This document shows positions 1-56,623 of a stretch of 56,623 nucleotides of DNA, piece after piece; position 1 is the first letter of the stretch; each line of letters opens with the position of its first letter. The notes under the pieces were generated by a model. That model ran no database searches and was not told the DNA's origin. It saw nothing but the letters and a program-made list of their open reading frames with translations. The DNA is taken from the NCBI GenBank assembly GCA_009843865.1, contig VYCQ01000032.1, positions 97,671 through 154,293 on the forward strand. Direction: 5' to 3'. The stretch is from Acidimicrobiia bacterium (GTDB taxonomy: Bacteria; Actinomycetota; Acidimicrobiia; Acidimicrobiales; Bin134). A program made the translations under genes and the position numbers.

Positions 1-2524
1 CGATGCCGTCGCCGTCGCTGTCGTGGGGGTAGGTGATGGGCCCTCCAAGGCTGAAATCGGTGCAAAAGTCTGGGCCGGTGATGACACCTAAGTAGTAGGT
101 GTCTGGTACCGGCTTGGCAGGTGGAGTAGTACCTGATGGAGGGCTTGGTTCGGGTAGCAAATCCCCAGAGTGAGATGCTACAACGCTGGGAGGGGGGAGC
201 GTGAAGGTCAGCTTAGTGGACAGCGGGCGTGGTTGCTGATGCTGACCGGCAGCGGTGTAGATTCTGTTGTTTAGGCGGGTACCGCTGATTACAATTTCAC
301 GTTTGGTGCCGGTGATCTTGACTTCAGCCATGTTGATGCGCCCTGAATCGCCGAGGCCGCTGATGATCGCCATGCTAATTAGCTGTCCAACTGCTGTGTC
401 GGGGTGTTCGTTCAACCATTGGTTGAAATCTTGTATTGAATATCGGTTTACCCAGGCAAAGTTGGGATTCTCTGGGTGCTGATCAAACGGATCAGGCACG
501 GCTAACAGGTATGGTTTGTCTTGCGTGAAAACATAGCCGCTGCGTTCGGTGTACCCGCCGTTAGAAGAAGAGTAGAAGGCTTTGACTGGCTCATCTCCAT
601 AGAACAGGGTTTGTCCAGTAGTGCGCTCTACCGCAGCTAGCCACGGCTCAGCCATTAGCGCTAGCTCGCGAGTGTCACCTACATATGCTTGATCTTGAAC
701 GGTGGCATATAGGTCAAAAGGGCGGTTCCAACTAGATGATGTTCTGCGTTCGCGTAGCGATGTCACCGCATAGCTGCGAGCCGCGATGGCTTGTGTATCT
801 TGTGCTACCGCGTGCCAGTCAGTGGGAATCTCAGCCACGCCTCTCAGGTACTCTTCTAAGGTGAGCCTGTCAACCACCACATAAAATTGTTCTGAGCTAG
901 CAGCGGTGGGTACCAGGTTGATGCGTCCGTGAGAGTAGGAGCGTCCGGTGTTGGAAACCACCACAGAGGTGTTGGTAGTGAAGTGGAGTTGTGCGCTCCG
1001 GCCTACACAACCTGCCCCGCAGGCATCAAAGCCGTTGTAGGTTATATGCCAGTGCCCGGAGTGGTATCTGAAGGTGACTGAGGTGTTGGGGGCCACTCGG
1101 ATGTCGCCTTGGCCATCTATAGTGATTCGGTTAGCACCCTTGGGGATCAAGGTGGTTTGAGCGGTTGTGGCTAGGTGAATTCCTATGGATTCTTCAGGAT
1201 ATAGCGGGGTTGGGTAGGTGATGTCGATTTCGGGGATGGGCGTGGTTGCGGGGTCGCCGGGTGAGGCAGGAATTGCGCCTTGAGGGTCGTTAAAGAACTT
1301 TGGAATCGTCAGGAAGTCTAGGATTATGTTGAATCCGCTGGTGCTTCCTGTCGCTGCAACGAGGTTGATGCGTCCATGAGTGTAGGAGCGTCCGGTAGTA
1401 GAAACTGCTATTGAAGTTCCTGTGGCGAAGTGCAGCTGGATCGAAGCAACCTCAGCGCAACCTGTCGGACAAAGATTGATGCTGGCAAATGCAGGGTCTT
1501 CAAATTGAACAGACCATCCGTTGTTGCGGCTTATTGTGATTGGGGTGCCAAAGGCAGCTCGCGCAGTTTCTTGGTCATTAACAGCAACGTTGTTCCCATC
1601 TAGCGTGATGCGGTTTAGCCCTTGGGGTGTGAGGGTGGTGGCATTGGTGGCGGCCAGTGCCACCCGTATGGTGTCTTCAGGTAATTGTTCGACAGGGCTA
1701 TCTACGGAGTCTTTTATGACATTTGTTGCAGAGCCTGGTTGCGCCACATTGTGTTGGTCGTTGAGAAACTTCTCTACGGTTAGTGAGTCCAGCGTGATTT
1801 GGAAGCGATTGGGGTCGCTCTTAGATGCCACGAGGTGGATACGTCCGTGGGAGTAGGAGCGTCCGGTAGTTGAAATTGCCACAGTAGTGTTGGTGGCAAA
1901 GTGGAGTTGGGCTGTTTGGCCCACACAGCCGCCATCACAGGCTTGGACTCCGTTGAGTGATATTTGCCAAGTTTCCGCCGAACGAGTGATGGTAATAGGG
2001 GTCCCTGCTGGTGCTCTGGTGGGTTGTGCATCAGAGGGTATGTTCTGGTTATCGATGGTGATGCGATTAAAACCTTCTGGGGTCAATATGGTGGAGTCGG
2101 TGGTAGCGAGGAGGATTCTGGCCGGGTCTTGCGGGTTGGTGGTGGGCGCAACCGATGCTGTTGTGCTCGGCGGGGGAGATGGCGGTGTGGGGGGTGCTGG
2201 TGGATAGCCGTAGTTTTCAACGAGGTTGGTTCCGGGGTAGTAAAACTGCAAGATCTCTTGCACACTGTGGCCAGCTTCAGCGCGCGAGCGTGTGCCCCAC
2301 TGGCTCATTCCGACTCCATGGCCCCAGCCGTTGCCGTTGAAGATGATGCTTGCCGCAGGGTCAACGATGAGCACATGCGCACTGTCATAAGCATCTTGGG
2401 CCACTACAGAGGGTGCTGTAAGCACAACCAAGCTAATAAGCGCAACATGGCTCAACAACCAAGCTGGTGTGAAACGTGTCAACTTCTTTTTAATAGTTTT
2501 TTCAGCCCTTGCTGAACGTGGCAA
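1..2524 (-). CDS. SpoIID/LytB-domain secreted protein, partial (3' end outside window)
   Basis: The frame is open on the minus strand from 2524 to the window edge (841 codons visible). I chose TTG at 2524 because AGGA lies 8 nt upstream and the next residues form a signal peptide: a Lys/Arg-rich start, a hydrophobic core and a VVAQD cleavage-like site. Around residues 63-72 is WGHGVGMSQWG, a motif normally found at the C-terminal end of SpoIID domains. Then come a Pro/Thr linker and three copies of a ~130-residue module, each carrying 'LTP.G.NRITIDG', a paired-Cys segment, 'LHFATNT' and 'TTGRSYSHGRI'. Only the third runs into a SpoIID core (LTLEEYLRGVAEIPTDW, with the likely catalytic Glu, then AIAARSYAV). 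The visible C-terminal end reads DSDGDGI, like a calcium-binding repeat. SpoIID proteins are peptidoglycan lytic transglycosylases or amidase enhancers; here the likely role is wall remodelling. Confidence 0.85.
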   Translation of the reverse strand, partial: MPRSARAEKTIKKKLTRFTPAWLLSHVALISLVVLTAPSVVAQDAYDSAHVLIVDPAASIIFNGNGWGHGVGMSQWGTRSRAEAGHSVQEILQFYYPGTNLVENYGYPPAPPTPPSPPPSTTASVAPTTNPQDPARILLATTDSTILTPEGFNRITIDNQNIPSDAQPTRAPAGTPITITRSAETWQISLNGVQACDGGCVGQTAQLHFATNTTVAISTTGRSYSHGRIHLVASKSDPNRFQITLDSLTVEKFLNDQHNVAQPGSATNVIKDSVDSPVEQLPEDTIRVALAATNATTLTPQGLNRITLDGNNVAVNDQETARAAFGTPITISRNNGWSVQFEDPAFASINLCPTGCAEVASIQLHFATGTSIAVSTTGRSYTHGRINLVAATGSTSGFNIILDFLTIPKFFNDPQGAIPASPGDPATTPIPEIDITYPTPLYPEESIGIHLATTAQTTLIPKGANRITIDGQGDIRVAPNTSVTFRYHSGHWHITYNGFDACGAGCVGRSAQLHFTTNTSVVVSNTGRSYSHGRINLVPTAASSEQFYVVVDRLTLEEYLRGVAEIPTDWHAVAQDTQAIAARSYAVTSLRERRTSSSWNRPFDLYATVQDQAYVGDTRELALMAEPWLAAVERTTGQTLFYGDEPVKAFYSSSNGGYTERSGYVFTQDKPYLLAVPDPFDQHPENPNFAWVNRYSIQDFNQWLNEHPDTAVGQLISMAIISGLGDSGRINMAEVKITGTKREIVISGTRLNNRIYTAAGQHQQPRPLSTKLTFTLPPPSVVASHSGDLLPEPSPPSGTTPPAKPVPDTYYLGVITGPDFCTDFSLGGPITYPHDSDGDGI

Positions 2525-2613
2525 GTATTTTATCCTAAGTAGTCGTGTGTGGTGGTTTTGGGTTGATGTGTGTGTTGGGCGCACTACCAGCAGGACATGG
2601 GTAGTATGTCGCA

Positions 2614-5600
2614 GTGGTTCGTCGTCTTGTTGAGCGGGTGTTGCCCCGTGGTACACGCCGTCGATGCTTTATTGGGGCAGTGGTGAAAAAAGCTCGCAGC
2701 ATGTTTAGCAGCATGCAGATAGGAGGGCTTGTGAAGCCCGTGCGAGAGCTAACTCGGTCTTGCTTGACAGCCGGGGTGACTTATCGTGAATGGTTTTGCC
2801 GTCTGCCAGCCGATCCCAGTGTTCTGGCGATTCAGCGTCAATGGTTTGACGAGTGGGTTCGGCCGCTCAAGGTTTGGGTACTGGTGTTAGAGGACGGGGG
2901 TGATGCTGCTTTGACCGAGCAGTCTTTGCTCAGTCAGTCGTGGGGGTTGGTAGAGGTTGTAAGGGTTAAAGCCAGCGATCTGGTATCTGAGTTTGACCGG
3001 TTATCTCAGCATCATCCGCAAGATTTGGTAGTGCTGTTGCGAGCTGGTGATCGGCTTCGGCCTGATGCGGTATTCAAGATAGCGCAGGCTGTTTGGCGAG
3101 ATCCCTGGTTGGAGTTGTTGTATTGGGACGATGATCTAGCTGGTTTGGCTGAGGTTTGGGATTGGTATCTCGCTGGCATGCCTGAGAATGTCTATTTTGA
3201 TGACGATTTAGAATGTTTAAGCCAGCCTCGTTTCAAGCCAGGCTGGTCACCCGACTTGTTGACTTGCGCTAACTACATTGGGCGGGCTTTTGCTGTCAGG
3301 GCGCGATCTCTTGTAGCTGACACCGCTAAGCGTTACTGCCAATCCGAATTGGGCAACGATGGGCTGGGCGATGACACGTTGTGGTGGGATTTGTTGCTAG
3401 GGCTGGATTTGGAAGAGCAGCAGGTGAGCCGCTTGCCAGCGGTGTTACAGGCCGTTGATAATCGTGCTTTTGATCATCGTGATCGTGTCGTTAAGCCTCA
3501 TCATCTAGAGTTGGTTGATCGTTGGTTATCCCGTAAGGGCTGGCCAGCTAAGCCTGTGGCCACCGAAGTCGGTATCAACCTAGAGTGGGCACAGGATAGA
3601 GATGTGCTAGTAAGCATCATCATTGCTACCCGGCACGATCGCGCGTTGCTGGAAGGTGCATTGAGTTTGATCCGTGGTGCTAATTATCCTAGTGCCGAAC
3701 TCATCATCGTAGATAACGGCGGTCAAAGCGCTGAAAACGAAACTTGGTATCAGGATCGGGCTAGCGATATTAATCCTCAAGTGATTTGGTGGGAGGCATC
3801 GTTCAACTACTCCGCTGTTAACAACCGTGCTGCTCAGCATGCTAAAGGCGAGGTGCTGGTGTTCTTGAACGATGACACTGCTCCCGGTAATCCTGATTGG
3901 CTTTGCAATCTCATTGGTTGGGCTCAGCGTCCCGAGATCGGAGTAGTAGGGCTACAGCTTCTTGATGATGATGGTTTAATTCAGCACGGTGGTGTTGTTA
4001 TCGGAATGGCTGGAATGGCTGGTCATTTGTTTCAGGGTATGGCCCCTCACTCCGATACTTTGCTGGGGTCCACCGACTGGACACGCAACACCATGGCAGT
4101 TACGGGGGCTTGTTTGGCCGTGCGGCGTTCGGTGTTTGAGCAGATCGGCGGATTTGATGAGCGTCTTGAGTTGTGTGGCAGTGATGTGGTGCTTGGCTTG
4201 CGGGCTAGACAAGCAGGCTTTCGCAATGTTGTGAGCGCTGCCACTCCTGTTGTCCACACAGAATCGGCCACTCGCGGAACAAACATCCCCGAGGGGGATG
4301 TTTTCGCTAGTTATTGGGCTTATCAGCGCTGGTTGATGGGCGGCGATCCTTATTTTTCTCCGAATCTCAGCAGAGCCCATTCCACACCTGAGGTGTGTTG
4401 TAAGGAAACCTCAGATGTGTTGGACATGCTGAGTGAGGCGTTGGGTCGATCTATGGAGGTCTTCTATCAGCGCAATGAGATCGGCGAAGCCCACGCGTTG
4501 GCCTATGCTTCGCAAGCCGATAGGCACCTGGTTTCCTCGGTGCGTCAAGAGCATCGTGCGGCTTTAAGCCGATGTGAGGTTAAAACGGTTAATTGGTTTG
4601 TGCCTGAGTTCCAGAACCCATTTTATGGCGGTATTCATACTGTGTTTCGGCTAGCCGATCATCTAGCACGCAATCATGGGGTTAAGAATCGGTTTATGGT
4701 TATGTCTGGCCCCACAGATCACGATGTGCGCTGGTATCGGTCGGGCATCACTGCGGCATTCAAGTCGCTGGCCGATAGCCCGATTGCGTACCATGATTCC
4801 TTCGCCTTCGACCCTGATGATGTGCCTCATAGCGATGCTGCTATTGCCACCATGTGGACCACTGCTTATTTTGCAGCTCGCACTCCTGAGCAGGCTCGTC
4901 GCTTTTATCTGATCCAGGATTTTGAGCCTATGTTTTATCCGGCAGGCACGCTTTATGCCTTGGCTGAACACAGCTATCGACTGGGTCTCTATGGGCTTTG
5001 TAATACCGGCCATCTAGCCGACATTTACCGAGATCGCTATGGGGGCGTGGCTAGCCATTTTTGGCCCGCAGTAGACAATACGGTGTTTCATGACCGCAAC
5101 CGTGTTCAGCCCGATCCTGATCGTCCGGTGACCGTGTTTCTCTATGCTCGTCCGGGGCATCTGCGCAATTGCTGGGAGTTAGCAGCACGGGCCATCCGCC
5201 TAGTTAAAGATGAATTGGTTGACGATGTGCGCATTGTGACCGCCGGATCATGGGCCTTTCCCGAGCATATGGACTCCCTCATCACCCACATGGGTCAGCT
5301 TGATTATGCAGAGACAGGTCCGCTTTATCGAACCTGTGATATTGGAGTGGCGCTCACCACCTCTGAACATCCTTCATATCTGCCCCTAGAGCTGATGGCT
5401 TGCGGTACAGCAGTGGTCACGTTTGAAAACCCAGCGGGGGATTGGCTGTTGCGCCATGGCGATAACTGCATGCAGGCACCCCAAGTGGCCGATGGGTTGG
5501 CGGCAGAGATCGTTGCTCTAGTGCGCGATCCTGTTCGCCGACAGCGGCTAGCCAAACAGGGTTTAGCCGATATTGCCGCTCGCCACGCCAGTTGGGATGA

Positions 5601-5649
5601 GAACCTAGCTGGTGTATACGAATACTTGTGTGAACCCGAGATGCGATGA
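2614..5649 (+). CDS. multidomain glycosyltransferase (GT2-like, GT2, GT4)
   Basis: This 1011-aa protein seems to carry three glycosyltransferase modules. Residues ~90-260 look like a degenerate GT2 half (RAGDRLRPDA, then RFKPGWSPDLL and NYIG). Residues ~330-560 are a good GT2 domain (VSIIIATRHDR, NYSAVNNRAA, LNDDTAPGNPDW, VTGACLAVRRSVFEQIGGFDE). Residues ~660-1005 resemble the WsaF-type GT4 module (WFVPEFQNPFYGGIHTVFR, YLIQDFEPMFYP, HPSYLPLELMACG). Such enzymes build rhamnan-like O-glycans or capsule backbones at the cytoplasmic face. GTG at 2614 gives the longest form; GTG 2683 or ATG 2701 are possible. Its stop overlaps the next start as ATGA, so it is translationally coupled to the exporter. 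The sugar specificity cannot be read from sequence. Confidence 0.88.
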   Translation: MVRRLVERVLPRGTRRRCFIGAVVKKARSMFSSMQIGGLVKPVRELTRSCLTAGVTYREWFCRLPADPSVLAIQRQWFDEWVRPLKVWVLVLEDGGDAALTEQSLLSQSWGLVEVVRVKASDLVSEFDRLSQHHPQDLVVLLRAGDRLRPDAVFKIAQAVWRDPWLELLYWDDDLAGLAEVWDWYLAGMPENVYFDDDLECLSQPRFKPGWSPDLLTCANYIGRAFAVRARSLVADTAKRYCQSELGNDGLGDDTLWWDLLLGLDLEEQQVSRLPAVLQAVDNRAFDHRDRVVKPHHLELVDRWLSRKGWPAKPVATEVGINLEWAQDRDVLVSIIIATRHDRALLEGALSLIRGANYPSAELIIVDNGGQSAENETWYQDRASDINPQVIWWEASFNYSAVNNRAAQHAKGEVLVFLNDDTAPGNPDWLCNLIGWAQRPEIGVVGLQLLDDDGLIQHGGVVIGMAGMAGHLFQGMAPHSDTLLGSTDWTRNTMAVTGACLAVRRSVFEQIGGFDERLELCGSDVVLGLRARQAGFRNVVSAATPVVHTESATRGTNIPEGDVFASYWAYQRWLMGGDPYFSPNLSRAHSTPEVCCKETSDVLDMLSEALGRSMEVFYQRNEIGEAHALAYASQADRHLVSSVRQEHRAALSRCEVKTVNWFVPEFQNPFYGGIHTVFRLADHLARNHGVKNRFMVMSGPTDHDVRWYRSGITAAFKSLADSPIAYHDSFAFDPDDVPHSDAAIATMWTTAYFAARTPEQARRFYLIQDFEPMFYPAGTLYALAEHSYRLGLYGLCNTGHLADIYRDRYGGVASHFWPAVDNTVFHDRNRVQPDPDRPVTVFLYARPGHLRNCWELAARAIRLVKDELVDDVRIVTAGSWAFPEHMDSLITHMGQLDYAETGPLYRTCDIGVALTTSEHPSYLPLELMACGTAVVTFENPAGDWLLRHGDNCMQAPQVADGLAAEIVALVRDPVRRQRLAKQGLADIAARHASWDENLAGVYEYLCEPEMR

Positions 5650-6476
5650 GGGTTGATCTAACAAGGCGCGGTGGCGTGCTTGAAATCTGGGCCTATCGCG
5701 AGCTTATCGGACGGTTGGTGCAGCGAGAGCTAGGGGCTAGGTATAAACGCTCGGTGTTGGGTTGGTTGTGGTCGATGCTTAACCCTGCGGCTACATTGGC
5801 TATCTACGCGCTGGTTTTCGGTGTGTTGTTGAGGTTTGATCCTCCCCGAGCTGGCAATGGCCGCTTTGACAACTTCGCTCTTTATCTGTTCTGCGCGTTG
5901 GTGATGTGGAATGCCTTTTACGGGGTCATTACCGGAGCCATGAATGCCTTATTGGATTTAGGGTCGCTGTTGGGAAAGGTGTATTTTCCTCCGGAGGCTC
6001 CCGCTGTTGCGGCCCTTTGTACGGTGTTGTTTCAGACCTCAATCGAAGCGTCTATTTTGATGCTTATCCTCATTTCCCTGGCTAATGTGAGCTGGACTTT
6101 TTTGTTGTGGCCAGTTTTAGCGGTGTTGCTGGCGATCTTCGCTTTAGGCATAGGTTTAGTGCTTAGCGTCTGGAATGTGCGTTATCGTGACGTGGGTTAT
6201 CTGACTACCATTGCACTGCAATTTTTGTTTTATGTGACTCCGATTGTTTACCCTCTGTCGTTGATCCCAGAACGGGCTATAGGGTTGCCCGTGCGAGACA
6301 TCATCCGGTTGAACCCGTTGTCACAGTTCACCGAGACCTCTCGTGAGTTGCTTTACGGTTTGGATTGGCCGGGAATGTTTCGCTTGGGTCTTATGGCGTT
6401 AATTTCGTTGATGGTGGGTGTAGGCGGCTGGTTGGTTTTCAAGGCTAGTGCTCGCGATATCGCAGAGGAGCTGTGA
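5646..6476 (+). CDS. polysaccharide ABC transporter permease (Wzm/TagG type)
   Basis: This 276-aa integral membrane protein has about six hydrophobic segments and the family hallmark LGWLWSMLNPAATLAIYALVFG near the N-terminus. The ABC-2 permease signature continues with YFPPEAPAVAA and, near residue 200, YVTPIVYPLSLIP. It matches Wzm/TagG/KpsM permeases, which form the membrane channel exporting lipid-linked polysaccharide or teichoic acid. Its start overlaps the upstream glycosyltransferase stop and its stop lies 13 nt before the ATPase start, so the exporter is encoded in one operon with a synthesis gene. Length is normal for the family. Confidence 0.92.
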   Translation: MRVDLTRRGGVLEIWAYRELIGRLVQRELGARYKRSVLGWLWSMLNPAATLAIYALVFGVLLRFDPPRAGNGRFDNFALYLFCALVMWNAFYGVITGAMNALLDLGSLLGKVYFPPEAPAVAALCTVLFQTSIEASILMLILISLANVSWTFLLWPVLAVLLAIFALGIGLVLSVWNVRYRDVGYLTTIALQFLFYVTPIVYPLSLIPERAIGLPVRDIIRLNPLSQFTETSRELLYGLDWPGMFRLGLMALISLMVGVGGWLVFKASARDIAEEL

Positions 6477-6489
6477 TGGCAGGGATGCT

Positions 6490-7716
6490 ATGAGCAACAA
6501 CGCCGTAGTGCTTGATGGTGTTTCTAAGTGTTTTCGGTTGACCATGGATCGTCCTTTAAGTCTGAAGGAGGCATGGACAAGGTTGCGACCTAGTTCAGGC
6601 CGTCGTTTTCGCCGGGTAAGCAGCGAGCAGTTTTGGGCACTGCAAGATGTCAGTTTGGCAGTTCCGCGAGGCTCAATGTATGGGCTAGTGGGGCGCAATG
6701 GTTCAGGCAAGTCAAGCTTGCTGCGAATCATGGCTGGTATTTACCGACCAAGTGAGGGTCGGGTTTCAGTTCAAGGCAGGACATCAGCGCTGTTGGAGCT
6801 GGGCGCGGGCTTTCATCCCGCGCTCACTGGTCGAGAGAACATCTACCTCAATGCTTCGGTGCTTGGGGTGCCTAAGGTCCAAATCGAAGATCGTGTTGAG
6901 CAGATTATTCAGTTTGCTGGTTTGGAAGAGTTTATCGACAGCCCGGTCAAGATCTACTCCAGCGGTATGTATGTGCGGCTGGGCTTTGCGGTAGCGGTAC
7001 ATGTTGATCCTGAAGTCTTGATTGTTGATGAGGTAGTGGCCGTGGGCGACGAGGAGTTCCAACTCCGTTGCTTTGGCCATCTGGAGATGTTGCGAGCTCA
7101 AGGGGTCACGATTGTGCTGGTTAGTCACGACCTGGGGATGTTGCGAGCTAATTGTGATCAGATGGCGTGGTTGAATCGGGGCAAGTTGGCGGCTGCGGGC
7201 GATCCACAAGATGTGGTAAACGCTTATCTTGACACCATTGATACCGAAGCGGCTGCATCGGTGGGCCATCGGTCTCGTCTTGATGCTCAAGGGCACTCTC
7301 CGCTGCACATTACTAGCTTGGAGTTTTTGGATGAGGCTGGTAATCGGCCTAAGTCGTTTGCGACGGGCGATCCCCTGATCGTTCGCATTCATTACTGCGC
7401 GTCAGCACCCATTCAAGACCCGGTGTTTTCGCTGGGGTTTTATAACCATAACAACTTGCATCTTGCTGGCCCCCGTTCGGTTGTTGGGGGTTTTCGTCCC
7501 GGCAAGGTACACGGTACAGGGTGGGTGGAGTATCACCTTCACCGAATTCCGTTTAGGACAGGAACGTTTCACGTCAATGCTGCTGTGCAAGATTCGCAAG
7601 CCTCTTTTCTTTATGATCGTCGAGCCCGGGAGTTCTGGTTGCAGATTTCTGGCGAGCCCGATCCGCAGGCCAATGGGCTCTTAAGTTTGGACGGTGATTG
7701 GCAGGTCGGATCTTGA
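6490..7716 (+). CDS. polysaccharide ABC transporter ATP-binding protein with Wzt C-terminal domain
   Basis: ATG 6490 is chosen over the longer reading from 6448 because AGGGATG precedes it and the family sequence begins right after (409 aa). Residues ~1-245 are the nucleotide-binding domain: Walker A GRNGSGKSS, signature YSSGMYVRLGF, Walker B VLIVDEVVAVGD, H-loop LVSHDLGML. Residues ~270-405 are an extra beta-rich region (FATGDPLIVRIHY, FRTGTFHVNAAV) matching the Wzt C-terminal carbohydrate-binding domain. In O-antigen systems such as E. coli O9a that domain recognises the capped non-reducing end of the polymer and licenses export. This makes the next gene, a methyltransferase, a plausible partner that produces the cap. 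The same-operon arrangement supports this; the link itself is inferred. Confidence 0.93.
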   Translation: MSNNAVVLDGVSKCFRLTMDRPLSLKEAWTRLRPSSGRRFRRVSSEQFWALQDVSLAVPRGSMYGLVGRNGSGKSSLLRIMAGIYRPSEGRVSVQGRTSALLELGAGFHPALTGRENIYLNASVLGVPKVQIEDRVEQIIQFAGLEEFIDSPVKIYSSGMYVRLGFAVAVHVDPEVLIVDEVVAVGDEEFQLRCFGHLEMLRAQGVTIVLVSHDLGMLRANCDQMAWLNRGKLAAAGDPQDVVNAYLDTIDTEAAASVGHRSRLDAQGHSPLHITSLEFLDEAGNRPKSFATGDPLIVRIHYCASAPIQDPVFSLGFYNHNNLHLAGPRSVVGGFRPGKVHGTGWVEYHLHRIPFRTGTFHVNAAVQDSQASFLYDRRAREFWLQISGEPDPQANGLLSLDGDWQVGS

Positions 7717-9670
7717 ATTGGCTTGGGATTTGTCGGTGAGTGTCGATCCTCGTCCGGTCAGCATGATCGGCGAACCGCTTCTATATGCTGATGGTGTTGA
7801 GCCCGAACTCTTAGCCGTCATTAGCGGTGCGGCTGATCGCCGCGTGGGATCCGATGAGCTGGCTAAGGCGATACGGGATTGGCCGACGGCATACCATCTT
7901 TCGCCTGAGCGGGCAGTGCTTTTAGCCCCTCTACGCATCGCTCCACAAGATCGGGTGTTGGATGTGGGCGCTGGTTCAGGTGTCAATACTCGGCTTTGCG
8001 CTGATTGGGGTGCGGTTGTTACTGCGTTGGAGGGGAGTGTAGCTAGAGCAGAGCTAATTGCTCATCGTTGTGCGGGTTTGGATCGGGTTGAGGTTCTATG
8101 TGGTCCATTAGATGGGCTTGATTTAGAGCGGCACGGGGCCTACGACGTGGTTCTCGTGGTGGGTGTGCTGGAATATGCCAGTACCTATGTTGGTGGTGGC
8201 GATGGACCGAAAGCCCTTCTTAATCACGTGGCCGCAGCCACAGCGCCGGATGGGGTGGTGGTATTAGCCATTGAAAATCGTTTGGGACTCAAATACTTGT
8301 TGGGTTTTCCTGAAGATCATTTGGGTTTGCCGTGGGTGGGTTTGGAGGGTTATCGGACGGGCGAACCCACAACTTGGTCTCGGCGGGAGCTAGCGCAGAT
8401 GTTGGCAGGTGCAGGTTTGTGCGTCCAGAAATGGATGTACCCATTTCCTGATTACAAGCTGCCCTCTGCTGTGTTGGCTGAGGAGGTTTATGAACGGCTC
8501 GATGGGGTTGACTTGGTGGATCAGATCGTAGGCCATCCCACTAGCAGTGAATTCACCCAGTCTGTGTTGTTAGCTGACGATCGAGATGCCCATCGAACCC
8601 TGGTAAAGGCAGGTCTGGGTCCTGATGTGGCTAACTCATTTTTGATTGTGGCTGGACGCTATCAGTCTGCTGTTGCCGATCGTGTGGATCACAAGGTGTT
8701 GGCATGGCGGGTGGCACCCGGACGATGCCAGCGTTGGCGGCAGCAGGCTGTCGTGGTCAACTCGGATCAGGGTTTGATCATTAAGCGCAAGCTCATGGCT
8801 CCAAAACAGCCCAAGACCCTAGAAGAGGTTGCGGAGCCTCAGGGATGGCTCCGACAAGCGGTGTTGGCCGAGGATGAGTATGTAGCGGGCCGTAACCTTG
8901 AGCAGTGTCTGTTGGACTGCGCACGTCAAGACGATGCTAATGGGGTGGTTGAGGCGTTGCGTGTTTGGCGTACCGCCCTAGCAGCTCATGAGAAGTCCAT
9001 TGATTCAGCGGCTGTGGCTCATCCCTATTTGCTCGCTGATGCTACGCGAGTGCTACCTCCAGAATGGCTGGATGCTGCTCCAGATAATTTCGTGGTCACC
9101 CCTCAAGGACTCAAGTTTGTGGATCGCGAATGGCTAGCCGTCGGGGGAGTGGATGTTCGTTTGGCTGTGGTTAGGGGTCTTTGGAAAACGGTCTCAGCTA
9201 TGTTGGCAGCACGTTGTCATATGCCTTGGCCGGTCACCTGGCGCAACGACCGTCTGGTGAAGCATCTAGGTGGGCTTATTGGCGAAGAAATTGACGATGA
9301 TCTGATGCAGCAATGGCATCAAGCTGAAGAGGATTTAATTCGTCAGGTTTACTGTCAGCCGGAGGTGCGGCTAGCTGAACTGCACGATGCTGGCAGCCGA
9401 TCTCGGATGGATCTTCTTGGATCGCAGTTGGCTCCGTACCGGCGTATGGAGCATCGGATGCGTCGCCAGGAGGAGCTCATCGCTGAGTTGCTTGAACCGC
9501 ATGAAACCGCGATGGCCTTAGAGCAGACTCAAGTCAAGCTAGAACAAGCAGAATCTCGGCTGACCGATGTTCAAGCAGAACTGCAAGAGGTTCAGGCACG
9601 CTTGGCCCGGGTGGCTTGGCGAGAGCGAATCCACAATGCCGTTGCTAGCGTGATTCGGTCTCAACGCTGA
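7694..9670 (+). CDS. SAM-dependent methyltransferase with central kinase-like region and C-terminal coiled coil (WbdD-like layout)
   Basis: This 658-aa protein starts at GTG 7694, inside the end of the ATPase gene (23-nt overlap). Residues ~80-260 are a class I methyltransferase: motif I RVLDVGAGSGVNTRL, then YDVVLVVGVLEYAS. Residues ~330-530 are less clear; FVDREWLAVGGVD near residue 475 recalls the metal-binding 'D-x-E/Q-W' turn seen in methyltransferase/kinase fusions, but a complete kinase set is not visible. Residues ~580-645 are a coiled coil rich in Glu/Gln/Leu (LEQTQVKLEQAESRL). WbdD of E. coli O9a has the order methyltransferase, kinase, coiled coil; it caps the polymer and measures its length. 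The order here, next to a Wzt with a sugar-binding tail, suggests the same job. Methyltransferase is secure; kinase activity is speculative. Confidence 0.8.
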   Translation: MIGRSDLELAWDLSVSVDPRPVSMIGEPLLYADGVEPELLAVISGAADRRVGSDELAKAIRDWPTAYHLSPERAVLLAPLRIAPQDRVLDVGAGSGVNTRLCADWGAVVTALEGSVARAELIAHRCAGLDRVEVLCGPLDGLDLERHGAYDVVLVVGVLEYASTYVGGGDGPKALLNHVAAATAPDGVVVLAIENRLGLKYLLGFPEDHLGLPWVGLEGYRTGEPTTWSRRELAQMLAGAGLCVQKWMYPFPDYKLPSAVLAEEVYERLDGVDLVDQIVGHPTSSEFTQSVLLADDRDAHRTLVKAGLGPDVANSFLIVAGRYQSAVADRVDHKVLAWRVAPGRCQRWRQQAVVVNSDQGLIIKRKLMAPKQPKTLEEVAEPQGWLRQAVLAEDEYVAGRNLEQCLLDCARQDDANGVVEALRVWRTALAAHEKSIDSAAVAHPYLLADATRVLPPEWLDAAPDNFVVTPQGLKFVDREWLAVGGVDVRLAVVRGLWKTVSAMLAARCHMPWPVTWRNDRLVKHLGGLIGEEIDDDLMQQWHQAEEDLIRQVYCQPEVRLAELHDAGSRSRMDLLGSQLAPYRRMEHRMRRQEELIAELLEPHETAMALEQTQVKLEQAESRLTDVQAELQEVQARLARVAWRERIHNAVASVIRSQR

Positions 9671-9671
9671 G

Positions 9672-10760
9672 TTAGCGGTTGGCTTCAAGTAAGTCTTGGA
9701 GGGCGTTCCACATCTGCTCACTGGTTGCCGAAATGTCAAATCGCCGGGCTGATTCAATTCCGTAGTCGCGCAAAGTTTTTCGTAAGTTGTTGTCGCTTAA
9801 GATCCTCTGCAAAGTGCAACCTAGGGTTGCAGGCGATTTATCGTTTAGGAGTAGTCCTGAACCTCCAAGTGTTTCTGGTATGGCAGCGGCCGCGTAAGCC
9901 ACCGCCGGCAGGCCCATTGACATGGCCTCCACCAGGGGCACGCCAAATCCTTCATGTTCGGAGGCGCTAAGAAACACATCCGCCGACTCGTAGTGTCGAC
10001 GTAGCTCATTGTCGGACACCTTGCCAGTAAACGTCACCTGAGAAGTGAGTCCAAGGTGCTGGGTGAGGTTTTTCAGCGCATGCTGATATGCCGGGGGGGA
10101 AGGTTCTCCTACAAGCATCAGCGTGGCCTTGGGTCGGAATTGCGATAGCACAGACAATGCTTTTATAAGGTCGTGCTGACATTTGTTTGGGGCGATTCGG
10201 CCAACAAACAAGATGTTGCCGCTGTCGGCAGGGATTGCCGAAGGCGCTGGGGGGCTCTGGGTGCGTAGGGTGTTTAGACACCAAAGCACCGGCACTACCT
10301 TTACATCGCGTATTCCGAGTGCTTTTAGCTCTGCTGCATTGAAATGAGAATCTGCTATGGCTCTGATGGTTAGTGGTGCGAGCTTGTCTAATTGTTGACG
10401 ACTGGCTTCTAGCACAGAGGCAAACTGAGGATTCCAGGATTCAAAAAACTTGGCAGGAGTAACGTTGTGATAGTTGAGAATAATGGGAATGTTCTTTTGA
10501 ATAATGTGGTCGACACATTGTGAAGTGATGGAGTGTTGCAGGATCGTGAAATCAGCAGAAGCTGTCCACTCATTAAGGGTGATGATGTTGGCATCTGCGG
10601 CATTGCTGTTATTTACAACGCCCTGCTTGTTGTATTTATGTGCGATAACTATTCTTGTTGAGATTCCCTGATTTTTAAGAAGTTGCTGGATTAAACGCGT
10701 ATGGTTGCCGGTTGCATCACCTTTATGCAGTTCTGGTAAAACAAGGTCTACCGATGTCAC
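9672..10760 (-). CDS. glycosyltransferase family 4
   Basis: This 362-aa protein has a GT-B fold. The C-terminal half holds the nucleotide-sugar site: NILFVGRIAPNKCQHDLI, then SASEHEGFGVPLVEAM with the E-x7-E pair of retaining GT4 enzymes. The N-terminal acceptor half contains ILNYHNVTPAKFF. There is no signal peptide or strong membrane segment, so it acts in the cytoplasm or peripherally on the membrane. It lies tail to tail with the methyltransferase gene with 1 nt between stops, and its start overlaps the stop of the GT2 gene upstream on the same strand by 4 nt (ATGA), so the two minus-strand genes form an operon. Sugar specificity is unknown. Confidence 0.9.
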   Translation of the reverse strand: MTSVDLVLPELHKGDATGNHTRLIQQLLKNQGISTRIVIAHKYNKQGVVNNSNAADANIITLNEWTASADFTILQHSITSQCVDHIIQKNIPIILNYHNVTPAKFFESWNPQFASVLEASRQQLDKLAPLTIRAIADSHFNAAELKALGIRDVKVVPVLWCLNTLRTQSPPAPSAIPADSGNILFVGRIAPNKCQHDLIKALSVLSQFRPKATLMLVGEPSPPAYQHALKNLTQHLGLTSQVTFTGKVSDNELRRHYESADVFLSASEHEGFGVPLVEAMSMGLPAVAYAAAAIPETLGGSGLLLNDKSPATLGCTLQRILSDNNLRKTLRDYGIESARRFDISATSEQMWNALQDLLEANR

Positions 10761-11851
10761 CTGCTGTTCAATTTTCTGCGAATCCGGTTGCTTAATCTGG
10801 CTTCTAGTTGCCTATTTTTTTCGGCTAAGAGATTGTCGCGTTCGGCAATTCGTGTATCGCGTTCGGCAATTCGCGTGTCGCGTTCGCTTACGCGATCTTT
10901 CCATTCTCGAAGAGTATTTTCTTGTTCTGTAAGTGACCATCTGAGGCTAGCTATATGTGATCGTAATCCTTCTAGTTGCACTGCTAAGGCGATATTTTGA
11001 TCCCGAAGGCGCATGATTTCTTCGTGGGAGGGGTCAAGCAAATCTGCTGGCTTGGCTCGTGGTGCTGTTGAGGGGTTTTCTAAAAGCTGTTCGAAATTTG
11101 AACTCCAGCGACGGGTGAAGCGTTCTTTTTCCCAATCTTCGATAATTGGTGGTCGGCTGCTACTCTCGTGATGGGTTAATTGTACTTTGGGGTCTACAAC
11201 CACCCGAAAGCCACATCTCCGGAGTCGCAAGCAGAGATCTACGTCGCCGTAAGAAACAGGAAATTCGGGCGACATGCCACCCACTGTTAAGAAGTCGTTT
11301 TTTCGCATTAGCAGGCAAGCCCCAGTTGCAGCACCCACATTAATTGGTTCGCTCGCTGTCACCATGGGTACTTCGTTTGGACTTTTGCCGCGACATAAGT
11401 GGATGGGTTGACCCTGTTCAAACTCAATGCCGATGTGTTGTATGTGGGCATTGGGATATGTGAGGAGGGCTCCCACAGCTCCCACGTTAGGGTCTTGCAG
11501 ATGATCGGCCATTTGTTGCAGCCAAATAGTCCCTTCAGCTTCGGTGTCATCATTCAATATGAGTACTTGTTGACTTACGCTGATTAACACCCCAGTGTTC
11601 ACCGCTCGTGAGAAGTCAAAAGGGCCGGGCCCGCGGTGAACAACTCTAATAGGCATCTTAGACAGGTAATCAGCAGGCTCACCCTCATACTCGTCGCCTA
11701 TGACCACGACGATCTCACGCGGTGCTGGGTTTAATGAGCTAAGCGACTCTAAGCAGTGTTTGAGCATGGGCGTTTTCTGCCGTGTGCGGGTGCGGCCTGC
11801 GCTCGGAATGATTATTGAGGTGTGGGCTTGCCCAATATGAGGGATCATCAT
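10757..11851 (-). CDS. glycosyltransferase family 2 with C-terminal heptad-repeat coiled coil
   Basis: Residues ~10-250 of this 364-aa protein are a GT2 domain: TSIIIPSAGRTRTRQK, VLILNDDTEAEGTIWLQ (D-x-D equivalent), ATGACLLMRKNDF and VSYGDVDLCLRLRRCGF. Residues ~280-355 form a coiled coil that ends in tandem seven-residue units RDTRIAE, RDTRIAE, RDNLLAE, encoded by near-identical 21-bp DNA repeats. The basic tail RLSNRIRRKLNSR could touch the membrane or another protein. The coiled coil may set oligomer state or bind the coiled coil of the methyltransferase at 7694-9670; that pairing is a guess. It is the first gene of the minus-strand pair. Confidence 0.88.
   Translation of the reverse strand: MMIPHIGQAHTSIIIPSAGRTRTRQKTPMLKHCLESLSSLNPAPREIVVVIGDEYEGEPADYLSKMPIRVVHRGPGPFDFSRAVNTGVLISVSQQVLILNDDTEAEGTIWLQQMADHLQDPNVGAVGALLTYPNAHIQHIGIEFEQGQPIHLCRGKSPNEVPMVTASEPINVGAATGACLLMRKNDFLTVGGMSPEFPVSYGDVDLCLRLRRCGFRVVVDPKVQLTHHESSSRPPIIEDWEKERFTRRWSSNFEQLLENPSTAPRAKPADLLDPSHEEIMRLRDQNIALAVQLEGLRSHIASLRWSLTEQENTLREWKDRVSERDTRIAERDTRIAERDNLLAEKNRQLEARLSNRIRRKLNSR
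10839..10880 (-). repeat. 21-bp tandem repeat, two near-identical units, inside a GT2 gene
   Basis: CGTTCGGCAATTCG begins at 10839 and again at 10860, so the unit is 21 bp, with a partial third unit from 10881. The units encode the heptads RDTRIAE in the coiled-coil tail. A unit of seven codons can be gained or lost without breaking the frame or the heptad phase. Confidence 0.85.
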
Positions 11852-11895
11852 GGCATCTTCAATAATAATAATGTCATGCTCTTGGTATTAGCCTT

Positions 11896-13296
11896 GTGAG
11901 GGTGGCTACACGCATCGCGATCATTGGAGGCGGCCCTGCGGGACATACCTGTGCTACCTATGCGGCTCGTCTTGGTGCTGAGGTGACCCTGATTGAGCGC
12001 GACATCATTGGCGGCGCTGCTCATCTGTGGGATTGCGTGCCTTCCAAAGCGATGATTGGTACTGGTGGGGCTGTTTCGTTTTTAAATCGTATTTCGGGTA
12101 TGGGTTTAGACGATGTGGTGCCAAAAGTGGAGCACGAGGGTTTGCGGGATCGGGTGACTTACATTGAGAATTGCCTAGGCAACTCGGTCACTAATTTGCT
12201 CATTAGCCAGCAGGTGCGTCTGATTTCGGGTGAAGCTCGCATGATCGGACTCAACGAGGTGGAGGTGATTTTTAACGAGCAAGCTGACGAGAACTCTACC
12301 AAGGTTGCCAACAAGACCAGTGAGGTCATTAAGGCCGATTATGTGGTGCTAGCCACAGGCAGCAGACCCCGTGTTCCTAATTGGGCAGAACCCGACGGAG
12401 AGAGGGTGCTAACAACCAGACATGCTTATCCGCCTCCTGAGATACCCAAGCATTTGGTGGTTATAGGGTCTGGAGTAACGGGTGTGGAGTTTGTTCACAT
12501 GTTTGCTTCGTTTGGTGCTGAGGTAACCCTCATAGTAAGTCGTCAACAGGTGCTACCCAATAAGGATCCAGAGGTGGCCGCAGCCTTAGAAGAAAACTTC
12601 ATTGGTCGTGGTGTGAAGTTGTTTATGGGTGCTAGGGCCAACAAGGTTGAGGTCATTGGAGACTGCGTGTGGGTGCAGTGCGATGACGGTCGCACCGCAG
12701 TGGGATCACACGCCTTATTAGCTATAGGATCGGTGCCCAACTCCGATGGTTTGGGTTTAGAAGAAGCGGGTATCAAAACTGAGAACGGTTATGTGGTGGT
12801 AGATCACAACCTTCGTTCTAGCTTGCCTCATGTGTATGCTGCTGGTGATCTTTCGGGCAAGCTGCCACTGTCTTCTGTGGCATCCATGCAAGGGCGTAAG
12901 ATTGCCGAGCACATCATGGGGCTTCATGTGCGCCCGCACAAGCACATGGACTACGACAAAGCGGCATCAGCCATATTCACCGAGCCGGAGATTGCCGATG
13001 TGGGCTTAGTGGAGGCTGATGCTTTTGCTGAGGGTCGCAAGGTGCGGGTTACAAAGGTTCCGTTTTCTGTGTCGGCTAAGGCGTTGATTAACAACGACAC
13101 CCGTGGTTTTGTGAAGATCATCTCCGATCCGGCTACAGGGGTTATATTGGGCGGGTCAATTGTAGGCCGTCATGCTGCTGAACTGATTTCGGTGCTAGCT
13201 CTTGCTGTGAACGCCAGCCTCACGGTTGTAGATATTGCCAACAGCCTTTTAGTGCATCCCGCCCTGTCGGAGCTTTTGGCCGAAGCCGCTGAATGA
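11896..13296 (+). CDS. lpdA: LpdA-type NAD(P)H dehydrogenase (flavoprotein disulfide reductase family)
   Basis: This 466-aa FAD protein has an N-terminal dinucleotide fold (IAIIGGGPAGHTCATYA), a second NAD(P) fold (HLVVIGSGVTGVEF), the FAD-binding VYAAGDLSG motif and a C-terminal dimer domain. In true dihydrolipoamide dehydrogenases the active site is C-x4-C; here it reads GGAAHLWDCVPSK, with only the second cysteine. This matches actinobacterial LpdA (Rv3303c type), reported to reduce quinones with NAD(P)H rather than lipoamide. No pyruvate dehydrogenase genes lie nearby, which fits. GTG at 11896 is the first plausible start; GTG 11902 is an alternative. It is divergent from the GT2 gene, 44 bp away. 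Confidence 0.85.
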   Translation: MRVATRIAIIGGGPAGHTCATYAARLGAEVTLIERDIIGGAAHLWDCVPSKAMIGTGGAVSFLNRISGMGLDDVVPKVEHEGLRDRVTYIENCLGNSVTNLLISQQVRLISGEARMIGLNEVEVIFNEQADENSTKVANKTSEVIKADYVVLATGSRPRVPNWAEPDGERVLTTRHAYPPPEIPKHLVVIGSGVTGVEFVHMFASFGAEVTLIVSRQQVLPNKDPEVAAALEENFIGRGVKLFMGARANKVEVIGDCVWVQCDDGRTAVGSHALLAIGSVPNSDGLGLEEAGIKTENGYVVVDHNLRSSLPHVYAAGDLSGKLPLSSVASMQGRKIAEHIMGLHVRPHKHMDYDKAASAIFTEPEIADVGLVEADAFAEGRKVRVTKVPFSVSAKALINNDTRGFVKIISDPATGVILGGSIVGRHAAELISVLALAVNASLTVVDIANSLLVHPALSELLAEAAE

Positions 13297-13304
13297 TCGG
13301 CTGC

Positions 13305-13319
13305 CTATACAAGGTATAG
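13305..13319. terminator. short hairpin downstream of lpdA
   Basis: CTATAC (13305-13310) and GTATAG (13314-13319) form a perfect 6-bp stem with an AAG loop, just past the lpdA stop and before the convergent carboxylase gene. No T-run follows directly, so its role as a terminator is tentative. Confidence 0.35.
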
Positions 13320-13385
13320 CTTCGCAATCTTGCTGTTAACTGGCTGTTAGTGTTGATGTTATCGTCGCTTTTCTAACTGTGCTTT

Positions 13386-15155
13386 CTACTGCACTATTGC
13401 TACCACATCGCCTGCACCTACAGAGTCTCCCGTGGCTACTTTGATTTCTACTATCGTTCCAGCTTTTTCGGTACAGACATTGTTTTCCATTTTCATGGCT
13501 TCTAGAACCACGATGGGATCTCCCACCTCAACTGAGTCGCCTTGAGCCACCATCACCTTCACTATGGTGCCTTGCATTGGAACTGTGACATCTCCGCTTG
13601 AAGTGCTGGCGCTGGCGCGACCGCTTCCGGTTTGTTGCTGAGCACCTTTAACCCCGCCTGTGGTGCTTGGTGTTGCTGTGCTAGTAGGTGCTGCGGGGAC
13701 CCACATCTTGATCCCGTAGCGCTGACCGTTTACCTCCACGTTGACGTTGCGTTCTATGAGGGGCTCAGTGTCGGGCACGGTATCGGTAGCGCTTAGCTCA
13801 GCTTTTACTCCGGTGAGATCTAAAGTGTCTTCTACCCATTTGGTGGAGTGGTTGAGCCCGGCAAAGTCTGGGTGCGACAAGATGGCTATGTCAGCAGCAA
13901 TGGTGGTGGCCACACCCTTGATCTCTAGTTCGTTGAGAGCTCGTAAGGTTCTGGCTATGGCCGTTGGTCGATCCTTCCCCCAGCAGATCAGCTTGCCCAC
14001 CAAGTTGTCGTAATATTGGTTGATCTCGTCGCCTGCTTCGTAGCCGCCATCCCAGCGAGTGCCGTATCCGCTTGGCGGACATAGTTTGATGATCTGCCCC
14101 GGAGAGGGCAAGAAAGCACCTTCGGCAGGGTCTTCAGCGTTAATTCGCACCTCGATAGCATGGCCGGTGATCTGAATGTCTTGTTGTGTAAACGGTAGGG
14201 GCTGACCTGAGGCCACCCTGATTTGTTGCTCTACCAAGTCCACGCCAGTGATTAACTCGGTAGCAGGGTGCTCAACCTGCAAGCGGGTGTTCATCTCTAA
14301 GTAGTAGAACTCGCCATCTTCATAGAGGAACTCCACTGTGCCAGCGTTTACGTAGTTGCAGCTTTGGGCTACCTGAACGGCTGCTTGTCCCATAGCAGTG
14401 ATGATGTTGGGGTCAATACCGGCTGCGGGCGCTTCTTCGATAAGTTTTTGGTGACGGCGCTGGGCTGAGCAGTCGCGTGTGCCTAGATAAACGCAGTTGC
14501 CATGCTCGTCGGCTAGCACCTGCACTTCCACATGGCGGGGTTTAGGCAGGTAGCGCTCTATGTAGATTTCGTCGCGCCCGAAGTAGTTCAATGCTTCTCG
14601 TTGCGCGGAGCTAATCGCATTAGCCGCCTCTTCAGCTTTTGCTACAACCTTCATCCCGCGACCGCCTCCGCCGTAGGCAGCTTTGATGGCCACGGGGTAA
14701 CCATGTTCGGCACCAAAGGCTAGTACTTGTTCGGGTTTGGTGATCAGATCGGTGGTCCCTGGCACGCCTGCTACGCCTGCCCGCTCGGCTGCTTGGCGGG
14801 CTGAGATTTTGTCGCCCATGATCTCAATGGCCTCAGGGTTCGGGCCAATAAAAGCCACCTGCTGTGTGGTTATGGCCCGGGCAAAGTCTGCATTTTCAGA
14901 TAAAAAGCCGTAGCCAGGATGCACTCCATCGACATCTGCGCGTTGGATAATCTCCAATATGGCTTCGGTGTTCAGATAGCTTTCGGCGGCGGTTTGCCCT
15001 CCTAGAGCGTAAGCTTCGTCTGCTAACCGCACATGTAAAGCGTTTCGATCTAGTTCGGAGTAAACCGCCACGGTAGCGATGTTCATTTCCTTGCAGGCGC
15101 GGATCACTCGCACCGCTATTTCGCCTCTGTTGGCCACCATCACTTTGGATAACAC
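13386..15155 (-). CDS. accA: acetyl/propionyl-CoA carboxylase alpha chain (biotin carboxylase + BCCP)
   Basis: This 589-aa protein fuses biotin carboxylase to its carrier domain. Residues ~1-445 are biotin carboxylase: VMVANRGEIAVRVIRA at the start, the ATP-grasp glycine loop AYGGGGRGMKVV, and QVEHPATELITGVDLV. A Ser/Thr/Gly-rich linker (~490-515) leads to the BCCP domain with the biotinylation site VLEAMKMEN and a C-terminal VVAIVQ. It would carboxylate its own biotin and pass CO2 to a carboxyltransferase beta chain encoded elsewhere, making malonyl- or methylmalonyl-CoA. The biotin ligase gene diverges from it, 73 bp away. The start is GTG at 15155. The symbol follows actinobacterial usage. 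Confidence 0.93.
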   Translation of the reverse strand: MLSKVMVANRGEIAVRVIRACKEMNIATVAVYSELDRNALHVRLADEAYALGGQTAAESYLNTEAILEIIQRADVDGVHPGYGFLSENADFARAITTQQVAFIGPNPEAIEIMGDKISARQAAERAGVAGVPGTTDLITKPEQVLAFGAEHGYPVAIKAAYGGGGRGMKVVAKAEEAANAISSAQREALNYFGRDEIYIERYLPKPRHVEVQVLADEHGNCVYLGTRDCSAQRRHQKLIEEAPAAGIDPNIITAMGQAAVQVAQSCNYVNAGTVEFLYEDGEFYYLEMNTRLQVEHPATELITGVDLVEQQIRVASGQPLPFTQQDIQITGHAIEVRINAEDPAEGAFLPSPGQIIKLCPPSGYGTRWDGGYEAGDEINQYYDNLVGKLICWGKDRPTAIARTLRALNELEIKGVATTIAADIAILSHPDFAGLNHSTKWVEDTLDLTGVKAELSATDTVPDTEPLIERNVNVEVNGQRYGIKMWVPAAPTSTATPSTTGGVKGAQQQTGSGRASASTSSGDVTVPMQGTIVKVMVAQGDSVEVGDPIVVLEAMKMENNVCTEKAGTIVEIKVATGDSVGAGDVVAIVQ

Positions 15156-15228
15156 ATCTCTTATGCTGCCAGAAGGCAGCGATCTTGCGCGAATAATTAG
15201 CGGCTAAGAAAAAAAAGGGGCTCTTGTA

Positions 15229-15993
15229 ATGGCAGATGTAACGGCAGATGTTGAGGTGGCTGGCTTTGACGTGTCTTGGGTGGCTGAAACCGGTTCCACC
15301 AATGCTGATCTGCTTCTAGCAGCTCAAAGAGGTGCTCCTGCTAATTTGGTGTTAGCAGCCGATTATCAAAGCCAAGGTAAAGGGCGACGAGGGCGCAGCT
15401 GGCAAGCCGCAGCGGGGTCTGGCTTGTTGTTTTCGGTTTTAATCAGACCTCAGCTTAGCGTGGAGTCTGCTGGCTTGGTGACTACAGCTTTGGCATTCAG
15501 TGCAGCAGTGTCATGTGAGCAGATGACCGGAGTGAGGTCTCTGTTGAAGTGGCCGAATGATTTGGTTGTGCAGGATCGCAAGCTAGCGGGAGTGCTGGCT
15601 GAATCGGTTGTGGTTGGAGGCAGGCTTGAGGCGGTGATAGTGGGCATGGGCCTGAACGTGCGATCTGGATCGATACCTGTCGAAATTGCTACCTCAGCAG
15701 TTGACCTTGAGGGTATTTGCAACTCGGTTGTGGACCGCAAAGAGCTTTTGGCTGCAATATTAGTCAGGTTTGCCTTTTGGATGGGTCAAGTCGAGGAATC
15801 CACTGGCCAAGCAGCACTTGTTGATGCCGTCCGTCAACACTCGGCGACGCTAGGTCGGCAGGTGTTGGTGGAGTTAGGGGATGGAACGGTTTTACAGGGT
15901 TTGGCTCAGGATTTAGATCATCAAGGTGCGCTTCTACTTGCAGATGGAACAAGGATCGTTGAAGGCGATGTTGTGCATCTGCGTAAGGCTTAA
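15229..15993 (+). CDS. birA: biotin--[acetyl-CoA-carboxylase] ligase
   Basis: This 254-aa enzyme attaches biotin to the BCCP lysine. It shows the ligase signatures VAETGSTNADLLLAA, the biotinoyl-AMP loop QGKGRRGRSWQA, SLLKWPNDLVV with the catalytic Lys, and KLAGVLAESV, followed by a small SH3-like C-terminal domain. There is no N-terminal winged-helix domain, so this is a group I ligase with no repressor function. It diverges from the biotinylated carboxylase gene and probably serves it directly. Start ATG 15229 is the clear choice. Confidence 0.93.
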   Translation: MADVTADVEVAGFDVSWVAETGSTNADLLLAAQRGAPANLVLAADYQSQGKGRRGRSWQAAAGSGLLFSVLIRPQLSVESAGLVTTALAFSAAVSCEQMTGVRSLLKWPNDLVVQDRKLAGVLAESVVVGGRLEAVIVGMGLNVRSGSIPVEIATSAVDLEGICNSVVDRKELLAAILVRFAFWMGQVEESTGQAALVDAVRQHSATLGRQVLVELGDGTVLQGLAQDLDHQGALLLADGTRIVEGDVVHLRKA

Positions 15994-16003
15994 GGGTGAA
16001 TCT

Positions 16004-16906
16004 CTAAGGATCAATTTCTGTAGCCATTAGCTGTTCAAAAGCCTCAGAAGCAGCTTGGGTGGCAGGGCCTGGGCATAATCTCAGGCGTTGGTTGTCCACC
16101 GTGTGGATGGGGTGGATATTGCGGGTGGTAGAGCAAAGAAACGCTTCGGCAGCGGCGGCGAGCGCTGGAAGGGGGATATCTTGTTCCTTAGCACCGGTGA
16201 GTTCAATCAGCAGCTGTCTGGTGACACCCGCTAAACAGCCTGAAGCCAGTGAAGGTGTGATGAGTTGACCTCGATGTACTAGGAACACGTTGCTCCCGGT
16301 GCCTTCGCAAAGTTGGCCTTTGGTGTTAGGAAAAATAGCTTCTGTTGCCCCCTTTGCAGCGGCTAGCGAGAGGGCGCGTACGTTGGCACCATAGGACACG
16401 GTCTTTAGTCCTGCTAGGGGGCTGTTTTCGTTGATCGACCAAGACATCGTTGCTACTGCTGAGGATTGTGGCCACGGTGTTTGCGGTGTGGCGGCAATGA
16501 TTGCGGTTGGCTCGCTGTGGCCTCTAGCGCTGCCCAAAGGGCCGGTTCCGCTGCTAATCGTCACCCTCAATCGGCCTTCATTTAGGCCATTAGCATCTGT
16601 TACATCCATCATTGCCTGACGCAACTCATCGGTGTCGGGTAGGGCAATTTTCATCTGCTGAGCTGAAAAGGTCAGCCGTTCTAAGTGCCGGCTGATCGCA
16701 AAGGGCATGCCTCGCACAATTACGAGGGTTTCGAACACGGCATCACCTACCAACCAACCGTGATCGAACGGGGAAATTTGAACCTCATTGGCTGGTAGTA
16801 GAACGCCGTTCAGCCAAACTATGCGGTCTTCCAGAGGGATTTGAGATGTAGACGATGAAGATTCAGATACTGTGTTTGTTTCAGAGGAAGCATTTGTGGG
16901 GGTCAT
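16004..16906 (-). CDS. pabC: aminotransferase class IV, probable aminodeoxychorismate lyase
   Basis: The frame stays open upstream to 16972, but ATG 16906 is preferred because it overlaps the pabB stop as ATGA. The 300-aa product is a PLP fold-type IV enzyme: WLNGVLLPANEVQISPFDHGWLVGDAVFET, LKTVSYGANVRALSLAAAKG (the Lys being the likely PLP lysine) and CEGTGSNVFLV. Coupling to pabB argues for ADC lyase, which releases pyruvate from aminodeoxychorismate to give p-aminobenzoate for folate. A branched-chain or D-amino-acid aminotransferase is the alternative from family alone. A Ser/Thr-rich N-terminal leader of ~22 residues is not typical. Confidence 0.82.
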   Translation of the reverse strand: MTPTNASSETNTVSESSSSTSQIPLEDRIVWLNGVLLPANEVQISPFDHGWLVGDAVFETLVIVRGMPFAISRHLERLTFSAQQMKIALPDTDELRQAMMDVTDANGLNEGRLRVTISSGTGPLGSARGHSEPTAIIAATPQTPWPQSSAVATMSWSINENSPLAGLKTVSYGANVRALSLAAAKGATEAIFPNTKGQLCEGTGSNVFLVHRGQLITPSLASGCLAGVTRQLLIELTGAKEQDIPLPALAAAAEAFLCSTTRNIHPIHTVDNQRLRLCPGPATQAASEAFEQLMATEIDP

Positions 16907-17928
16907 TGGGTGATGTGTTCTCCGCTGGCTACGGCTAACAGTCTTTTGGCCTTCAATTCTGTCTCCTGCCATTCGTCTTCGGGCTTGCTGTCGTAGGTTA
17001 TGCCTCCGCCGGTACCTAAATGCAGATGATCCTCTTCAATCCATAATGTGCGAATAGCCACGTTGAGGTCACCCTTTTGGTGGTCAGCATCAACCCATCC
17101 CACGGCCCCGCAGTAAACTCCCCGATTATGCGGCTCTAGATCTGCGATGGCTGATAGTGCAGCTAGTTTAGGGGCACCTGTTACCGAACCGGGGGGAAAT
17201 GTGGCTGCGATGAGTTCTGGCCAGCCGTTTCCTTCAGTTAGTCGCCCCTCGGTGATGCTCACTAGGTGGACAAGCCCGGGATGATGCTCTACAGAAAAGA
17301 GCGCAGGCACCTTGACGCTGCCGTAGTCGCATACCTTGCCTAAGTCGTTGCGTACCAAATCGACGATCATCAGGTTTTCGGCCTGATCTTTGGCTGTGAA
17401 CTCTGACGGATTGCGTGCTGTGCCTTTTATAGGGCAAGATTGCACCCGCGATCCGTCCCTTCGCAAAAACCGTTCTGGCGATGCTGATGCGATATGGGTG
17501 TTCTGATCGGGCAGGCGCAACACCGCAGCGTAGGGAGCTGGGTTGCCTTCTGCTAGGGCTGCACCTAGTGCAGCGATGTTGGTGTTGGGGTCAATGAGCG
17601 GAGCGCTAAGGCGTCGGGTGAGATTCACCTGGTATACATCGCCAGCAGCGATCATTTCTCGGATGGTTGATACTCCAGACGCGAAGCCTTGCTTGTCAAG
17701 CGAGCTAGACCATGTATCAGCAGGGAGCCCTTTCCAGGGGCGGCCCTTCCAGGGGCGAGCTGGGTTTACTGAGTTGAAGCGGGCACAGATTGCCTGACCG
17801 TGGAAATCTATGGCCACGGCCCAAAATCCCTTGGAGTCAAGAGCGCTCAGGTCGACGGTGACATCTACTAGGTCGGTACACAAGTAAGGTCCCACTACGG
17901 CGACAGCCGCTAACTGCATCGTCAGCAT
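16903..17928 (-). CDS. pabB: aminodeoxychorismate synthase component I
   Basis: This 341-aa protein is a chorismate-utilising enzyme. It contains SPERFLRRDG, PIKGTARNP (the Lys in PIKGT is diagnostic of PabB, while anthranilate synthases have PIAGT), DLVRNDLGKVCDYGSVKVP, FPPGSVTGAPK and TGGGITYDS. It makes aminodeoxychorismate from chorismate with a glutaminase partner (PabA), which is not in the window. It is about 100 residues shorter than E. coli PabB at the N-terminus, as in other short forms. Near residue 65 a duplicated RPWKG unit (15 bp in DNA) marks a variable surface loop. Coupled to pabC by ATGA overlap. Confidence 0.88.
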   Translation of the reverse strand: MLTMQLAAVAVVGPYLCTDLVDVTVDLSALDSKGFWAVAIDFHGQAICARFNSVNPARPWKGRPWKGLPADTWSSSLDKQGFASGVSTIREMIAAGDVYQVNLTRRLSAPLIDPNTNIAALGAALAEGNPAPYAAVLRLPDQNTHIASASPERFLRRDGSRVQSCPIKGTARNPSEFTAKDQAENLMIVDLVRNDLGKVCDYGSVKVPALFSVEHHPGLVHLVSITEGRLTEGNGWPELIAATFPPGSVTGAPKLAALSAIADLEPHNRGVYCGAVGWVDADHQKGDLNVAIRTLWIEEDHLHLGTGGGITYDSKPEDEWQETELKAKRLLAVASGEHITQ

Positions 17929-18028
17929 TGTACTTGCGCTGTAGCTATGGTCTGCTTGCGGATTTTCTGAGGTCTACATCAGCGGTGATTTCGGGGGGTG
18001 GGTACATACGCTTTTACACTGGCGGGTA

Positions 18029-19441
18029 ATGAGATACGGTCGCTGGCGAAGGGGACGTAAGCGAACATGGAGGCAGCTGTTGGTGGTGGTGGCTGGCCTG
18101 TTGGTGTTCGCGACGGCGGCTGCTGGAGCTGCTGGGTTGGGTTTGGTGCGTTCGCAGGTGAGCCAAATCCCCCGGGTGGGGGTGGGGTTGTCATTGGACA
18201 TTAAGGGCATAGCACCTCTAGGGGGTGAAAACAGTAATTCCAAGGCGGAGAACTTCTTGGTAGTGGGCATCGACAGTGCTGCGGGCATTGAATCCGATAG
18301 TCCTATCCATATAGATCGCGATATCAATTCTTTGTTGACCGATTCGATGATTTTAGTGCGTATCGACCCAGGGGCTGATCGAGTGGCTATGTTGTCGATC
18401 CCCCGTGATCTGTGGGTGCCCATCGCAGGCAAGGGTTGGAGCGAGCGGGTGAACGCAGCGCGTGGTATTGGCGGGCCAGCCACGCTGATTGAAACCGTGT
18501 CTGAATATTTGGGAGTTCCTATTCACCATTACGTAGAGATTAATTTTGCGGGGTTCTTGCGTGTAGTTGAGGCTATAGACGGTGTGCCCGTTGAGATAGA
18601 GCAGCCCATTCGTGATGACTCTCTCGGGCTGCGTATAGAGCAGGCTGGTGTGGTTACCTTAGATCCCGATACGGCTTTGTCTTACGTGCGCACACGGCGT
18701 CCGTTGACATTGGTTACGGCGGGCGACCCTGCTAATGACCGCGATTGGGTACGCCTTGGTGTTTGGAACGATCTAGAACGTAACCAGCGTCAGCAAGATT
18801 TTATAGTGGCAATCCTAAGGCGGGCTGTAGAGCAGGGCATACGAAATCCTTTTACCTTGCGGCGTGTGATTAATGAAGTCCTAGACGATGATCCCAGCAT
18901 TGTGTTAGATGATGTGATTACGTTGGGTCAACTCATCAGCCTAGGTAATGAGTTCCGCTCGTTTCCCGTAGACCAGATTGAACGCTATGAGTTACCGGTG
19001 ATCGATGCTGTTGTTGATGGCAAACAGGTGCTGTTGTTGGATAAGCAGGCCCTCGAGTTACGGGTGGTTCTTGATTTTTTTGGGATAGGCAGCCTTGCAA
19101 GCATTCGGGTGCGTGTCTTGAACGGAACGCCCTTGGGCTCGGTGGTGGGGGTGGAATCGCAACTCGAACAGGTTGGCTTCTCGGTGGTGGAGCGCCGTAA
19201 CGCTGCAAATTTTGATGTGGTCAGAACTAATATTCGCTATGATGAAGGGTCTCGTCAGCAAGCCTTGTTATTGGCTCAATACATGCAGCCGACCCCGTTG
19301 CTAAAGCAAGTGGGTGACGACGACATGGAGGGAGCTGATGTGGAGTTGGTGGTGGGAGCGGATTTAGATTTGGTGTTGTCTAGTCCCAGCTGTGAAGAGC
19401 CTCTGCCTGCTGACGATTGGCTATGTACCACTCGTAGGTAA
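18029..19441 (+). CDS. LCP (LytR-CpsA-Psr) family cell-wall glycopolymer ligase
   Basis: This 470-aa protein has a short basic cytoplasmic start, one membrane segment (~residues 15-38, QLLVVVAGLLVFATAAAGAAG) and an extracellular LCP domain (~70-230: NFLVVGIDS, DSMILVRIDP, MLSIPRDLWV, LDPDTALSYVRTRR). The arginines and Asp of SIPRD and YVRTRR are the family's pyrophosphate-binding residues. Residues ~345-430 resemble the LytR_C domain (RVRVLNGT). LCP enzymes transfer lipid-linked polymers to peptidoglycan, or to arabinogalactan or proteins in actinobacteria. Its 3' end overlaps the convergent fucose-synthase gene by 62 bp. It may attach the polymer made by the neighbouring glycosyltransferases. 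Confidence 0.92.
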   Translation: MRYGRWRRGRKRTWRQLLVVVAGLLVFATAAAGAAGLGLVRSQVSQIPRVGVGLSLDIKGIAPLGGENSNSKAENFLVVGIDSAAGIESDSPIHIDRDINSLLTDSMILVRIDPGADRVAMLSIPRDLWVPIAGKGWSERVNAARGIGGPATLIETVSEYLGVPIHHYVEINFAGFLRVVEAIDGVPVEIEQPIRDDSLGLRIEQAGVVTLDPDTALSYVRTRRPLTLVTAGDPANDRDWVRLGVWNDLERNQRQQDFIVAILRRAVEQGIRNPFTLRRVINEVLDDDPSIVLDDVITLGQLISLGNEFRSFPVDQIERYELPVIDAVVDGKQVLLLDKQALELRVVLDFFGIGSLASIRVRVLNGTPLGSVVGVESQLEQVGFSVVERRNAANFDVVRTNIRYDEGSRQQALLLAQYMQPTPLLKQVGDDDMEGADVELVVGADLDLVLSSPSCEEPLPADDWLCTTRR

Positions 19442-20348
19442 GCTCCAAACCCTTTTTGAATTCGGTTGTGGCTTCAAAGCCAAAGAGTTTTTTAGCTCGT
19501 GTGGTGTCTACGCAGCGGCGCGGTTGCCCGTCGGGTTGGCTGGTATTCCACTCAATGCGTCCATCAAAGCGGCAGGTTTCGGCGATGTTGTCCACCAACT
19601 CTTTGATAACAATCTCACGGTTGGTTCCTAGGTTCACGGGTTCAGCCCCACGGTAATGCTCGGTGGCGGCCATGATGCCTCGTGCAGCATCGTCCACGTA
19701 GAGGAACTCTCTGCTAGCGGTGCCGGTACCCCAAACTTGGATGCTGCTTTGGCCTTGTTCGACAGCATCCACACACTTTTTGATTAATGCAGGGATCACA
19801 TGGGAAACCGTAGGGTGGAACTTGTCGCCGGGCCCATACAAGTTGGTGGGCATTAGAAAGATGCCCTGTTGTTGATATTGGGTTCGGTTAGCTTGTAGCT
19901 GAACAAGCTGGGCCAGCTTGGCTATGCCATAAGGCGCATTGGTTTCTTCGGGGTAGCCCGTCCAGAGGGCTTCTTCTTGAAATGGCACCGGCGTGTGTTT
20001 GGGATATGAGCAGATGGTGCCCACCACCACTAAGCGATCGGTGGCCGCTAGGCGGCATTGCTCAATGATGTTGGTGCCCATGAGCAGGTTGTTGAGGTAC
20101 AGGTCTGCTGGTCGCTGTTGGTTGGCTCCGATTCCCCCTACTTGAGCCGCTAGATGTATTACCGTGTCGGGTTCGGTGTCAGCGAGCAGTTTGGCAGCTT
20201 CCTCGCTGTGGCATAGATCGTAGTCGGTGCGCGAAGGCGCAGCCCAATAGGCTGGTTCTTGGCCATCAAGTAAGCGACACAGAGCCTGACCTAAAAATCC
20301 TGTACCTCCAGTGACCAGTACTCGTTTGTTCGCCCAGAAGCCTTTCAT
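19380..20348 (-). CDS. fcl: GDP-L-fucose synthase
   Basis: This ~322-aa short-chain dehydrogenase starts at ATG 20348 (TTG 20354 adds two residues). It has the NADP fold KRVLVTGGTGFLGQALCRLL, the active-site YGIAKLAQL (Y-x3-K), VGTICSYPKHTPVPFQEE, and NLYGPGDKFHP. Together these fit WcaG/Fcl, the epimerase-reductase that turns GDP-4-keto-6-deoxymannose into GDP-L-fucose. GDP-mannose dehydratase is not in the window. Its last 21 codons lie antisense within the LCP gene. It sits between LCP and three GT4 genes, which points to fucose in the surface polymer. Confidence 0.88.
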   Translation of the reverse strand: MKGFWANKRVLVTGGTGFLGQALCRLLDGQEPAYWAAPSRTDYDLCHSEEAAKLLADTEPDTVIHLAAQVGGIGANQQRPADLYLNNLLMGTNIIEQCRLAATDRLVVVGTICSYPKHTPVPFQEEALWTGYPEETNAPYGIAKLAQLVQLQANRTQYQQQGIFLMPTNLYGPGDKFHPTVSHVIPALIKKCVDAVEQGQSSIQVWGTGTASREFLYVDDAARGIMAATEHYRGAEPVNLGTNREIVIKELVDNIAETCRFDGRIEWNTSQPDGQPRRCVDTTRAKKLFGFEATTEFKKGLELTYEWYIANRQQAEALHSWD

Positions 20349-20438
20349 GGGCAAAAGAGTACGGGAATTCGCGTGTCTTTTAGTATCTGTTGGCTGTAAT
20401 AGGGTTTTCTTAAGGGTTGGGCTGGCAGAATCTTTGGA

Positions 20439-21551
20439 GTGCGAGTAGCTATCACGCTAGAACAGTGCTGGCATCGCGTGCCCGGAGGCACTGCGGTTGC
20501 TGCTTTGGGCAGCATTGCGGCGTTACAGCAGCTGGCTGAGCCACCAGAGGTGGTAGGCGTGGCAGCTTGGCATCATAAACCCTCGCTCAACCCATTTGCT
20601 CTAGAGATAGACGCTCTAGGGGTTGATATTGTGCGTATGCCACTGCCTCGCCTTGCGTTGTATAGCGCGTGGCATTTGTTACGTCACCCTCGGGTAGAGC
20701 GGATTTCTGGGCCGGTGGATGTTATCCACGCAACGGGCATGGCCATACCACCCGCCTCAGCGCCTTTGGTTATTACCGTGAACGACTTAGCTTTCTTGCG
20801 CTATCCCAACAACTTTACGTCACGCGGCAGACGTTTTTTCTCGAAGTCTTTGCAGCTCACAGCCCGTGATGCCGATATCGTGGTGTGTCCGTCGCGCCAC
20901 ACTTGGCGAGATTGCGAGCAGGCTGGGATAGACCCAAACAGGCTGAGGCTGGTGCCTTATGGGACAGATGCCAGGGTTGTGCATCAAGTTGAGGCTGCGC
21001 AGGTAAGGCAGCGGTTTGGGTTGGATGAGCGTTTCGTGTTGTGGGTGGGAACTGTCGAGCCCCGTAAGAACCTGTCTGGGCTGTTACAGGCTTGGCGGAT
21101 GTTGGGGCGAAGCAACGAACAGCTTGTGCTGGTGGGTCCTCAGGGATGGAAATTTAACCTTAAGGATGAGCTGAAGGTTGGTGATGGTTCGGTACGTTGT
21201 TTGGGTTTTGTGAGCGACGCTGATAAAAGAGCCCTCATGTCAGCAGCAACAGTGTTTTGCTATCCCAGCTTTACCGAGGGTTTTGGTTTGCCGGTGCTAG
21301 AAGCCATGGTCCAGGCAACTCCGGTGGTGACTTCCTCGTTGGGAGCAACCGCAGAGTTAGCTAGCGATGTTGGCTTGTTGATACAACCAAGCGATCCGCG
21401 TTCTATTGCTGACGCGGTGGCTAGATTGCTGGACGATTCTTCTCAAGCCGAGCATCTAGGACAAAAAGGTCAACAGTTAGCGTTAAAGGAATATCGCTGG
21501 CAGAGTTGTGCGGAAAAGCTTATGAAGGTCTATCGGGAGCTTGTCAGCTAA
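20439..21551 (+). CDS. glycosyltransferase family 4
   Basis: This 370-aa GT-B enzyme starts at GTG 20439. Its N-terminal half shows PVDVIHATGMAIPP and VITVNDLAFLRYP, which is common in mannosyl- and fucosyl-transferase-like GT4 proteins. Its donor half shows VLWVGTVEPRKNLSGLLQAW and YPSFTEGFGLPVLEAM, the E-x7-E motif. It is the first of three consecutive glycosyltransferase genes; its TAA overlaps the next ATG (TAATG), so translation is coupled. It diverges from fcl with 90 bp between them, which probably holds both promoters. Confidence 0.92.
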   Translation: MRVAITLEQCWHRVPGGTAVAALGSIAALQQLAEPPEVVGVAAWHHKPSLNPFALEIDALGVDIVRMPLPRLALYSAWHLLRHPRVERISGPVDVIHATGMAIPPASAPLVITVNDLAFLRYPNNFTSRGRRFFSKSLQLTARDADIVVCPSRHTWRDCEQAGIDPNRLRLVPYGTDARVVHQVEAAQVRQRFGLDERFVLWVGTVEPRKNLSGLLQAWRMLGRSNEQLVLVGPQGWKFNLKDELKVGDGSVRCLGFVSDADKRALMSAATVFCYPSFTEGFGLPVLEAMVQATPVVTSSLGATAELASDVGLLIQPSDPRSIADAVARLLDDSSQAEHLGQKGQQLALKEYRWQSCAEKLMKVYRELVS

Positions 21552-22687
21552 TGGGCACCGCAGTAGGGGTGAATCTGTTGTGGCTTAGGCCACGACGTGT
21601 CGGCGGTTCAGAGGACTATGCTGTTCGTCTTCTTTTAGCTATCGCCGACGAAGGCTCCCTAGAGATCACCTTGTTTGCAGCGAAGGGGTTTAGCAGGGCT
21701 TATTTAGATTTGGCTACACGCTTTGAGGTGGTGACCGCCCCGTTTGTCAGGTTCCGCATATTGCGGGTGTTTATTGAAAATACCTGGCTAGCTGTTCAGT
21801 GCAAACGGCGTAACATAGGGGTGATCCATCATCTAGGTGGCACGGTGCCGTTGTTTGGCATGCAGCCTGCTTTGGTGACCATTCATGATCTTCAGCCTTT
21901 AGATTGTCCAGAACATTTTGGTATTATTAAGAGACTCTGGTTGCGGTTTATGTTGCCCTGGGCGGTGCGTCGTGCTGCGTGCGTGGTGACGGTGAGTGAG
22001 TACTGTCGAGAGCGCATTTCAGCCCGCCTCGGTGTACACGCTGATCGTATCGCAGTGGTACCTGCGCCGCTGCAATTGCCTGATGAGCCGGTAGGTTCTT
22101 GGCTCACGGCTGTGCAGCTTGATCTGGCGCACCCCTTTTTGTTTTACCCTGCGGTTACCTATCCCCATAAAAATCATGAGGTGCTCTTGCGGGCATTGGC
22201 ATTGTTGCAGGAGCAGGGAGTGCAGGTGGCATTGGTGTCCACTGGCATTGGCGGCCCGTTGGATGAGGAGCTAGACCGCTTGGCAGACGAGTTAGAGGTG
22301 GGCGACTGCTGGCATCGTTTGGGTCGTATGTCTAGGCCAGTGATGCAGAGGTTGTATCGCCAAGCTGTTGGGTTGACATTTCCCTCGCGTTATGAGGGTT
22401 ATGGTTTACCTGTGGTGGAGGCTATGGTTCTGGGCTGCCCGGTACTAGCAGCTAATGTTGGTGCCATTCGTGAGGTAGTGGGATCAGATGGCTGCTTGTT
22501 GGACCCTGATGACCCTCAAGCGTGGGCTAAGGCTATTGTCGACTTGTTGGATGATTCCTCAAAGACCTCTCTAAGAAAGCGCCTGATTGACGCGGGAACC
22601 CAAAGAGCACAAGAGCTAGCTACCTTAGAGCCAGCAGTTGAGCTTTGCGCCTTATACGAACAGGTGGCTCACAGCCAGGCGGCCTAA
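21551..22687 (+). CDS. glycosyltransferase family 4
   Basis: ATG 21551 is taken as start because it overlaps the preceding TAA and the GT-B N-terminal strand begins right after (VGVNLLWLRPRRVGGSEDYAV); the longer reading from 21506 lies inside the previous gene. The 378-aa product has ALVTIHDLQPLDCPEHF, VVTVSEYCRERI, FYPAVTYPHKNHEVLLRAL and FPSRYEGYGLPVVEAM with the E-x7-E motif. It closely parallels its upstream neighbour in layout, as if from an old duplication. Linkage and sugar are unknown. Confidence 0.92.
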   Translation: MGTAVGVNLLWLRPRRVGGSEDYAVRLLLAIADEGSLEITLFAAKGFSRAYLDLATRFEVVTAPFVRFRILRVFIENTWLAVQCKRRNIGVIHHLGGTVPLFGMQPALVTIHDLQPLDCPEHFGIIKRLWLRFMLPWAVRRAACVVTVSEYCRERISARLGVHADRIAVVPAPLQLPDEPVGSWLTAVQLDLAHPFLFYPAVTYPHKNHEVLLRALALLQEQGVQVALVSTGIGGPLDEELDRLADELEVGDCWHRLGRMSRPVMQRLYRQAVGLTFPSRYEGYGLPVVEAMVLGCPVLAANVGAIREVVGSDGCLLDPDDPQAWAKAIVDLLDDSSKTSLRKRLIDAGTQRAQELATLEPAVELCALYEQVAHSQAA

Positions 22688-22688
22688 A

Positions 22689-23984
22689 GTGACTAGAACG
22701 CCTGAAGCTTTAACCCCTCCCGTGGAGTCGTTGGCCATTTTGGTGTTATGTCCGCATTATTTGCCTGATACTGCTCCTACCGGGGAAGTGATGGCTGGCC
22801 TGTGTGAGCGTTGGATAGCTCAGGGGCATCGCGTGGAGATAGTTACCAGCTTGCCTTGGTACAGCACACATGCTGTGGATCACAGTTGGCGGGGCAAGCT
22901 AGTACGCACTCAGCCAGAGGTTTGGGGACGTATCAGACGGTGGTATCCCTTCCCTAGTAAAAAAATTGGCATGTGGCGACGAGCTGTGAGCATGATCGGA
23001 TTCACCTGGCTCGTTGGTATGGATGCAGTGGCTGCTTCACGCCGCTGCGACGTGGTGTTTGTTATGTCTCCGCCGCTTACTTTGGGTATCGCCGGGCAGT
23101 TAGCGGTCTTGGGTGGACGAGCTCCTTTGGTGTTCAACGTGCAAGACATCTTTCCTGACGCTGCTGTGTTGACTGGTGTGCTTAAGAATAAGCAAATCGT
23201 GGCCCTTGTTAACTGCCTAGAGAGATGGCTCTACAGGCGAGCGGACGCGGTCACGGTGCTATCAGAGAACATGGCCACCAATGTGCGGGCCAAACTGTCC
23301 GCTGGTGTTGCACGAGACAAGGTAGTGGTGATTCCCAACAGTGTTGATTCCAAACGCATCATTCCGCAGGAGCGAAATAATTGGTATCGGGCTGAATTGG
23401 GTTTTACAGAGACCAACACCGCGTCAATTTTGGTCATGTACGCTGGCAATCTTGGTCATTCGCAGCCTTTGGATTTGGTTGTGGATGCAGCTCAGCGCTT
23501 TGCCGTTCAAGGTCGTAGAGATATTTGTTTTGTGATTAATGGTGATGGCGTGGGTCGCCAGAGAATTGCTGCCGCAGCCGAACGGTGTCCCAATCTTCAT
23601 TTGGTAGCGGGTTGGCAGCCTCGTGAGCGTTTAAGCGAGGTTTTGGCTGCGGCCGATGTTCATCTGGTGCTTTTGCATGCTGGGCTGGGGGCAGCCAGCG
23701 TGCCTTCAAAGGTTTACTCGGTGTTAGCAGCGGGGCGTCCTGTGCTGGCTAGCGTGGATCGGGGCAGCGAGGTGGAACGACTGCTTAGGGTGTCAGGCGC
23801 GGGTGTTAGCGTTGAACCTAATAATTTAGATGCCTTTTGCGAAGCGTTGGTGCATATGGCAGACGATCCAGATTGTCTGCGTAAGATGGGTGAACAGGCT
23901 CGAGCGTATTTGGAAGCTATGGCAGGCCCCGAGCAGATAGCTGATCAATATTTGGGTCTTTTCGCTCAATTATTATGTAAATAA
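22689..23984 (+). CDS. glycosyltransferase family 4 (WbuB-like)
   Basis: GTG 22689, one base past the previous stop, is preferred over the in-frame upstream start at 22638 inside the neighbour. The 431-aa product begins its GT-B fold at LAILVLCPHYLPDTAPTGEVMAGL. Later motifs are FNVQDIFPDAAVLTG, VVIPNSVDSKRI, LVMYAGNLGHSQPLDLV and SVPSKVYSVLAAGRPVLASVD. This is the WbuB/fucosaminyl-transferase-like branch, in which the second catalytic Glu region is replaced by P-S-K-x-x-x-x-L-A-A-G. It ends the three-gene glycosyltransferase operon, and an AT-rich gap follows. Confidence 0.88.
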   Translation: MTRTPEALTPPVESLAILVLCPHYLPDTAPTGEVMAGLCERWIAQGHRVEIVTSLPWYSTHAVDHSWRGKLVRTQPEVWGRIRRWYPFPSKKIGMWRRAVSMIGFTWLVGMDAVAASRRCDVVFVMSPPLTLGIAGQLAVLGGRAPLVFNVQDIFPDAAVLTGVLKNKQIVALVNCLERWLYRRADAVTVLSENMATNVRAKLSAGVARDKVVVIPNSVDSKRIIPQERNNWYRAELGFTETNTASILVMYAGNLGHSQPLDLVVDAAQRFAVQGRRDICFVINGDGVGRQRIAAAAERCPNLHLVAGWQPRERLSEVLAAADVHLVLLHAGLGAASVPSKVYSVLAAGRPVLASVDRGSEVERLLRVSGAGVSVEPNNLDAFCEALVHMADDPDCLRKMGEQARAYLEAMAGPEQIADQYLGLFAQLLCK

Positions 23985-24190
23985 ATTTGTAAATAGTCTT
24001 TGTCTGAGCATCTTGCATTGCCTGCAATGCTGATAGAATACGATTTGCTTAATTTTGAGTTCACCTTTTTTCGTGTTCACTTTTTTAAGGTCACACGTTC
24101 ATGCTTATTAATCCGCTAACACTTAAATTTCATTATTACCTATCAAACATTATCACCTATTAAAATTGTACGTCACCAAAGGCTGTGCCG
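23985..24190. promoter_or_regulatory. AT-rich intergenic region upstream of rpoZ with hairpin and direct repeat
   Basis: A hairpin of GCATTG (24015-24020) and CAATGC (24025-24030) with a CCTG loop probably marks the end of the glycosyltransferase operon. Beyond it GTTCACC followed by a T-run (from 24059) and GTTCAC followed by a T-run (from 24075) form a 16-bp-spaced direct repeat. The AT-rich stretch up to 24180 is the likely rpoZ promoter zone. I see no ORF. Confidence 0.45.
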
Positions 24191-24565
24191 ATGTCTGAAC
24201 AACATGACACCATGATGAGCCCTCAAATTGAGGAGCTTCTAGGTCGCACGGAATCTAAGTTTCGCTTAGTAACCCTGAGTGCTAAGCGGGCTTGTCAGAT
24301 TAACTCTTATTTTGGGCAGCTAGGTGAGGGGCTAGGCTCAATGGTCCCCCCCCAAATCCTGACGGTCTCTAGAAAACCGCTCACCATAGCGTTTGAGGAG
24401 ATTGCCGCAGACAAGATCATCGCCACAGAATCTTCAGCAGAAGTACTTGAAGAAATGACAGCAGGCGAGCATTGGATTCCAAGCGGCGAAGCAGCTTCAG
24501 ATGTCGTTGTTTCGGGCGATGGTTCTGTTAGTGACGCAGAGGTGGATCTAGACCCGGCTTCTTGA
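24191..24565 (+). CDS. rpoZ: DNA-directed RNA polymerase subunit omega
   Basis: ATG 24191 (MSEQHD) is preferred over GTG 24185. The 124-aa product shows the omega core: IEELLGRTESKFRLVTLSAKRACQINSYF, then a shortened loop and RKPLTIAFEEIAADKII. Omega binds the beta-prime C-terminus and helps polymerase assembly. A C-terminal acidic tail of ~40 residues after the core is longer than in model species. A run of eight Cs lies at codons for VPP, but the frame is intact through it. It starts the conserved rpoZ-coaBC-metK-priA order. The usual upstream gmk is absent, replaced by a glycosyltransferase cluster. Confidence 0.93.
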   Translation: MSEQHDTMMSPQIEELLGRTESKFRLVTLSAKRACQINSYFGQLGEGLGSMVPPQILTVSRKPLTIAFEEIAADKIIATESSAEVLEEMTAGEHWIPSGEAASDVVVSGDGSVSDAEVDLDPAS

Positions 24566-24589
24566 TCGGGGCTAACAAGTGAGCAGCAC

Positions 24590-25951
24590 ATGAGCGCAGT
24601 TGCTGGCAAACGCATCCTACTTGGTGTGAGCGGTGGTATAGCTGCCTATAAAGCCATTGAGGTGTGCCGCAGACTAGTTGACGATAAGGCCCATGTGATC
24701 CCGGTGCTAACCAAAGGGGCCACGCGCTTTGTGGGTGTCAGTACCTTTGATGCTTTGGCCTCTGAACCTACTCGTATGAGTTTGTTTGATGACATCCACC
24801 CCATACCTCATACTTCTTTAGGCCAGACTGTGGATTGCGTGGTGGTGGTACCAGCTACGGCGCGCGTCGTTGGTGCTTATGCCTGTGGCATCAGCTCTGA
24901 TCTGCTTACCGCAACACTGTTAGCCACTCGGGCACCGGTGGTGGTTTGTCCGGCCATGCACACTGAAATGTGGGAGCACCCTGCGGTGGTTGACAATATC
25001 GCTACGCTTGTGAGTCGAGGTGTTCATATAGTAGGTCCCGAGTCGGGGCGGCTGGCAGGCGGTGATGAGGGGGCTGGACGCTTAGCTGCGCCTGCCGCCA
25101 TTGTTGCTGAGGTTGCCAGCGTATTGGCTGGCTTTGATCCCCCTGATAAGAATGGAATTAATCAGAGCGGGATCGGCATGAGTGGGGTTGACATGAGCGG
25201 GATGTCGGTGGTGGTTACCGCAGGCGGTACCCGCGAACCCATAGATCCTGTGCGTTTCATCGGCAATCGTTCATCGGGTAAGCAGGGACATGCGTTTGCA
25301 GTCGAGGCAGCTAGCCGTGGTGCTGCTGTAAGCATCATCACCACGGGGGATGATCCCGTCATGAAGCCCATAGCGGGTATTAAGACCCCAACAAGTGGTA
25401 CTCAGCTTCACTCAGCCGCAGCAGGATCAGTAACGGTGACGCGGGTGGACACTGCTCAAGAGATGGCTGAAGCTACAACCGCTGCTGCTGTGGGTGCTGA
25501 CATGGTGATTATGGCAGCTGCGGTTGCTGATTTTCGTCCTGTCAAGCCGCTAAATATGAAGCACAAAAGGCGCGACGGTTTGCCTGTTATAGAGCTTGAA
25601 CTAACTCCAGATATTTTGGCTGAGTTGGTAGCGGCTAAGGCTCCCGGGCAGGTGTTGGTGGGGTTTGCGGCTGAAACTTGTGATGTAGCAAGTAATGGGG
25701 TATCTAAATTGTCAAGCAAAGGGGTGGATTACATCGTGGCAAACGATGTGTCAGCACAAGACGTTGGCTTTGATTGCGACACCAACGAGGTGTTGGTGCT
25801 ATCAGCCGATGGGCACACTCATCAGATAAGCATGTGCTCAAAACGTGAGGTTGCCAAAGCGGTGCTAGACATAGTGTTGACCAACCATCAAGATGTAGCC
25901 CATCAAGATGTAGCACAGCTCAATCAGTTCAAGAACAGCGGGAATCTATGA
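24590..25951 (+). CDS. coaBC: bifunctional phosphopantothenoylcysteine decarboxylase / phosphopantothenate--cysteine ligase
   Basis: The 453-aa protein makes 4'-phosphopantetheine for coenzyme A. Residues ~1-180 are the FMN-binding CoaC part: ILLGVSGGIAAYKA, the active-site region IPHTSLG and CPAMHTEMWEHP (His replaces the Asn of the common PxMN motif, as in actinobacterial enzymes). Residues ~200-430 are CoaB: VVVTAGGTREPIDPVRFIGNRSSGKQG, MAAAVADFRP and VGFAAET. The linker holds a short repeat (GIGMSGVDMSGMS) and the tail another (HQDVAHQDVA), both absent from model proteins. It follows rpoZ by 24 bp. Confidence 0.94.
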   Translation: MSAVAGKRILLGVSGGIAAYKAIEVCRRLVDDKAHVIPVLTKGATRFVGVSTFDALASEPTRMSLFDDIHPIPHTSLGQTVDCVVVVPATARVVGAYACGISSDLLTATLLATRAPVVVCPAMHTEMWEHPAVVDNIATLVSRGVHIVGPESGRLAGGDEGAGRLAAPAAIVAEVASVLAGFDPPDKNGINQSGIGMSGVDMSGMSVVVTAGGTREPIDPVRFIGNRSSGKQGHAFAVEAASRGAAVSIITTGDDPVMKPIAGIKTPTSGTQLHSAAAGSVTVTRVDTAQEMAEATTAAAVGADMVIMAAAVADFRPVKPLNMKHKRRDGLPVIELELTPDILAELVAAKAPGQVLVGFAAETCDVASNGVSKLSSKGVDYIVANDVSAQDVGFDCDTNEVLVLSADGHTHQISMCSKREVAKAVLDIVLTNHQDVAHQDVAQLNQFKNSGNL

Positions 25952-25997
25952 TCTTGAGTTCCAATTTGCAGGTTCCTATAAGACAAGATGAGGGTCG

Positions 25998-27173
25998 ATG
26001 AGTTCTGGTTCCCAACGCAGCCACCTGTTTACTTCTGAATCGGTTACGGCTGGTCACCCCGACAAGATTGCTGATCAGATATCAGACAGTGTGCTAGATG
26101 CTCTGTTAGAGGTTGATAAAGCTTCGAGGGTGGCTTGTGAGACTTTGGTAACCACAGGGTTAGTGTTGGTGGCGGGGGAGATCTCCACTAATGCCTACGT
26201 TGATATCCCTCGGGTGGTGCGCGACACCATCGTCGGTATTGGTTATGATCGTGAAGATTGTGGTTTTGATGGTAAAACCTGTGGCGTGATGGTGTCTATT
26301 GATGATCAGTCGCCCGACATTAACCAGGGTGTAGATCGCTCCGACCCTATTGAGCAGGGTGCAGGCGACCAAGGCATGATGTTTGGTTATGCTTGCGACG
26401 AGACTCCGGAGATGATGCCGCTACCTATTCATGTGGCGCATCGTCTGGTAGAGCGCCTTACCGAAGTGCGCCGAGCATGTTCGGTGCCTTATTTGCGTCC
26501 CGACGGTAAGTCGCAGGTGACCTTTGAATATAGGGGAACGCAGCCGGTGGCACTCAAGACCGTGCTTATATCTGCCCATCATCGTGACGGTGTGGATCTT
26601 AAAGAGATGAAAGATGACCTGCAAGAGCAGGTCATCGACCCTGTTGTGCCTGAGCAGTTTTGTGGTGATGGTTATGAGGTGTTGGTGAACCCCACTGGTC
26701 GCTTTGTGCGCGGCGGACCTGTGGCTGATGCTGGTTTAACCGGTCGCAAGATCATCGTGGATACTTATGGGGGTATGGCTCGCCATGGGGGCGGTGCCTT
26801 CTCAGGTAAAGATCCAAGCAAGGTTGATCGCTCAGCAGCCTATGCAGCTCGTTGGGTGGCTAAGAATGTGGTGGCATCGGGTGCTGCTAGTCGCTGTGAG
26901 GTACAAGTGTCGTATGCCATTGGTATTGCTCGTCCGGTATCGGTGATGGTGGAGACCTTCGGTACTGAGACGGTGGATCCTGTCAAGATAAACCAACAGG
27001 TAAATGAGGTTTTTGATTTGCGACCCGCGGCTATCATCGCCGACTTGGATTTGTTGCGGCCCATTTACCGTGACACTGCGGCTTACGGGCATTTTGGGCG
27101 CAGTCCTACAAGTATCTTCACATGGGAGCAGATCAACCGCAGCGACGATCTTCGTTCAGGATTGGGGCTTTAA
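25998..27173 (+). CDS. metK: S-adenosylmethionine synthetase
   Basis: The 391-aa enzyme forms SAM from methionine and ATP. Seen motifs are [20 protein letters not shown] (His for ATP), the [12 protein letters not shown] hexapeptide region, the P-loop [23 protein letters not shown], and YGHFGR near the C-terminus. Length and motif order are normal. ATG 25998 follows GAGGGT. It lies between coaBC and priA, 46 bp and 5 bp away, and is probably co-transcribed with them. Confidence 0.96.
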
Positions 27174-27178
27174 ACCAT

Positions 27179-28891
27179 TTGCACGTTCGGGTACTAACCG
27201 ACGTAACTGGTATCCATAAGGAGTTTGTTTATTCAGTTCCCTCAGGCTGGGAGAGTCATCCTTGCTTTGGGGTTGGAGCCATGGTCAGGGTGGTGTTGCA
27301 CGGTCGCCGGGTGCGGGCTTGGATCACCGAGGTTGGTGTTGAACCCTTAGAAGGTTTGGCATCAGCACCCTTAGCCAAGCTGAGCAGCAGGGGTCCAACT
27401 TTAGAGCTACTTGAGTTGAGTGAATGGGCCGCTTGGCGTTGGGCAGGGCATCGGGCGCATTTTTTACGTACTGCTTCGCCGCCGCGAATGGTGAATGCCC
27501 TGCCCCGCTTTCAGCGGTCGCGGCTGGTGTTTTCGGGGGACTTTGCAGATTTGTTTGCACATCAGGTTTGCACTTTTTGTAGTGCGCCAGCCCAGGACCT
27601 GTTTCCCATCGCCGTGGCTGCGGCGCATCGTGGCCAAGCGTTGATCTTGGTGCCCGATCGACTGCGTGCCGATCAACTAGCTAAGGGGTTGAGTCGGGTT
27701 GGGGTATGGGCACAGCGTTACCCGCAAGGTTGGGCAGCAGCAGCAGCAGGTGCCACTGTGGTGGGTACTTTGGCAGCAGCATGGGCACCAGCCCCAGAGC
27801 TAGCGGCAGTGCTGGTGATAGATGAACACGATGAGGCTTTTCGCTCTGAATCAGCACCTACTTGGAGTGGGCGAGAGGTTGCCCGAGAGCGAGCTCGCCG
27901 TGCGGGTGTGCCCTGTGTGCTGGTATCGCCTGCTCCTAGTTTGGAGGCGTTGCGTTCGGGGTCGGTTATACGCCTCAAACGAGACGCTGAATTAAAAGCT
28001 TGGCCTGATGTGTCTGTGGTGGATCGCCGTGTGGAAGATCCGAGTACTGCTGGGCTCTATTCCCCGACATTGGTAAAGGTGTTGCGTAGCAACCAAAGGG
28101 TTGCCTGCGTGCTGAACCGACTGGGCCGTTCGCTGTTGTTGGCCTGTCAGCTGTGCGGCGAGTTGGCGGTTTGTGAGGAATGTGGTGCCTCTATGCGCCA
28201 AGGTGATCGCGCCAGGTTGGATTGTCGCACTGGCAATCACTCGCGCCCGTTGGTTTGCGCTGAGTGTGGTAGTACCGCCATGAAGAATCTGCGCGTGGGG
28301 GTGAAGAGGGCACGCGAGGAGTTGGAGGCTCTCATCAAAGAACCCGTTGCAGAGATCACCGCTAAAGCGTGTGAGGGTCAGTCAACCGCACGCGTTGTGG
28401 TGGGTACCGAAGCGGTGCTGCATTTGGGTAGACCCTTTGATGTGGTGGCTTTCTTGGAGTTCGATCAAGAGCTGCTGATGCCTCGGTATCGGGCTCGGGA
28501 GCAGGCAATGGCCTTGTTGGTTCGCGGTGCTCGTGTAGCTGGGCCACATGATCAAGGCGGTCGGCTCCTCATTCAAACTCGGATGCCTGATGATCCGGTA
28601 GTACGAGCTTCAGCTAGTAAGGATCCGTGGTTGTTAGCTCGTTCGGAACGAGATCGTCGCCAAGAATTGGGCTTTCCCCCTTATGGTGCTCTGGCTGTTG
28701 TTTCGGGTGTAGCGGCTGATGAATACATGGAAGGATTTGGCAGCCCCAGCGAAGTTCGTATCGCGCACGACCCCAGTGGTTCGTATTACTTGCGGGCGGT
28801 TAACCATGAAATCCTGTGCGATGCCCTAGCTTCAGTGCAACGCCCAGCAGGACGGCTCCGTATTGATGTAGATCCTGTTCGGGCACTCTAG
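27179..28891 (+). CDS. priA: PriA-like primosomal protein, helicase core degenerate
   Basis: TTG 27179, 5 nt past metK, is preferred over ATG 27122 because the PriA N-terminal domain begins at once (HVRVLTDVTGIHKEFVYSVP). The 570-aa protein keeps the DNA 3'-end binding domain, the zinc-ribbon region (CQLCGELAVCEECG near residue 325, a single Cys, then CAECGS) and the C-terminal domain. The Walker A loop GxTGSGKT is missing (FCSAPAQDLFPIAVAAAHRG stands there) and the DEEH box reads VIDEHDEAF. This is the known actinobacterial form, thought to lack helicase activity and to act in replication restart as a scaffold. It shares its stop region with the convergent methyltransferase gene. Confidence 0.86.
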   Translation: MHVRVLTDVTGIHKEFVYSVPSGWESHPCFGVGAMVRVVLHGRRVRAWITEVGVEPLEGLASAPLAKLSSRGPTLELLELSEWAAWRWAGHRAHFLRTASPPRMVNALPRFQRSRLVFSGDFADLFAHQVCTFCSAPAQDLFPIAVAAAHRGQALILVPDRLRADQLAKGLSRVGVWAQRYPQGWAAAAAGATVVGTLAAAWAPAPELAAVLVIDEHDEAFRSESAPTWSGREVARERARRAGVPCVLVSPAPSLEALRSGSVIRLKRDAELKAWPDVSVVDRRVEDPSTAGLYSPTLVKVLRSNQRVACVLNRLGRSLLLACQLCGELAVCEECGASMRQGDRARLDCRTGNHSRPLVCAECGSTAMKNLRVGVKRAREELEALIKEPVAEITAKACEGQSTARVVVGTEAVLHLGRPFDVVAFLEFDQELLMPRYRAREQAMALLVRGARVAGPHDQGGRLLIQTRMPDDPVVRASASKDPWLLARSERDRRQELGFPPYGALAVVSGVAADEYMEGFGSPSEVRIAHDPSGSYYLRAVNHEILCDALASVQRPAGRLRIDVDPVRAL

Positions 28892-29520
28892 TTAGCTTGG
28901 GCCTCCAAAATCCTGTAGCCACGGCGAGAACCTAGCCGGGTGGTTATCCAGCCTTGTTGGGTGAGCCAACGGGCCAATGAGTCAGAGCCGAGGTTTTTGT
29001 TGACCACAAGATAGGCCCGAGCAGCGGGATTTAATCGCGCTAACCAGAATCGCAGTATTTCGTGCAGTGCTGTTTTACCTATATGAATGGGAGGGTTGGA
29101 GTAGATTGCCTCAAAGCGCATATTGGTTGGTACCTCATCAGGCTGGCACACCACGGCATTGGCACAACCGTTGCGATCCAGATTGTCGCGGCACAACTCC
29201 AGCGCGCGCGGGTTCACATCAACGGCCCAAATTTGGCTGGCGGGTGCCCAATGGTTGAGCGCTGTTGCAATCGGCCCGTAACCGCAGCCTAAATCTAACA
29301 GTGTCCCTTGAGCAGGTGGTTTTGGCATCTTGGTTAGTAAGTAGCGAGTACCGTAGTCCACCTCAGCAGCGGCGAAAACTCCTCGGTCGGTGGCGAGCTC
29401 AAGTTCTAAACCCCGTACATGTAAGGTCACTGAGCCGTGTCGTCGTGGGCTTTGTGGTGAGGCGCTGAAGTATTGTGAATCGCTCACATCTTTGAAGGTA
29501 GCCGATGTGAAGGTAATCAA
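28888..29520 (-). CDS. RsmC-like class I methyltransferase
   Basis: The 210-aa protein has motif I LLDLGCGYGPIATAL, an acidic residue in AVDVNPRALEL and the target-base motif SNPPIHIG, the N-P-P-[FI] of N2-guanine methyltransferases. It matches the single-domain RsmC/RlmG-like group that modifies 16S rRNA G1207 or a related guanine. The N-terminal YFSASPQSPRR is also typical. It is convergent with priA, and the stop codons overlap by 3 nt. The exact rRNA position cannot be told from sequence. Confidence 0.85.
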   Translation of the reverse strand: MITFTSATFKDVSDSQYFSASPQSPRRHGSVTLHVRGLELELATDRGVFAAAEVDYGTRYLLTKMPKPPAQGTLLDLGCGYGPIATALNHWAPASQIWAVDVNPRALELCRDNLDRNGCANAVVCQPDEVPTNMRFEAIYSNPPIHIGKTALHEILRFWLARLNPAARAYLVVNKNLGSDSLARWLTQQGWITTRLGSRRGYRILEAQAN

Positions 29521-29613
29521 GTTTACGCAAGGTTATAAGGTTATATAGCGGCTGTTTGGTTGAACCACGCGAACCCATGTCTGCTTGAGCGTGCAGGGCA
29601 GTAACCTTGAGCT

Positions 29614-30159
29614 ATGTCTTCGTTGCGTATTCGGGTGTATGGCGACCCGGTATTACGTCGTGTGTCTGAGGAGGTTACCGACCTTGATGGTAAGATCGCC
29701 ATGCTCTGTGAACAGATGATCGCTGCTATGTATGAGGCACCGGGGATTGGGTTGGCGGCACCACAAGTAGGGGTGTCTCAGCGGTTTTTTGTGTACGATT
29801 TCGGTGAAGGTCCCGGTGTGCTGGTGAACCCTGACATAGTTGAAAGCGACGGAGAGTGGAGTTATAACGAAGGCTGCTTATCTGTGCCTGAGCTTGCTTG
29901 GGAGATTGTTCGTCCACGCAGGATTTATCTGAAAGCCCACGATTTAGAAGGCAACGAGGTGACCATCGAAGCCGAGGATCTGCAAGCTCGCCTGTTTCAA
30001 CATGAGATGGATCATCTCAACGGCAAAATGCTGCTGGACTATCTCACTGACGAGCAACGTCGTGAGGCCAAAGGTATTTTACGCCAGCGAGCAATGCGTG
30101 GTTCTAGCGCATCTAGCAAACCCCCTATCGCAGTCAGCCAAAAGCTGACTTTCCCGTGA
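29614..30159 (+). CDS. def: peptide deformylase
   Basis: The 181-aa metalloenzyme removes the formyl group from nascent proteins. All three motifs are present: GIGLAAPQVG, EGCLSVPE (Cys metal ligand) and HEMDHLNG (two His ligands and the Glu). Its stop overlaps the fmt start as GTGA, so enzymes adding and removing formyl groups are translationally coupled. Confidence 0.96.
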   Translation: MSSLRIRVYGDPVLRRVSEEVTDLDGKIAMLCEQMIAAMYEAPGIGLAAPQVGVSQRFFVYDFGEGPGVLVNPDIVESDGEWSYNEGCLSVPELAWEIVRPRRIYLKAHDLEGNEVTIEAEDLQARLFQHEMDHLNGKMLLDYLTDEQRREAKGILRQRAMRGSSASSKPPIAVSQKLTFP

Positions 30160-31091
30160 TCCGTCCGCCGGGGGACTTACATCGGCTCGTCTTTTTTGGC
30201 ACACCTTTAGAAGCGGTCCCATTTTTGGATGCTTTGTGCGTTGCTGGTTTTGAAGTGGCTTTTGTTGTTACTGGCGGTGACAAGCGCCGTGGTAGGCGTG
30301 CTGCGCCCTCTCCTAGTCCGGTTAAGGTGTCTGCTCAAGCATTAGATATTCCCGTGTCTCACGATGTGAGCGACGCGCTTCAAGTTAAGGCTGACTTAGG
30401 TGTTGTGGTGGCCTTTGGGCAGATTATCCAATCCCAAGTGTTAGATCGCTTGGCGATGGTGAATGTTCATTTTTCGTTGTTGCCTCGTTGGCGGGGGGCT
30501 GCCCCTGTGGAGCGAGCTATATTGGCAGGTGATGCTGTCGCTGGCGTGTGTCTCATGGAGGTGGCTGAAGGGCTTGACACTGGTGGGGTATATCGTTCTT
30601 TACAGGTACCAATTGCGACGCAGGCTACAACGGCCTCGCTTACTGTTCAGCTAGTTCAACATGCCGTGCCTATGTTGGTGCAGGCATTGCAACAGGGCCT
30701 TGGCAAACCAACACCTCAGCAAGGGGAACCCTGCTACGCCAAAAAAATTACCAAAGAAGACCTGCACCTGCAATGGCATCAGCCCGTTCAGGTGCTGCAT
30801 CGCCAAGTAAGGGTGGGAGGTGCTTGGACCACCAGGCGCAACAAGATCCTAAAGGTATGGCAGGCAGAGCCAGTGGCTGACCAAGCTAGTGTTTTGAGCC
30901 CACTCAAGACCTTGGACCAGCGTTATGTACCCGGCCAAGTACATCCTCATAGCGAAGTTGCTGATCTTATGGTTCGTGCTGGCGATGGATGGCTGCGCCT
31001 TGTGGAAGTGCAGGTGGAAGGCGGGGTACGCCAGTCTGCCCAAGAATGGTTGCGAGGGGCTCGACTGCAAGACGCAGAGTTGCTCGGATAG
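30156..31091 (+). CDS. fmt: methionyl-tRNA formyltransferase
   Basis: The 311-aa enzyme formylates initiator Met-tRNA. Seen motifs are LVFFGTPLEAVPFL at the start, the catalytic block VNVHFSLLPRWRGAAPVERAIL, and GLDTGGVY. The C-terminal tRNA-binding domain follows (~residues 205-305). GTG 30156 overlaps the def stop, and the TAG stop shares its last base with the ribD start. Length is normal. Confidence 0.95.
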   Translation: MIRPPGDLHRLVFFGTPLEAVPFLDALCVAGFEVAFVVTGGDKRRGRRAAPSPSPVKVSAQALDIPVSHDVSDALQVKADLGVVVAFGQIIQSQVLDRLAMVNVHFSLLPRWRGAAPVERAILAGDAVAGVCLMEVAEGLDTGGVYRSLQVPIATQATTASLTVQLVQHAVPMLVQALQQGLGKPTPQQGEPCYAKKITKEDLHLQWHQPVQVLHRQVRVGGAWTTRRNKILKVWQAEPVADQASVLSPLKTLDQRYVPGQVHPHSEVADLMVRAGDGWLRLVEVQVEGGVRQSAQEWLRGARLQDAELLG

Positions 31092-32116
31092 TGGGGCTCA
31101 GCCATCCCGAGTTGACAGATCCCGATTTGATGGACTTGGCACTATCTGAAGCGAGGTCTTGTCGGTTGGTTACCTCGCCTAATCCCTGGGTGGGTTGTGC
31201 AGTGCACACCTCACAGGGCGTGTTCACTGGTGCTACATCGCCTCCGGGTGGTAGCCACGCTGAGGTCAACGCCTTACATGCTGCCGGTTCGCTAGCCGAA
31301 GGGGCGCATCTCTACACCACCTTGGAGCCATGTGCGCATCAAGGCCGTACAGGGCCTTGTGTAGAGGTCATCATCGCCGCCAAGATCGCCAAGGTTACCG
31401 TAGCTATCGAAGATCCTGATCCAGCAGTGTCGGGTCGTGGTATTACTGCGCTGCGAGCAGCTGGCATAGGGGTTGCAACAGGCATCAGAGCCCCAGAGGT
31501 TACTGAACTGCTAGCTCCCTATATTAAGCACCGCCGCACGGGGTTGCCGTGGGTGGTACTTAAGTTGGCGGCCACCCTAGATGGTCGCATTGCAGCCCCC
31601 GATTTCAGCAGCCAGTGGATCACCAGCGTTGAGGCTCGTCGTGATGCTCATAAGCTCAGGGCCCAAAGCGACGCTGTGCTCGTTGGTGCGGGCACGGTTG
31701 CAACAGATGATCCTGAGCTGACCGTGCGGCATTGGCAACCTTCAGCAGACGTGGTTCCCCGTATCACCCAACCGCGACGAATCGTGCTAGGTAAAGCTCC
31801 GCGAGACGCGCGAGTGCATCCGGCTACAGAGATGAGCGGACCACTGCCCGAGGTGCTTCAAGAATTGGGCTCGCAAGGAGTGATGCAACTTTTGGTGGAA
31901 GGAGGTGCTAGCACCGCAGCTATGTTTCATAGGGCAGGGTTGGTGGATCACTATGTGATTTACCTGGCACCGGCCTTGTTTGGGGGCGACGATGCCCGTG
32001 CTATGTTCAGCGGTGCGGGCGCTTCCAACATCGCAGATCTTTGGCGGGGCGACATTATCAGCACTACAATGCTCGGCGGTGATCTGCGCCTTGACCTGTG
32101 TCCCGCTAGCGTTTAG
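31091..32116 (+). CDS. ribD: bifunctional diaminohydroxyphosphoribosylaminopyrimidine deaminase / reductase
   Basis: GTG 31091 overlaps the fmt stop and is preferred over the in-frame start at 30989 inside fmt. The 341-aa enzyme does two riboflavin steps. Residues ~1-145 are the zinc deaminase (PNPWVGCAV, SHAEVNAL, LEPCAHQGRTGPC). Residues ~150-335 are the NADPH reductase (LAATLDGRIA, SQWITSVEARRDAHKLRAQSDAVLVGAGTV, LLVEGGAST). No other rib genes follow; hisG comes 2 bp later, so the pathway is scattered. Confidence 0.94.
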   Translation: MGLSHPELTDPDLMDLALSEARSCRLVTSPNPWVGCAVHTSQGVFTGATSPPGGSHAEVNALHAAGSLAEGAHLYTTLEPCAHQGRTGPCVEVIIAAKIAKVTVAIEDPDPAVSGRGITALRAAGIGVATGIRAPEVTELLAPYIKHRRTGLPWVVLKLAATLDGRIAAPDFSSQWITSVEARRDAHKLRAQSDAVLVGAGTVATDDPELTVRHWQPSADVVPRITQPRRIVLGKAPRDARVHPATEMSGPLPEVLQELGSQGVMQLLVEGGASTAAMFHRAGLVDHYVIYLAPALFGGDDARAMFSGAGASNIADLWRGDIISTTMLGGDLRLDLCPASV

Positions 32117-32118
32117 CC

Positions 32119-32994
32119 ATGCTCTCATTGGTGCTACCTAAAGGGTCGCTAGAAAAAGCCACTCTGGAACTTTTCGAGGCCGCCGACATTTCTGTCCACC
32201 GCAGCTCTGATGTGGCCTACCGGGGCACCATCAATGATCCTCGTATTAGCGAAGTGCGGATCTTGCGGCCTCAAGAGATACCTTGCTATGTGGCTGATGG
32301 GTTGTTCGATTTAGGCATTACCGGACGAGACTGGATAGCTGAAACTGGCAGCGATGTGGTTTCTTTAGGCCAATTGCGATATTCCAAAAACACTTCACGC
32401 CCCATTCGTTTGGTGTTGGCTGTGCCCACGAGTTCTCCTTGGAACGAGGCAAAAGATTTGCCCCAAGGCGTGAGGATCTCTAGCGAGTATCCTCTGTTGA
32501 CTAAGCAGTTTTTCGACGATTTGGGGATTGAGGCTGATATCGCCTTGTCTTACGGGGCTACCGAGGCCAAAGTGCCCGATATCGTGGACGCAGTAGTAGA
32601 GATCACCGAGACCGGCCGTGCTTTGCGTGTTGCGGGTCTTAAGATTATTCATACCATTTTGACCTCTCACACCGAGCTGGTAGCTAATCCTGCTAGCTAT
32701 GCGGATCCCGAACGATGTCACGCTATTCAGCAAATCCACACACTGTTGTGCGGAGTGCTCGAAGCTAGGGGCAAGGTGTTGGTGAAGATGAACGTGCCTG
32801 TCCAAAGCCTCGACAAGGTGATTAGTTTGTTGCCTTCCATGAAGGCCCCTACGGTGAACGAGCTTTTTGGGGGTCAGGGCTATGCAGTGGAGACGGTGGT
32901 ACCCAAAACAGAGATCAACATTTTGATCCCGGAACTGTGCGATTTGGGGGCTGGCGATATCATCGAACTGCCTCTTTCAAAGATCGTTCATTAA
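32119..32994 (+). CDS. hisG: ATP phosphoribosyltransferase, long form
   Basis: The 291-aa enzyme begins histidine synthesis by joining ATP and PRPP. The catalytic domains show LVLPKGSLEKATLELFEAADI, DLGITGRDWI and the PRPP loop VPDIVDAVVEITETGRALR. The last ~75 residues (VLVKMNVPVQSLDKVISLLPSMKAPTV) are the HisG_C regulatory domain, which binds histidine for feedback inhibition, so HisZ is not needed. No other his genes are nearby. Its stop overlaps the convergent DUF1844 gene end by 4 nt. Confidence 0.94.
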   Translation: MLSLVLPKGSLEKATLELFEAADISVHRSSDVAYRGTINDPRISEVRILRPQEIPCYVADGLFDLGITGRDWIAETGSDVVSLGQLRYSKNTSRPIRLVLAVPTSSPWNEAKDLPQGVRISSEYPLLTKQFFDDLGIEADIALSYGATEAKVPDIVDAVVEITETGRALRVAGLKIIHTILTSHTELVANPASYADPERCHAIQQIHTLLCGVLEARGKVLVKMNVPVQSLDKVISLLPSMKAPTVNELFGGQGYAVETVVPKTEINILIPELCDLGAGDIIELPLSKIVH

Positions 32995-33476
32995 CTAGTT
33001 GCTTTGGTTGATCCGTTCTCGTTCTCTGCTGTTTCTGTTGCTTTAGATATTTGTACAAAGGCCATTCGGATTTGGTGCAGCGCGTCGCGCAGCGTGGTCT
33101 CATGTGTACCTAGGCGGCCTTGCAGCCCGTCTAGCAGCACCCCAAGGGCATCAATAGCCAAGCGAGCCTCCTCAACTTTGGGGGGCTGTTGGCTTAGGTG
33201 TATAGCGCCTAGCTCATAGAGGCCCATAGCGTGGTTGCCTACCACTACCGAAGCCGGAGTGTTGGCGATCTGTTCTCTGGCTTCGGCCATCTGCTGGGCA
33301 ATTGCTTCAGCTTGCGCCCTTTCTTCTTCGCTCAGCGAAGCCAGAGGGTCTTGGTCTGTGCCGTCGGCTGTTTCGGTTGGGTCTGGTTGAATTGTTTTGT
33401 TAGGTTTTGGCTGTGTGGCCTGCTGCTTGTTACCCACAGGCACTTCGCCACCTGGTGTCCATAGAGTGCTCATCAC
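32991..33476 (-). CDS. DUF1844-domain protein
   Basis: The 161-aa protein has an acidic, Gln/Pro-rich leader (~1-65), a charged helix (SEEERAQAEAIAQQMAEA), and a C-terminal domain (~75-150, VVVGNHAMGLYELGAIHLSQ, then ARLAIDALGVLLDGLQGRL). This matches the all-helical DUF1844 family, which in many actinobacteria lies beside infC as here. Function is unknown. It diverges from infC with a 218-bp gap holding tandem repeats. No membrane segment or signal is seen. Confidence 0.78.
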   Translation of the reverse strand: MMSTLWTPGGEVPVGNKQQATQPKPNKTIQPDPTETADGTDQDPLASLSEEERAQAEAIAQQMAEAREQIANTPASVVVGNHAMGLYELGAIHLSQQPPKVEEARLAIDALGVLLDGLQGRLGTHETTLRDALHQIRMAFVQISKATETAENENGSTKATS

Positions 33477-33565
33477 AGAATATTTAACAGCTTTTTTGTT
33501 CGTTTAGCGTGATTGGGGCTTATCGCTGCTACTGTTAGCTCGCAATTTAGATGCATGCTCACCTT

Positions 33566-33634
33566 AACCTAGTTGTCAACCTAGTTGTCTTAATCTATGT
33601 TGCCTTAACCTAGTTGGTTGTAACCTTGGTTAGG
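33566..33634. repeat. tandem AACCTAGTTGTC-type repeats upstream of infC
   Basis: AACCTAGTTGTC occurs perfectly at 33566-33577 and 33578-33589. A decayed copy lies near 33592-33604, and near-copies follow at 33607-33618 (AACCTAGTTGGT) and from 33622 (AACCTTGGTTAGG). Within the set, CCTTAACC (33603-33610) can pair imperfectly with GGTTAGGG (33628-33635). The array fills the gap between the divergent DUF1844 and infC genes. It could be an operator or a folded infC leader. Confidence 0.7.
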
Positions 33635-33694
33635 GTGTGTTTGTTCCATTAGTCGAGAGAGAGGATTTTGCGCATTGCTAAGCGGTGATAGGCC

Positions 33695-34303
33695 ATAGTT
33701 TCGGCAGAAGCTGAGCCCCGGATCAACGATCGTATACGAGCACGAGAAGTTCGCCTTGTTGGTCAGGATGGACAGCAAATAGGTATCCGCCTACTGCCCG
33801 AAGCGTTGGACATGGCTCGTGAAGCTGGTCTGGACTTGGTAGAGGTAGCAGATAAGGAGAATCCGCCGGTTTGTCGCATCATGGATTACGGCAAGTACAA
33901 GTATGAGGCCGCTCAACGGGCTAAGGAGTCCCGGCGAAACAGTACCAACATCATTGTCAAGGAGATGAAGTACCGGCCCAAGATTGGTCCCGGTGATTTT
34001 GAAACCAAGACCCGTAAGGTACGCACCTTCTTAGAAGAAGGCTGCAAAGTAAAGATAACCATCATGTTTCGTGGTCGTGAAGTGCAGCATCCTGAGCTAG
34101 GGAAGCGGATTCTTGACGATATAGCGGTGGAGGTTGAAGAGGTGGCCAAAGTGGAGGTTTATCCCAAGCTAGATGGTCGCAATATGGTTATGGTGCTAGG
34201 GCCAGCTAAGAATAAATCCCGTAGACAAGCTACTCGGTTAGCTAAAGCAGAGCCTGCTGCGGCCTTAGAATCCGAAGCAGTTTCTCAAGGCGTAAACAAC
34301 TGA
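33695..34303 (+). CDS. infC: translation initiation factor IF-3 with apparent AUA start
   Basis: The first ATG in frame (33806) would remove the conserved N-terminal half of the N domain. The frame is open upstream and encodes [24 protein letters not shown], which is clearly IF-3. In-frame TGA and TAG stops at 33686-33691 limit the start to the codons after them; of these only ATA at 33695 is start-like. GGTGAT, the 3' part of a strong Shine-Dalgarno, ends 5 nt before it. This gives 202 aa with the C domain [15 protein letters not shown] and a ~30-residue Ala/Glu tail. IF-3 rejects poor start codons, so a rare start allows self-limitation, as with AUU in E. coli. rpmI and rplT follow. Confidence 0.9.
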
Positions 34304-34304
34304 T

Positions 34305-34499
34305 ATGTCAAAGATGAAAACTCACCGTGGTGCCGCTAAGAGATTCAAAACAACGGGCACTGGCAAGCTGCGTCGTCGTAGTGCTTATAAGAACCACATT
34401 TTGGAAAAGAAAGCCCCTAAGCGCAAGCGACAGTTGCGTGGCCCTGCTGAAGTATCTTCAGCTGATGCTCCCGCAGTGAAGCGTCAGCTAGGCATTTGA
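34305..34499 (+). CDS. rpmI: 50S ribosomal protein L35
   Basis: This 64-aa basic protein has the family start [21 protein letters not shown] and the block [14 protein letters not shown]. It begins 1 nt after the infC stop and precedes rplT, the standard IF-3 operon order. Length is normal. Confidence 0.96.
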
Positions 34500-34542
34500 G
34501 TTGTAGCAATTGAGGAAGTATTTGATTTAGGGAGTAGTTGCA

Positions 34543-34983
34543 ATGGCTAGAGTGAAACGGGCTGTTACCGCTCGCAAACGTCGCCGCGCCGTGCTGAAAA
34601 GGGCCAAGGGGTACTACGGCAACAAAAGTCGTACCTTTCGTGGTGCCAAAGAGCAGCTCATGCATAGTGGGCAATATGCTTTTCGGGATCGCAGGGCACG
34701 CAAAGGCGAGTTCCGTCGCTTGTGGATTCAGCGCATCAATGCTGCTTGTCGTCAAAACGGCACCACCTATAGTCGCTTCATCAACGGTTTGAAATTGGCC
34801 CAAGTAGAGGTTGATCGCAAGATTCTGGCCGAACTAGCAGTGAGCGATTCTGAGGCGTTTGCTGGGTTGGTGCAGATTGCATCTGGTGCAGATGGCGCAT
34901 CTACCGATGCTGCTAGCGAATCACAAGACGTAGCTAGCGAACAAGCCGAAGAAGCTGTTGAAGAAACTGCCCCTGTGGGGTAG
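34543..34983 (+). CDS. rplT: 50S ribosomal protein L20 with acidic C-terminal extension
   Basis: The first ~115 residues are a standard L20 ([53 protein letters not shown]). L20 binds 23S rRNA and is needed early in 50S assembly. A further ~30 residues form an acidic Ala/Ser/Glu tail that model L20 proteins lack. It ends 2 nt before the possible CTG start of the rRNA methyltransferase. Confidence 0.95.
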
Positions 34984-34985
34984 TT

Positions 34986-35786
34986 CTGGTTGAGATAGCA
35001 ACGCTCAGCAAACGCAATCCACGGATTGTAGAATTACGTCGGCTTACCAAAAGTCGTCGCGCACGCCAAGAGGCTGGCAAGTTCGTTATTGACAGCCCAC
35101 CTTTGTTGACCGAAGCCATAGTTTCTGGGGTTGAACTGGTGGATGTTTTTGCCGAAGACGGTGCTGATACTGGTTGGCTCATGCAACACTTGCGGGCGCA
35201 TGGCTTAGACACTCAGATTTCGGTTTGGAGGGTAGCGACAGGTGTTTTAAGCAAAGTGGGGTCGGTGGTCACCTCGCAAGGCTTGGCTGCTATCGCCAAG
35301 ATTCCTGATTTGGTGCCCGCAGCGGGGTCATCGGGTTCTGTTTATGATTTTGTGGTTGAACTCGTCGCTGTGAGCGATCCTGGTAATGCTGGCACCATTG
35401 TCCGCAGCGCAGTAGCTGCTGGTGCCCAAGCCATAGTGTTCGGTCCTAACTCGGTGGACCCTTGGAATCCTAAGGCGCTCAGGGCTTCAGCTGGCGCAGT
35501 GTTCAAGGTGCCCGTGCTGCAAGATCCTCAAGTATGTGCTGGTGTGCCTACTGAGCGTATGGGCGCTGACCCTCACAAGGGTGAGGTGTGCGATGAGGTT
35601 GATTTCACCGGCCCTGTGACCTTGGTTGTGGGCAACGAAGCCCATGGGTTGGATGGTCAGGCAGCTAGTGGCATTGATCGTTGGGTGTCGATTCCTATGC
35701 TGGGTGCAGTGGAGTCTATGAACGTGGCCACCGCAACAGCAGTGTTGTGTTATGAGATAGCCCGTCAACGCCGTGCTGTGTCTTAA
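34986..35786 (+). CDS. SpoU/TrmH-family rRNA 2'-O-methyltransferase, non-canonical start
   Basis: The first standard start in frame is TTG 35103, but the frame upstream encodes the conserved substrate-binding start of the family (LSKRNPRIVELRRLTKSRRARQEAGKF). An in-frame TGA at 34959 bounds it, and between the stop and 35103 there is no ATG, GTG or TTG. CTG 34986 (GTGGGG a few bases upstream) and ATA 34995 are the candidates; I give the CTG form (~266 aa). The C-terminal SPOUT domain has the knot motifs VSDPGNAGTIVRSAVAAGA, LVVGNEAHGL and SIPMLGAVESMNVATATAVL. It likely methylates 23S rRNA. It follows rplT, as such genes often do in actinobacteria. Confidence 0.8.
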   Translation: MVEIATLSKRNPRIVELRRLTKSRRARQEAGKFVIDSPPLLTEAIVSGVELVDVFAEDGADTGWLMQHLRAHGLDTQISVWRVATGVLSKVGSVVTSQGLAAIAKIPDLVPAAGSSGSVYDFVVELVAVSDPGNAGTIVRSAVAAGAQAIVFGPNSVDPWNPKALRASAGAVFKVPVLQDPQVCAGVPTERMGADPHKGEVCDEVDFTGPVTLVVGNEAHGLDGQAASGIDRWVSIPMLGAVESMNVATATAVLCYEIARQRRAVS

Positions 35787-35815
35787 TCTAGTGCCTGTAT
35801 GAGTGTGGCTCTGCA

Positions 35816-36955
35816 ATGAACGCTGTAGAGGTGGTTGTGTTCACCCTTGGTGCGCTGGTTTCTGTGGGTACGCTGCTGGCAGCTATTCAAACAGTGGTAG
35901 TGCCTCGCACAGAGCGTAGCTTTTTGATTCGTTTTGTTTATGTGGGAATGGGCTTGTTGTTCTCCTTGTTAGCCCGTCGCCGCAAAACCTATCAAGCACG
36001 CGATGCTCTGTTGGCTCGCTATGCCCCCATCACATTGATGAGCTTGCCGTTGGTGTGGGCCGCGGGTGTTACTTACGGGTTTTCGTTGATGTTTTGGGGC
36101 TTGGATGTGCGGCCTTATCGCGAAGCGCTTGTGCTGAGCGGCTGGTCACTGACCACCTTGGGTTATCGCATTACCAACGATGTGTTGACTTTGATGTTGG
36201 CCACAGCTGAGGCGCTTATTGGTTTAGGCATTGTGGCGTTGCTGATTAGCTTTTTGCCCACCATGTACAGCGCCTTCAGCTCGCGAGAGGTGGCGGTAGC
36301 TCGGTTGGAGATAAGAGCTGGCACGCCTCCTACACCCGAGGCCATGATTATCTTGGCTCATGAAAACGGTGCCTTGGAGTTAATGGATCAAACTTGGACT
36401 GAGTGGGAGCACTGGTTTATCCATATAGAAGAAACCCATCAGAGTTATCCCGCCTTGGTTTACTTCCGCTCGGTGCGAGCCGACCGTTCGTGGGTCACCG
36501 CAGCGGGTGCTGTTTTGGACACGGCAGCCATCATGTTGTCTACCGTGGCAGTGCCCCCATCGCCAGCAGCTCCTTTTGTTATTCGCTCGGGTTACGTGGC
36601 GTTGCGCCACATCGCTGATTTTTTTGCCATCGATTACAACTCCGACCCGGCACCTAGTGCTCCCATCTCAGTGCGTCGTCATGAGTTTTACGCAACCTAC
36701 GATAAGTTGAAGATGGTTGGAGTGCCTCTAGTGCAAGATCGCGAGCAGGCGTGGCGTGATTTTGCTGGTTGGCGGGTGAACTACGACGAGTGCTTGGTGG
36801 CGTTGGCCTCTATCACCTCGGCACCGCCGGGCAAGTGGAGCAGCGATCGTCCTTCTCCTTACCATCGATTGCCGTTGTTGCGTCGACCTCTGCGTCCCAC
36901 CGTTCCACCGGTTTTGCGTCAGCTTCGTGTCAAAAGCGGAGGTTTTAGGCGTTGA
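35816..36955 (+). CDS. membrane protein with degenerate two-TM ion-channel pore region
   Basis: The 379-aa protein has an N-terminal hydrophobic helix, two more around residues 75-95 and 120-145, and a cytoplasmic C-terminal part of ~220 residues with 'LEIRAGTPPTPEAMI' and 'RHIADFFAIDYNSD'. Between helices, SGWSLTTLGYRITND sits where K+ channels have the P-loop and TVGYGD filter; here the filter reads TTLGYR. This suggests a diverged channel or a non-conducting relative. It is followed by an SLC41-like transporter (29-nt overlap) and a PhoU-TrkA_C regulator, so a role in cation transport is likely. Family identity is tentative. Confidence 0.65.
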   Translation: MNAVEVVVFTLGALVSVGTLLAAIQTVVVPRTERSFLIRFVYVGMGLLFSLLARRRKTYQARDALLARYAPITLMSLPLVWAAGVTYGFSLMFWGLDVRPYREALVLSGWSLTTLGYRITNDVLTLMLATAEALIGLGIVALLISFLPTMYSAFSSREVAVARLEIRAGTPPTPEAMIILAHENGALELMDQTWTEWEHWFIHIEETHQSYPALVYFRSVRADRSWVTAAGAVLDTAAIMLSTVAVPPSPAAPFVIRSGYVALRHIADFFAIDYNSDPAPSAPISVRRHEFYATYDKLKMVGVPLVQDREQAWRDFAGWRVNYDECLVALASITSAPPGKWSSDRPSPYHRLPLLRRPLRPTVPPVLRQLRVKSGGFRR

Positions 36956-38174
36956 TGTCCCCGTTGTACGTTTGATGCGCTTGTTGGGTCCTGATCCCCA
37001 AGGGGTGCGCCAGTCGCTAAGCGCTTTGGGCATTTTGGTGGTGACCAGCGTGATAGCAGGCGTGGTGTTAGGCCAAAGCCACGAGCGCTTAGGTGAGCTG
37101 CCCGGGCTCTTGTTACTGGTACCAGCTGCTATAGCCCTGCCTGGCAAGATCTTTGGTACCTTGGGCAGCAGGCTTGGCACTGCCATTCATACCGGCACGT
37201 TTCGCATGTCGTTAGGGCTGAACAGTGTGGTGGGCCAAAATGTGTGGGCTTCTGTGGTGTTGACTTTGTTGATGTCTGTGGTGTTGGCTTTTTTTGCGTC
37301 GGCGTTAGCTTTCATCACGGGCGTGGAACATGCCATTGGTGTGGCCGATTATCTGGTTGTTTCGGTGTTTGGAGGGGTGTTAGCAGCTGTGATGGTGATG
37401 CTGGTGACCTTGGGCATGGCTACTGCTTCGGTTCGTTTTGGTCTTGACCCCGACAACGTGACAGCGCCTATGGTGACCGCAGCGGGCGATGTCTTGGCTT
37501 TACCCGCGCTTGTTTTGGCCTCATACTTGCTTGACCATGACGCGTTTACTGCGGTGCTGGCGGCAGGAGCGGTGGTACTAACGGTTGTGTTACTGGGATT
37601 GGCTGTTCGTTCAAGCGCTTCTTTGCTGCGCACCGTGTTGTGGGAATCCATTCCGGTGCTTGTTTTGGCGGGAGTTTTGTCGTTGATGGCAGGGGTTACC
37701 GTAGAGAATCGTTTTGAGGTTTTTTCTGAGCGTCCCGTGTTGTTGGTGCTAATACCCGGTTTTTTGGCTGCTGCGGGGGCGCTGGGAGGCATTTTGAGCA
37801 ACCGGTTGTCCAGCAAGTTGCATCTAGGTCTCATTGGTCCCTCGGTTATGCCAGTTCGTAAAGCCCGGGGTGATATATGGGTGATCGCGGCAATGGCGTT
37901 GCCGGTGTTTGTGTTTTTAGCGTTGGTTTCGCAAGGCGCGGGCTCATTGATTGACCTAGCTGGCCCGGGTCTCAGCCGCTTATTGGGTGTTGTTTTGCTA
38001 GGTGGCGTGTTAGCTGTTGTGGTTGTTGTGTTGGTGGGTTATTACGGCACCATTGCCGCAGTCAGTTTGGGGGTGGATCCTGATTCGGTGGGCATTCCCA
38101 CCGTTACAGCAGTGCTGGATTTGGTGGGCGCTCTGGCGCTGGTGTTTGCCATTCAAGCGGTGGGTGCTGCATGA
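36927..38174 (+). CDS. SLC41/MgtE-like divalent cation transporter
   Basis: The 415-aa protein has about ten hydrophobic helices arranged as two similar halves. Each half has the MgtE-type helix with LPGKIFGTLGSRLGTAIHTG (first) or ALGGILSNRLSSKLHLG (second), and a later segment VRFGLDPDNVTAPMVTAAGDVLALP or VSLGVDPDSVGIPTVTAVLDLVGAL, where the Asp residues line the metal path. The duplicated layout and absence of cytoplasmic CBS domains match eukaryote-like SLC41 rather than classic MgtE. It probably moves Mg2+. GTG 36927 overlaps the upstream gene. Confidence 0.82.
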   Translation: MSKAEVLGVDVPVVRLMRLLGPDPQGVRQSLSALGILVVTSVIAGVVLGQSHERLGELPGLLLLVPAAIALPGKIFGTLGSRLGTAIHTGTFRMSLGLNSVVGQNVWASVVLTLLMSVVLAFFASALAFITGVEHAIGVADYLVVSVFGGVLAAVMVMLVTLGMATASVRFGLDPDNVTAPMVTAAGDVLALPALVLASYLLDHDAFTAVLAAGAVVLTVVLLGLAVRSSASLLRTVLWESIPVLVLAGVLSLMAGVTVENRFEVFSERPVLLVLIPGFLAAAGALGGILSNRLSSKLHLGLIGPSVMPVRKARGDIWVIAAMALPVFVFLALVSQGAGSLIDLAGPGLSRLLGVVLLGGVLAVVVVVLVGYYGTIAAVSLGVDPDSVGIPTVTAVLDLVGALALVFAIQAVGAA

Positions 38175-38224
38175 GTTGGCCGCCTTATAACAGAAGTGGA
38201 GTAGCCTCATGAAGGTTGACAGCA

Positions 38225-39430
38225 ATGACAGAAGATAGACCGCGTAATCTTCGGGCCATGCTGGCTGAGGCTAAAGACCTCTCCGAGCTCATGGTGGATC
38301 TGGCATACGCAGCCTTGTATTTCAGTGACCCAGACATGGCCACCGAGGTGGACGAGTTGGAGTTGCAGATGACCGTACTCGTGCAGCAAATGCGAGCGGT
38401 CTGTGTTATGGCCGTGCGTCACCCTCGTGAAGCCGAAGGCATGGCTTCGGTGCTTCAGGTGATTAGCGCTATTGAGCGAATTGGTAATGATGCGGTGGAT
38501 ATTGCCCGTATCGTTACCCGCAAGCTGGGCATTCCCGCTGAGTTGGTAGCTGACATGTCTCATGCTGAAGAGGTGTCGCATCGTTTGGTGGTGAACGAGG
38601 GCTCTCACATGGCTGGAAGTACTTTGGGAGCATTGGAGTTGCCGGTGGTAGCAGGCATGAGGGTGATGGCAATCCGCAGAGATCGAAGTTGGATTACCGA
38701 TGTGGGCGGAGATCAGCTAGTGATGTCCGGTGATGTGCTGTTTTTGCGGGGTTCTCCGGCAGGCATTGTGCGTTTGCATGAGCTTGCGGCTGCTCCGGTT
38801 TGGGAAGAACCGCAGCTCTCAGAAGATCCGTGGTTTTCTGATCTGGATAGGGCTGTGAATGTGTTGGTGGAGATGAAGGATCTCTCTGAGGCCGCGGTGG
38901 GTTTGGCCTATTCGGCGCTGGTGCTAAGCGATAGGGGACTGGCAGCGCAAGTGCGTTTGTTGGAAGGCCGCTTAGATGAGATGAATCATCAGCTAGAGCT
39001 GTGGGTGCTGCGAGCCGCTGCTCAAAATATCAACCCCGCTCCGTTGCGGGGCTTGTTGCATTTGGGTCAGGTCGCTGAAGATATTGGAGATCAGGCCCGC
39101 CAAATGGTTGCGTTGCTAGAAACAGGCGAGGAAGTGCATCCTATTTTGGAGATTGCCTTAGGCGATTCCGAAGAGGTGGTGGTGGACTTGCCGGTGGCGG
39201 CAGGCAGTGAAGCAGATGGTGTTTTGCTTAAGGATCTAGCTCTTAACATCGAGCCTGGTTTTACTGTGTTGGCGATTCGTCGAGCTGGACGTTATATGTA
39301 TCGTCCCCGGGGCAACGTGGTGTTGCTGGTAGGTGACGAGATAATTGCCAGCGGGCCCGATGAAGGACGCGAGGCTTTGTCCACCCGTTTGGGTTGGAAC
39401 TTGGTACGTGAATCAGCGACACGTTATTAG
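38225..39430 (+). CDS. doubled PhoU-TrkA_C regulatory protein
   Basis: ATG 38225 (MTEDRPRN) is preferred over TTG 38216; GAAGG lies 9 nt upstream. The 401-aa soluble protein is a tandem duplication. Each half has a PhoU-like helical hairpin starting LSELMVDLAYAALYFSD (first) or LSEAAVGLAYSALVLSD (second), followed by a TrkA_C (RCK C-terminal) beta domain (AGMRVMAIRRDRSWI, GDQLVMSGDVLFLRG; FTVLAIRRAGRYMY, LLVGDEIIASGP). TrkA_C domains bind nucleotides or ions and gate transporters, so it is probably the regulator of the transporter and channel-like protein just upstream. Confidence 0.85.
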   Translation: MTEDRPRNLRAMLAEAKDLSELMVDLAYAALYFSDPDMATEVDELELQMTVLVQQMRAVCVMAVRHPREAEGMASVLQVISAIERIGNDAVDIARIVTRKLGIPAELVADMSHAEEVSHRLVVNEGSHMAGSTLGALELPVVAGMRVMAIRRDRSWITDVGGDQLVMSGDVLFLRGSPAGIVRLHELAAAPVWEEPQLSEDPWFSDLDRAVNVLVEMKDLSEAAVGLAYSALVLSDRGLAAQVRLLEGRLDEMNHQLELWVLRAAAQNINPAPLRGLLHLGQVAEDIGDQARQMVALLETGEEVHPILEIALGDSEEVVVDLPVAAGSEADGVLLKDLALNIEPGFTVLAIRRAGRYMYRPRGNVVLLVGDEIIASGPDEGREALSTRLGWNLVRESATRY

Positions 39431-40248
39431 GCGCGAGCGCTAACTAACCAGACAGCCCCGCCCATTGTAATGCCTTCGGCAGTGCGTTTGCGTTCCACCA
39501 TGGCAGCTAGAGCCGCTTTGATTCTGCCCAGCACCCGTATTTCGGCATTTTGAGGTATATAAGCACCACCGAGCATGTCCAGGTAATAGCTGACGAACTC
39601 GTCGGTTGTACCTTGGCCTAGGTTGAGTGGCAGTTTATGTGACGTTATGTCGATGTTCATCAGCCCTGCTGTGGTGAGTATTGAGATGATGTGATCGGCA
39701 TCGGCCAACGCGAAGGTTCCAGGGACACCAGGCATCACCGGGTCGACTGTGCCTAGCACCTCTGCTAAGGCTTGGAGCGGTTCGGTTGTCCAACTGTTGT
39801 GATCTGCTGCGCGCCAGCAGACGAAGCTGAGGCGACCGCCAGCTCGCATGGCGCGGCGCAGGTTGGTGAATCCCACCACCGGTTCGGTAAAGAACATCAC
39901 CCCCATGCGCGAAAAAACAGCGTCATAGTAATGTGGTTTGAATGGGTGGTTGCTGGCATCGGCTGTCACAAAGTCCACGTTGGATAACCCGGCAGCCACA
40001 ACCCGTTGCTGAGCTTCGGTAATCATGGGAGATGAAAAATCTATACCCGTCACTCGTCCAGTTGAACCCACTAGCCTGGCAAGTTCTATGGCGGTCGTGC
40101 CGGTACCGCAGCCCACATCTAGTACTACCTCGCCAGGGTTGGGGTGCAGTCTAGCAATGGCTGCCTCTCCTAATGGGGCGAGCATCATGTCGAGGCGCTT
40201 TTGGTTGCGCACCCACGTCAGCCCGCGCGCATGCCAGTACTCACGCAT
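39427..40248 (-). CDS. class I SAM-dependent methyltransferase
   Basis: The 273-aa protein has MREYWHARGLTWVRNQKRLD at the start, motif I VVLDVGCGTGTTAIELARL, the acidic residue of VTGIDFSSPMI, VTADASNHPF, and FSRMGVMFF. It belongs to the UbiE/methyltransf_11 group, which acts on small molecules. Residues ~170-260 form a helical lid typical of such enzymes. The substrate cannot be told. Its end overlaps the convergent PhoU-TrkA_C gene by 4 nt. Confidence 0.85.
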   Translation of the reverse strand: MREYWHARGLTWVRNQKRLDMMLAPLGEAAIARLHPNPGEVVLDVGCGTGTTAIELARLVGSTGRVTGIDFSSPMITEAQQRVVAAGLSNVDFVTADASNHPFKPHYYDAVFSRMGVMFFTEPVVGFTNLRRAMRAGGRLSFVCWRAADHNSWTTEPLQALAEVLGTVDPVMPGVPGTFALADADHIISILTTAGLMNIDITSHKLPLNLGQGTTDEFVSYYLDMLGGAYIPQNAEIRVLGRIKAALAAMVERKRTAEGITMGGAVWLVSARA

Positions 40249-40366
40249 GTCTTGGGCTGGATCGGCTATTACCTTAGTTTGTCAGTCGGTGGTTGGTGTT
40301 GCGAGTTTTTTGGTTGTCGAAATAGGTGAGTGGCTCAATTGTGTTCGGGCTAAACTCGCAGTTTGA

Positions 40367-40439
40367 TCCGGGGTAGCTCAACCGGCAGAGCAAGCGGCTG
40401 TTAACCGCTAGGTTGTGAGTTCGAGTCTCACCCCCGGAG
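40367..40439 (+). tRNA. tRNA-Asn (GUU)
   Basis: Acceptor TCCGGGG (40367-40373) pairs with CCCCGGA (40432-40438), with discriminator G at 40439. The anticodon stem AGCGG/CCGCT encloses CTGTTAA with anticodon GTT at 40400-40402. The T arm is GTGAG-TTCGAGT-CTCAC. CCA is not encoded. Confidence 0.96.
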
Positions 40440-40497
40440 CTGCTTTGTATTTTTAAACGGGTGGGGTTGAGGTGGCTGTGCTTTGTAGGCTGTGGTT

Positions 40498-40570
40498 GGG
40501 CCCGTAGCTCAGTGGTTAGAGCAGGCGACTCATAATCGCTCGGTCGTGGGTTCGATCCCCGCCGGGCCCA
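40498..40570 (+). tRNA. tRNA-Met (CAU)
   Basis: Acceptor GGGCCCG (40498-40504) pairs with CGGGCCC (40563-40569), discriminator A. The anticodon loop is CTCATAA with CAT. The stem GGCGA/TCGCT lacks the three G-C pairs of initiator tRNA, so this is elongator Met (or an Ile2 before lysidine modification). Its 3' part is antisense to the end of the PAP2 reading frame. Confidence 0.94.
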
Positions 40571-41378
40571 CTTTTTCTAGCTCAGATTCTTGGGCGGCTT
40601 TGTCATGTTGATTTGAGCTTGCATCAGTGGTTTCTTTCCAGCGGTGGGTTAGCCAGCCCAAGCGATGGGCCACAAACAAGCCGATCATGACCAACGCAAT
40701 ACCCACAAAGCCGTCCACGATCCAGTGATTTCCGGTGAGTATCACTGCTATCGACATCAGCAGCGGGGAAGAAACAGCAAAGATGCGTACTGCTATGGAT
40801 TTGGTACTGCGAAAGATCACCACACCAGCTAGCACGTTCCAACCCACATGGAAGCTAGGCATAGCCGCATACTTGTTTACGATAGAAGGAGGTTGGAGGA
40901 ACTTGTAAGAGCTAGATAGCTCGGCCACTGTGTCGGTAAAGCCAGCGAAAAATCTGGGCGGTGCTACTGGAAATAACACGAAGAACATCAGCCCCAACGC
41001 CCCTGACACGATCATGGCATTACGCATCAGGGTATAGCGTTGACGGTTAAAGTGATATAGCGCTAACAGTGTTCCCAAGAGCATCGGCCAGTGCAGCCAT
41101 ACATATACCCAGTTGAAGAAGGTGACCACCCAGCGGTAATCCAAAACAGCAGATTGTGCCCATGCTTCAAAGTCCAATTTCAGCCAGGACTGAAAGGTGA
41201 TTAGATCGTAGGCGTTGTTGAAAGCAGCATCCTCGGCCCCTTTGGTTATCATCCGCACCCCGAAATAGATGAGGGCGGCTAGTGTTACGATGAACACCTG
41301 TCCGGGGAAGTCGCGCCAGTTGCGCGTCGTGCTCACAATTTCTGGTGCAAGCATGATCTTTAGCTGACGAACCATCAA
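40530..41378 (-). CDS. PAP2-family (inositol phosphotransferase-like) membrane protein
   Basis: The 282-aa protein has about six membrane helices and the PAP2 catalytic motifs in the Aur1/IPT1-like form: AAMPSFHVGWNVLAG (His) and GNHWIVDGFVG (His and Asp). A phosphatase or a transferase of inositol phosphate onto lipid is likely; an inositol-monophosphatase-family gene diverges from it. The last ~13 codons (VGPAGIEPTTERL) are read antisense through tRNA-Met. Such endings recur in unrelated proteins for this reason and probably carry no function. The start is ATG at 41378 with a second ATG next to it. Confidence 0.85.
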   Translation of the reverse strand: MMVRQLKIMLAPEIVSTTRNWRDFPGQVFIVTLAALIYFGVRMITKGAEDAAFNNAYDLITFQSWLKLDFEAWAQSAVLDYRWVVTFFNWVYVWLHWPMLLGTLLALYHFNRQRYTLMRNAMIVSGALGLMFFVLFPVAPPRFFAGFTDTVAELSSSYKFLQPPSIVNKYAAMPSFHVGWNVLAGVVIFRSTKSIAVRIFAVSSPLLMSIAVILTGNHWIVDGFVGIALVMIGLFVAHRLGWLTHRWKETTDASSNQHDKAAQESELEKVGPAGIEPTTERL

Positions 41379-41418
41379 CCTTTTAGTTTATCTGTCATTA
41401 GCTCATCATCTCTGCCTC

Positions 41419-41448
41419 ATAATCTGTATAAAAATAATCTGTATAAAA
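41419..41448. repeat. perfect 15-bp tandem duplication in a divergent promoter region
   Basis: ATAATCTGTATAAAA occurs at 41419-41433 and again at 41434-41448, head to tail, between the divergent PAP2 and inositol-monophosphatase genes. Each copy contains TATAAA, like a -10 box. The duplication may alter promoter strength for the right-hand gene. Confidence 0.85.
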
Positions 41449-41509
41449 GAATTTCCGTGAAGGAATCATTACCCTCGTTGCGAGAGCGAGAGCGGCTAGC
41501 TTTCATCTG

Positions 41510-42304
41510 ATGGCAAACGATATGACAAATGCAGAGATATTGGCGGTGCTTGATGATGCCGCGACCCGTGTTTTTGAAGTAGCAGCGCAGATCGCTGGCC
41601 CACAGATGACCGGTGTTCGTGATGATCAATACGCGTTTGATGTGGCCGCGGATGAAGTCGCTCGGGAGGTGTTTTTGGAGGCTGGATTGGGGGTGTTCAG
41701 CGAAGAGTCAGGGCCGCATCAGGCTCACCGTGACATCTTGGTGGTGCTAGATCCCATCGATGGCTCCTCAAATGCAGCTAGAGGGTTGCCTTGGTTCTCT
41801 ACGAGCATGTGTGCATTAGATGGCGATGGGATGGCGGTTTCCCTGGTGAAGAACTTGGTAAACAACAAGACGTATCGTGCGATTCGGGGTCAAGGTGCAA
41901 CCTTGAACCATCAGCCGTTGTTGCCCGCGTGCAGGCAGCCCGGTAGCGGCTTAGGGCCGACAGATGCTACGGTATTGTCGGCATCGCTGGTGGGGATCAC
42001 CGACTTCCCGCGGCATCACTTAGGTTGGAAGCAGTATCGGTCAATGGGCTCTAGTGCGTTGGATTTGTGTGCGGTAGCCGAGGGTGTGACAGACGCTTAT
42101 ATCGACTGCACCCCTGAAGGTCATTTTACCTGGGATTATCTGGGGGCGGTGCTCATCAGTCAAGAAGCAGGGGTCGCGTTAGGAGAGGTATGGGATAGGC
42201 CACTTGTGCCCTCTGACTTAGCCGAAAAGCGCAACCCTGTAGCAGCTGCTACAGCTAAGTTGCTAGAGGAGGCTCTTGCCAAGCGACGTACTGTCGGGAT
42301 TTAA
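41510..42304 (+). CDS. inositol monophosphatase family protein
   Basis: The 264-aa Mg2+-dependent phosphatase has the metal-binding motifs FSEESG, LDPIDGSSNAARGLPWFSTSM and, near the C-terminus, GHFTWDYLGAVLISQEAGV (W-D). These Asp and Glu residues bind three metals. Substrates in the family include inositol phosphate, histidinol phosphate and fructose bisphosphate. Pairing with a divergent PAP2 inositol-transferase-like gene suggests inositol lipid metabolism, while the absence of his genes makes histidinol phosphate less likely. Confidence 0.88.
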   Translation: MANDMTNAEILAVLDDAATRVFEVAAQIAGPQMTGVRDDQYAFDVAADEVAREVFLEAGLGVFSEESGPHQAHRDILVVLDPIDGSSNAARGLPWFSTSMCALDGDGMAVSLVKNLVNNKTYRAIRGQGATLNHQPLLPACRQPGSGLGPTDATVLSASLVGITDFPRHHLGWKQYRSMGSSALDLCAVAEGVTDAYIDCTPEGHFTWDYLGAVLISQEAGVALGEVWDRPLVPSDLAEKRNPVAAATAKLLEEALAKRRTVGI

Positions 42305-42364
42305 TGTTTGGGCTTAATATCTGCGGGTTAATATTTGAGGGTTGCTAGGGTTACGTAGCTTTTC

Positions 42365-42438
42365 GGGCGCGTAGCTCAGACGGCAAGAGCGCTTCCCTTA
42401 CAAGGAAGAGGTCGGGGGTTCAAGTCCCTCCGCGCCCA
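42365..42438 (+). tRNA. tRNA-Val (UAC)
   Basis: Acceptor GGGCGCG (42365-42371) pairs with CGCGCCC (42431-42437), discriminator A. The anticodon stem CTTCC/GGAAG encloses CTTACAA with anticodon TAC. The T loop is TTCAAGT. CCA is not encoded. Confidence 0.96.
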
Positions 42439-42603
42439 CTAGTGCCATTAATTAGTTCCGGTCATTAGTCTCGCTCACTGGTCAACGGTGGCAATTCTTG
42501 CGACTCGGCATCAGTGAAGTGAAGTATTATTAAGCGGAGTCAAGTGGCACAATAAAAGACAACTATGAGCCACTTAACTGTTATACAAATGATGTTTCAG
42601 TAG
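42439..42603. promoter_or_regulatory. intergenic region after tRNA-Val with an inverted repeat
   Basis: AAGTGGC (42542-42548) and GCCACTT (42569-42575) form a 7-bp inverted repeat separated by 20 bp, shortly before the TSUP transporter gene. It could be an operator or a hairpin. No ORF or integrase remnant is seen next to the tRNA. Confidence 0.35.
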
Positions 42604-43368
42604 ATGCCTGCTAACTCAATTTGGAGGGTGGTAGGAGTCGGGGTAGCAAGCGGGTTTTTGTCGGGGTTGTTTGGTGTTGGTGGGGGGATTTTGATGGTGC
42701 CCTGCATGGTGTTGTTGTTGGGGATGGATCAGCGTCAAGCCACCGGCACCTCTCTTGGTGCCATGGTGCTGATTTCAGCAGCGGGCTTAAGCGGTTTCAT
42801 CTGGAACGACTCGGTGGCCTATGCGCCTGGGTTGTTAATCTTTGCGGGCTCAGCTATCGGTGTGATTGCTGGCACATGGTTGCTCAATCGCCTTCCGATG
42901 AGTGTATTGCAGGCTGGTTTCGCTGTTTTGTTGCTGTTAACTGCTGTGAGATTTCTGGCTGCTGGTGCTGGGGGTGATGGTCATAGCGGTATTACGCTGT
43001 GGTTGGCTCTGGGTTATGTGGTTTGCGGGCTAGCCACAGGTTTGCTGTCGGGCACCATGGGAGTGGGTGGTGGCATAATTATGATTCCGGTGATGATCTT
43101 GTTGTTCGGCTTTGTGCCACCTGCCGCCAAAGGCACTTCGTTGTTGGTGATATTTCCCACATCAATCTTAGGTACGCTGCGTAATCGGCGTTCTGGAAAC
43201 ATCCACCCGAAATTATCTGTGTTGGTGGGGATCAGCGGTGTGGCCTCGGCTTTTGTGGGCGCTGTGGGCGCTAATCAGCTCAGCACAAGGTTGGCTACTG
43301 GTTTGTTTGCGGTATTGCTTGTAGTCGTAGCTGTGCAGATGATGCGCCAAGCTAAACAAAGCAGGTAG
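42604..43368 (+). CDS. TSUP (TauE/SafE) family permease
   Basis: The 254-aa protein has about eight membrane helices and two copies of the family's Gly-rich motif: SGLFGVGGGILMVPCMVLLLG in the first half and SGTMGVGGGIIMIPVMILLFG in the second. Members export or import sulfite, organosulfonates or related anions. No sulfur genes lie nearby, so the substrate is unknown. The HTH gene follows 11 bp later and could be co-transcribed. Confidence 0.9.
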   Translation: MPANSIWRVVGVGVASGFLSGLFGVGGGILMVPCMVLLLGMDQRQATGTSLGAMVLISAAGLSGFIWNDSVAYAPGLLIFAGSAIGVIAGTWLLNRLPMSVLQAGFAVLLLLTAVRFLAAGAGGDGHSGITLWLALGYVVCGLATGLLSGTMGVGGGIIMIPVMILLFGFVPPAAKGTSLLVIFPTSILGTLRNRRSGNIHPKLSVLVGISGVASAFVGAVGANQLSTRLATGLFAVLLVVVAVQMMRQAKQSR

Positions 43369-43379
43369 AGTGTACTTGT

Positions 43380-43709
43380 ATGAGTAATGCCGAAAATACG
43401 CCAATACGTGTGCCAGAAGAAACAATGCCTGAAGAAGCTTCAGACATTGTTTGGCTCAACACACAGACTGCTGCGCAGCGGCTGGGCATCACCACTAGAA
43501 CGCTTTATCGGTTTATCAATGAGGGGAGCTTGCCCGCTTATCGTATGGGTCGGGTGATCCGTGTGAAGCGCTCTGATGTGGATGTGTTCATTGATGCCAG
43601 CAGGATTGAGCCAGGCACCCTGAGTCATCTGTATCCCGATCCTGTGTCTAGCAATAAAGCCGATGAAGGTTCTGAGTCCAGCGAACCCCAATACTTGAGC
43701 GAACTTTAA
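43380..43709 (+). CDS. MerR/excisionase-type helix-turn-helix DNA-binding protein
   Basis: The 109-aa protein has a single HTH_17-like domain at ~residues 20-75: VWLNTQTAAQRLGITTRTLYRFINEGSLPAYRMGRVIRVKRSDVDVFI. This is the form used by phage excisionases and by BldC-like regulators. The acidic leader and the Ser/Glu tail look disordered. No integrase lies nearby, so a chromosomal regulator is more likely than an excisionase. It lies between a TSUP transporter and phoH. Confidence 0.85.
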   Translation: MSNAENTPIRVPEETMPEEASDIVWLNTQTAAQRLGITTRTLYRFINEGSLPAYRMGRVIRVKRSDVDVFIDASRIEPGTLSHLYPDPVSSNKADEGSESSEPQYLSEL

Positions 43710-43718
43710 TATTGGGGT
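43685..43718 (+). terminator. 9-bp inverted repeat spanning the HTH gene stop
   Basis: ACCCCAATA (43685-43693) pairs perfectly with TATTGGGGT (43710-43718) around the TAA at 43707-43709. No T-run follows, so it may be a weak or factor-dependent terminator. Just beyond it CTTTATACATG is repeated at 43732-43742 and 43746-43756. Confidence 0.45.
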
Positions 43719-43797
43719 GAAGCGGGCACTGCTTTATACATGCCTCTTTATACATGGCTGATGCTACTGTGACTGATGCTGCTGTGCAGCACTTTGA

Positions 43798-44745
43798 ATG
43801 ACCATCGCCGAGCCGGTCACCATAGATATTGCCCGTAACGGGCTTATGGCAACTCTTGTAGGCGAGGGAGATAGCCACCTTCGTCAGATCCAGCGATCAT
43901 TTCCCGATGCCGATATTTTTGTGCGGGGCAATCGCATCACGGTATCGGGCTCTGCTGCGGATCAGGTGGCTGAGCTATTTGATGAGATGATCTTGTTGGT
44001 GCAAGGAGGCCACCAGTTAGATTCCCGCACACTGGATAGAGCCATTGAGATGGTAGGAGCCGATGAAAGCCCTTCAGGGGTGATGGATAGCGATGTGCTG
44101 CATTCTGGTCGGGGTCGGGTTATTCGCCCTCAGTCGGCGGGGCAGCGTCGCTATGTGGATGCTATGCGAGACAACATCATCACCTTCGGTATTGGCCCCG
44201 CAGGAACCGGTAAGAGCTGGCTGGCGGTGGCCATGGCTGTGCGGGAGCTAAGAGCCCATAATGTTGAACGAATTATTTTGACACGCCCAGCAGTTGAGGC
44301 AGGTGAGCGTTTGGGGTTTTTACCCGGCGACATGATCGCTAAGGTAGATCCGTATCTTCGCCCCCTGTACGACGCTCTGTACGACATGATGCAGACCGAG
44401 GAGGTGCAGGCGTTGGTAGAGCGGGGGGTGATTGAGATAGCGCCGCTGGCCTTCATGCGGGGGCGTACCCTTAACAACAGCTTTATTATTTTGGATGAAG
44501 CACAAAACACCACCCCCGAGCAGATGAAGATGTTCTTGACTCGCATTGGTTTTGGTTCTAAAGCTGTGGTTACCGGCGATGTAACTCAGGTGGATGTAGA
44601 CCGGGGTCGCAGTGGTTTGGATTCCTTAGAAAAGATTCTTGCCAGCATTAATGGTTTGTCGTTTGTGCATCTCACGGCACGAGACGTGGTACGCCATCGC
44701 ATCGTGGCCGATATCGTGAATGCGTATGAGCAGGCGAAACGGTGA
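43798..44745 (+). CDS. phoH: PhoH-family ATPase
   Basis: The 315-aa protein has a KH-like N-terminal region (~10-75) and the PhoH ATPase: Walker A IGPAGTGKSWLAVAMAV, LTRPAVEAGERLGFLPGD, Walker B FIILDEAQNTTPEQMKMFL and TGDVTQVD. PhoH proteins are RNA-binding ATPases linked to rRNA maturation; the coupled ybeY gene (4-nt overlap), encoding an rRNA-processing endonuclease, supports this. The symbol follows family usage (also called ybeZ in this context). Confidence 0.94.
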   Translation: MTIAEPVTIDIARNGLMATLVGEGDSHLRQIQRSFPDADIFVRGNRITVSGSAADQVAELFDEMILLVQGGHQLDSRTLDRAIEMVGADESPSGVMDSDVLHSGRGRVIRPQSAGQRRYVDAMRDNIITFGIGPAGTGKSWLAVAMAVRELRAHNVERIILTRPAVEAGERLGFLPGDMIAKVDPYLRPLYDALYDMMQTEEVQALVERGVIEIAPLAFMRGRTLNNSFIILDEAQNTTPEQMKMFLTRIGFGSKAVVTGDVTQVDVDRGRSGLDSLEKILASINGLSFVHLTARDVVRHRIVADIVNAYEQAKR

Positions 44746-45293
44746 GCAGCCAGGCTGACATCAAACTGAAGAGCCAGTCAAGATGTCAAGGCTGTGTTAT
44801 CGCCACAGAGAATCGCCAGAGTGATCTTGTGATTGCCCAACAGTGCTGGGTGGGGTTGATGCGTTTGGTGCTACAGGCAGAAGGTGTGGCAGAGCCCTGG
44901 GAGGCGGGCTTGTGGTTTGTGGATGCAACCGAGATGGCCAAGTTGAACCAACTACACAGGGGCATCGCACAATCCACAGATGTGTTGGCGTTGGGTACCG
45001 ACGATGGAATGGCTTTACGAGCTAGTGGTGAACCACGTTTGGTGGGCGATGTGGTTATCTGCCCATCGGTAGCAGCAACTCATGCTGTTGCTCATGCTAA
45101 GAAGGTGGATGAAGAGCTAGCTTTGCTGATAGTCCATGGCACGTTGCATTTGCTGGGTTACGACCATCAACAAAACGCTGACGCTGTTCGAATGCGTCAG
45201 CGCGAGCAAGAGTTGCTGACGCAAGGGTTAGCCAGAGGGTTTAGTTCTCAAGAGTTTGTTGGCGCTGATGAGGAGTTGCGTGAAGGGTGCTAG
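44742..45293 (+). CDS. ybeY: endoribonuclease YbeY
   Basis: The 183-aa metalloprotein has the zinc site HGTLHLLGYDH and the core motifs WFVDATEMAKLNQLHRGIAQSTDVLAL and VGDVVICPSVA. YbeY works in 16S rRNA 3' maturation and ribosome quality control. The first ~28 residues are extra and Cys/Gln-rich. GTG 44742 overlaps the phoH stop, and its end overlaps the next start by 7 nt, so the three genes are translated together. Confidence 0.94.
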   Translation: MSSQADIKLKSQSRCQGCVIATENRQSDLVIAQQCWVGLMRLVLQAEGVAEPWEAGLWFVDATEMAKLNQLHRGIAQSTDVLALGTDDGMALRASGEPRLVGDVVICPSVAATHAVAHAKKVDEELALLIVHGTLHLLGYDHQQNADAVRMRQREQELLTQGLARGFSSQEFVGADEELREGC

Positions 45294-46141
45294 GTAGTTT
45301 GCGGTTGTTGGGCCGGTTTGGGCCGCTGAGTCGGCTAGTGCGGGCCAGCAAGCGCCGCGAGCCTCCTCAGGTGTCAGAAGAAGAGCTGCTAGCGGTAGCC
45401 GAGGCAGCCGAACTCTCTGATTCTATTGAGCCTGAAGAGCGCGAACTCATTGGTCAAATTATTGAGTTTGGTGACACCGTGGCTCGAGAGGTGATGGTAC
45501 CTCGTACAGACATGGTAGCGATTAGCGAGCAGCAGTCGGTGGACGAGGTGATTGGTGTGGTGATTCAGCATGGTTACAGCAGGGTGCCTGTTTTTCGAGA
45601 GGGCATAGACGATGTGGTGGGTGTGGTACACGCTAAAGATCTGATGCGGGCTGAACGTGTACAGGGCGGTGGGTCGCCTGCGGTGGCGGTTGCTCGTCCA
45701 GCTCATTTTGTGCCTGAGACCAAGCGAATTTCGCTGCTGCTTAAAGAAATGCAAACCGAGCAGTTTCACATTGCCATTGTGGTGGATGAATACGGCGGAA
45801 CCGCCGGGGTGGTCACTCTAGAAGACCTGATTGAAGAGTTGGTGGGGGAGATCGTGGATGAGTTTGATGTGGAAGAACCCATGATTGAGCGGTTGGCCTC
45901 CAATACGGTTCGGGTGAATGGGCGAGTGCACCTCGCTGAGCTCAGCGAGGTGCTGCGAGCGCCCTTGCCCAGCGGCAACTGGGATACGGTGGGCGGGCTG
46001 ATCTTCAACACGCTGGGCCATGTGCCGGGCGAAGGCGAAACCTTGGTGTTAGATGGTTGGGAACTGCGGGTAGAACGAGTAACCGGCCGCCGCATTGCCA
46101 GGGTTATCGTCAAACCTGTCTCTGTGGGAGCGGGCGAGTAG
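45287..46141 (+). CDS. CBS-pair/CorC_HlyC protein (CorC-like)
   Basis: The 284-aa soluble protein has REVMVPRTDMVAISEQQSVDEVI leading into two CBS domains (~65-190, VPVFREGIDDVVGVVHAKDL; IAIVVDEYGGTAGVVTLEDLIEELVGEI) and a CorC_HlyC domain (~200-280, GRVHLAELSEVL, VGGLIFNTLGHVPGEGE). The DUF21 membrane domain of larger relatives is absent, as in CorC. It may modulate Mg2+/Co2+ handling. The phoH-ybeY-corC order is widespread. GTG 45287 is within the ybeY end. Confidence 0.9.
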   Translation: MLGSLRLLGRFGPLSRLVRASKRREPPQVSEEELLAVAEAAELSDSIEPEERELIGQIIEFGDTVAREVMVPRTDMVAISEQQSVDEVIGVVIQHGYSRVPVFREGIDDVVGVVHAKDLMRAERVQGGGSPAVAVARPAHFVPETKRISLLLKEMQTEQFHIAIVVDEYGGTAGVVTLEDLIEELVGEIVDEFDVEEPMIERLASNTVRVNGRVHLAELSEVLRAPLPSGNWDTVGGLIFNTLGHVPGEGETLVLDGWELRVERVTGRRIARVIVKPVSVGAGE

Positions 46142-48388
46142 ATGCTTGGTGGCATAACGGATTTTGTTAGCAGCCGCAGGGGTAAGTGGGTTACGTTTCT
46201 GATTTGGGTTGTGGCTGCGGGGGCATTGATCTATCAGCTTCCGCAACTCGCAGACCTGTCAGAAAACGACAGGGCTTTGTTCTTGCCAGCCAATGCTGAA
46301 TCCACCCGAGCATTCGAGTTTGAGAAAGATCGCTTTCCCGCATCTGGTACGCCCGTATTGATTGTGGTGCGCGAGGAGGCTGGCATAAGCCCAGCCACTT
46401 GGACAGGGGTTGGTGAGTTAGAGGCGTGGCTCAACGGGCCTGCAATATCTGATGCCATACGACAGGTTCGTGCTCCCTCGTTTACTCAAGGCAGTGGATC
46501 AGATCTGGTATCTGCTGATGGGTCCACCTTGTATGTGTTTGTGGATCTAAGCGGAGAGCCTGCCGAATCGGAGTTCGCCGATCACCTTAACTCCATCAGA
46601 GACCAGTCGGCGATGCTGAAGTTGCCTGGAGTCGAGGTAGCAGTAGGAGGGTCTGGTGGTCTCACCGTTGATCTTGTAGGAGTGTTCGATAACATCAACT
46701 CGCTTTTGCTCATAGTCACAGTATTGCTCGTGTTGGTGTTGTTGATTTTGATCTATCGCTCGCCCATCGTAGCGCTTATACCGCTGGCTTCCGTGGGCCT
46801 GGTGTTTGCTTTGGCGGGAGCGGTAGGAGCAGCCTTGGCTCAGCAGTTTGACCTGCCCTTATCAGAGCAAACCACTGGCATCATGACCGTTATATTGTTC
46901 GGTACTGGCACCGATTACGTGTTGTTCGTGTCTGCTCGCTATCGCGAAGAACTTACCCGCCATGTTGATAAGCACGAGGCAATGCGTCACACCATGCGTG
47001 GAGTGGGAGGGGCAGTAGCTTCGGCTGGTTTGACGATTCTCATAGCATCAGCTGCATTGGGATTAGCCACTCTACGCACCTACCAGTCACTTGGCCCGGT
47101 GATCGCCATCGCTGTTGCGTTGATGATGTTGGCGGCGCTAACGCTGGTGCCAGCTTTGCTTACCATGATTGGGCGGAGGGCTTTTTGGCCTAAACAACCC
47201 CGCTATGATCCGGTCGCAGCCTCGCCTGAGGATTCGAGAAATTGGCGGCGCAGCATTTATGGCAGAATTGGTGGGGTTGTGCTCTCACGCCCGCGGGTAA
47301 CCCTTGTACTCACAACGGGGTTGCTTGCGCTGCTTATTTTGGGCTTGTTGAGATACGACCCGAATTACGATCAGCTAGCCAGTCTTCCCGACAACACCGA
47401 ATCGGTTCGCAGCTTCGAGCTCTTGCGTGAGGGGTTTCCTGCTGGCGAGCTGTCGCCCACCAACGTGTATGTGGATCTACCTGCGGAGCAGCAGGCTCTT
47501 CAACCCAACACCCTCCAACAGATCGACTCGTTTACGCTGGCTATCGCAGATCACCGTGGGGTGGCCAGTGTGTCAGGGCCGAGTCGTCCCTTTGGCACCC
47601 GCGTTGCTACTTCTGGTGGGGTGCCCGCTGATGGGGCGCGGTTTGTTTCTCCCGACGGGGGTGCTGTGCGCTTGTCAGTTGTTTTAGAGCAGAACCCTTT
47701 CTCTAATGAAGCGCTTAACCTTATGCCGGAGTTGCGTGAGCGGGTGCGTGACGCAGCTGCTGAGGTTGGATTTGATCCAGCGGGTGTATGGGTTGGCGGG
47801 GACACCGCTGAGGCCGCCGATACCCGTAGTGCTGGCAACAGGGACATGTGGGTGGTGTTGCCGCTGATCTTGGTGGCGATTGGGGTGGTGCTCGCTATCT
47901 TGTTGCGCTCGTTGGTGGCTCCGCTTTATTTAGTAGCCACCATCGCGTTTACATATTTTGCCACCCTCGGATTAGCTGTGATCATCTTTTTAGGTTTGTT
48001 TGATCATGCGGGTATTGGTCCCTCGACACCATTTTTCTTGTTCGTGTTTTTGAACGCTTTGAGCGTTGACTACAACATTTATTTGATGTCGCGCATCCGC
48101 GAGGAAGCGCGCGGTGCTCCGCTCAAGGAGGCCACCGGCCACGCATTGGCTCTTACTGGCCCGGTTATCACATCTGCTGGTCTCATTTTGGCGGGCACAT
48201 TCTCGGCACTGATGGCATTGCCGTTGGAAGACTTGGTTCAACTTGGTTTTGCCGTGGCTGCCGGAGTTCTGATCGACACCTTCATCACCCGCACGCTGAT
48301 TGTTCCTGCTCTCGTGGCCATAGTCGGACGTTGGAGTTGGTGGCCATCACGTTTGGCCCACAAGCAACCTTCTCCCGCGATTCAATGA
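46142..48388 (+). CDS. MMPL/RND-family transporter
   Basis: The 748-aa protein starts directly after the CorC-like stop. It has a first helix (WVTFLIWVVAAGALIY), an extracytoplasmic loop domain, a block of five to six helices (~190-350, with GTGTDYVLFVSARYREEL carrying the Asp of the proton path), and then the same arrangement repeated (~390-735, with LNALSVDYNIYLMSRIREE). This is the doubled MMPL layout of lipid and glycolipid exporters in actinobacteria. It may move envelope lipids or drugs. Confidence 0.92.
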   Translation: MLGGITDFVSSRRGKWVTFLIWVVAAGALIYQLPQLADLSENDRALFLPANAESTRAFEFEKDRFPASGTPVLIVVREEAGISPATWTGVGELEAWLNGPAISDAIRQVRAPSFTQGSGSDLVSADGSTLYVFVDLSGEPAESEFADHLNSIRDQSAMLKLPGVEVAVGGSGGLTVDLVGVFDNINSLLLIVTVLLVLVLLILIYRSPIVALIPLASVGLVFALAGAVGAALAQQFDLPLSEQTTGIMTVILFGTGTDYVLFVSARYREELTRHVDKHEAMRHTMRGVGGAVASAGLTILIASAALGLATLRTYQSLGPVIAIAVALMMLAALTLVPALLTMIGRRAFWPKQPRYDPVAASPEDSRNWRRSIYGRIGGVVLSRPRVTLVLTTGLLALLILGLLRYDPNYDQLASLPDNTESVRSFELLREGFPAGELSPTNVYVDLPAEQQALQPNTLQQIDSFTLAIADHRGVASVSGPSRPFGTRVATSGGVPADGARFVSPDGGAVRLSVVLEQNPFSNEALNLMPELRERVRDAAAEVGFDPAGVWVGGDTAEAADTRSAGNRDMWVVLPLILVAIGVVLAILLRSLVAPLYLVATIAFTYFATLGLAVIIFLGLFDHAGIGPSTPFFLFVFLNALSVDYNIYLMSRIREEARGAPLKEATGHALALTGPVITSAGLILAGTFSALMALPLEDLVQLGFAVAAGVLIDTFITRTLIVPALVAIVGRWSWWPSRLAHKQPSPAIQ

Positions 48389-48455
48389 ACTTTGGGTGCC
48401 CTTTATCATGGCGTTGGCATAAGTTGTAAAGGGGTCTTGCAGTCGGGGGTTGTAG

Positions 48456-51400
48456 ATGGGCAATTTGGATTTTCAAGAAAAAAATCAGGCCGAATTCACC
48501 GATCTTGAGGTCGGCAAACGGTTGTCGGGGGTGGTGGCTGATGGCGATGTGACCGTAGTGGCCTTAGATGTGCATGCAACTGGGTCGGCCACTCTCACCT
48601 ATCGCTCGGCTAGCGGCCAGCTTGGCGAACGTATCATCTCACGAGACGACCTCGTCTTGATCCAAGAGGCTTCTAAGCAGCGATGGGCCTTTGATGCTGA
48701 CGGTGCCGCCTTCCGTTTGGTTTCCGAAGCTCGTCGCATTCAGTCGGCACATCTGGCCGATCCCTATGCGGCCGTGGACACCTCCAACATCGAGCCCTAT
48801 CCGCATCAGATTGACGCGGTTTATCGCCGGTTCTTAGAGAAGCGTCCGCTCAAGTTCTTGCTGGCCGATGATCCTGGTGCAGGCAAGACCATCATGTCGG
48901 GGCTGTTGATCCGCGAGTTGATGCTACGAGGTGATGTGGCCCGCTGCCTCGTTGTTGCCCCTGGAAGCTTGGTGGAACAGTGGCAAGAGGAGCTATGGGA
49001 TAAGTTTGGCCTTAGCTTCGAGCTGATGTCCCGTTCGGCGGTGGAGGCATCGCGTACTGGCAATCCATTTTTAGAGAAAAATTTGCTGGTTGCTCGAGTC
49101 GATCAACTATCTCGGTCTGAGGATCTCATCGAGAAGCTGAAGCTGGCTGACTGGGATTTGGTCATCGTGGACGAAGCCCACAAGATGTCGGCTCATCTTT
49201 ATGGCGACGAGCTGCGTAAGACCAAACGGTTTGAGCTAGGCGAGGTGCTGCGCGACCGAACCCGTCATTTTTTGTTGCTGTCGGCTACCCCTCATAACGG
49301 TAAAAACGAGGATTTTTTGGCTTTTATGACCCTTATCGATCCTGAGAGGTTCGCTGGACGCTTGCGCGATAACGAACTGCCCGAGACCGACGACGTGATG
49401 CGCCGACTAGTGAAAGAGCATTTGACCACATTTGAGGGGCGGAGGCTGTTTCCTCAGCGGTTCGCTCACAGTGCCAATTTCGAGCTGTCTGAACCTGAAC
49501 ATGAGCTGTATGAGGCGGTTTCCGATTATGTGCGCAGCGGCATGGACCGGGCTTCTCGGATGCAGGAAGAAGGGGATCGCCGCCGGGGAATCATTTTTGG
49601 GTTTGCTCTAGCTGCACTTCAGCGCCGGTTGGCCTCATCACCGGCGGCCATCTATCACTCGTTGCGCCGCCGCCGGGACCGGCTTGGTGAGCAGGCTTCC
49701 GAATTGCGTCGCTTGGCTGCGGGAGGCAGCCCTGTGCCGGTAACAGACCTACCCAGGGGAGTGCGGTTTAGCGATTTAGAGGATTTCGACTTCGACAACT
49801 TTGACGATGTAGAGCTCGAAGAGCTTGAAGACCACGTTATTGATGCTTCCACCGCAGCGGCTACAGCCGAGGAGATCGAAGCAGAAGTGGCCGAGCTGAA
49901 AGGTCTGGTCAAGCTAGCCGACGTGGTGCGCACCAGCGGCGAAGACACTAAGTGGATTCAGCTTCGGGGTCTGCTTCGTTCAGAGCAGTTTCGAACAGGC
50001 AAGGGCGAAGCCCTCTACGGCGATGATGTTCCATCAGGCCCACGCAAGCTGATCGTGTTCTCAGAGCACAAGGACACCCTTGACTACGTGGCTGAGCGGA
50101 TTAGAGCTGAGTTGGGCCGACCTGAAGATGTTGAGGTTATCCATGGCGGTATTAAGCGCCATGACCGACGGGTTATCCAAGACCGTTTCCGGGTTGATCC
50201 CAGGGTTCGGGTGCTGGTGGCTACCGATGCCGCTAGCGAGGGTGTGAACCTTCAAGTGGCTAACATGATGGTCAACTACGACCTGCCGTGGAATCCGAAC
50301 CGCATCGAGCAACGGTTTGGGCGCATTCATCGCATCGGTCAGCAGCGGTCTTGCCATCTGTGGAACATGGTGGCACACAAGACCAGGGAGGGCGTGGTGT
50401 TCACCCGGTTGTTTGAGAAGATCGAGCAGCAGCGGGGTGTGTATGGCGATCAGGTGTATGACGTGCTGGGCGACTCTCACATCAACACATCCCTTCAGGA
50501 GTTGCTGTTCAAGGCAATCACCGCCGACGATGATCCCGCTCATTTGCAATACATGCAAGAGGTGATTGAGGGTGATATAGGCAAGCAGATGGTGGATGTC
50601 TTGGAAAAGCGGGCATTGGTTGAGGGTTTGGCTGATCCGGCGGCCAACAACAAGATTCGAGAGGACATGGAGCGGGCTCGAACCCGCAAGCTACAGCCGT
50701 GGTTTGTTTTGGCCTTCTTTTCTGAGGCTCTTCGTCAATATGGCGGACGCATCATTAGCCGAGAATCAGGCCGCTACGAGATTACTCGAGTTCCTGCGGT
50801 AATTCGTTCTTATGCTGATCCCAATCTTGGCACGGTACATGACCGCTACGACAGGGTGACCTGTGATAAGACATATATTCAGGTCGAAGGAGGCGACAGA
50901 GCAGAGCTGATCTCACCAGGCACGCCGCTGCTGTCCGCGGTTATCAACAAGGTGCTTGCCGATCACGGCGATACCCTGTCGCGCGGAGCGACCCTGGTTG
51001 ATTCTCAGGATTACTCAACCAATCTACGTCTGCTGGTTTACCTTGATCATGTCATCACTGACGGTCGTCAGGTTCATGGGAATCGTCAAGTGGTGTCGCA
51101 ACGGTTTCAGTATGTGGAGATCGACCAATATGGTCATGCCAAGGATGCAGGCAACGAGCCCTATATTGGTTATGACTCCCTAAAAGACGAAGACCGAGCG
51201 CTGTTAGAGGGTTCTTTTGATATGGCCTGGGTTGACCATACTGCCGAGGAAACTGCCAAGAATTGGGCCATCGAACATTTATCTCAGCCGCATTTCGAAG
51301 AAATTCGCCGTGTCACCGAAGTTAGAGTCGCCAAGGTTAAGGAGGCTGTCAGGGAGCGTCTTGAAGCTGAGATTCGCTATTGGGATCAACGGACTGAGGA

Positions 51401-52016
51401 GTTGAAGAAACAGGAGTTGGCTGGCCAAAAGCCCCGGCTCAATTCTGGCAGGGCTCGGGCGCGAGCTAACGAATTGGAGGCTCGGCTGATTCGTCGGCGG
51501 CTTGATCTAGATCGAGAAAGCGATCTTCACAACAGCCCGCCTAACATCGTGGGCGCGGCAATCATCGTCCCTCAAGGTTTTATTAATCAGCTCCGCGGAA
51601 TGGTGCCTGATCTCGAAGCAACAACCGACAAAATGGAGACCGATCGCCGAGCTGTGGCCGCCGTTCTTGAAGCCGAACGAGCCCTCGGTCGCAATCCCGA
51701 AGTGCAATCTCACAGCAACCCTGGTTACGACATTTTGTCCATTGACCCCACCACCGGTACGTACTACTTCATTGAGGTTAAAGGCCACCTACCTCGCACC
51801 ACCGAAATACACATCAGTGCTCAGCAGCTCAGCAAAGCCAAATCTCTTCCCAAACATTGGCGTTTGGCCATCGTCTCTGTTCCCGACGACCCTGACGAAT
51901 CACCTACCGTGCGATACCTGATCGACCCTTTTTTCGACTACACCCCTTACTTCGCCCAAACCGGCTTGCCCCTTAATGTTGCCGACCTCTTGAAAAAAGC
52001 TCAAGATCCCTGTTGA
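48456..52016 (+). CDS. SNF2-like helicase with C-terminal DUF3883 (nuclease-like) domain
   Basis: This 1186-aa protein is a superfamily 2 translocase. It shows YPHQIDAVYRRFL (~115), Walker A LADDPGAGKTIMSGLLIREL (Lys144), VIVDEAHKMSA (~240), LLSATPHNGKNEDF, and in the second RecA domain VLVATDAASEGVNLQ and NPNRIEQRFGRIHRIGQ. An acidic insert (~445-475) splits the lobes. Residues ~985-1060 are a charged coil. Residues ~1085-1165 are DUF3883: GYDILSID (Asp1092) and FIEVKG (Glu1107, Lys1109), the D...E-x-K pattern of restriction-like nucleases. Helicases of this kind occur in phage-defence loci such as class 1 DISARM (DrmD) and loci with DUF1156 methylases. A DUF1156 gene lies 4.2 kb downstream. 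It probably translocates on invading DNA. Confidence 0.88.
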   Translation: MGNLDFQEKNQAEFTDLEVGKRLSGVVADGDVTVVALDVHATGSATLTYRSASGQLGERIISRDDLVLIQEASKQRWAFDADGAAFRLVSEARRIQSAHLADPYAAVDTSNIEPYPHQIDAVYRRFLEKRPLKFLLADDPGAGKTIMSGLLIRELMLRGDVARCLVVAPGSLVEQWQEELWDKFGLSFELMSRSAVEASRTGNPFLEKNLLVARVDQLSRSEDLIEKLKLADWDLVIVDEAHKMSAHLYGDELRKTKRFELGEVLRDRTRHFLLLSATPHNGKNEDFLAFMTLIDPERFAGRLRDNELPETDDVMRRLVKEHLTTFEGRRLFPQRFAHSANFELSEPEHELYEAVSDYVRSGMDRASRMQEEGDRRRGIIFGFALAALQRRLASSPAAIYHSLRRRRDRLGEQASELRRLAAGGSPVPVTDLPRGVRFSDLEDFDFDNFDDVELEELEDHVIDASTAAATAEEIEAEVAELKGLVKLADVVRTSGEDTKWIQLRGLLRSEQFRTGKGEALYGDDVPSGPRKLIVFSEHKDTLDYVAERIRAELGRPEDVEVIHGGIKRHDRRVIQDRFRVDPRVRVLVATDAASEGVNLQVANMMVNYDLPWNPNRIEQRFGRIHRIGQQRSCHLWNMVAHKTREGVVFTRLFEKIEQQRGVYGDQVYDVLGDSHINTSLQELLFKAITADDDPAHLQYMQEVIEGDIGKQMVDVLEKRALVEGLADPAANNKIREDMERARTRKLQPWFVLAFFSEALRQYGGRIISRESGRYEITRVPAVIRSYADPNLGTVHDRYDRVTCDKTYIQVEGGDRAELISPGTPLLSAVINKVLADHGDTLSRGATLVDSQDYSTNLRLLVYLDHVITDGRQVHGNRQVVSQRFQYVEIDQYGHAKDAGNEPYIGYDSLKDEDRALLEGSFDMAWVDHTAEETAKNWAIEHLSQPHFEEIRRVTEVRVAKVKEAVRERLEAEIRYWDQRTEELKKQELAGQKPRLNSGRARARANELEARLIRRRLDLDRESDLHNSPPNIVGAAIIVPQGFINQLRGMVPDLEATTDKMETDRRAVAAVLEAERALGRNPEVQSHSNPGYDILSIDPTTGTYYFIEVKGHLPRTTEIHISAQQLSKAKSLPKHWRLAIVSVPDDPDESPTVRYLIDPFFDYTPYFAQTGLPLNVADLLKKAQDPC

Positions 52017-52494
52017 GCAGCAGCTAGCCAGTCTTTTGAGGTACTCACAAAAGAAAGACCCGGCACACCCTAGGTGAGTTTTAGCTCCCTAGGTGAGCAC
52101 CGGGTGGGTGTAAACATTATATCCGGTTGGAAGTGATGACACCGGCATTATTTTCGGAGTGACTTCTTCAGCGAGTCGTCTACCAGTTTGCTGGTGATGA
52201 GCACAGCGGCATCAAGGTGTGCTACGACCGCATAGGTGGCGGCCTCCGTAGTAGAGGTTTAGGCCATCAACGTATCTGGCCGAGAAATTCGGCGGTGGTT
52301 ATGTTGACATCATTCTCTGAGCCGCCACGACCCTGAGTTTTAGAAGCGGCTAAAGCAGAATCTCAACCGCTACCAGGATGTCTTGGGTAGGCTGCTCGAC
52401 TGCTGAGGCGACACTATGTTCAACGACATGTCGTTGGCCTAAGTAGGTTAAGTCTTGAGGTAGCGCCTCAGGTTTAAACCAGCTAGGACGGGTC
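52017..52494. other. 478-bp gap downstream of the helicase gene, no intact gene
   Basis: No convincing ORF spans this gap. On the minus strand a stretch of 36 codons (52258 to 52148, ending in TAA) reads like coding sequence (TYAVVAHLDAAVLITSKLVDD) but has no start and a stop just upstream, so it may be a gene remnant. A large imperfect hairpin lies at 52058-52105. The last ~60 bp should hold the promoter of the four-gene cassette. Confidence 0.5.
52058..52105 (+). terminator. imperfect hairpin after the helicase gene
   Basis: ACCCGG (52058-52063) pairs with CCGGGT (52100-52105). Inside, CCTAGG (52069-52074) pairs with CCTAGG (52088-52093) and GAG with CTC around a TTTTAG loop. CCCTAGGTGAG is also a direct repeat (52068 and 52087). 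No T-run follows. It could end helicase transcription or be a recombination scar. Confidence 0.5.
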
Positions 52495-52674
52495 ATGACA
52501 AGCCAAGACAACAAGCAGGCTGATGTTGGAGAAGATGTTCGGATCGCAACTGAGATGTACGACCGTTGGCGAAACGGTGAACCAAAATCCGCGCTTGAAT
52601 CTGAGTACTTCTACTTCGTCTTATTTACCTTGTCAGAGTTCTCTGTGATACGGACAACGTGTTTGACCCCGTGA
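52495..52674 (+). CDS. small ORF opening the four-gene cassette (59 aa)
   Basis: ATG 52495 has AGGA about 9 nt upstream and the frame runs to TGA at 52672-52674, overlapping the next gene's GTG by 16 nt. The product is acidic and probably helical (DVGEDVRIATEMYDRWRNGEPKSALESEYF). I do not recognise it. The YDRWRNGEPKSALES segment looks like a DNA- or protein-binding helix. It is either a real small protein or the N-terminal piece of the 212-aa protein after a frameshift; the overlap in a different frame allows both. Evidence for being real is position and spacing only. Confidence 0.5.
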   Translation: MTSQDNKQADVGEDVRIATEMYDRWRNGEPKSALESEYFYFVLFTLSEFSVIRTTCLTP

Positions 52675-53297
52675 CGCAAGCGCGCGAACTCATAAGGATT
52701 GTGTCCAGTGATACTAAGTTGCCGAGGTATGTTCGTAGACGAGCGGACGGTTTTCAGATGTTAGCCGCAATCCAACCTTCACTGGTTCTTGATGGTCTTG
52801 AAGCACTACGAAGAGAGGTGGTTCCCGATCTTGCTTTGCAACAGCCTGCCTGTGATTACGCACGGTGTGTTTCGATTGATGCATTTTGGGAGCACAACTT
52901 ACATTTGGAGCGTCGTGCTGTATTCGTGACTCCGAAGGACTATCTTCATTGGCTTAGGCTTCAGGCCGATCCAGCGGCATCAGCCCTTAATGACATCTCG
53001 GTTAAAACTATCGTGCCTGCTGCCCATTCTTGGATGGTGCCCGCGGCCAACATTGCCGGGTTAAATGGTCGCAGCCTGAAGACCCGACTCAAGCTCAGCG
53101 CTAGTGAGCCTCCTTTTTTGGTTTTCATATTTCCTGTGGCGAAGCTGAGAGCGGTTGGAGTGGCAGTACGTGAGCCCCGAGGCATTGACACAGTTCCTGC
53201 ACGTCAAGTGCTGTGGTCGCCCGGGGATGTATCTGATGAGCGGATCGACTTAGATATCCCTTACGACGCATTAGGGAGAATAGAATGGCGACCATAG
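52659..53297 (+). CDS. unknown protein of the four-gene cassette (212 aa)
   Basis: GTG 52659 overlaps the small ORF, and its end overlaps the next gene's ATG by 13 nt. I do not recognise the family. The sequence alternates helices (QARELIRIVSSD, LVLDGLEALRREVVPDLAL) with strands, for example FLVFIFPVAKLRAVGVAVREP near residue 160, and ends DIPYDALGRIEWRP. No membrane segment, signal or known catalytic motif is seen. Tight coupling on both sides says it works with the DUF433 and PIN-like proteins. Confidence 0.75.
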   Translation: MFDPVTQARELIRIVSSDTKLPRYVRRRADGFQMLAAIQPSLVLDGLEALRREVVPDLALQQPACDYARCVSIDAFWEHNLHLERRAVFVTPKDYLHWLRLQADPAASALNDISVKTIVPAAHSWMVPAANIAGLNGRSLKTRLKLSASEPPFLVFIFPVAKLRAVGVAVREPRGIDTVPARQVLWSPGDVSDERIDLDIPYDALGRIEWRP

Positions 53298-54730
53298 CGC
53301 AGCCTTCTCCCGCCATGTACAGTGCGGTGCTCCATGTTTTGGGCAACACAGACCCTTATACGCGGTCGATGTCGGTCACGATGTCTGATCTTGTGGAGTA
53401 CCTCAACGTTGAGCAGGCTGCCTGCCTGCCGCAAGCAGTAGGTGAAGTCCTTCCGTTGCTCAGTAAGGATCCTGAGCGGCTGCGATTCGCGGCGCATCTC
53501 GCTGTCAATTTCGATTTGTTCGAGGCTGCTCCCAAGCTCGCTGAGTGTGCCTTGACATTCGATGATCGTGAATTGATATTGGCCGCGGCTTGGTTGTGTG
53601 GAAATCCTGCTGTCAACGCCACGGTTCGTCATAGAGTTGCCAATGCGGTAGCTGATGATGCTGCTGGCCTTATTCGGTTAGACCCAACCTGTTTACCCAA
53701 GACAGAAGACGAGATTTGCCTGTACTCTCAGTGCTGGCCTGGTGTTCGCACTAAGTCTTCGCCTTTGTCGCAGACTCCAGTAGTAGTGCTGGATGGGGGT
53801 TATCCGGCCGATGCAGCCCTTCGTTTCGCTATTTGCCTCGACAAGGCAGGAGCATCAGTACGTCGGCTTTCACAAGGGGCTGAAATTCCCTGTTGGTTCG
53901 GTGCCCAGACTGTGCTTGTTTGTCAGGCATCTACTAGAAGTCGAGTGTTGAACAGTTATCCGCATTTTCCCGAGCGTCAGATATTGGTTGAGGCAATCTC
54001 TAGGGATAACAGGGAGATTGAAGGTCTACTGCATCGAGTAAATGGCGCGTTGACAGGCCCGCACAGACTCTCGCTTGGGGTGTTGGGGCCAGAGGTTGAA
54101 TACGCAGTTTGGGCACCTGAAGTGTTCACCGCAGGTGCTTACTCTACTAAAGAAGCAGCGTTTTTGGCTGGAACCACATCCTCCTCGCTTAATCGTCTGC
54201 GCGTCCAAGGTGTTCTTGAACCACGCGATAGGGGGATCTTGCTTTGGACGTTTCGAGATGTGGTGGCGGTTCGTACCTGGGTATATTTGAAGTCAATGAC
54301 GAGCAGGCGGGTTTCCAGTAAGGTTGTTAAAGAATTGGCTCGTTTTGCTGGCCACTCCAAGGCTGTGCGGCTTGGAGCAACATCCAGTGGAAGAGTTCTG
54401 GTAGATCAAGGTGATGGCTGGGATGATGTGGTAAGTGGCCAAAGAGTGATGGGAATCGACATCATCTACATCGACGAGGTCTTTCGGCCATTTGACTACG
54501 GAGGTGGTACTACACTTGATCTTCTACAAGCCAGTCCGAACACTAAATTGTATCCAACAGTCCTCAGCGGCACCCCCCATTTTGATGGTCATCGGATTAG
54601 TGCTAAGGCTCTAGCTAGTTTGGATACTCGCGGACAGCGTGAAGCTATTGAAGCCGCTTATCCTGAATTGGAAGGCGAGTCGTTCGAAGACACGGTAGCA
54701 GTAGGTAAGCAACTCTTGAGCGTTGCTTAA
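53285..54730 (+). CDS. HTH and DUF433-domain protein with large N-terminal region (481 aa)
   Basis: ATG 53285 lies inside the end of the 212-aa gene. The N-terminal ~270 residues are mostly helical, with an alpha/beta part (VVVLDGGYPADAALRFAICLD, ~165-185), and match nothing I know. Residues ~280-350 look like a MerR-type HTH (YSTKEAAFLAGTTSSSLNRLR, then LWTFRDVVAVRTWVYLK). Residues ~425-480 match DUF433 (LSGTPHFDGHRISAKALASLD, then AYPELEGESFED). DUF433 is the antitoxin partner of DUF5615/PIN-like toxins, and such a gene follows 2 nt later. A typical DUF433 antitoxin is ~75 aa, so this is six times larger; it may couple sensing to toxin control. Confidence 0.8.
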   Translation: MATIAQPSPAMYSAVLHVLGNTDPYTRSMSVTMSDLVEYLNVEQAACLPQAVGEVLPLLSKDPERLRFAAHLAVNFDLFEAAPKLAECALTFDDRELILAAAWLCGNPAVNATVRHRVANAVADDAAGLIRLDPTCLPKTEDEICLYSQCWPGVRTKSSPLSQTPVVVLDGGYPADAALRFAICLDKAGASVRRLSQGAEIPCWFGAQTVLVCQASTRSRVLNSYPHFPERQILVEAISRDNREIEGLLHRVNGALTGPHRLSLGVLGPEVEYAVWAPEVFTAGAYSTKEAAFLAGTTSSSLNRLRVQGVLEPRDRGILLWTFRDVVAVRTWVYLKSMTSRRVSSKVVKELARFAGHSKAVRLGATSSGRVLVDQGDGWDDVVSGQRVMGIDIIYIDEVFRPFDYGGGTTLDLLQASPNTKLYPTVLSGTPHFDGHRISAKALASLDTRGQREAIEAAYPELEGESFEDTVAVGKQLLSVA

Positions 54731-54732
54731 TC

Positions 54733-55092
54733 ATGCGCTTTCTCTGCGATGCCGTATTTCCTCAGACTCTGTCCAGTGAAGCACCTGCTGGAGTTGAGTT
54801 GGTTCGCTGGGACGGTTCCGACGTGTCGGACGTGGAATTTGTTCGAGCATCAGGGGAGAGGGGATATCGCGGCGTGATCCTCTGGGGTCGGGGTTCACTC
54901 CGACAGGCCGATTTGAGAGCAATCGCCAGAGAATCAGGTGTAGCTCTTGTGGCAGTTGAAGCTGATGACCCAATTGATGCCAAGCAGCGGATTCTTAAGA
55001 ACTTGTCTGGGTTGCGTCGACAGTTAGATGAACACGACTGCCTGATTGTATTAGCTAACAAAGTTTGCCCTGTTGAAGACCTTACGTGTTGA
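54733..55092 (+). CDS. DUF5615/PIN-like protein, putative toxin nuclease (119 aa)
   Basis: The first strand MRFLCDAVFP resembles the (K/R)-x-L-x-D-E/x-x-L/F-P opening of DUF5615 proteins, where the Asp binds metal. Next come DGSDVSDVEFVRASGERG and a strand GVILWGRGSLRQADLRAIARESG, in place of the usual TxDxDF loop, then LVAVEADDP. The PIN-like fold is plausible but the second acidic cluster is altered, so activity is uncertain. It follows the DUF433 gene by 2 nt, the standard antitoxin-toxin order. ATG 54733 is the only good start. Confidence 0.7.
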   Translation: MRFLCDAVFPQTLSSEAPAGVELVRWDGSDVSDVEFVRASGERGYRGVILWGRGSLRQADLRAIARESGVALVAVEADDPIDAKQRILKNLSGLRRQLDEHDCLIVLANKVCPVEDLTC

Positions 55093-55205
55093 AATTGGGA
55101 TGTCAGGTTTTCATGCTTTTGGCTGGATGAGGTAGTACGTCAAGAATCTCAAGTATGAGGGCGCGTCTGTCAAATATCAGTAGCGGTTAGCGGGGTTGAG
55201 TTGGA

Positions 55206-55574
55206 TTAGGAAAGGCTGCTGAGCAGTAGGGGGATCCACATCGATAGTGCGAATCCGATAAATGTGATTATTAGGGTGCGGGTTTGTTTGGCTAGTTGAA
55301 GGGTGATCTCAGCTCGATGGCTTTCGAATCTACCGTCGATTTTGCCGAATTGGGCATCGATTTTGTCGAATCTTGCGTTTATTTTGGCGAATTGGCCGTT
55401 GAAGTCGGTGCGGAGTCGTTCTTCTAGGGCTCGTAGGTCTTCTTTGGTGGCTAAATGGGTCCACGGTACGGGGGGAAGGCTCTACATTAGAGTTCTTGCC
55501 TCCTCCTTGCCCATTAGCTCGGTAAGGCGTTCAAGCAATGCGAAGCGCCTTTCCTCTTCGATTGGTTCACTCAC
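55206..55574 (-). pseudogene. small coiled-coil membrane protein, interrupted by an in-frame TAG
   Basis: GTG 55574 opens EEERRFALLERLTELMGKEEARTLM, which is followed by TAG (55482-55484). The same frame then continues without shift as LPPVPWTHLATKEDLRALEERL, a coiled coil with repeats (RFDKIDA, QFGKIDG), and a C-terminal membrane helix (TLIITFIGFALSMWIPLLL), ending in TAA at 55206-55208. Intact relatives in actinobacteria have Glu-x-Leu-Pro-Pro at the break, so GAG to TAG is the simplest change. It would give 122 residues if read through. Function of the family is unknown. Confidence 0.8.
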
Positions 55575-55595
55575 CGTGAACGTATCAAGCTTAGG

Positions 55596-55910
55596 TTATC
55601 GGTGGGCTGGCTTGGCAGTTTCGATGAGGGGTGTGTAGTGGTCTTGGGCCGCTTGGGAGGTGGTGTTGAGGATTTCGGCGATGCGAGGCCAGGGCGTTCC
55701 GGCTGCTCTGGCGGCGGAAACGGCCTCGGTGATCTGAGTTTCGTCTCGGGGCTGGACCGCAGTAGCGCACCTGAGGTAGAACTCAGGGACAGGTATCTCT
55801 TCACCTTCTGACCAGTCGAAGGTCTCGCACCAGTCGGCAACGGCATCCCAATTGCCGCTTGTTTCGGCATTTGCCATTAGTTCCTTTAGGGAAGGGGTCA
55901 TATTGTTCAC
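55596..55910 (-). CDS. putative antitoxin of a minus-strand pair (104 aa, HTH-like C-terminus)
   Basis: The start GTG 55910 overlaps the stop of the 78-aa gene by 4 nt. The N-terminal part is acidic (WDAVADWCETFDWSEGEEIPVPEF), and the C-terminal part reads AVSAARAAGTPWPRIAEILNTTSQAAQDHY, a helix-turn-helix like those of actinobacterial antitoxins. With the toxin-like gene first, the order is toxin-antitoxin. The HTH could repress the shared promoter at 56144-56255. I cannot name the family. Confidence 0.7.
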   Translation of the reverse strand: MNNMTPSLKELMANAETSGNWDAVADWCETFDWSEGEEIPVPEFYLRCATAVQPRDETQITEAVSAARAAGTPWPRIAEILNTTSQAAQDHYTPLIETAKPAHR

Positions 55911-56143
55911 CTCAGATATTCAGGGCGAGCTGGCATCGCATGAACGATTCTATAAGCTTCGCGTTTTGTTGAGACACCGACTTCAAGCATTAGACCGCTG
56001 TAGCTGGCTCCTACAAACATCAGAAGATCATCTAGGCGGGTGACGCGGATCGCGTTCCAGCACGCATGCCGGGCATCTTCTTCGGAGATGCCATGCCGCC
56101 GGGCGCTGTCAGCAAACCTCAGATTTGTAATATCATAATACAT
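55907..56143 (-). CDS. putative toxin of a minus-strand pair (78 aa, BrnT/DUF4258-like)
   Basis: The 78-aa protein has FADSARRHGISEEDARHACWNAIRV, then a strand-rich middle (LLMFVGASYSGLMLEVGVS), and ends RIVHAMPARPEYL. The His-Gly-Ile/Val-x-x-x-D-A start and the I-V-H-A-M-x-A-R-x-x-(Y/F)-L end are features of small RelE-fold-like toxins of the BrnT/DUF4258 kind. Start ATG 56143 lies at the edge of an AT-rich promoter region shared with the DUF1156 gene. Assignment is by memory of the family, not by search. Confidence 0.7.
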   Translation of the reverse strand: MYYDITNLRFADSARRHGISEEDARHACWNAIRVTRLDDLLMFVGASYSGLMLEVGVSTKREAYRIVHAMPARPEYLR

Positions 56144-56255
56144 TTATATAACAGAATATAATATAAAATTATAGATATAGCAAGGATTGTAGGTTGAGGA
56201 AACAGTGTCCATCGATGTGGCTTTTGGAGGGTAAGGGCGGTGGAGGTGGGGTAGC
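56144..56255. promoter_or_regulatory. AT-rich divergent promoter region
   Basis: The segment 56120-56175 is far richer in A/T than its surroundings. TATAAT occurs on the plus strand at 56157-56162 and on the minus strand at 56168-56173, the latter 25 nt upstream of the toxin-like ATG. A strong Shine-Dalgarno GGAGGTG precedes GTG 56256. Clear -35 boxes are not seen. Confidence 0.5.
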
Positions 56256-56623
56256 GTGGGGGTTGTGGGTGATGGGGGATATAAGCCGAAGTTGATTGAG
56301 GTGGCGTTGCCATTGGGGGCGATTAATGAGGCTGCGGCTCGGGAGAAGTCGATTCGTCATGGACATCCGTCGACTTTGCATTTGTGGTGGGCTAGGCGGC
56401 CGTTAGCGGCGGCTCGGGCGGTGGTTTGGGCTTCGTTGGTAGATGACCCATCAGGCGATGAATCGCTTAGCTTGGCAGAACAAGAGGCAGAGCGGCAGCG
56501 GTTGTTTAGTATTTTGGAACGGCTAGTGCGTTGGGAGAGTTCTAATGACCCGGATGTGTTAGCTGAAGCGCGAGCCGAGATTGATCGTTGTTTTCCTGAT
56601 GGGCCGCCACCGATTTTGGATCC
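56256..56623 (+). CDS. DUF1156 adenine-specific DNA methylase, partial (N-terminus only)
   Basis: GTG 56256 follows GGAGGTG with 7-nt spacing, and the frame is open to the window edge (122 codons). The visible part carries the DUF1156 signature [45 protein letters not shown], and [11 protein letters not shown]. Full-length members are ~900-1000 aa and carry an N6-adenine methylase fold after this domain. They occur with DUF499 ATPases, DUF3780 proteins and helicases in anti-phage clusters. The downstream genes lie outside the window, so the exact system cannot be named. Confidence 0.9.

What the first reader, a model, noticed from the sequence alone, without database searches (positions are those of the whole stretch)
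35816..39430. Three-gene cation transport unit with a pseudo-channel and a doubled PhoU-TrkA_C regulator
A channel-like protein whose filter reads TTLGYR instead of TVGYGD is coupled to an SLC41-like transporter and then to a protein made of two PhoU-TrkA_C units. The two-fold repeat of the regulator matches the two-fold repeat of the transporter, which suggests direct gating. I know of no characterised example.
Basis: partly seen in the sequence, partly recalled or inferred. Interest (0 to 1): 0.5.

Follow-up and report, generated by a model that had tools for sequence, protein, structure and literature searches.

The report
Magnesium-type transporter with its own regulator
Two neighbouring bacterial genes encode a doubled magnesium-channel-like transporter and a matching doubled regulator that are almost always inherited together, while the odd channel gene beside them is a separate, only locally linked neighbour.

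Summary
In detail: three same-strand genes, all as described. The interpretation needs cutting to two genes. g2 (two MgtE domains, no N or CBS sensor domains) and g3 (two PhoU-TrkA_C units, soluble) form a robust pair: in 296 genomes of the phylum g3 occurs in 97, g2 in 96 of those, and 92 of the 96 have g2 directly upstream of g3. A haloarchaeal plasmid has the doubled regulator followed by two separate half-MgtE genes and corA, and each half or unit matches its own counterpart across the two domains of life. Best reading: a divalent-cation (probably Mg2+) pore or carrier whose missing built-in sensor is replaced by g3 as a separate gating subunit. This is inferred; no contact was tested. g1 is a divergent pore-loop channel (T-L-G invariant; the second glycine of TVGYG absent in 56 of 56 members). 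Related Ion_trans_2 channels of the same order also carry TVG[YF]R filters, so GYR is not unique. g1 adjoins g2 in its genus and some other Acidimicrobiia, but in only 2 of 40 phylum-wide genomes that have both. It is linked locally, not a fixed third subunit. c-di-AMP is an unlikely ligand here: the genus lacks the cyclase.

The parts
35816..36955 (+). g1: divergent pore-loop channel-like membrane protein, 379 aa
   Evidence: (AF2 pLDDT 85)
36032..36271 (+). g1 pore domain (residues 73-152): outer helix, pore helix, filter, inner helix
   Evidence: VIA-align: NaK 2ahy_B Z 7.8, rmsd 2.8, 76 aligned; hhalign to PF07885 channels E 8.2e-5, columns 99-146
36152..36169 (+). g1 filter TTLGYR (residues 113-118)
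   Evidence: T114 L115 G116 in 56 of 56; F40/Y11 at 117; G at 118 in 0 of 56
36323..36865 (+). g1 C-terminal helical soluble domain (residues 170-350) with invariant G318 W319 R320, N322 Y323
   Evidence: no confident fold match (inconclusive)
36927..38174 (+). g2: SLC41-like transporter, two fused MgtE transmembrane domains, no N/CBS domains
   Evidence: PF01769 6.8e-25, two stretches; AF2 pLDDT 83; VIA Z 14.2 to MgtE transmembrane domain 4u9n, 177 of 177 residues
37119..37517 (+). g2 MgtE domain 1
   Evidence: C21:134789-135187, 56.3 bits
37752..38147 (+). g2 MgtE domain 2
   Evidence: C21:135422-135817, 51.7 bits
37449..37490 (+). first P(D/A)X4PX6D motif, P175-D188
   Evidence: D188 invariant in A2
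38079..38120 (+). second P(D/A)X4PX6D motif, P385-D398
   Evidence: D384 and D398 invariant in A2
38216..39430 (+). g3: soluble regulator, (PhoU-TrkA_C) x 2, 404 aa
   Evidence: no hydrophobic segment; PDB 1vct single-unit homologue E 4.7e-56
38264..38782 (+). g3 unit 1: PhoU (17-100) + TrkA_C (123-189)
38840..39385 (+). g3 unit 2: PhoU + TrkA_C (about residues 209-390)

Best explanation
g2 and g3 are a two-gene, ligand-gated divalent-cation transport system. g2 is a single-chain pseudo-dimer of two MgtE transmembrane domains and forms one Mg2+-type permeation path. In dimeric MgtE a cytoplasmic N/CBS domain and plug helix sense Mg2+ and close the pore; g2 has neither. g3, a cytoplasmic tandem of two PhoU-TrkA_C units, does that job in trans: it docks on the cytoplasmic face, one unit per half, and opens or closes the path when its TrkA_C pockets and/or PhoU metal sites bind ligand. 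This follows the logic of RCK-type subunits (KtrA-KtrB, KhtT-KhtU) applied to a divalent-cation transporter. g1 is a separate divergent pore-loop cation channel that shares the neighbourhood in some Acidimicrobiia. Shown: domains, repeats, fold, co-inheritance, gene order, cross-domain conservation. Inferred: Mg2+ as substrate, docking, gating, ligand class, direction of transport.
For: Co-inheritance 96 of 97 and adjacency 92 of 96, always g2 upstream, median gap 28 nt between matched segments. In three order-level families (G032, G040, G044) and in G191 the genes are split, yet both are kept. The C half of g2 matches the whole MgtE transmembrane domain at Z 14.2, and D398 and D384 fall on MgtE positions 432 and 418 by the end-aligned offset; Asp418 bridges the transmembrane domain and plug helices through Mg2+ in MgtE (passage, PMC8104411). 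Two P(D/A)X4PX6D motifs are the SLC41/MgtE signature given in PMC9276622 (passages). Halobaculum roseum: doubled regulator, two half-MgtE genes, corA; g2N is nearest to the second half gene, g2C to the first, g3N to archaeal unit N, g3C to unit C. g3 relatives in the PDB include RCK_C domains of KtrC, KtrA, KhtT, MthK and GntR-type regulators (their roles are recalled).
Against: No contact, transport or ligand data. g3 alone could act elsewhere. Two genomes of the order (G022, G046, 84% and 80% complete) have g3 without a found g2. The PX6GN motif is not met strictly in either half of the window protein (PX6GK, PX6GA). c-di-AMP, the best-known RCK_C ligand (recalled), is unlikely in this genus (cyclase PF02457 in 0 of 13 genus genomes), so the ligand is unknown. 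CorA and two CNNM genes are also present, so g2 need not be the Mg2+ importer.
Confidence: 0.6

Rival explanations
1. All three proteins work as one complex: g1 is a third subunit.
For: g1 precedes g2 on the same strand in 17 of 18 genus genomes that have both, and in 23 of the 80 best g1 loci (13 genus, 10 other). The gene between them varies (none, nitronate monooxygenase, sCache lipoprotein), yet the order stays. g1 occurs with the pair in 40 of 51 genomes, against 96 of 296 overall (confounded by descent).
Against: In the phylum sample only 2 of 40 are adjacent and 11 of 51 lack the pair. None of 23 Chloroflexota or cyanobacterial g1 loci with enough downstream sequence has g2 within 2 kb. 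95 of 97 g3 genomes have no g1 within 5 kb of g2.
Confidence: 0.12
2. g3 is a phosphate or metabolic regulator of PhoU type that does not touch g2; adjacency reflects joint regulation only.
For: PhoU domains score well (PF01895 5.2e-18), and PhoU homologue 4q25 is in the PDB list.
Against: No Pst or PhoR genes are among the neighbours scanned. Co-inheritance is 96 of 97, and both genes persist when split. The archaeal relative sits with MgtE halves and corA. The best PDB relative is the PhoU-TrkA_C protein PH0236, not PhoU.
Confidence: 0.15
3. g2 is an exporter (Na+/Mg2+ exchange, as reported for SLC41A1) and g3 switches on efflux when Mg2+ is high; otherwise as in the best explanation.
For: g2 has the SLC41 layout (two MgtE domains, no CBS). 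SLC41A1 is reported as a Na+/Mg2+ exchanger (passages, PMC9276622; PMC12941325). The genome has CorA for uptake.
Against: CNNM proteins, an efflux type, are also present. The fold matches the MgtE channel. Sequence cannot tell direction.
Confidence: 0.3

Closest known systems
MgtE Mg2+ channel (Thermus thermophilus; PDB 2zy9, 4u9n)
   Same: Transmembrane fold of each half; permeation-path Asp positions; two transmembrane domains make one pore
   Different: MgtE is a homodimer with N, CBS and plug domains on the same chain; g2 is a fused pseudo-dimer without them, with a separate regulator gene
SLC41 family of animals and archaeal double-MgtE proteins
   Same: Two MgtE domains in one chain, two P(D/A)X4PX6D motifs, no CBS
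   Different: g2 is bacterial, although PMC9276622 (passage) states that double motifs occur only in Archaea, choanoflagellates and metazoa; and it comes with a dedicated PhoU-TrkA_C partner
PH0236 (PDB 1vct, 2bkn, 2bko, 2bkp), PhoU-TrkA_C protein of unknown function (from Pyrococcus, recalled)
   Same: Same domain order, E 4.7e-56 to the g3 profile
   Different: One unit, not two; its genomic partner was not examined here
KtrA-KtrB, KhtT-KhtU, MthK (RCK-gated K+ systems)
   Same: Cytoplasmic TrkA_C/RCK_C regulator paired with a membrane transport unit (mechanism recalled)
   Different: No TrkA_N Rossmann domain in g3; PhoU in its place; the partner is of a divalent-cation family; c-di-AMP cyclase absent in this genus
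Ion_trans_2 pore-loop channels (NaK, Kir, RCK channels), for g1
   Same: Pore-loop architecture and TxG[FY] filter start
   Different: Below the Pfam cut-off, no second Gly or Asp, own C-terminal domain

Membership tests
SLC41 / double-MgtE transporters (g2) | Two MgtE (PF01769) domains above cut-off | tested here: met
   56.3 and 51.7 bits against a cut-off of 27.6
SLC41 / double-MgtE transporters (g2) | P(D/A)X4PX6D motif in both halves | tested here: met
   P175-D188 and P385-D398 in the window protein; of 34 family rows the strict pattern is double in 12, single in 21, none in 1, the final Asp being invariant in both halves of A2
SLC41 / double-MgtE transporters (g2) | PX6GN motif in both halves | tested here: not met
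   PX6GK and PX6GA in the window protein; GN is common in the first half of relatives. Hence 'SLC41-like', not filed as SLC41
SLC41 / double-MgtE transporters (g2) | MgtE transmembrane fold | tested here: met
   Z 14.2, rmsd 3.4, 177 residues of 4u9n over model 226-414
SLC41 / double-MgtE transporters (g2) | Mg2+ transport | not testable with these tools
   needs a flux assay
PhoU-TrkA_C regulators (g3) | PhoU followed by TrkA_C, soluble | tested here: met
   two stretches of each; no hydrophobic 19-residue segment averaging 1.6 or more
c-di-AMP-gated RCK_C systems (g3) | c-di-AMP cyclase (DAC, PF02457) in the genome | tested here: not met
   0 of 13 genus genomes including own; 7 of 8 other-family genomes have it
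Ion_trans_2 K+ channels (g1) | Match to PF07885 above cut-off | tested here: not met
   none in the window protein; 1 of 16 A1 members at E 0.038
Ion_trans_2 K+ channels (g1) | TVGYGD-type filter with two glycines | tested here: not met
   G at position 118 in 0 of 56, D at 119 in 4 of 56
Ion_trans_2 K+ channels (g1) | Pore-loop fold | tested here: inconclusive
   the seven best VIA rows are NaK or a NaK chimera, but Z 7.8 is under 8 and unrelated rows reach 7.2; hhalign E 8.2e-5 against controls 0.49 and 0.4

The most novel reading that the evidence does not exclude
A cross-domain class of Mg2+ transporter in which the Mg2+/nucleotide sensor of MgtE has been replaced by a detachable doubled PhoU-TrkA_C subunit, with an ancient asymmetric pairing: half N of the pore with unit N of the regulator, half C with unit C. 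It would be the bacterial counterpart of CBS-less SLC41 proteins and would show how such transporters are gated.
Probability: 0.45. Interest if true: 0.65.

Novelty: new variant of a known kind. Interest (0 to 1): 0.48.

Why it matters
SLC41 transporters of animals lack the CBS sensor of MgtE, and how they fold and are regulated is stated to be unresolved (PMC9276622 passages). A bacterial double-MgtE protein with a dedicated soluble regulator in the next gene offers a tractable system for that question. It also corrects the stated restriction of double motifs to Archaea, choanoflagellates and metazoa: 96 of 296 sampled genomes of this bacterial phylum hold a relative of g2.

Tried and rejected
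Rejected: (1) a fixed three-gene operon. (2) c-di-AMP as general ligand. (3) GYR as a unique filter: L284, L294, L299 and L303, above the PF07885 cut-off, read TVGYRH, TVGFRE, TVGFRE and TVGYRE; the two scanned for domains, L284 and L294, carry TrkA_N and TrkA_C. (4) g2 as the only Mg2+ route: CorA and two CNNM genes exist in the same genome.

Led nowhere: sequence search of the PDB with g1 and A1 gave only chance hits, and with g2 and A2 none or one chance hit. Foldseek with g1 and g2 gave no match at E 0.001 or better; for g2 the first rows were MATE-type proteins, MgtE 5x9h appearing at rank 38 with probability 1.00, and VIA put MgtE on top. The C-terminal domain of g1 had no convincing match (inconclusive). 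The promoter and terminator scan was at or below chance. Paper searches for the pair found nothing relevant in their listings: PhoU+TrkA_C+MgtE, COG3273/COG1824, PH0236 or PhoU, PhoU domain/TrkA-C/magnesium transporter/archaea, trkac+phou, PH0236/1VCT/2BKO/2BKP, PhoU domain/RCK/magnesium/operon, RCK_C+PhoU, TrkA C-terminal domain/magnesium transporter/MgtE. Only open-licence PMC papers were searched, so absence in print is not shown. The archaeal side rests on one plasmid.

Rows dropped: three weak g3 rows (G039, G057:C135, G023). A7 used 15 of the 33 rows. A5 used 55 of the 80 loci plus the window. A1 used 15, A2 15 and A3 11 related loci, chosen for spread; L089, with an internal stop, was left out. 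The grouping loci into genus, other and Chloroflexota/cyanobacteria is mine, from identity and record titles.
Full report
What is there. The window lies in a 1.79 Mb, 98% complete genome in 43 contigs. Its closest named relatives are mostly Acidimicrobiia MAGs, two of them named Candidatus Poriferisocius (Acidimicrobiales, Actinomycetota). Downstream of infC, rplT and a SpoU-type RNA methylase stand g1 (35816-36955), g2 (36927-38174) and g3 (38216-39430), all on the + strand. The downstream gene, a methyltransferase, is convergent and overlaps g3's end by four bases.

g2. Two MgtE domains above the Pfam cut-off make up the whole protein; the halves align with each other at 56 of 170 positions, Z 17 against shuffles. 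An AlphaFold2 model from 19 sequences has mean pLDDT 83. Its C half aligns with all 177 residues of the MgtE transmembrane domain (4u9n, Z 14.2, rmsd 3.4). Counting back from the aligned end (model 414 on chain 448), D398 falls on position 432 and D384 on 418, if no gap lies between. That Asp432 lines the MgtE pore is recalled; that Asp418 holds Mg2+ between the transmembrane domain and plug helices is in PMC8104411 (passage). D174, D176, D188, D384, D386 and D398 are invariant in 16 sequences. The published SLC41/MgtE signature P(D/A)X4PX6D occurs in both halves (P175-D188, P385-D398), while PX6GN is PX6GK and PX6GA (motifs from PMC9276622 passages). That review says that double motifs occur only in Archaea, choanoflagellates and metazoa; this family is a bacterial exception, found in 96 of 296 sampled genomes of the phylum.

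g3. Two PhoU-TrkA_C units, 49 of 169 identities between them, Z 20, no hydrophobic stretch. The closest solved relative is the single-unit PH0236 (1vct, E 4.7e-56), then RCK_C-bearing proteins (KtrC, KtrA, MthK, KhtT, GntR-type regulators) and PhoU proteins.

The pair. In one and the same sample of 296 phylum genomes, g3 was found in 97 at E 1e-40 or better and g2 in 96 at E 1e-15 or better, all 96 within the 97; the odd one, G226, has g3 at a contig start. 92 of 96 have the two adjacent, always g2 upstream, with 7-82 nt between matched segments. Of the other four, G174 and G250 have g2 at a contig end; G040 and G191 look truly split. Among 60 relatives: in 22 of the genus, g2 20, g3 19, both 19, all adjacent; in 38 of other families, g2 17, g3 19, both 17, 14 adjacent, with G032, G040 and G044 split but both kept, and G022 and G046 with g3 only. 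A tblastn of 72,556 plasmids found one relative of g3, on a Halobaculum roseum plasmid. There the doubled regulator is followed at once by two separate half-MgtE genes (both PF01769) and a convergent corA. Pairwise scores group g2N with the second half gene (220 against 188), g2C with the first (218 against 176), g3N with archaeal unit N (317 against 224) and g3C with unit C (286 against 162). So the asymmetry of both partners is shared between a bacterium and an archaeon.

g1. No Pfam family above cut-off. A model from 56 sequences (pLDDT 85) shows a membrane helix, a second helix (36-54), then outer helix, pore helix (101-113), filter and a long inner helix (123-168), then a helical soluble domain. 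The best structural matches are NaK and Kir/KATP pores (Z 7.8 and below), which by the tool's note could be a common arrangement, and unrelated rows reach 7.2. Independent support comes from profile comparison with 15 Ion_trans_2 pores of genus and order relatives (E 8.2e-5, probability 61; TTLGYR over TTVGYG), against controls of 0.49 and 0.4. In 56 members T, L and G are invariant, F or Y follows in 51, and glycine never stands at the next position. I therefore call it channel-like and do not file it as a K+ channel. Four Ion_trans_2 proteins of neighbouring families have TVG[YF]R as well; two of these were scanned and carry TrkA_N and TrkA_C.

Is g1 part of it? In the phylum sample 51 of 296 have g1; 40 of these also have the pair, and only the window and G055 have g1 within 5 kb of g2. 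In the genus 17 of 18 genomes with both have g1 upstream of g2 within 1.2 kb. In the 80 best g1 loci kept of 523 relatives found among 84,980 species genomes, 23 have g2 within 2 kb downstream: 13 of 15 genus loci, 10 of 38 other loci (21 of those 38 lack it with enough sequence, 7 are cut), and 0 of 27 Chloroflexota or cyanobacterial loci (4 cut). The gene between differs: none in the window, L191, L198 and L252; a nitronate monooxygenase (PF03060) in the genus locus scanned (L202) and, by eye, in L220 and L242; an sCache_2 lipoprotein in L209 (scanned) and, by eye, in L218, L240 and L243. Synteny kept while the middle gene changes hints at some link within Acidimicrobiia; shared descent explains it as well.

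Mechanism. Shown: domains, repeats, folds, co-inheritance. Inferred: g2 lacks the N/CBS/plug sensor of MgtE, g3 is a cytoplasmic protein of ligand-sensing domains that follows g2 almost everywhere, so g3 probably gates g2. The ligand is not likely to be c-di-AMP in this genus (0 of 13 genomes with the cyclase); Mg2+, another metal at the PhoU sites, or a nucleotide are open. ATP modulates MgtE through its CBS domain (abstract, PMC5529423, in the listing), which makes a nucleotide or Mg-nucleotide a fair first guess. The same genome has CorA and two CNNM genes, so import or export cannot be told.

Known or new. The parts are known families, and public annotation of the archaeal case says 'TrkA C-terminal domain-containing protein' and 'magnesium transporter'. 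I recall that COG lists archaeal permease and PhoU/TrkA_C clusters (COG1824, COG3273); the held papers have no hit for either name. No paper on the pair appeared in nine searches aimed at it, within the limits of an open-licence library. Verdict: a new variant of a known kind, with one published statement to correct and a clear experiment to do.

Noticed in passing
L202 11196-12170, L220, L242; L209 11183-11644, L218, L240, L243: The gene between g1 and g2 changes by lineage: nitronate monooxygenase or an sCache_2 lipoprotein, or none. The Cache lipoprotein could be an extracytoplasmic sensor.
   Followed up: partly
L284, L294, L299, L303: Ion_trans_2 channels of the same order read TVGYRH, TVGFREV, TVGFREV and TVGYREI in place of TVGYGD; L284 and L294 carry TrkA_N and TrkA_C.
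   Followed up: partly
window 36323-36865: C-terminal domain of g1 has an invariant GWRxNY stretch; no known fold matched (inconclusive).
   Followed up: no
own genome and 12 genus relatives: No c-di-AMP cyclase (PF02457) in 13 of 13 genus genomes, while 7 of 8 sampled genomes of other families of the order have one: an apparent genus-level loss.
   Followed up: no
window 43798-46138: PhoH gene, and a CBS + CorC_HlyC protein (45287-46138) downstream of it: a second possibly Mg-related locus in the same window.
   Followed up: no
L203 1371-1820 and 4223-5287 (G021:C20): A second, partial g1 copy (query 1-150, 76% identical) stands upstream of the complete one.
   Followed up: no
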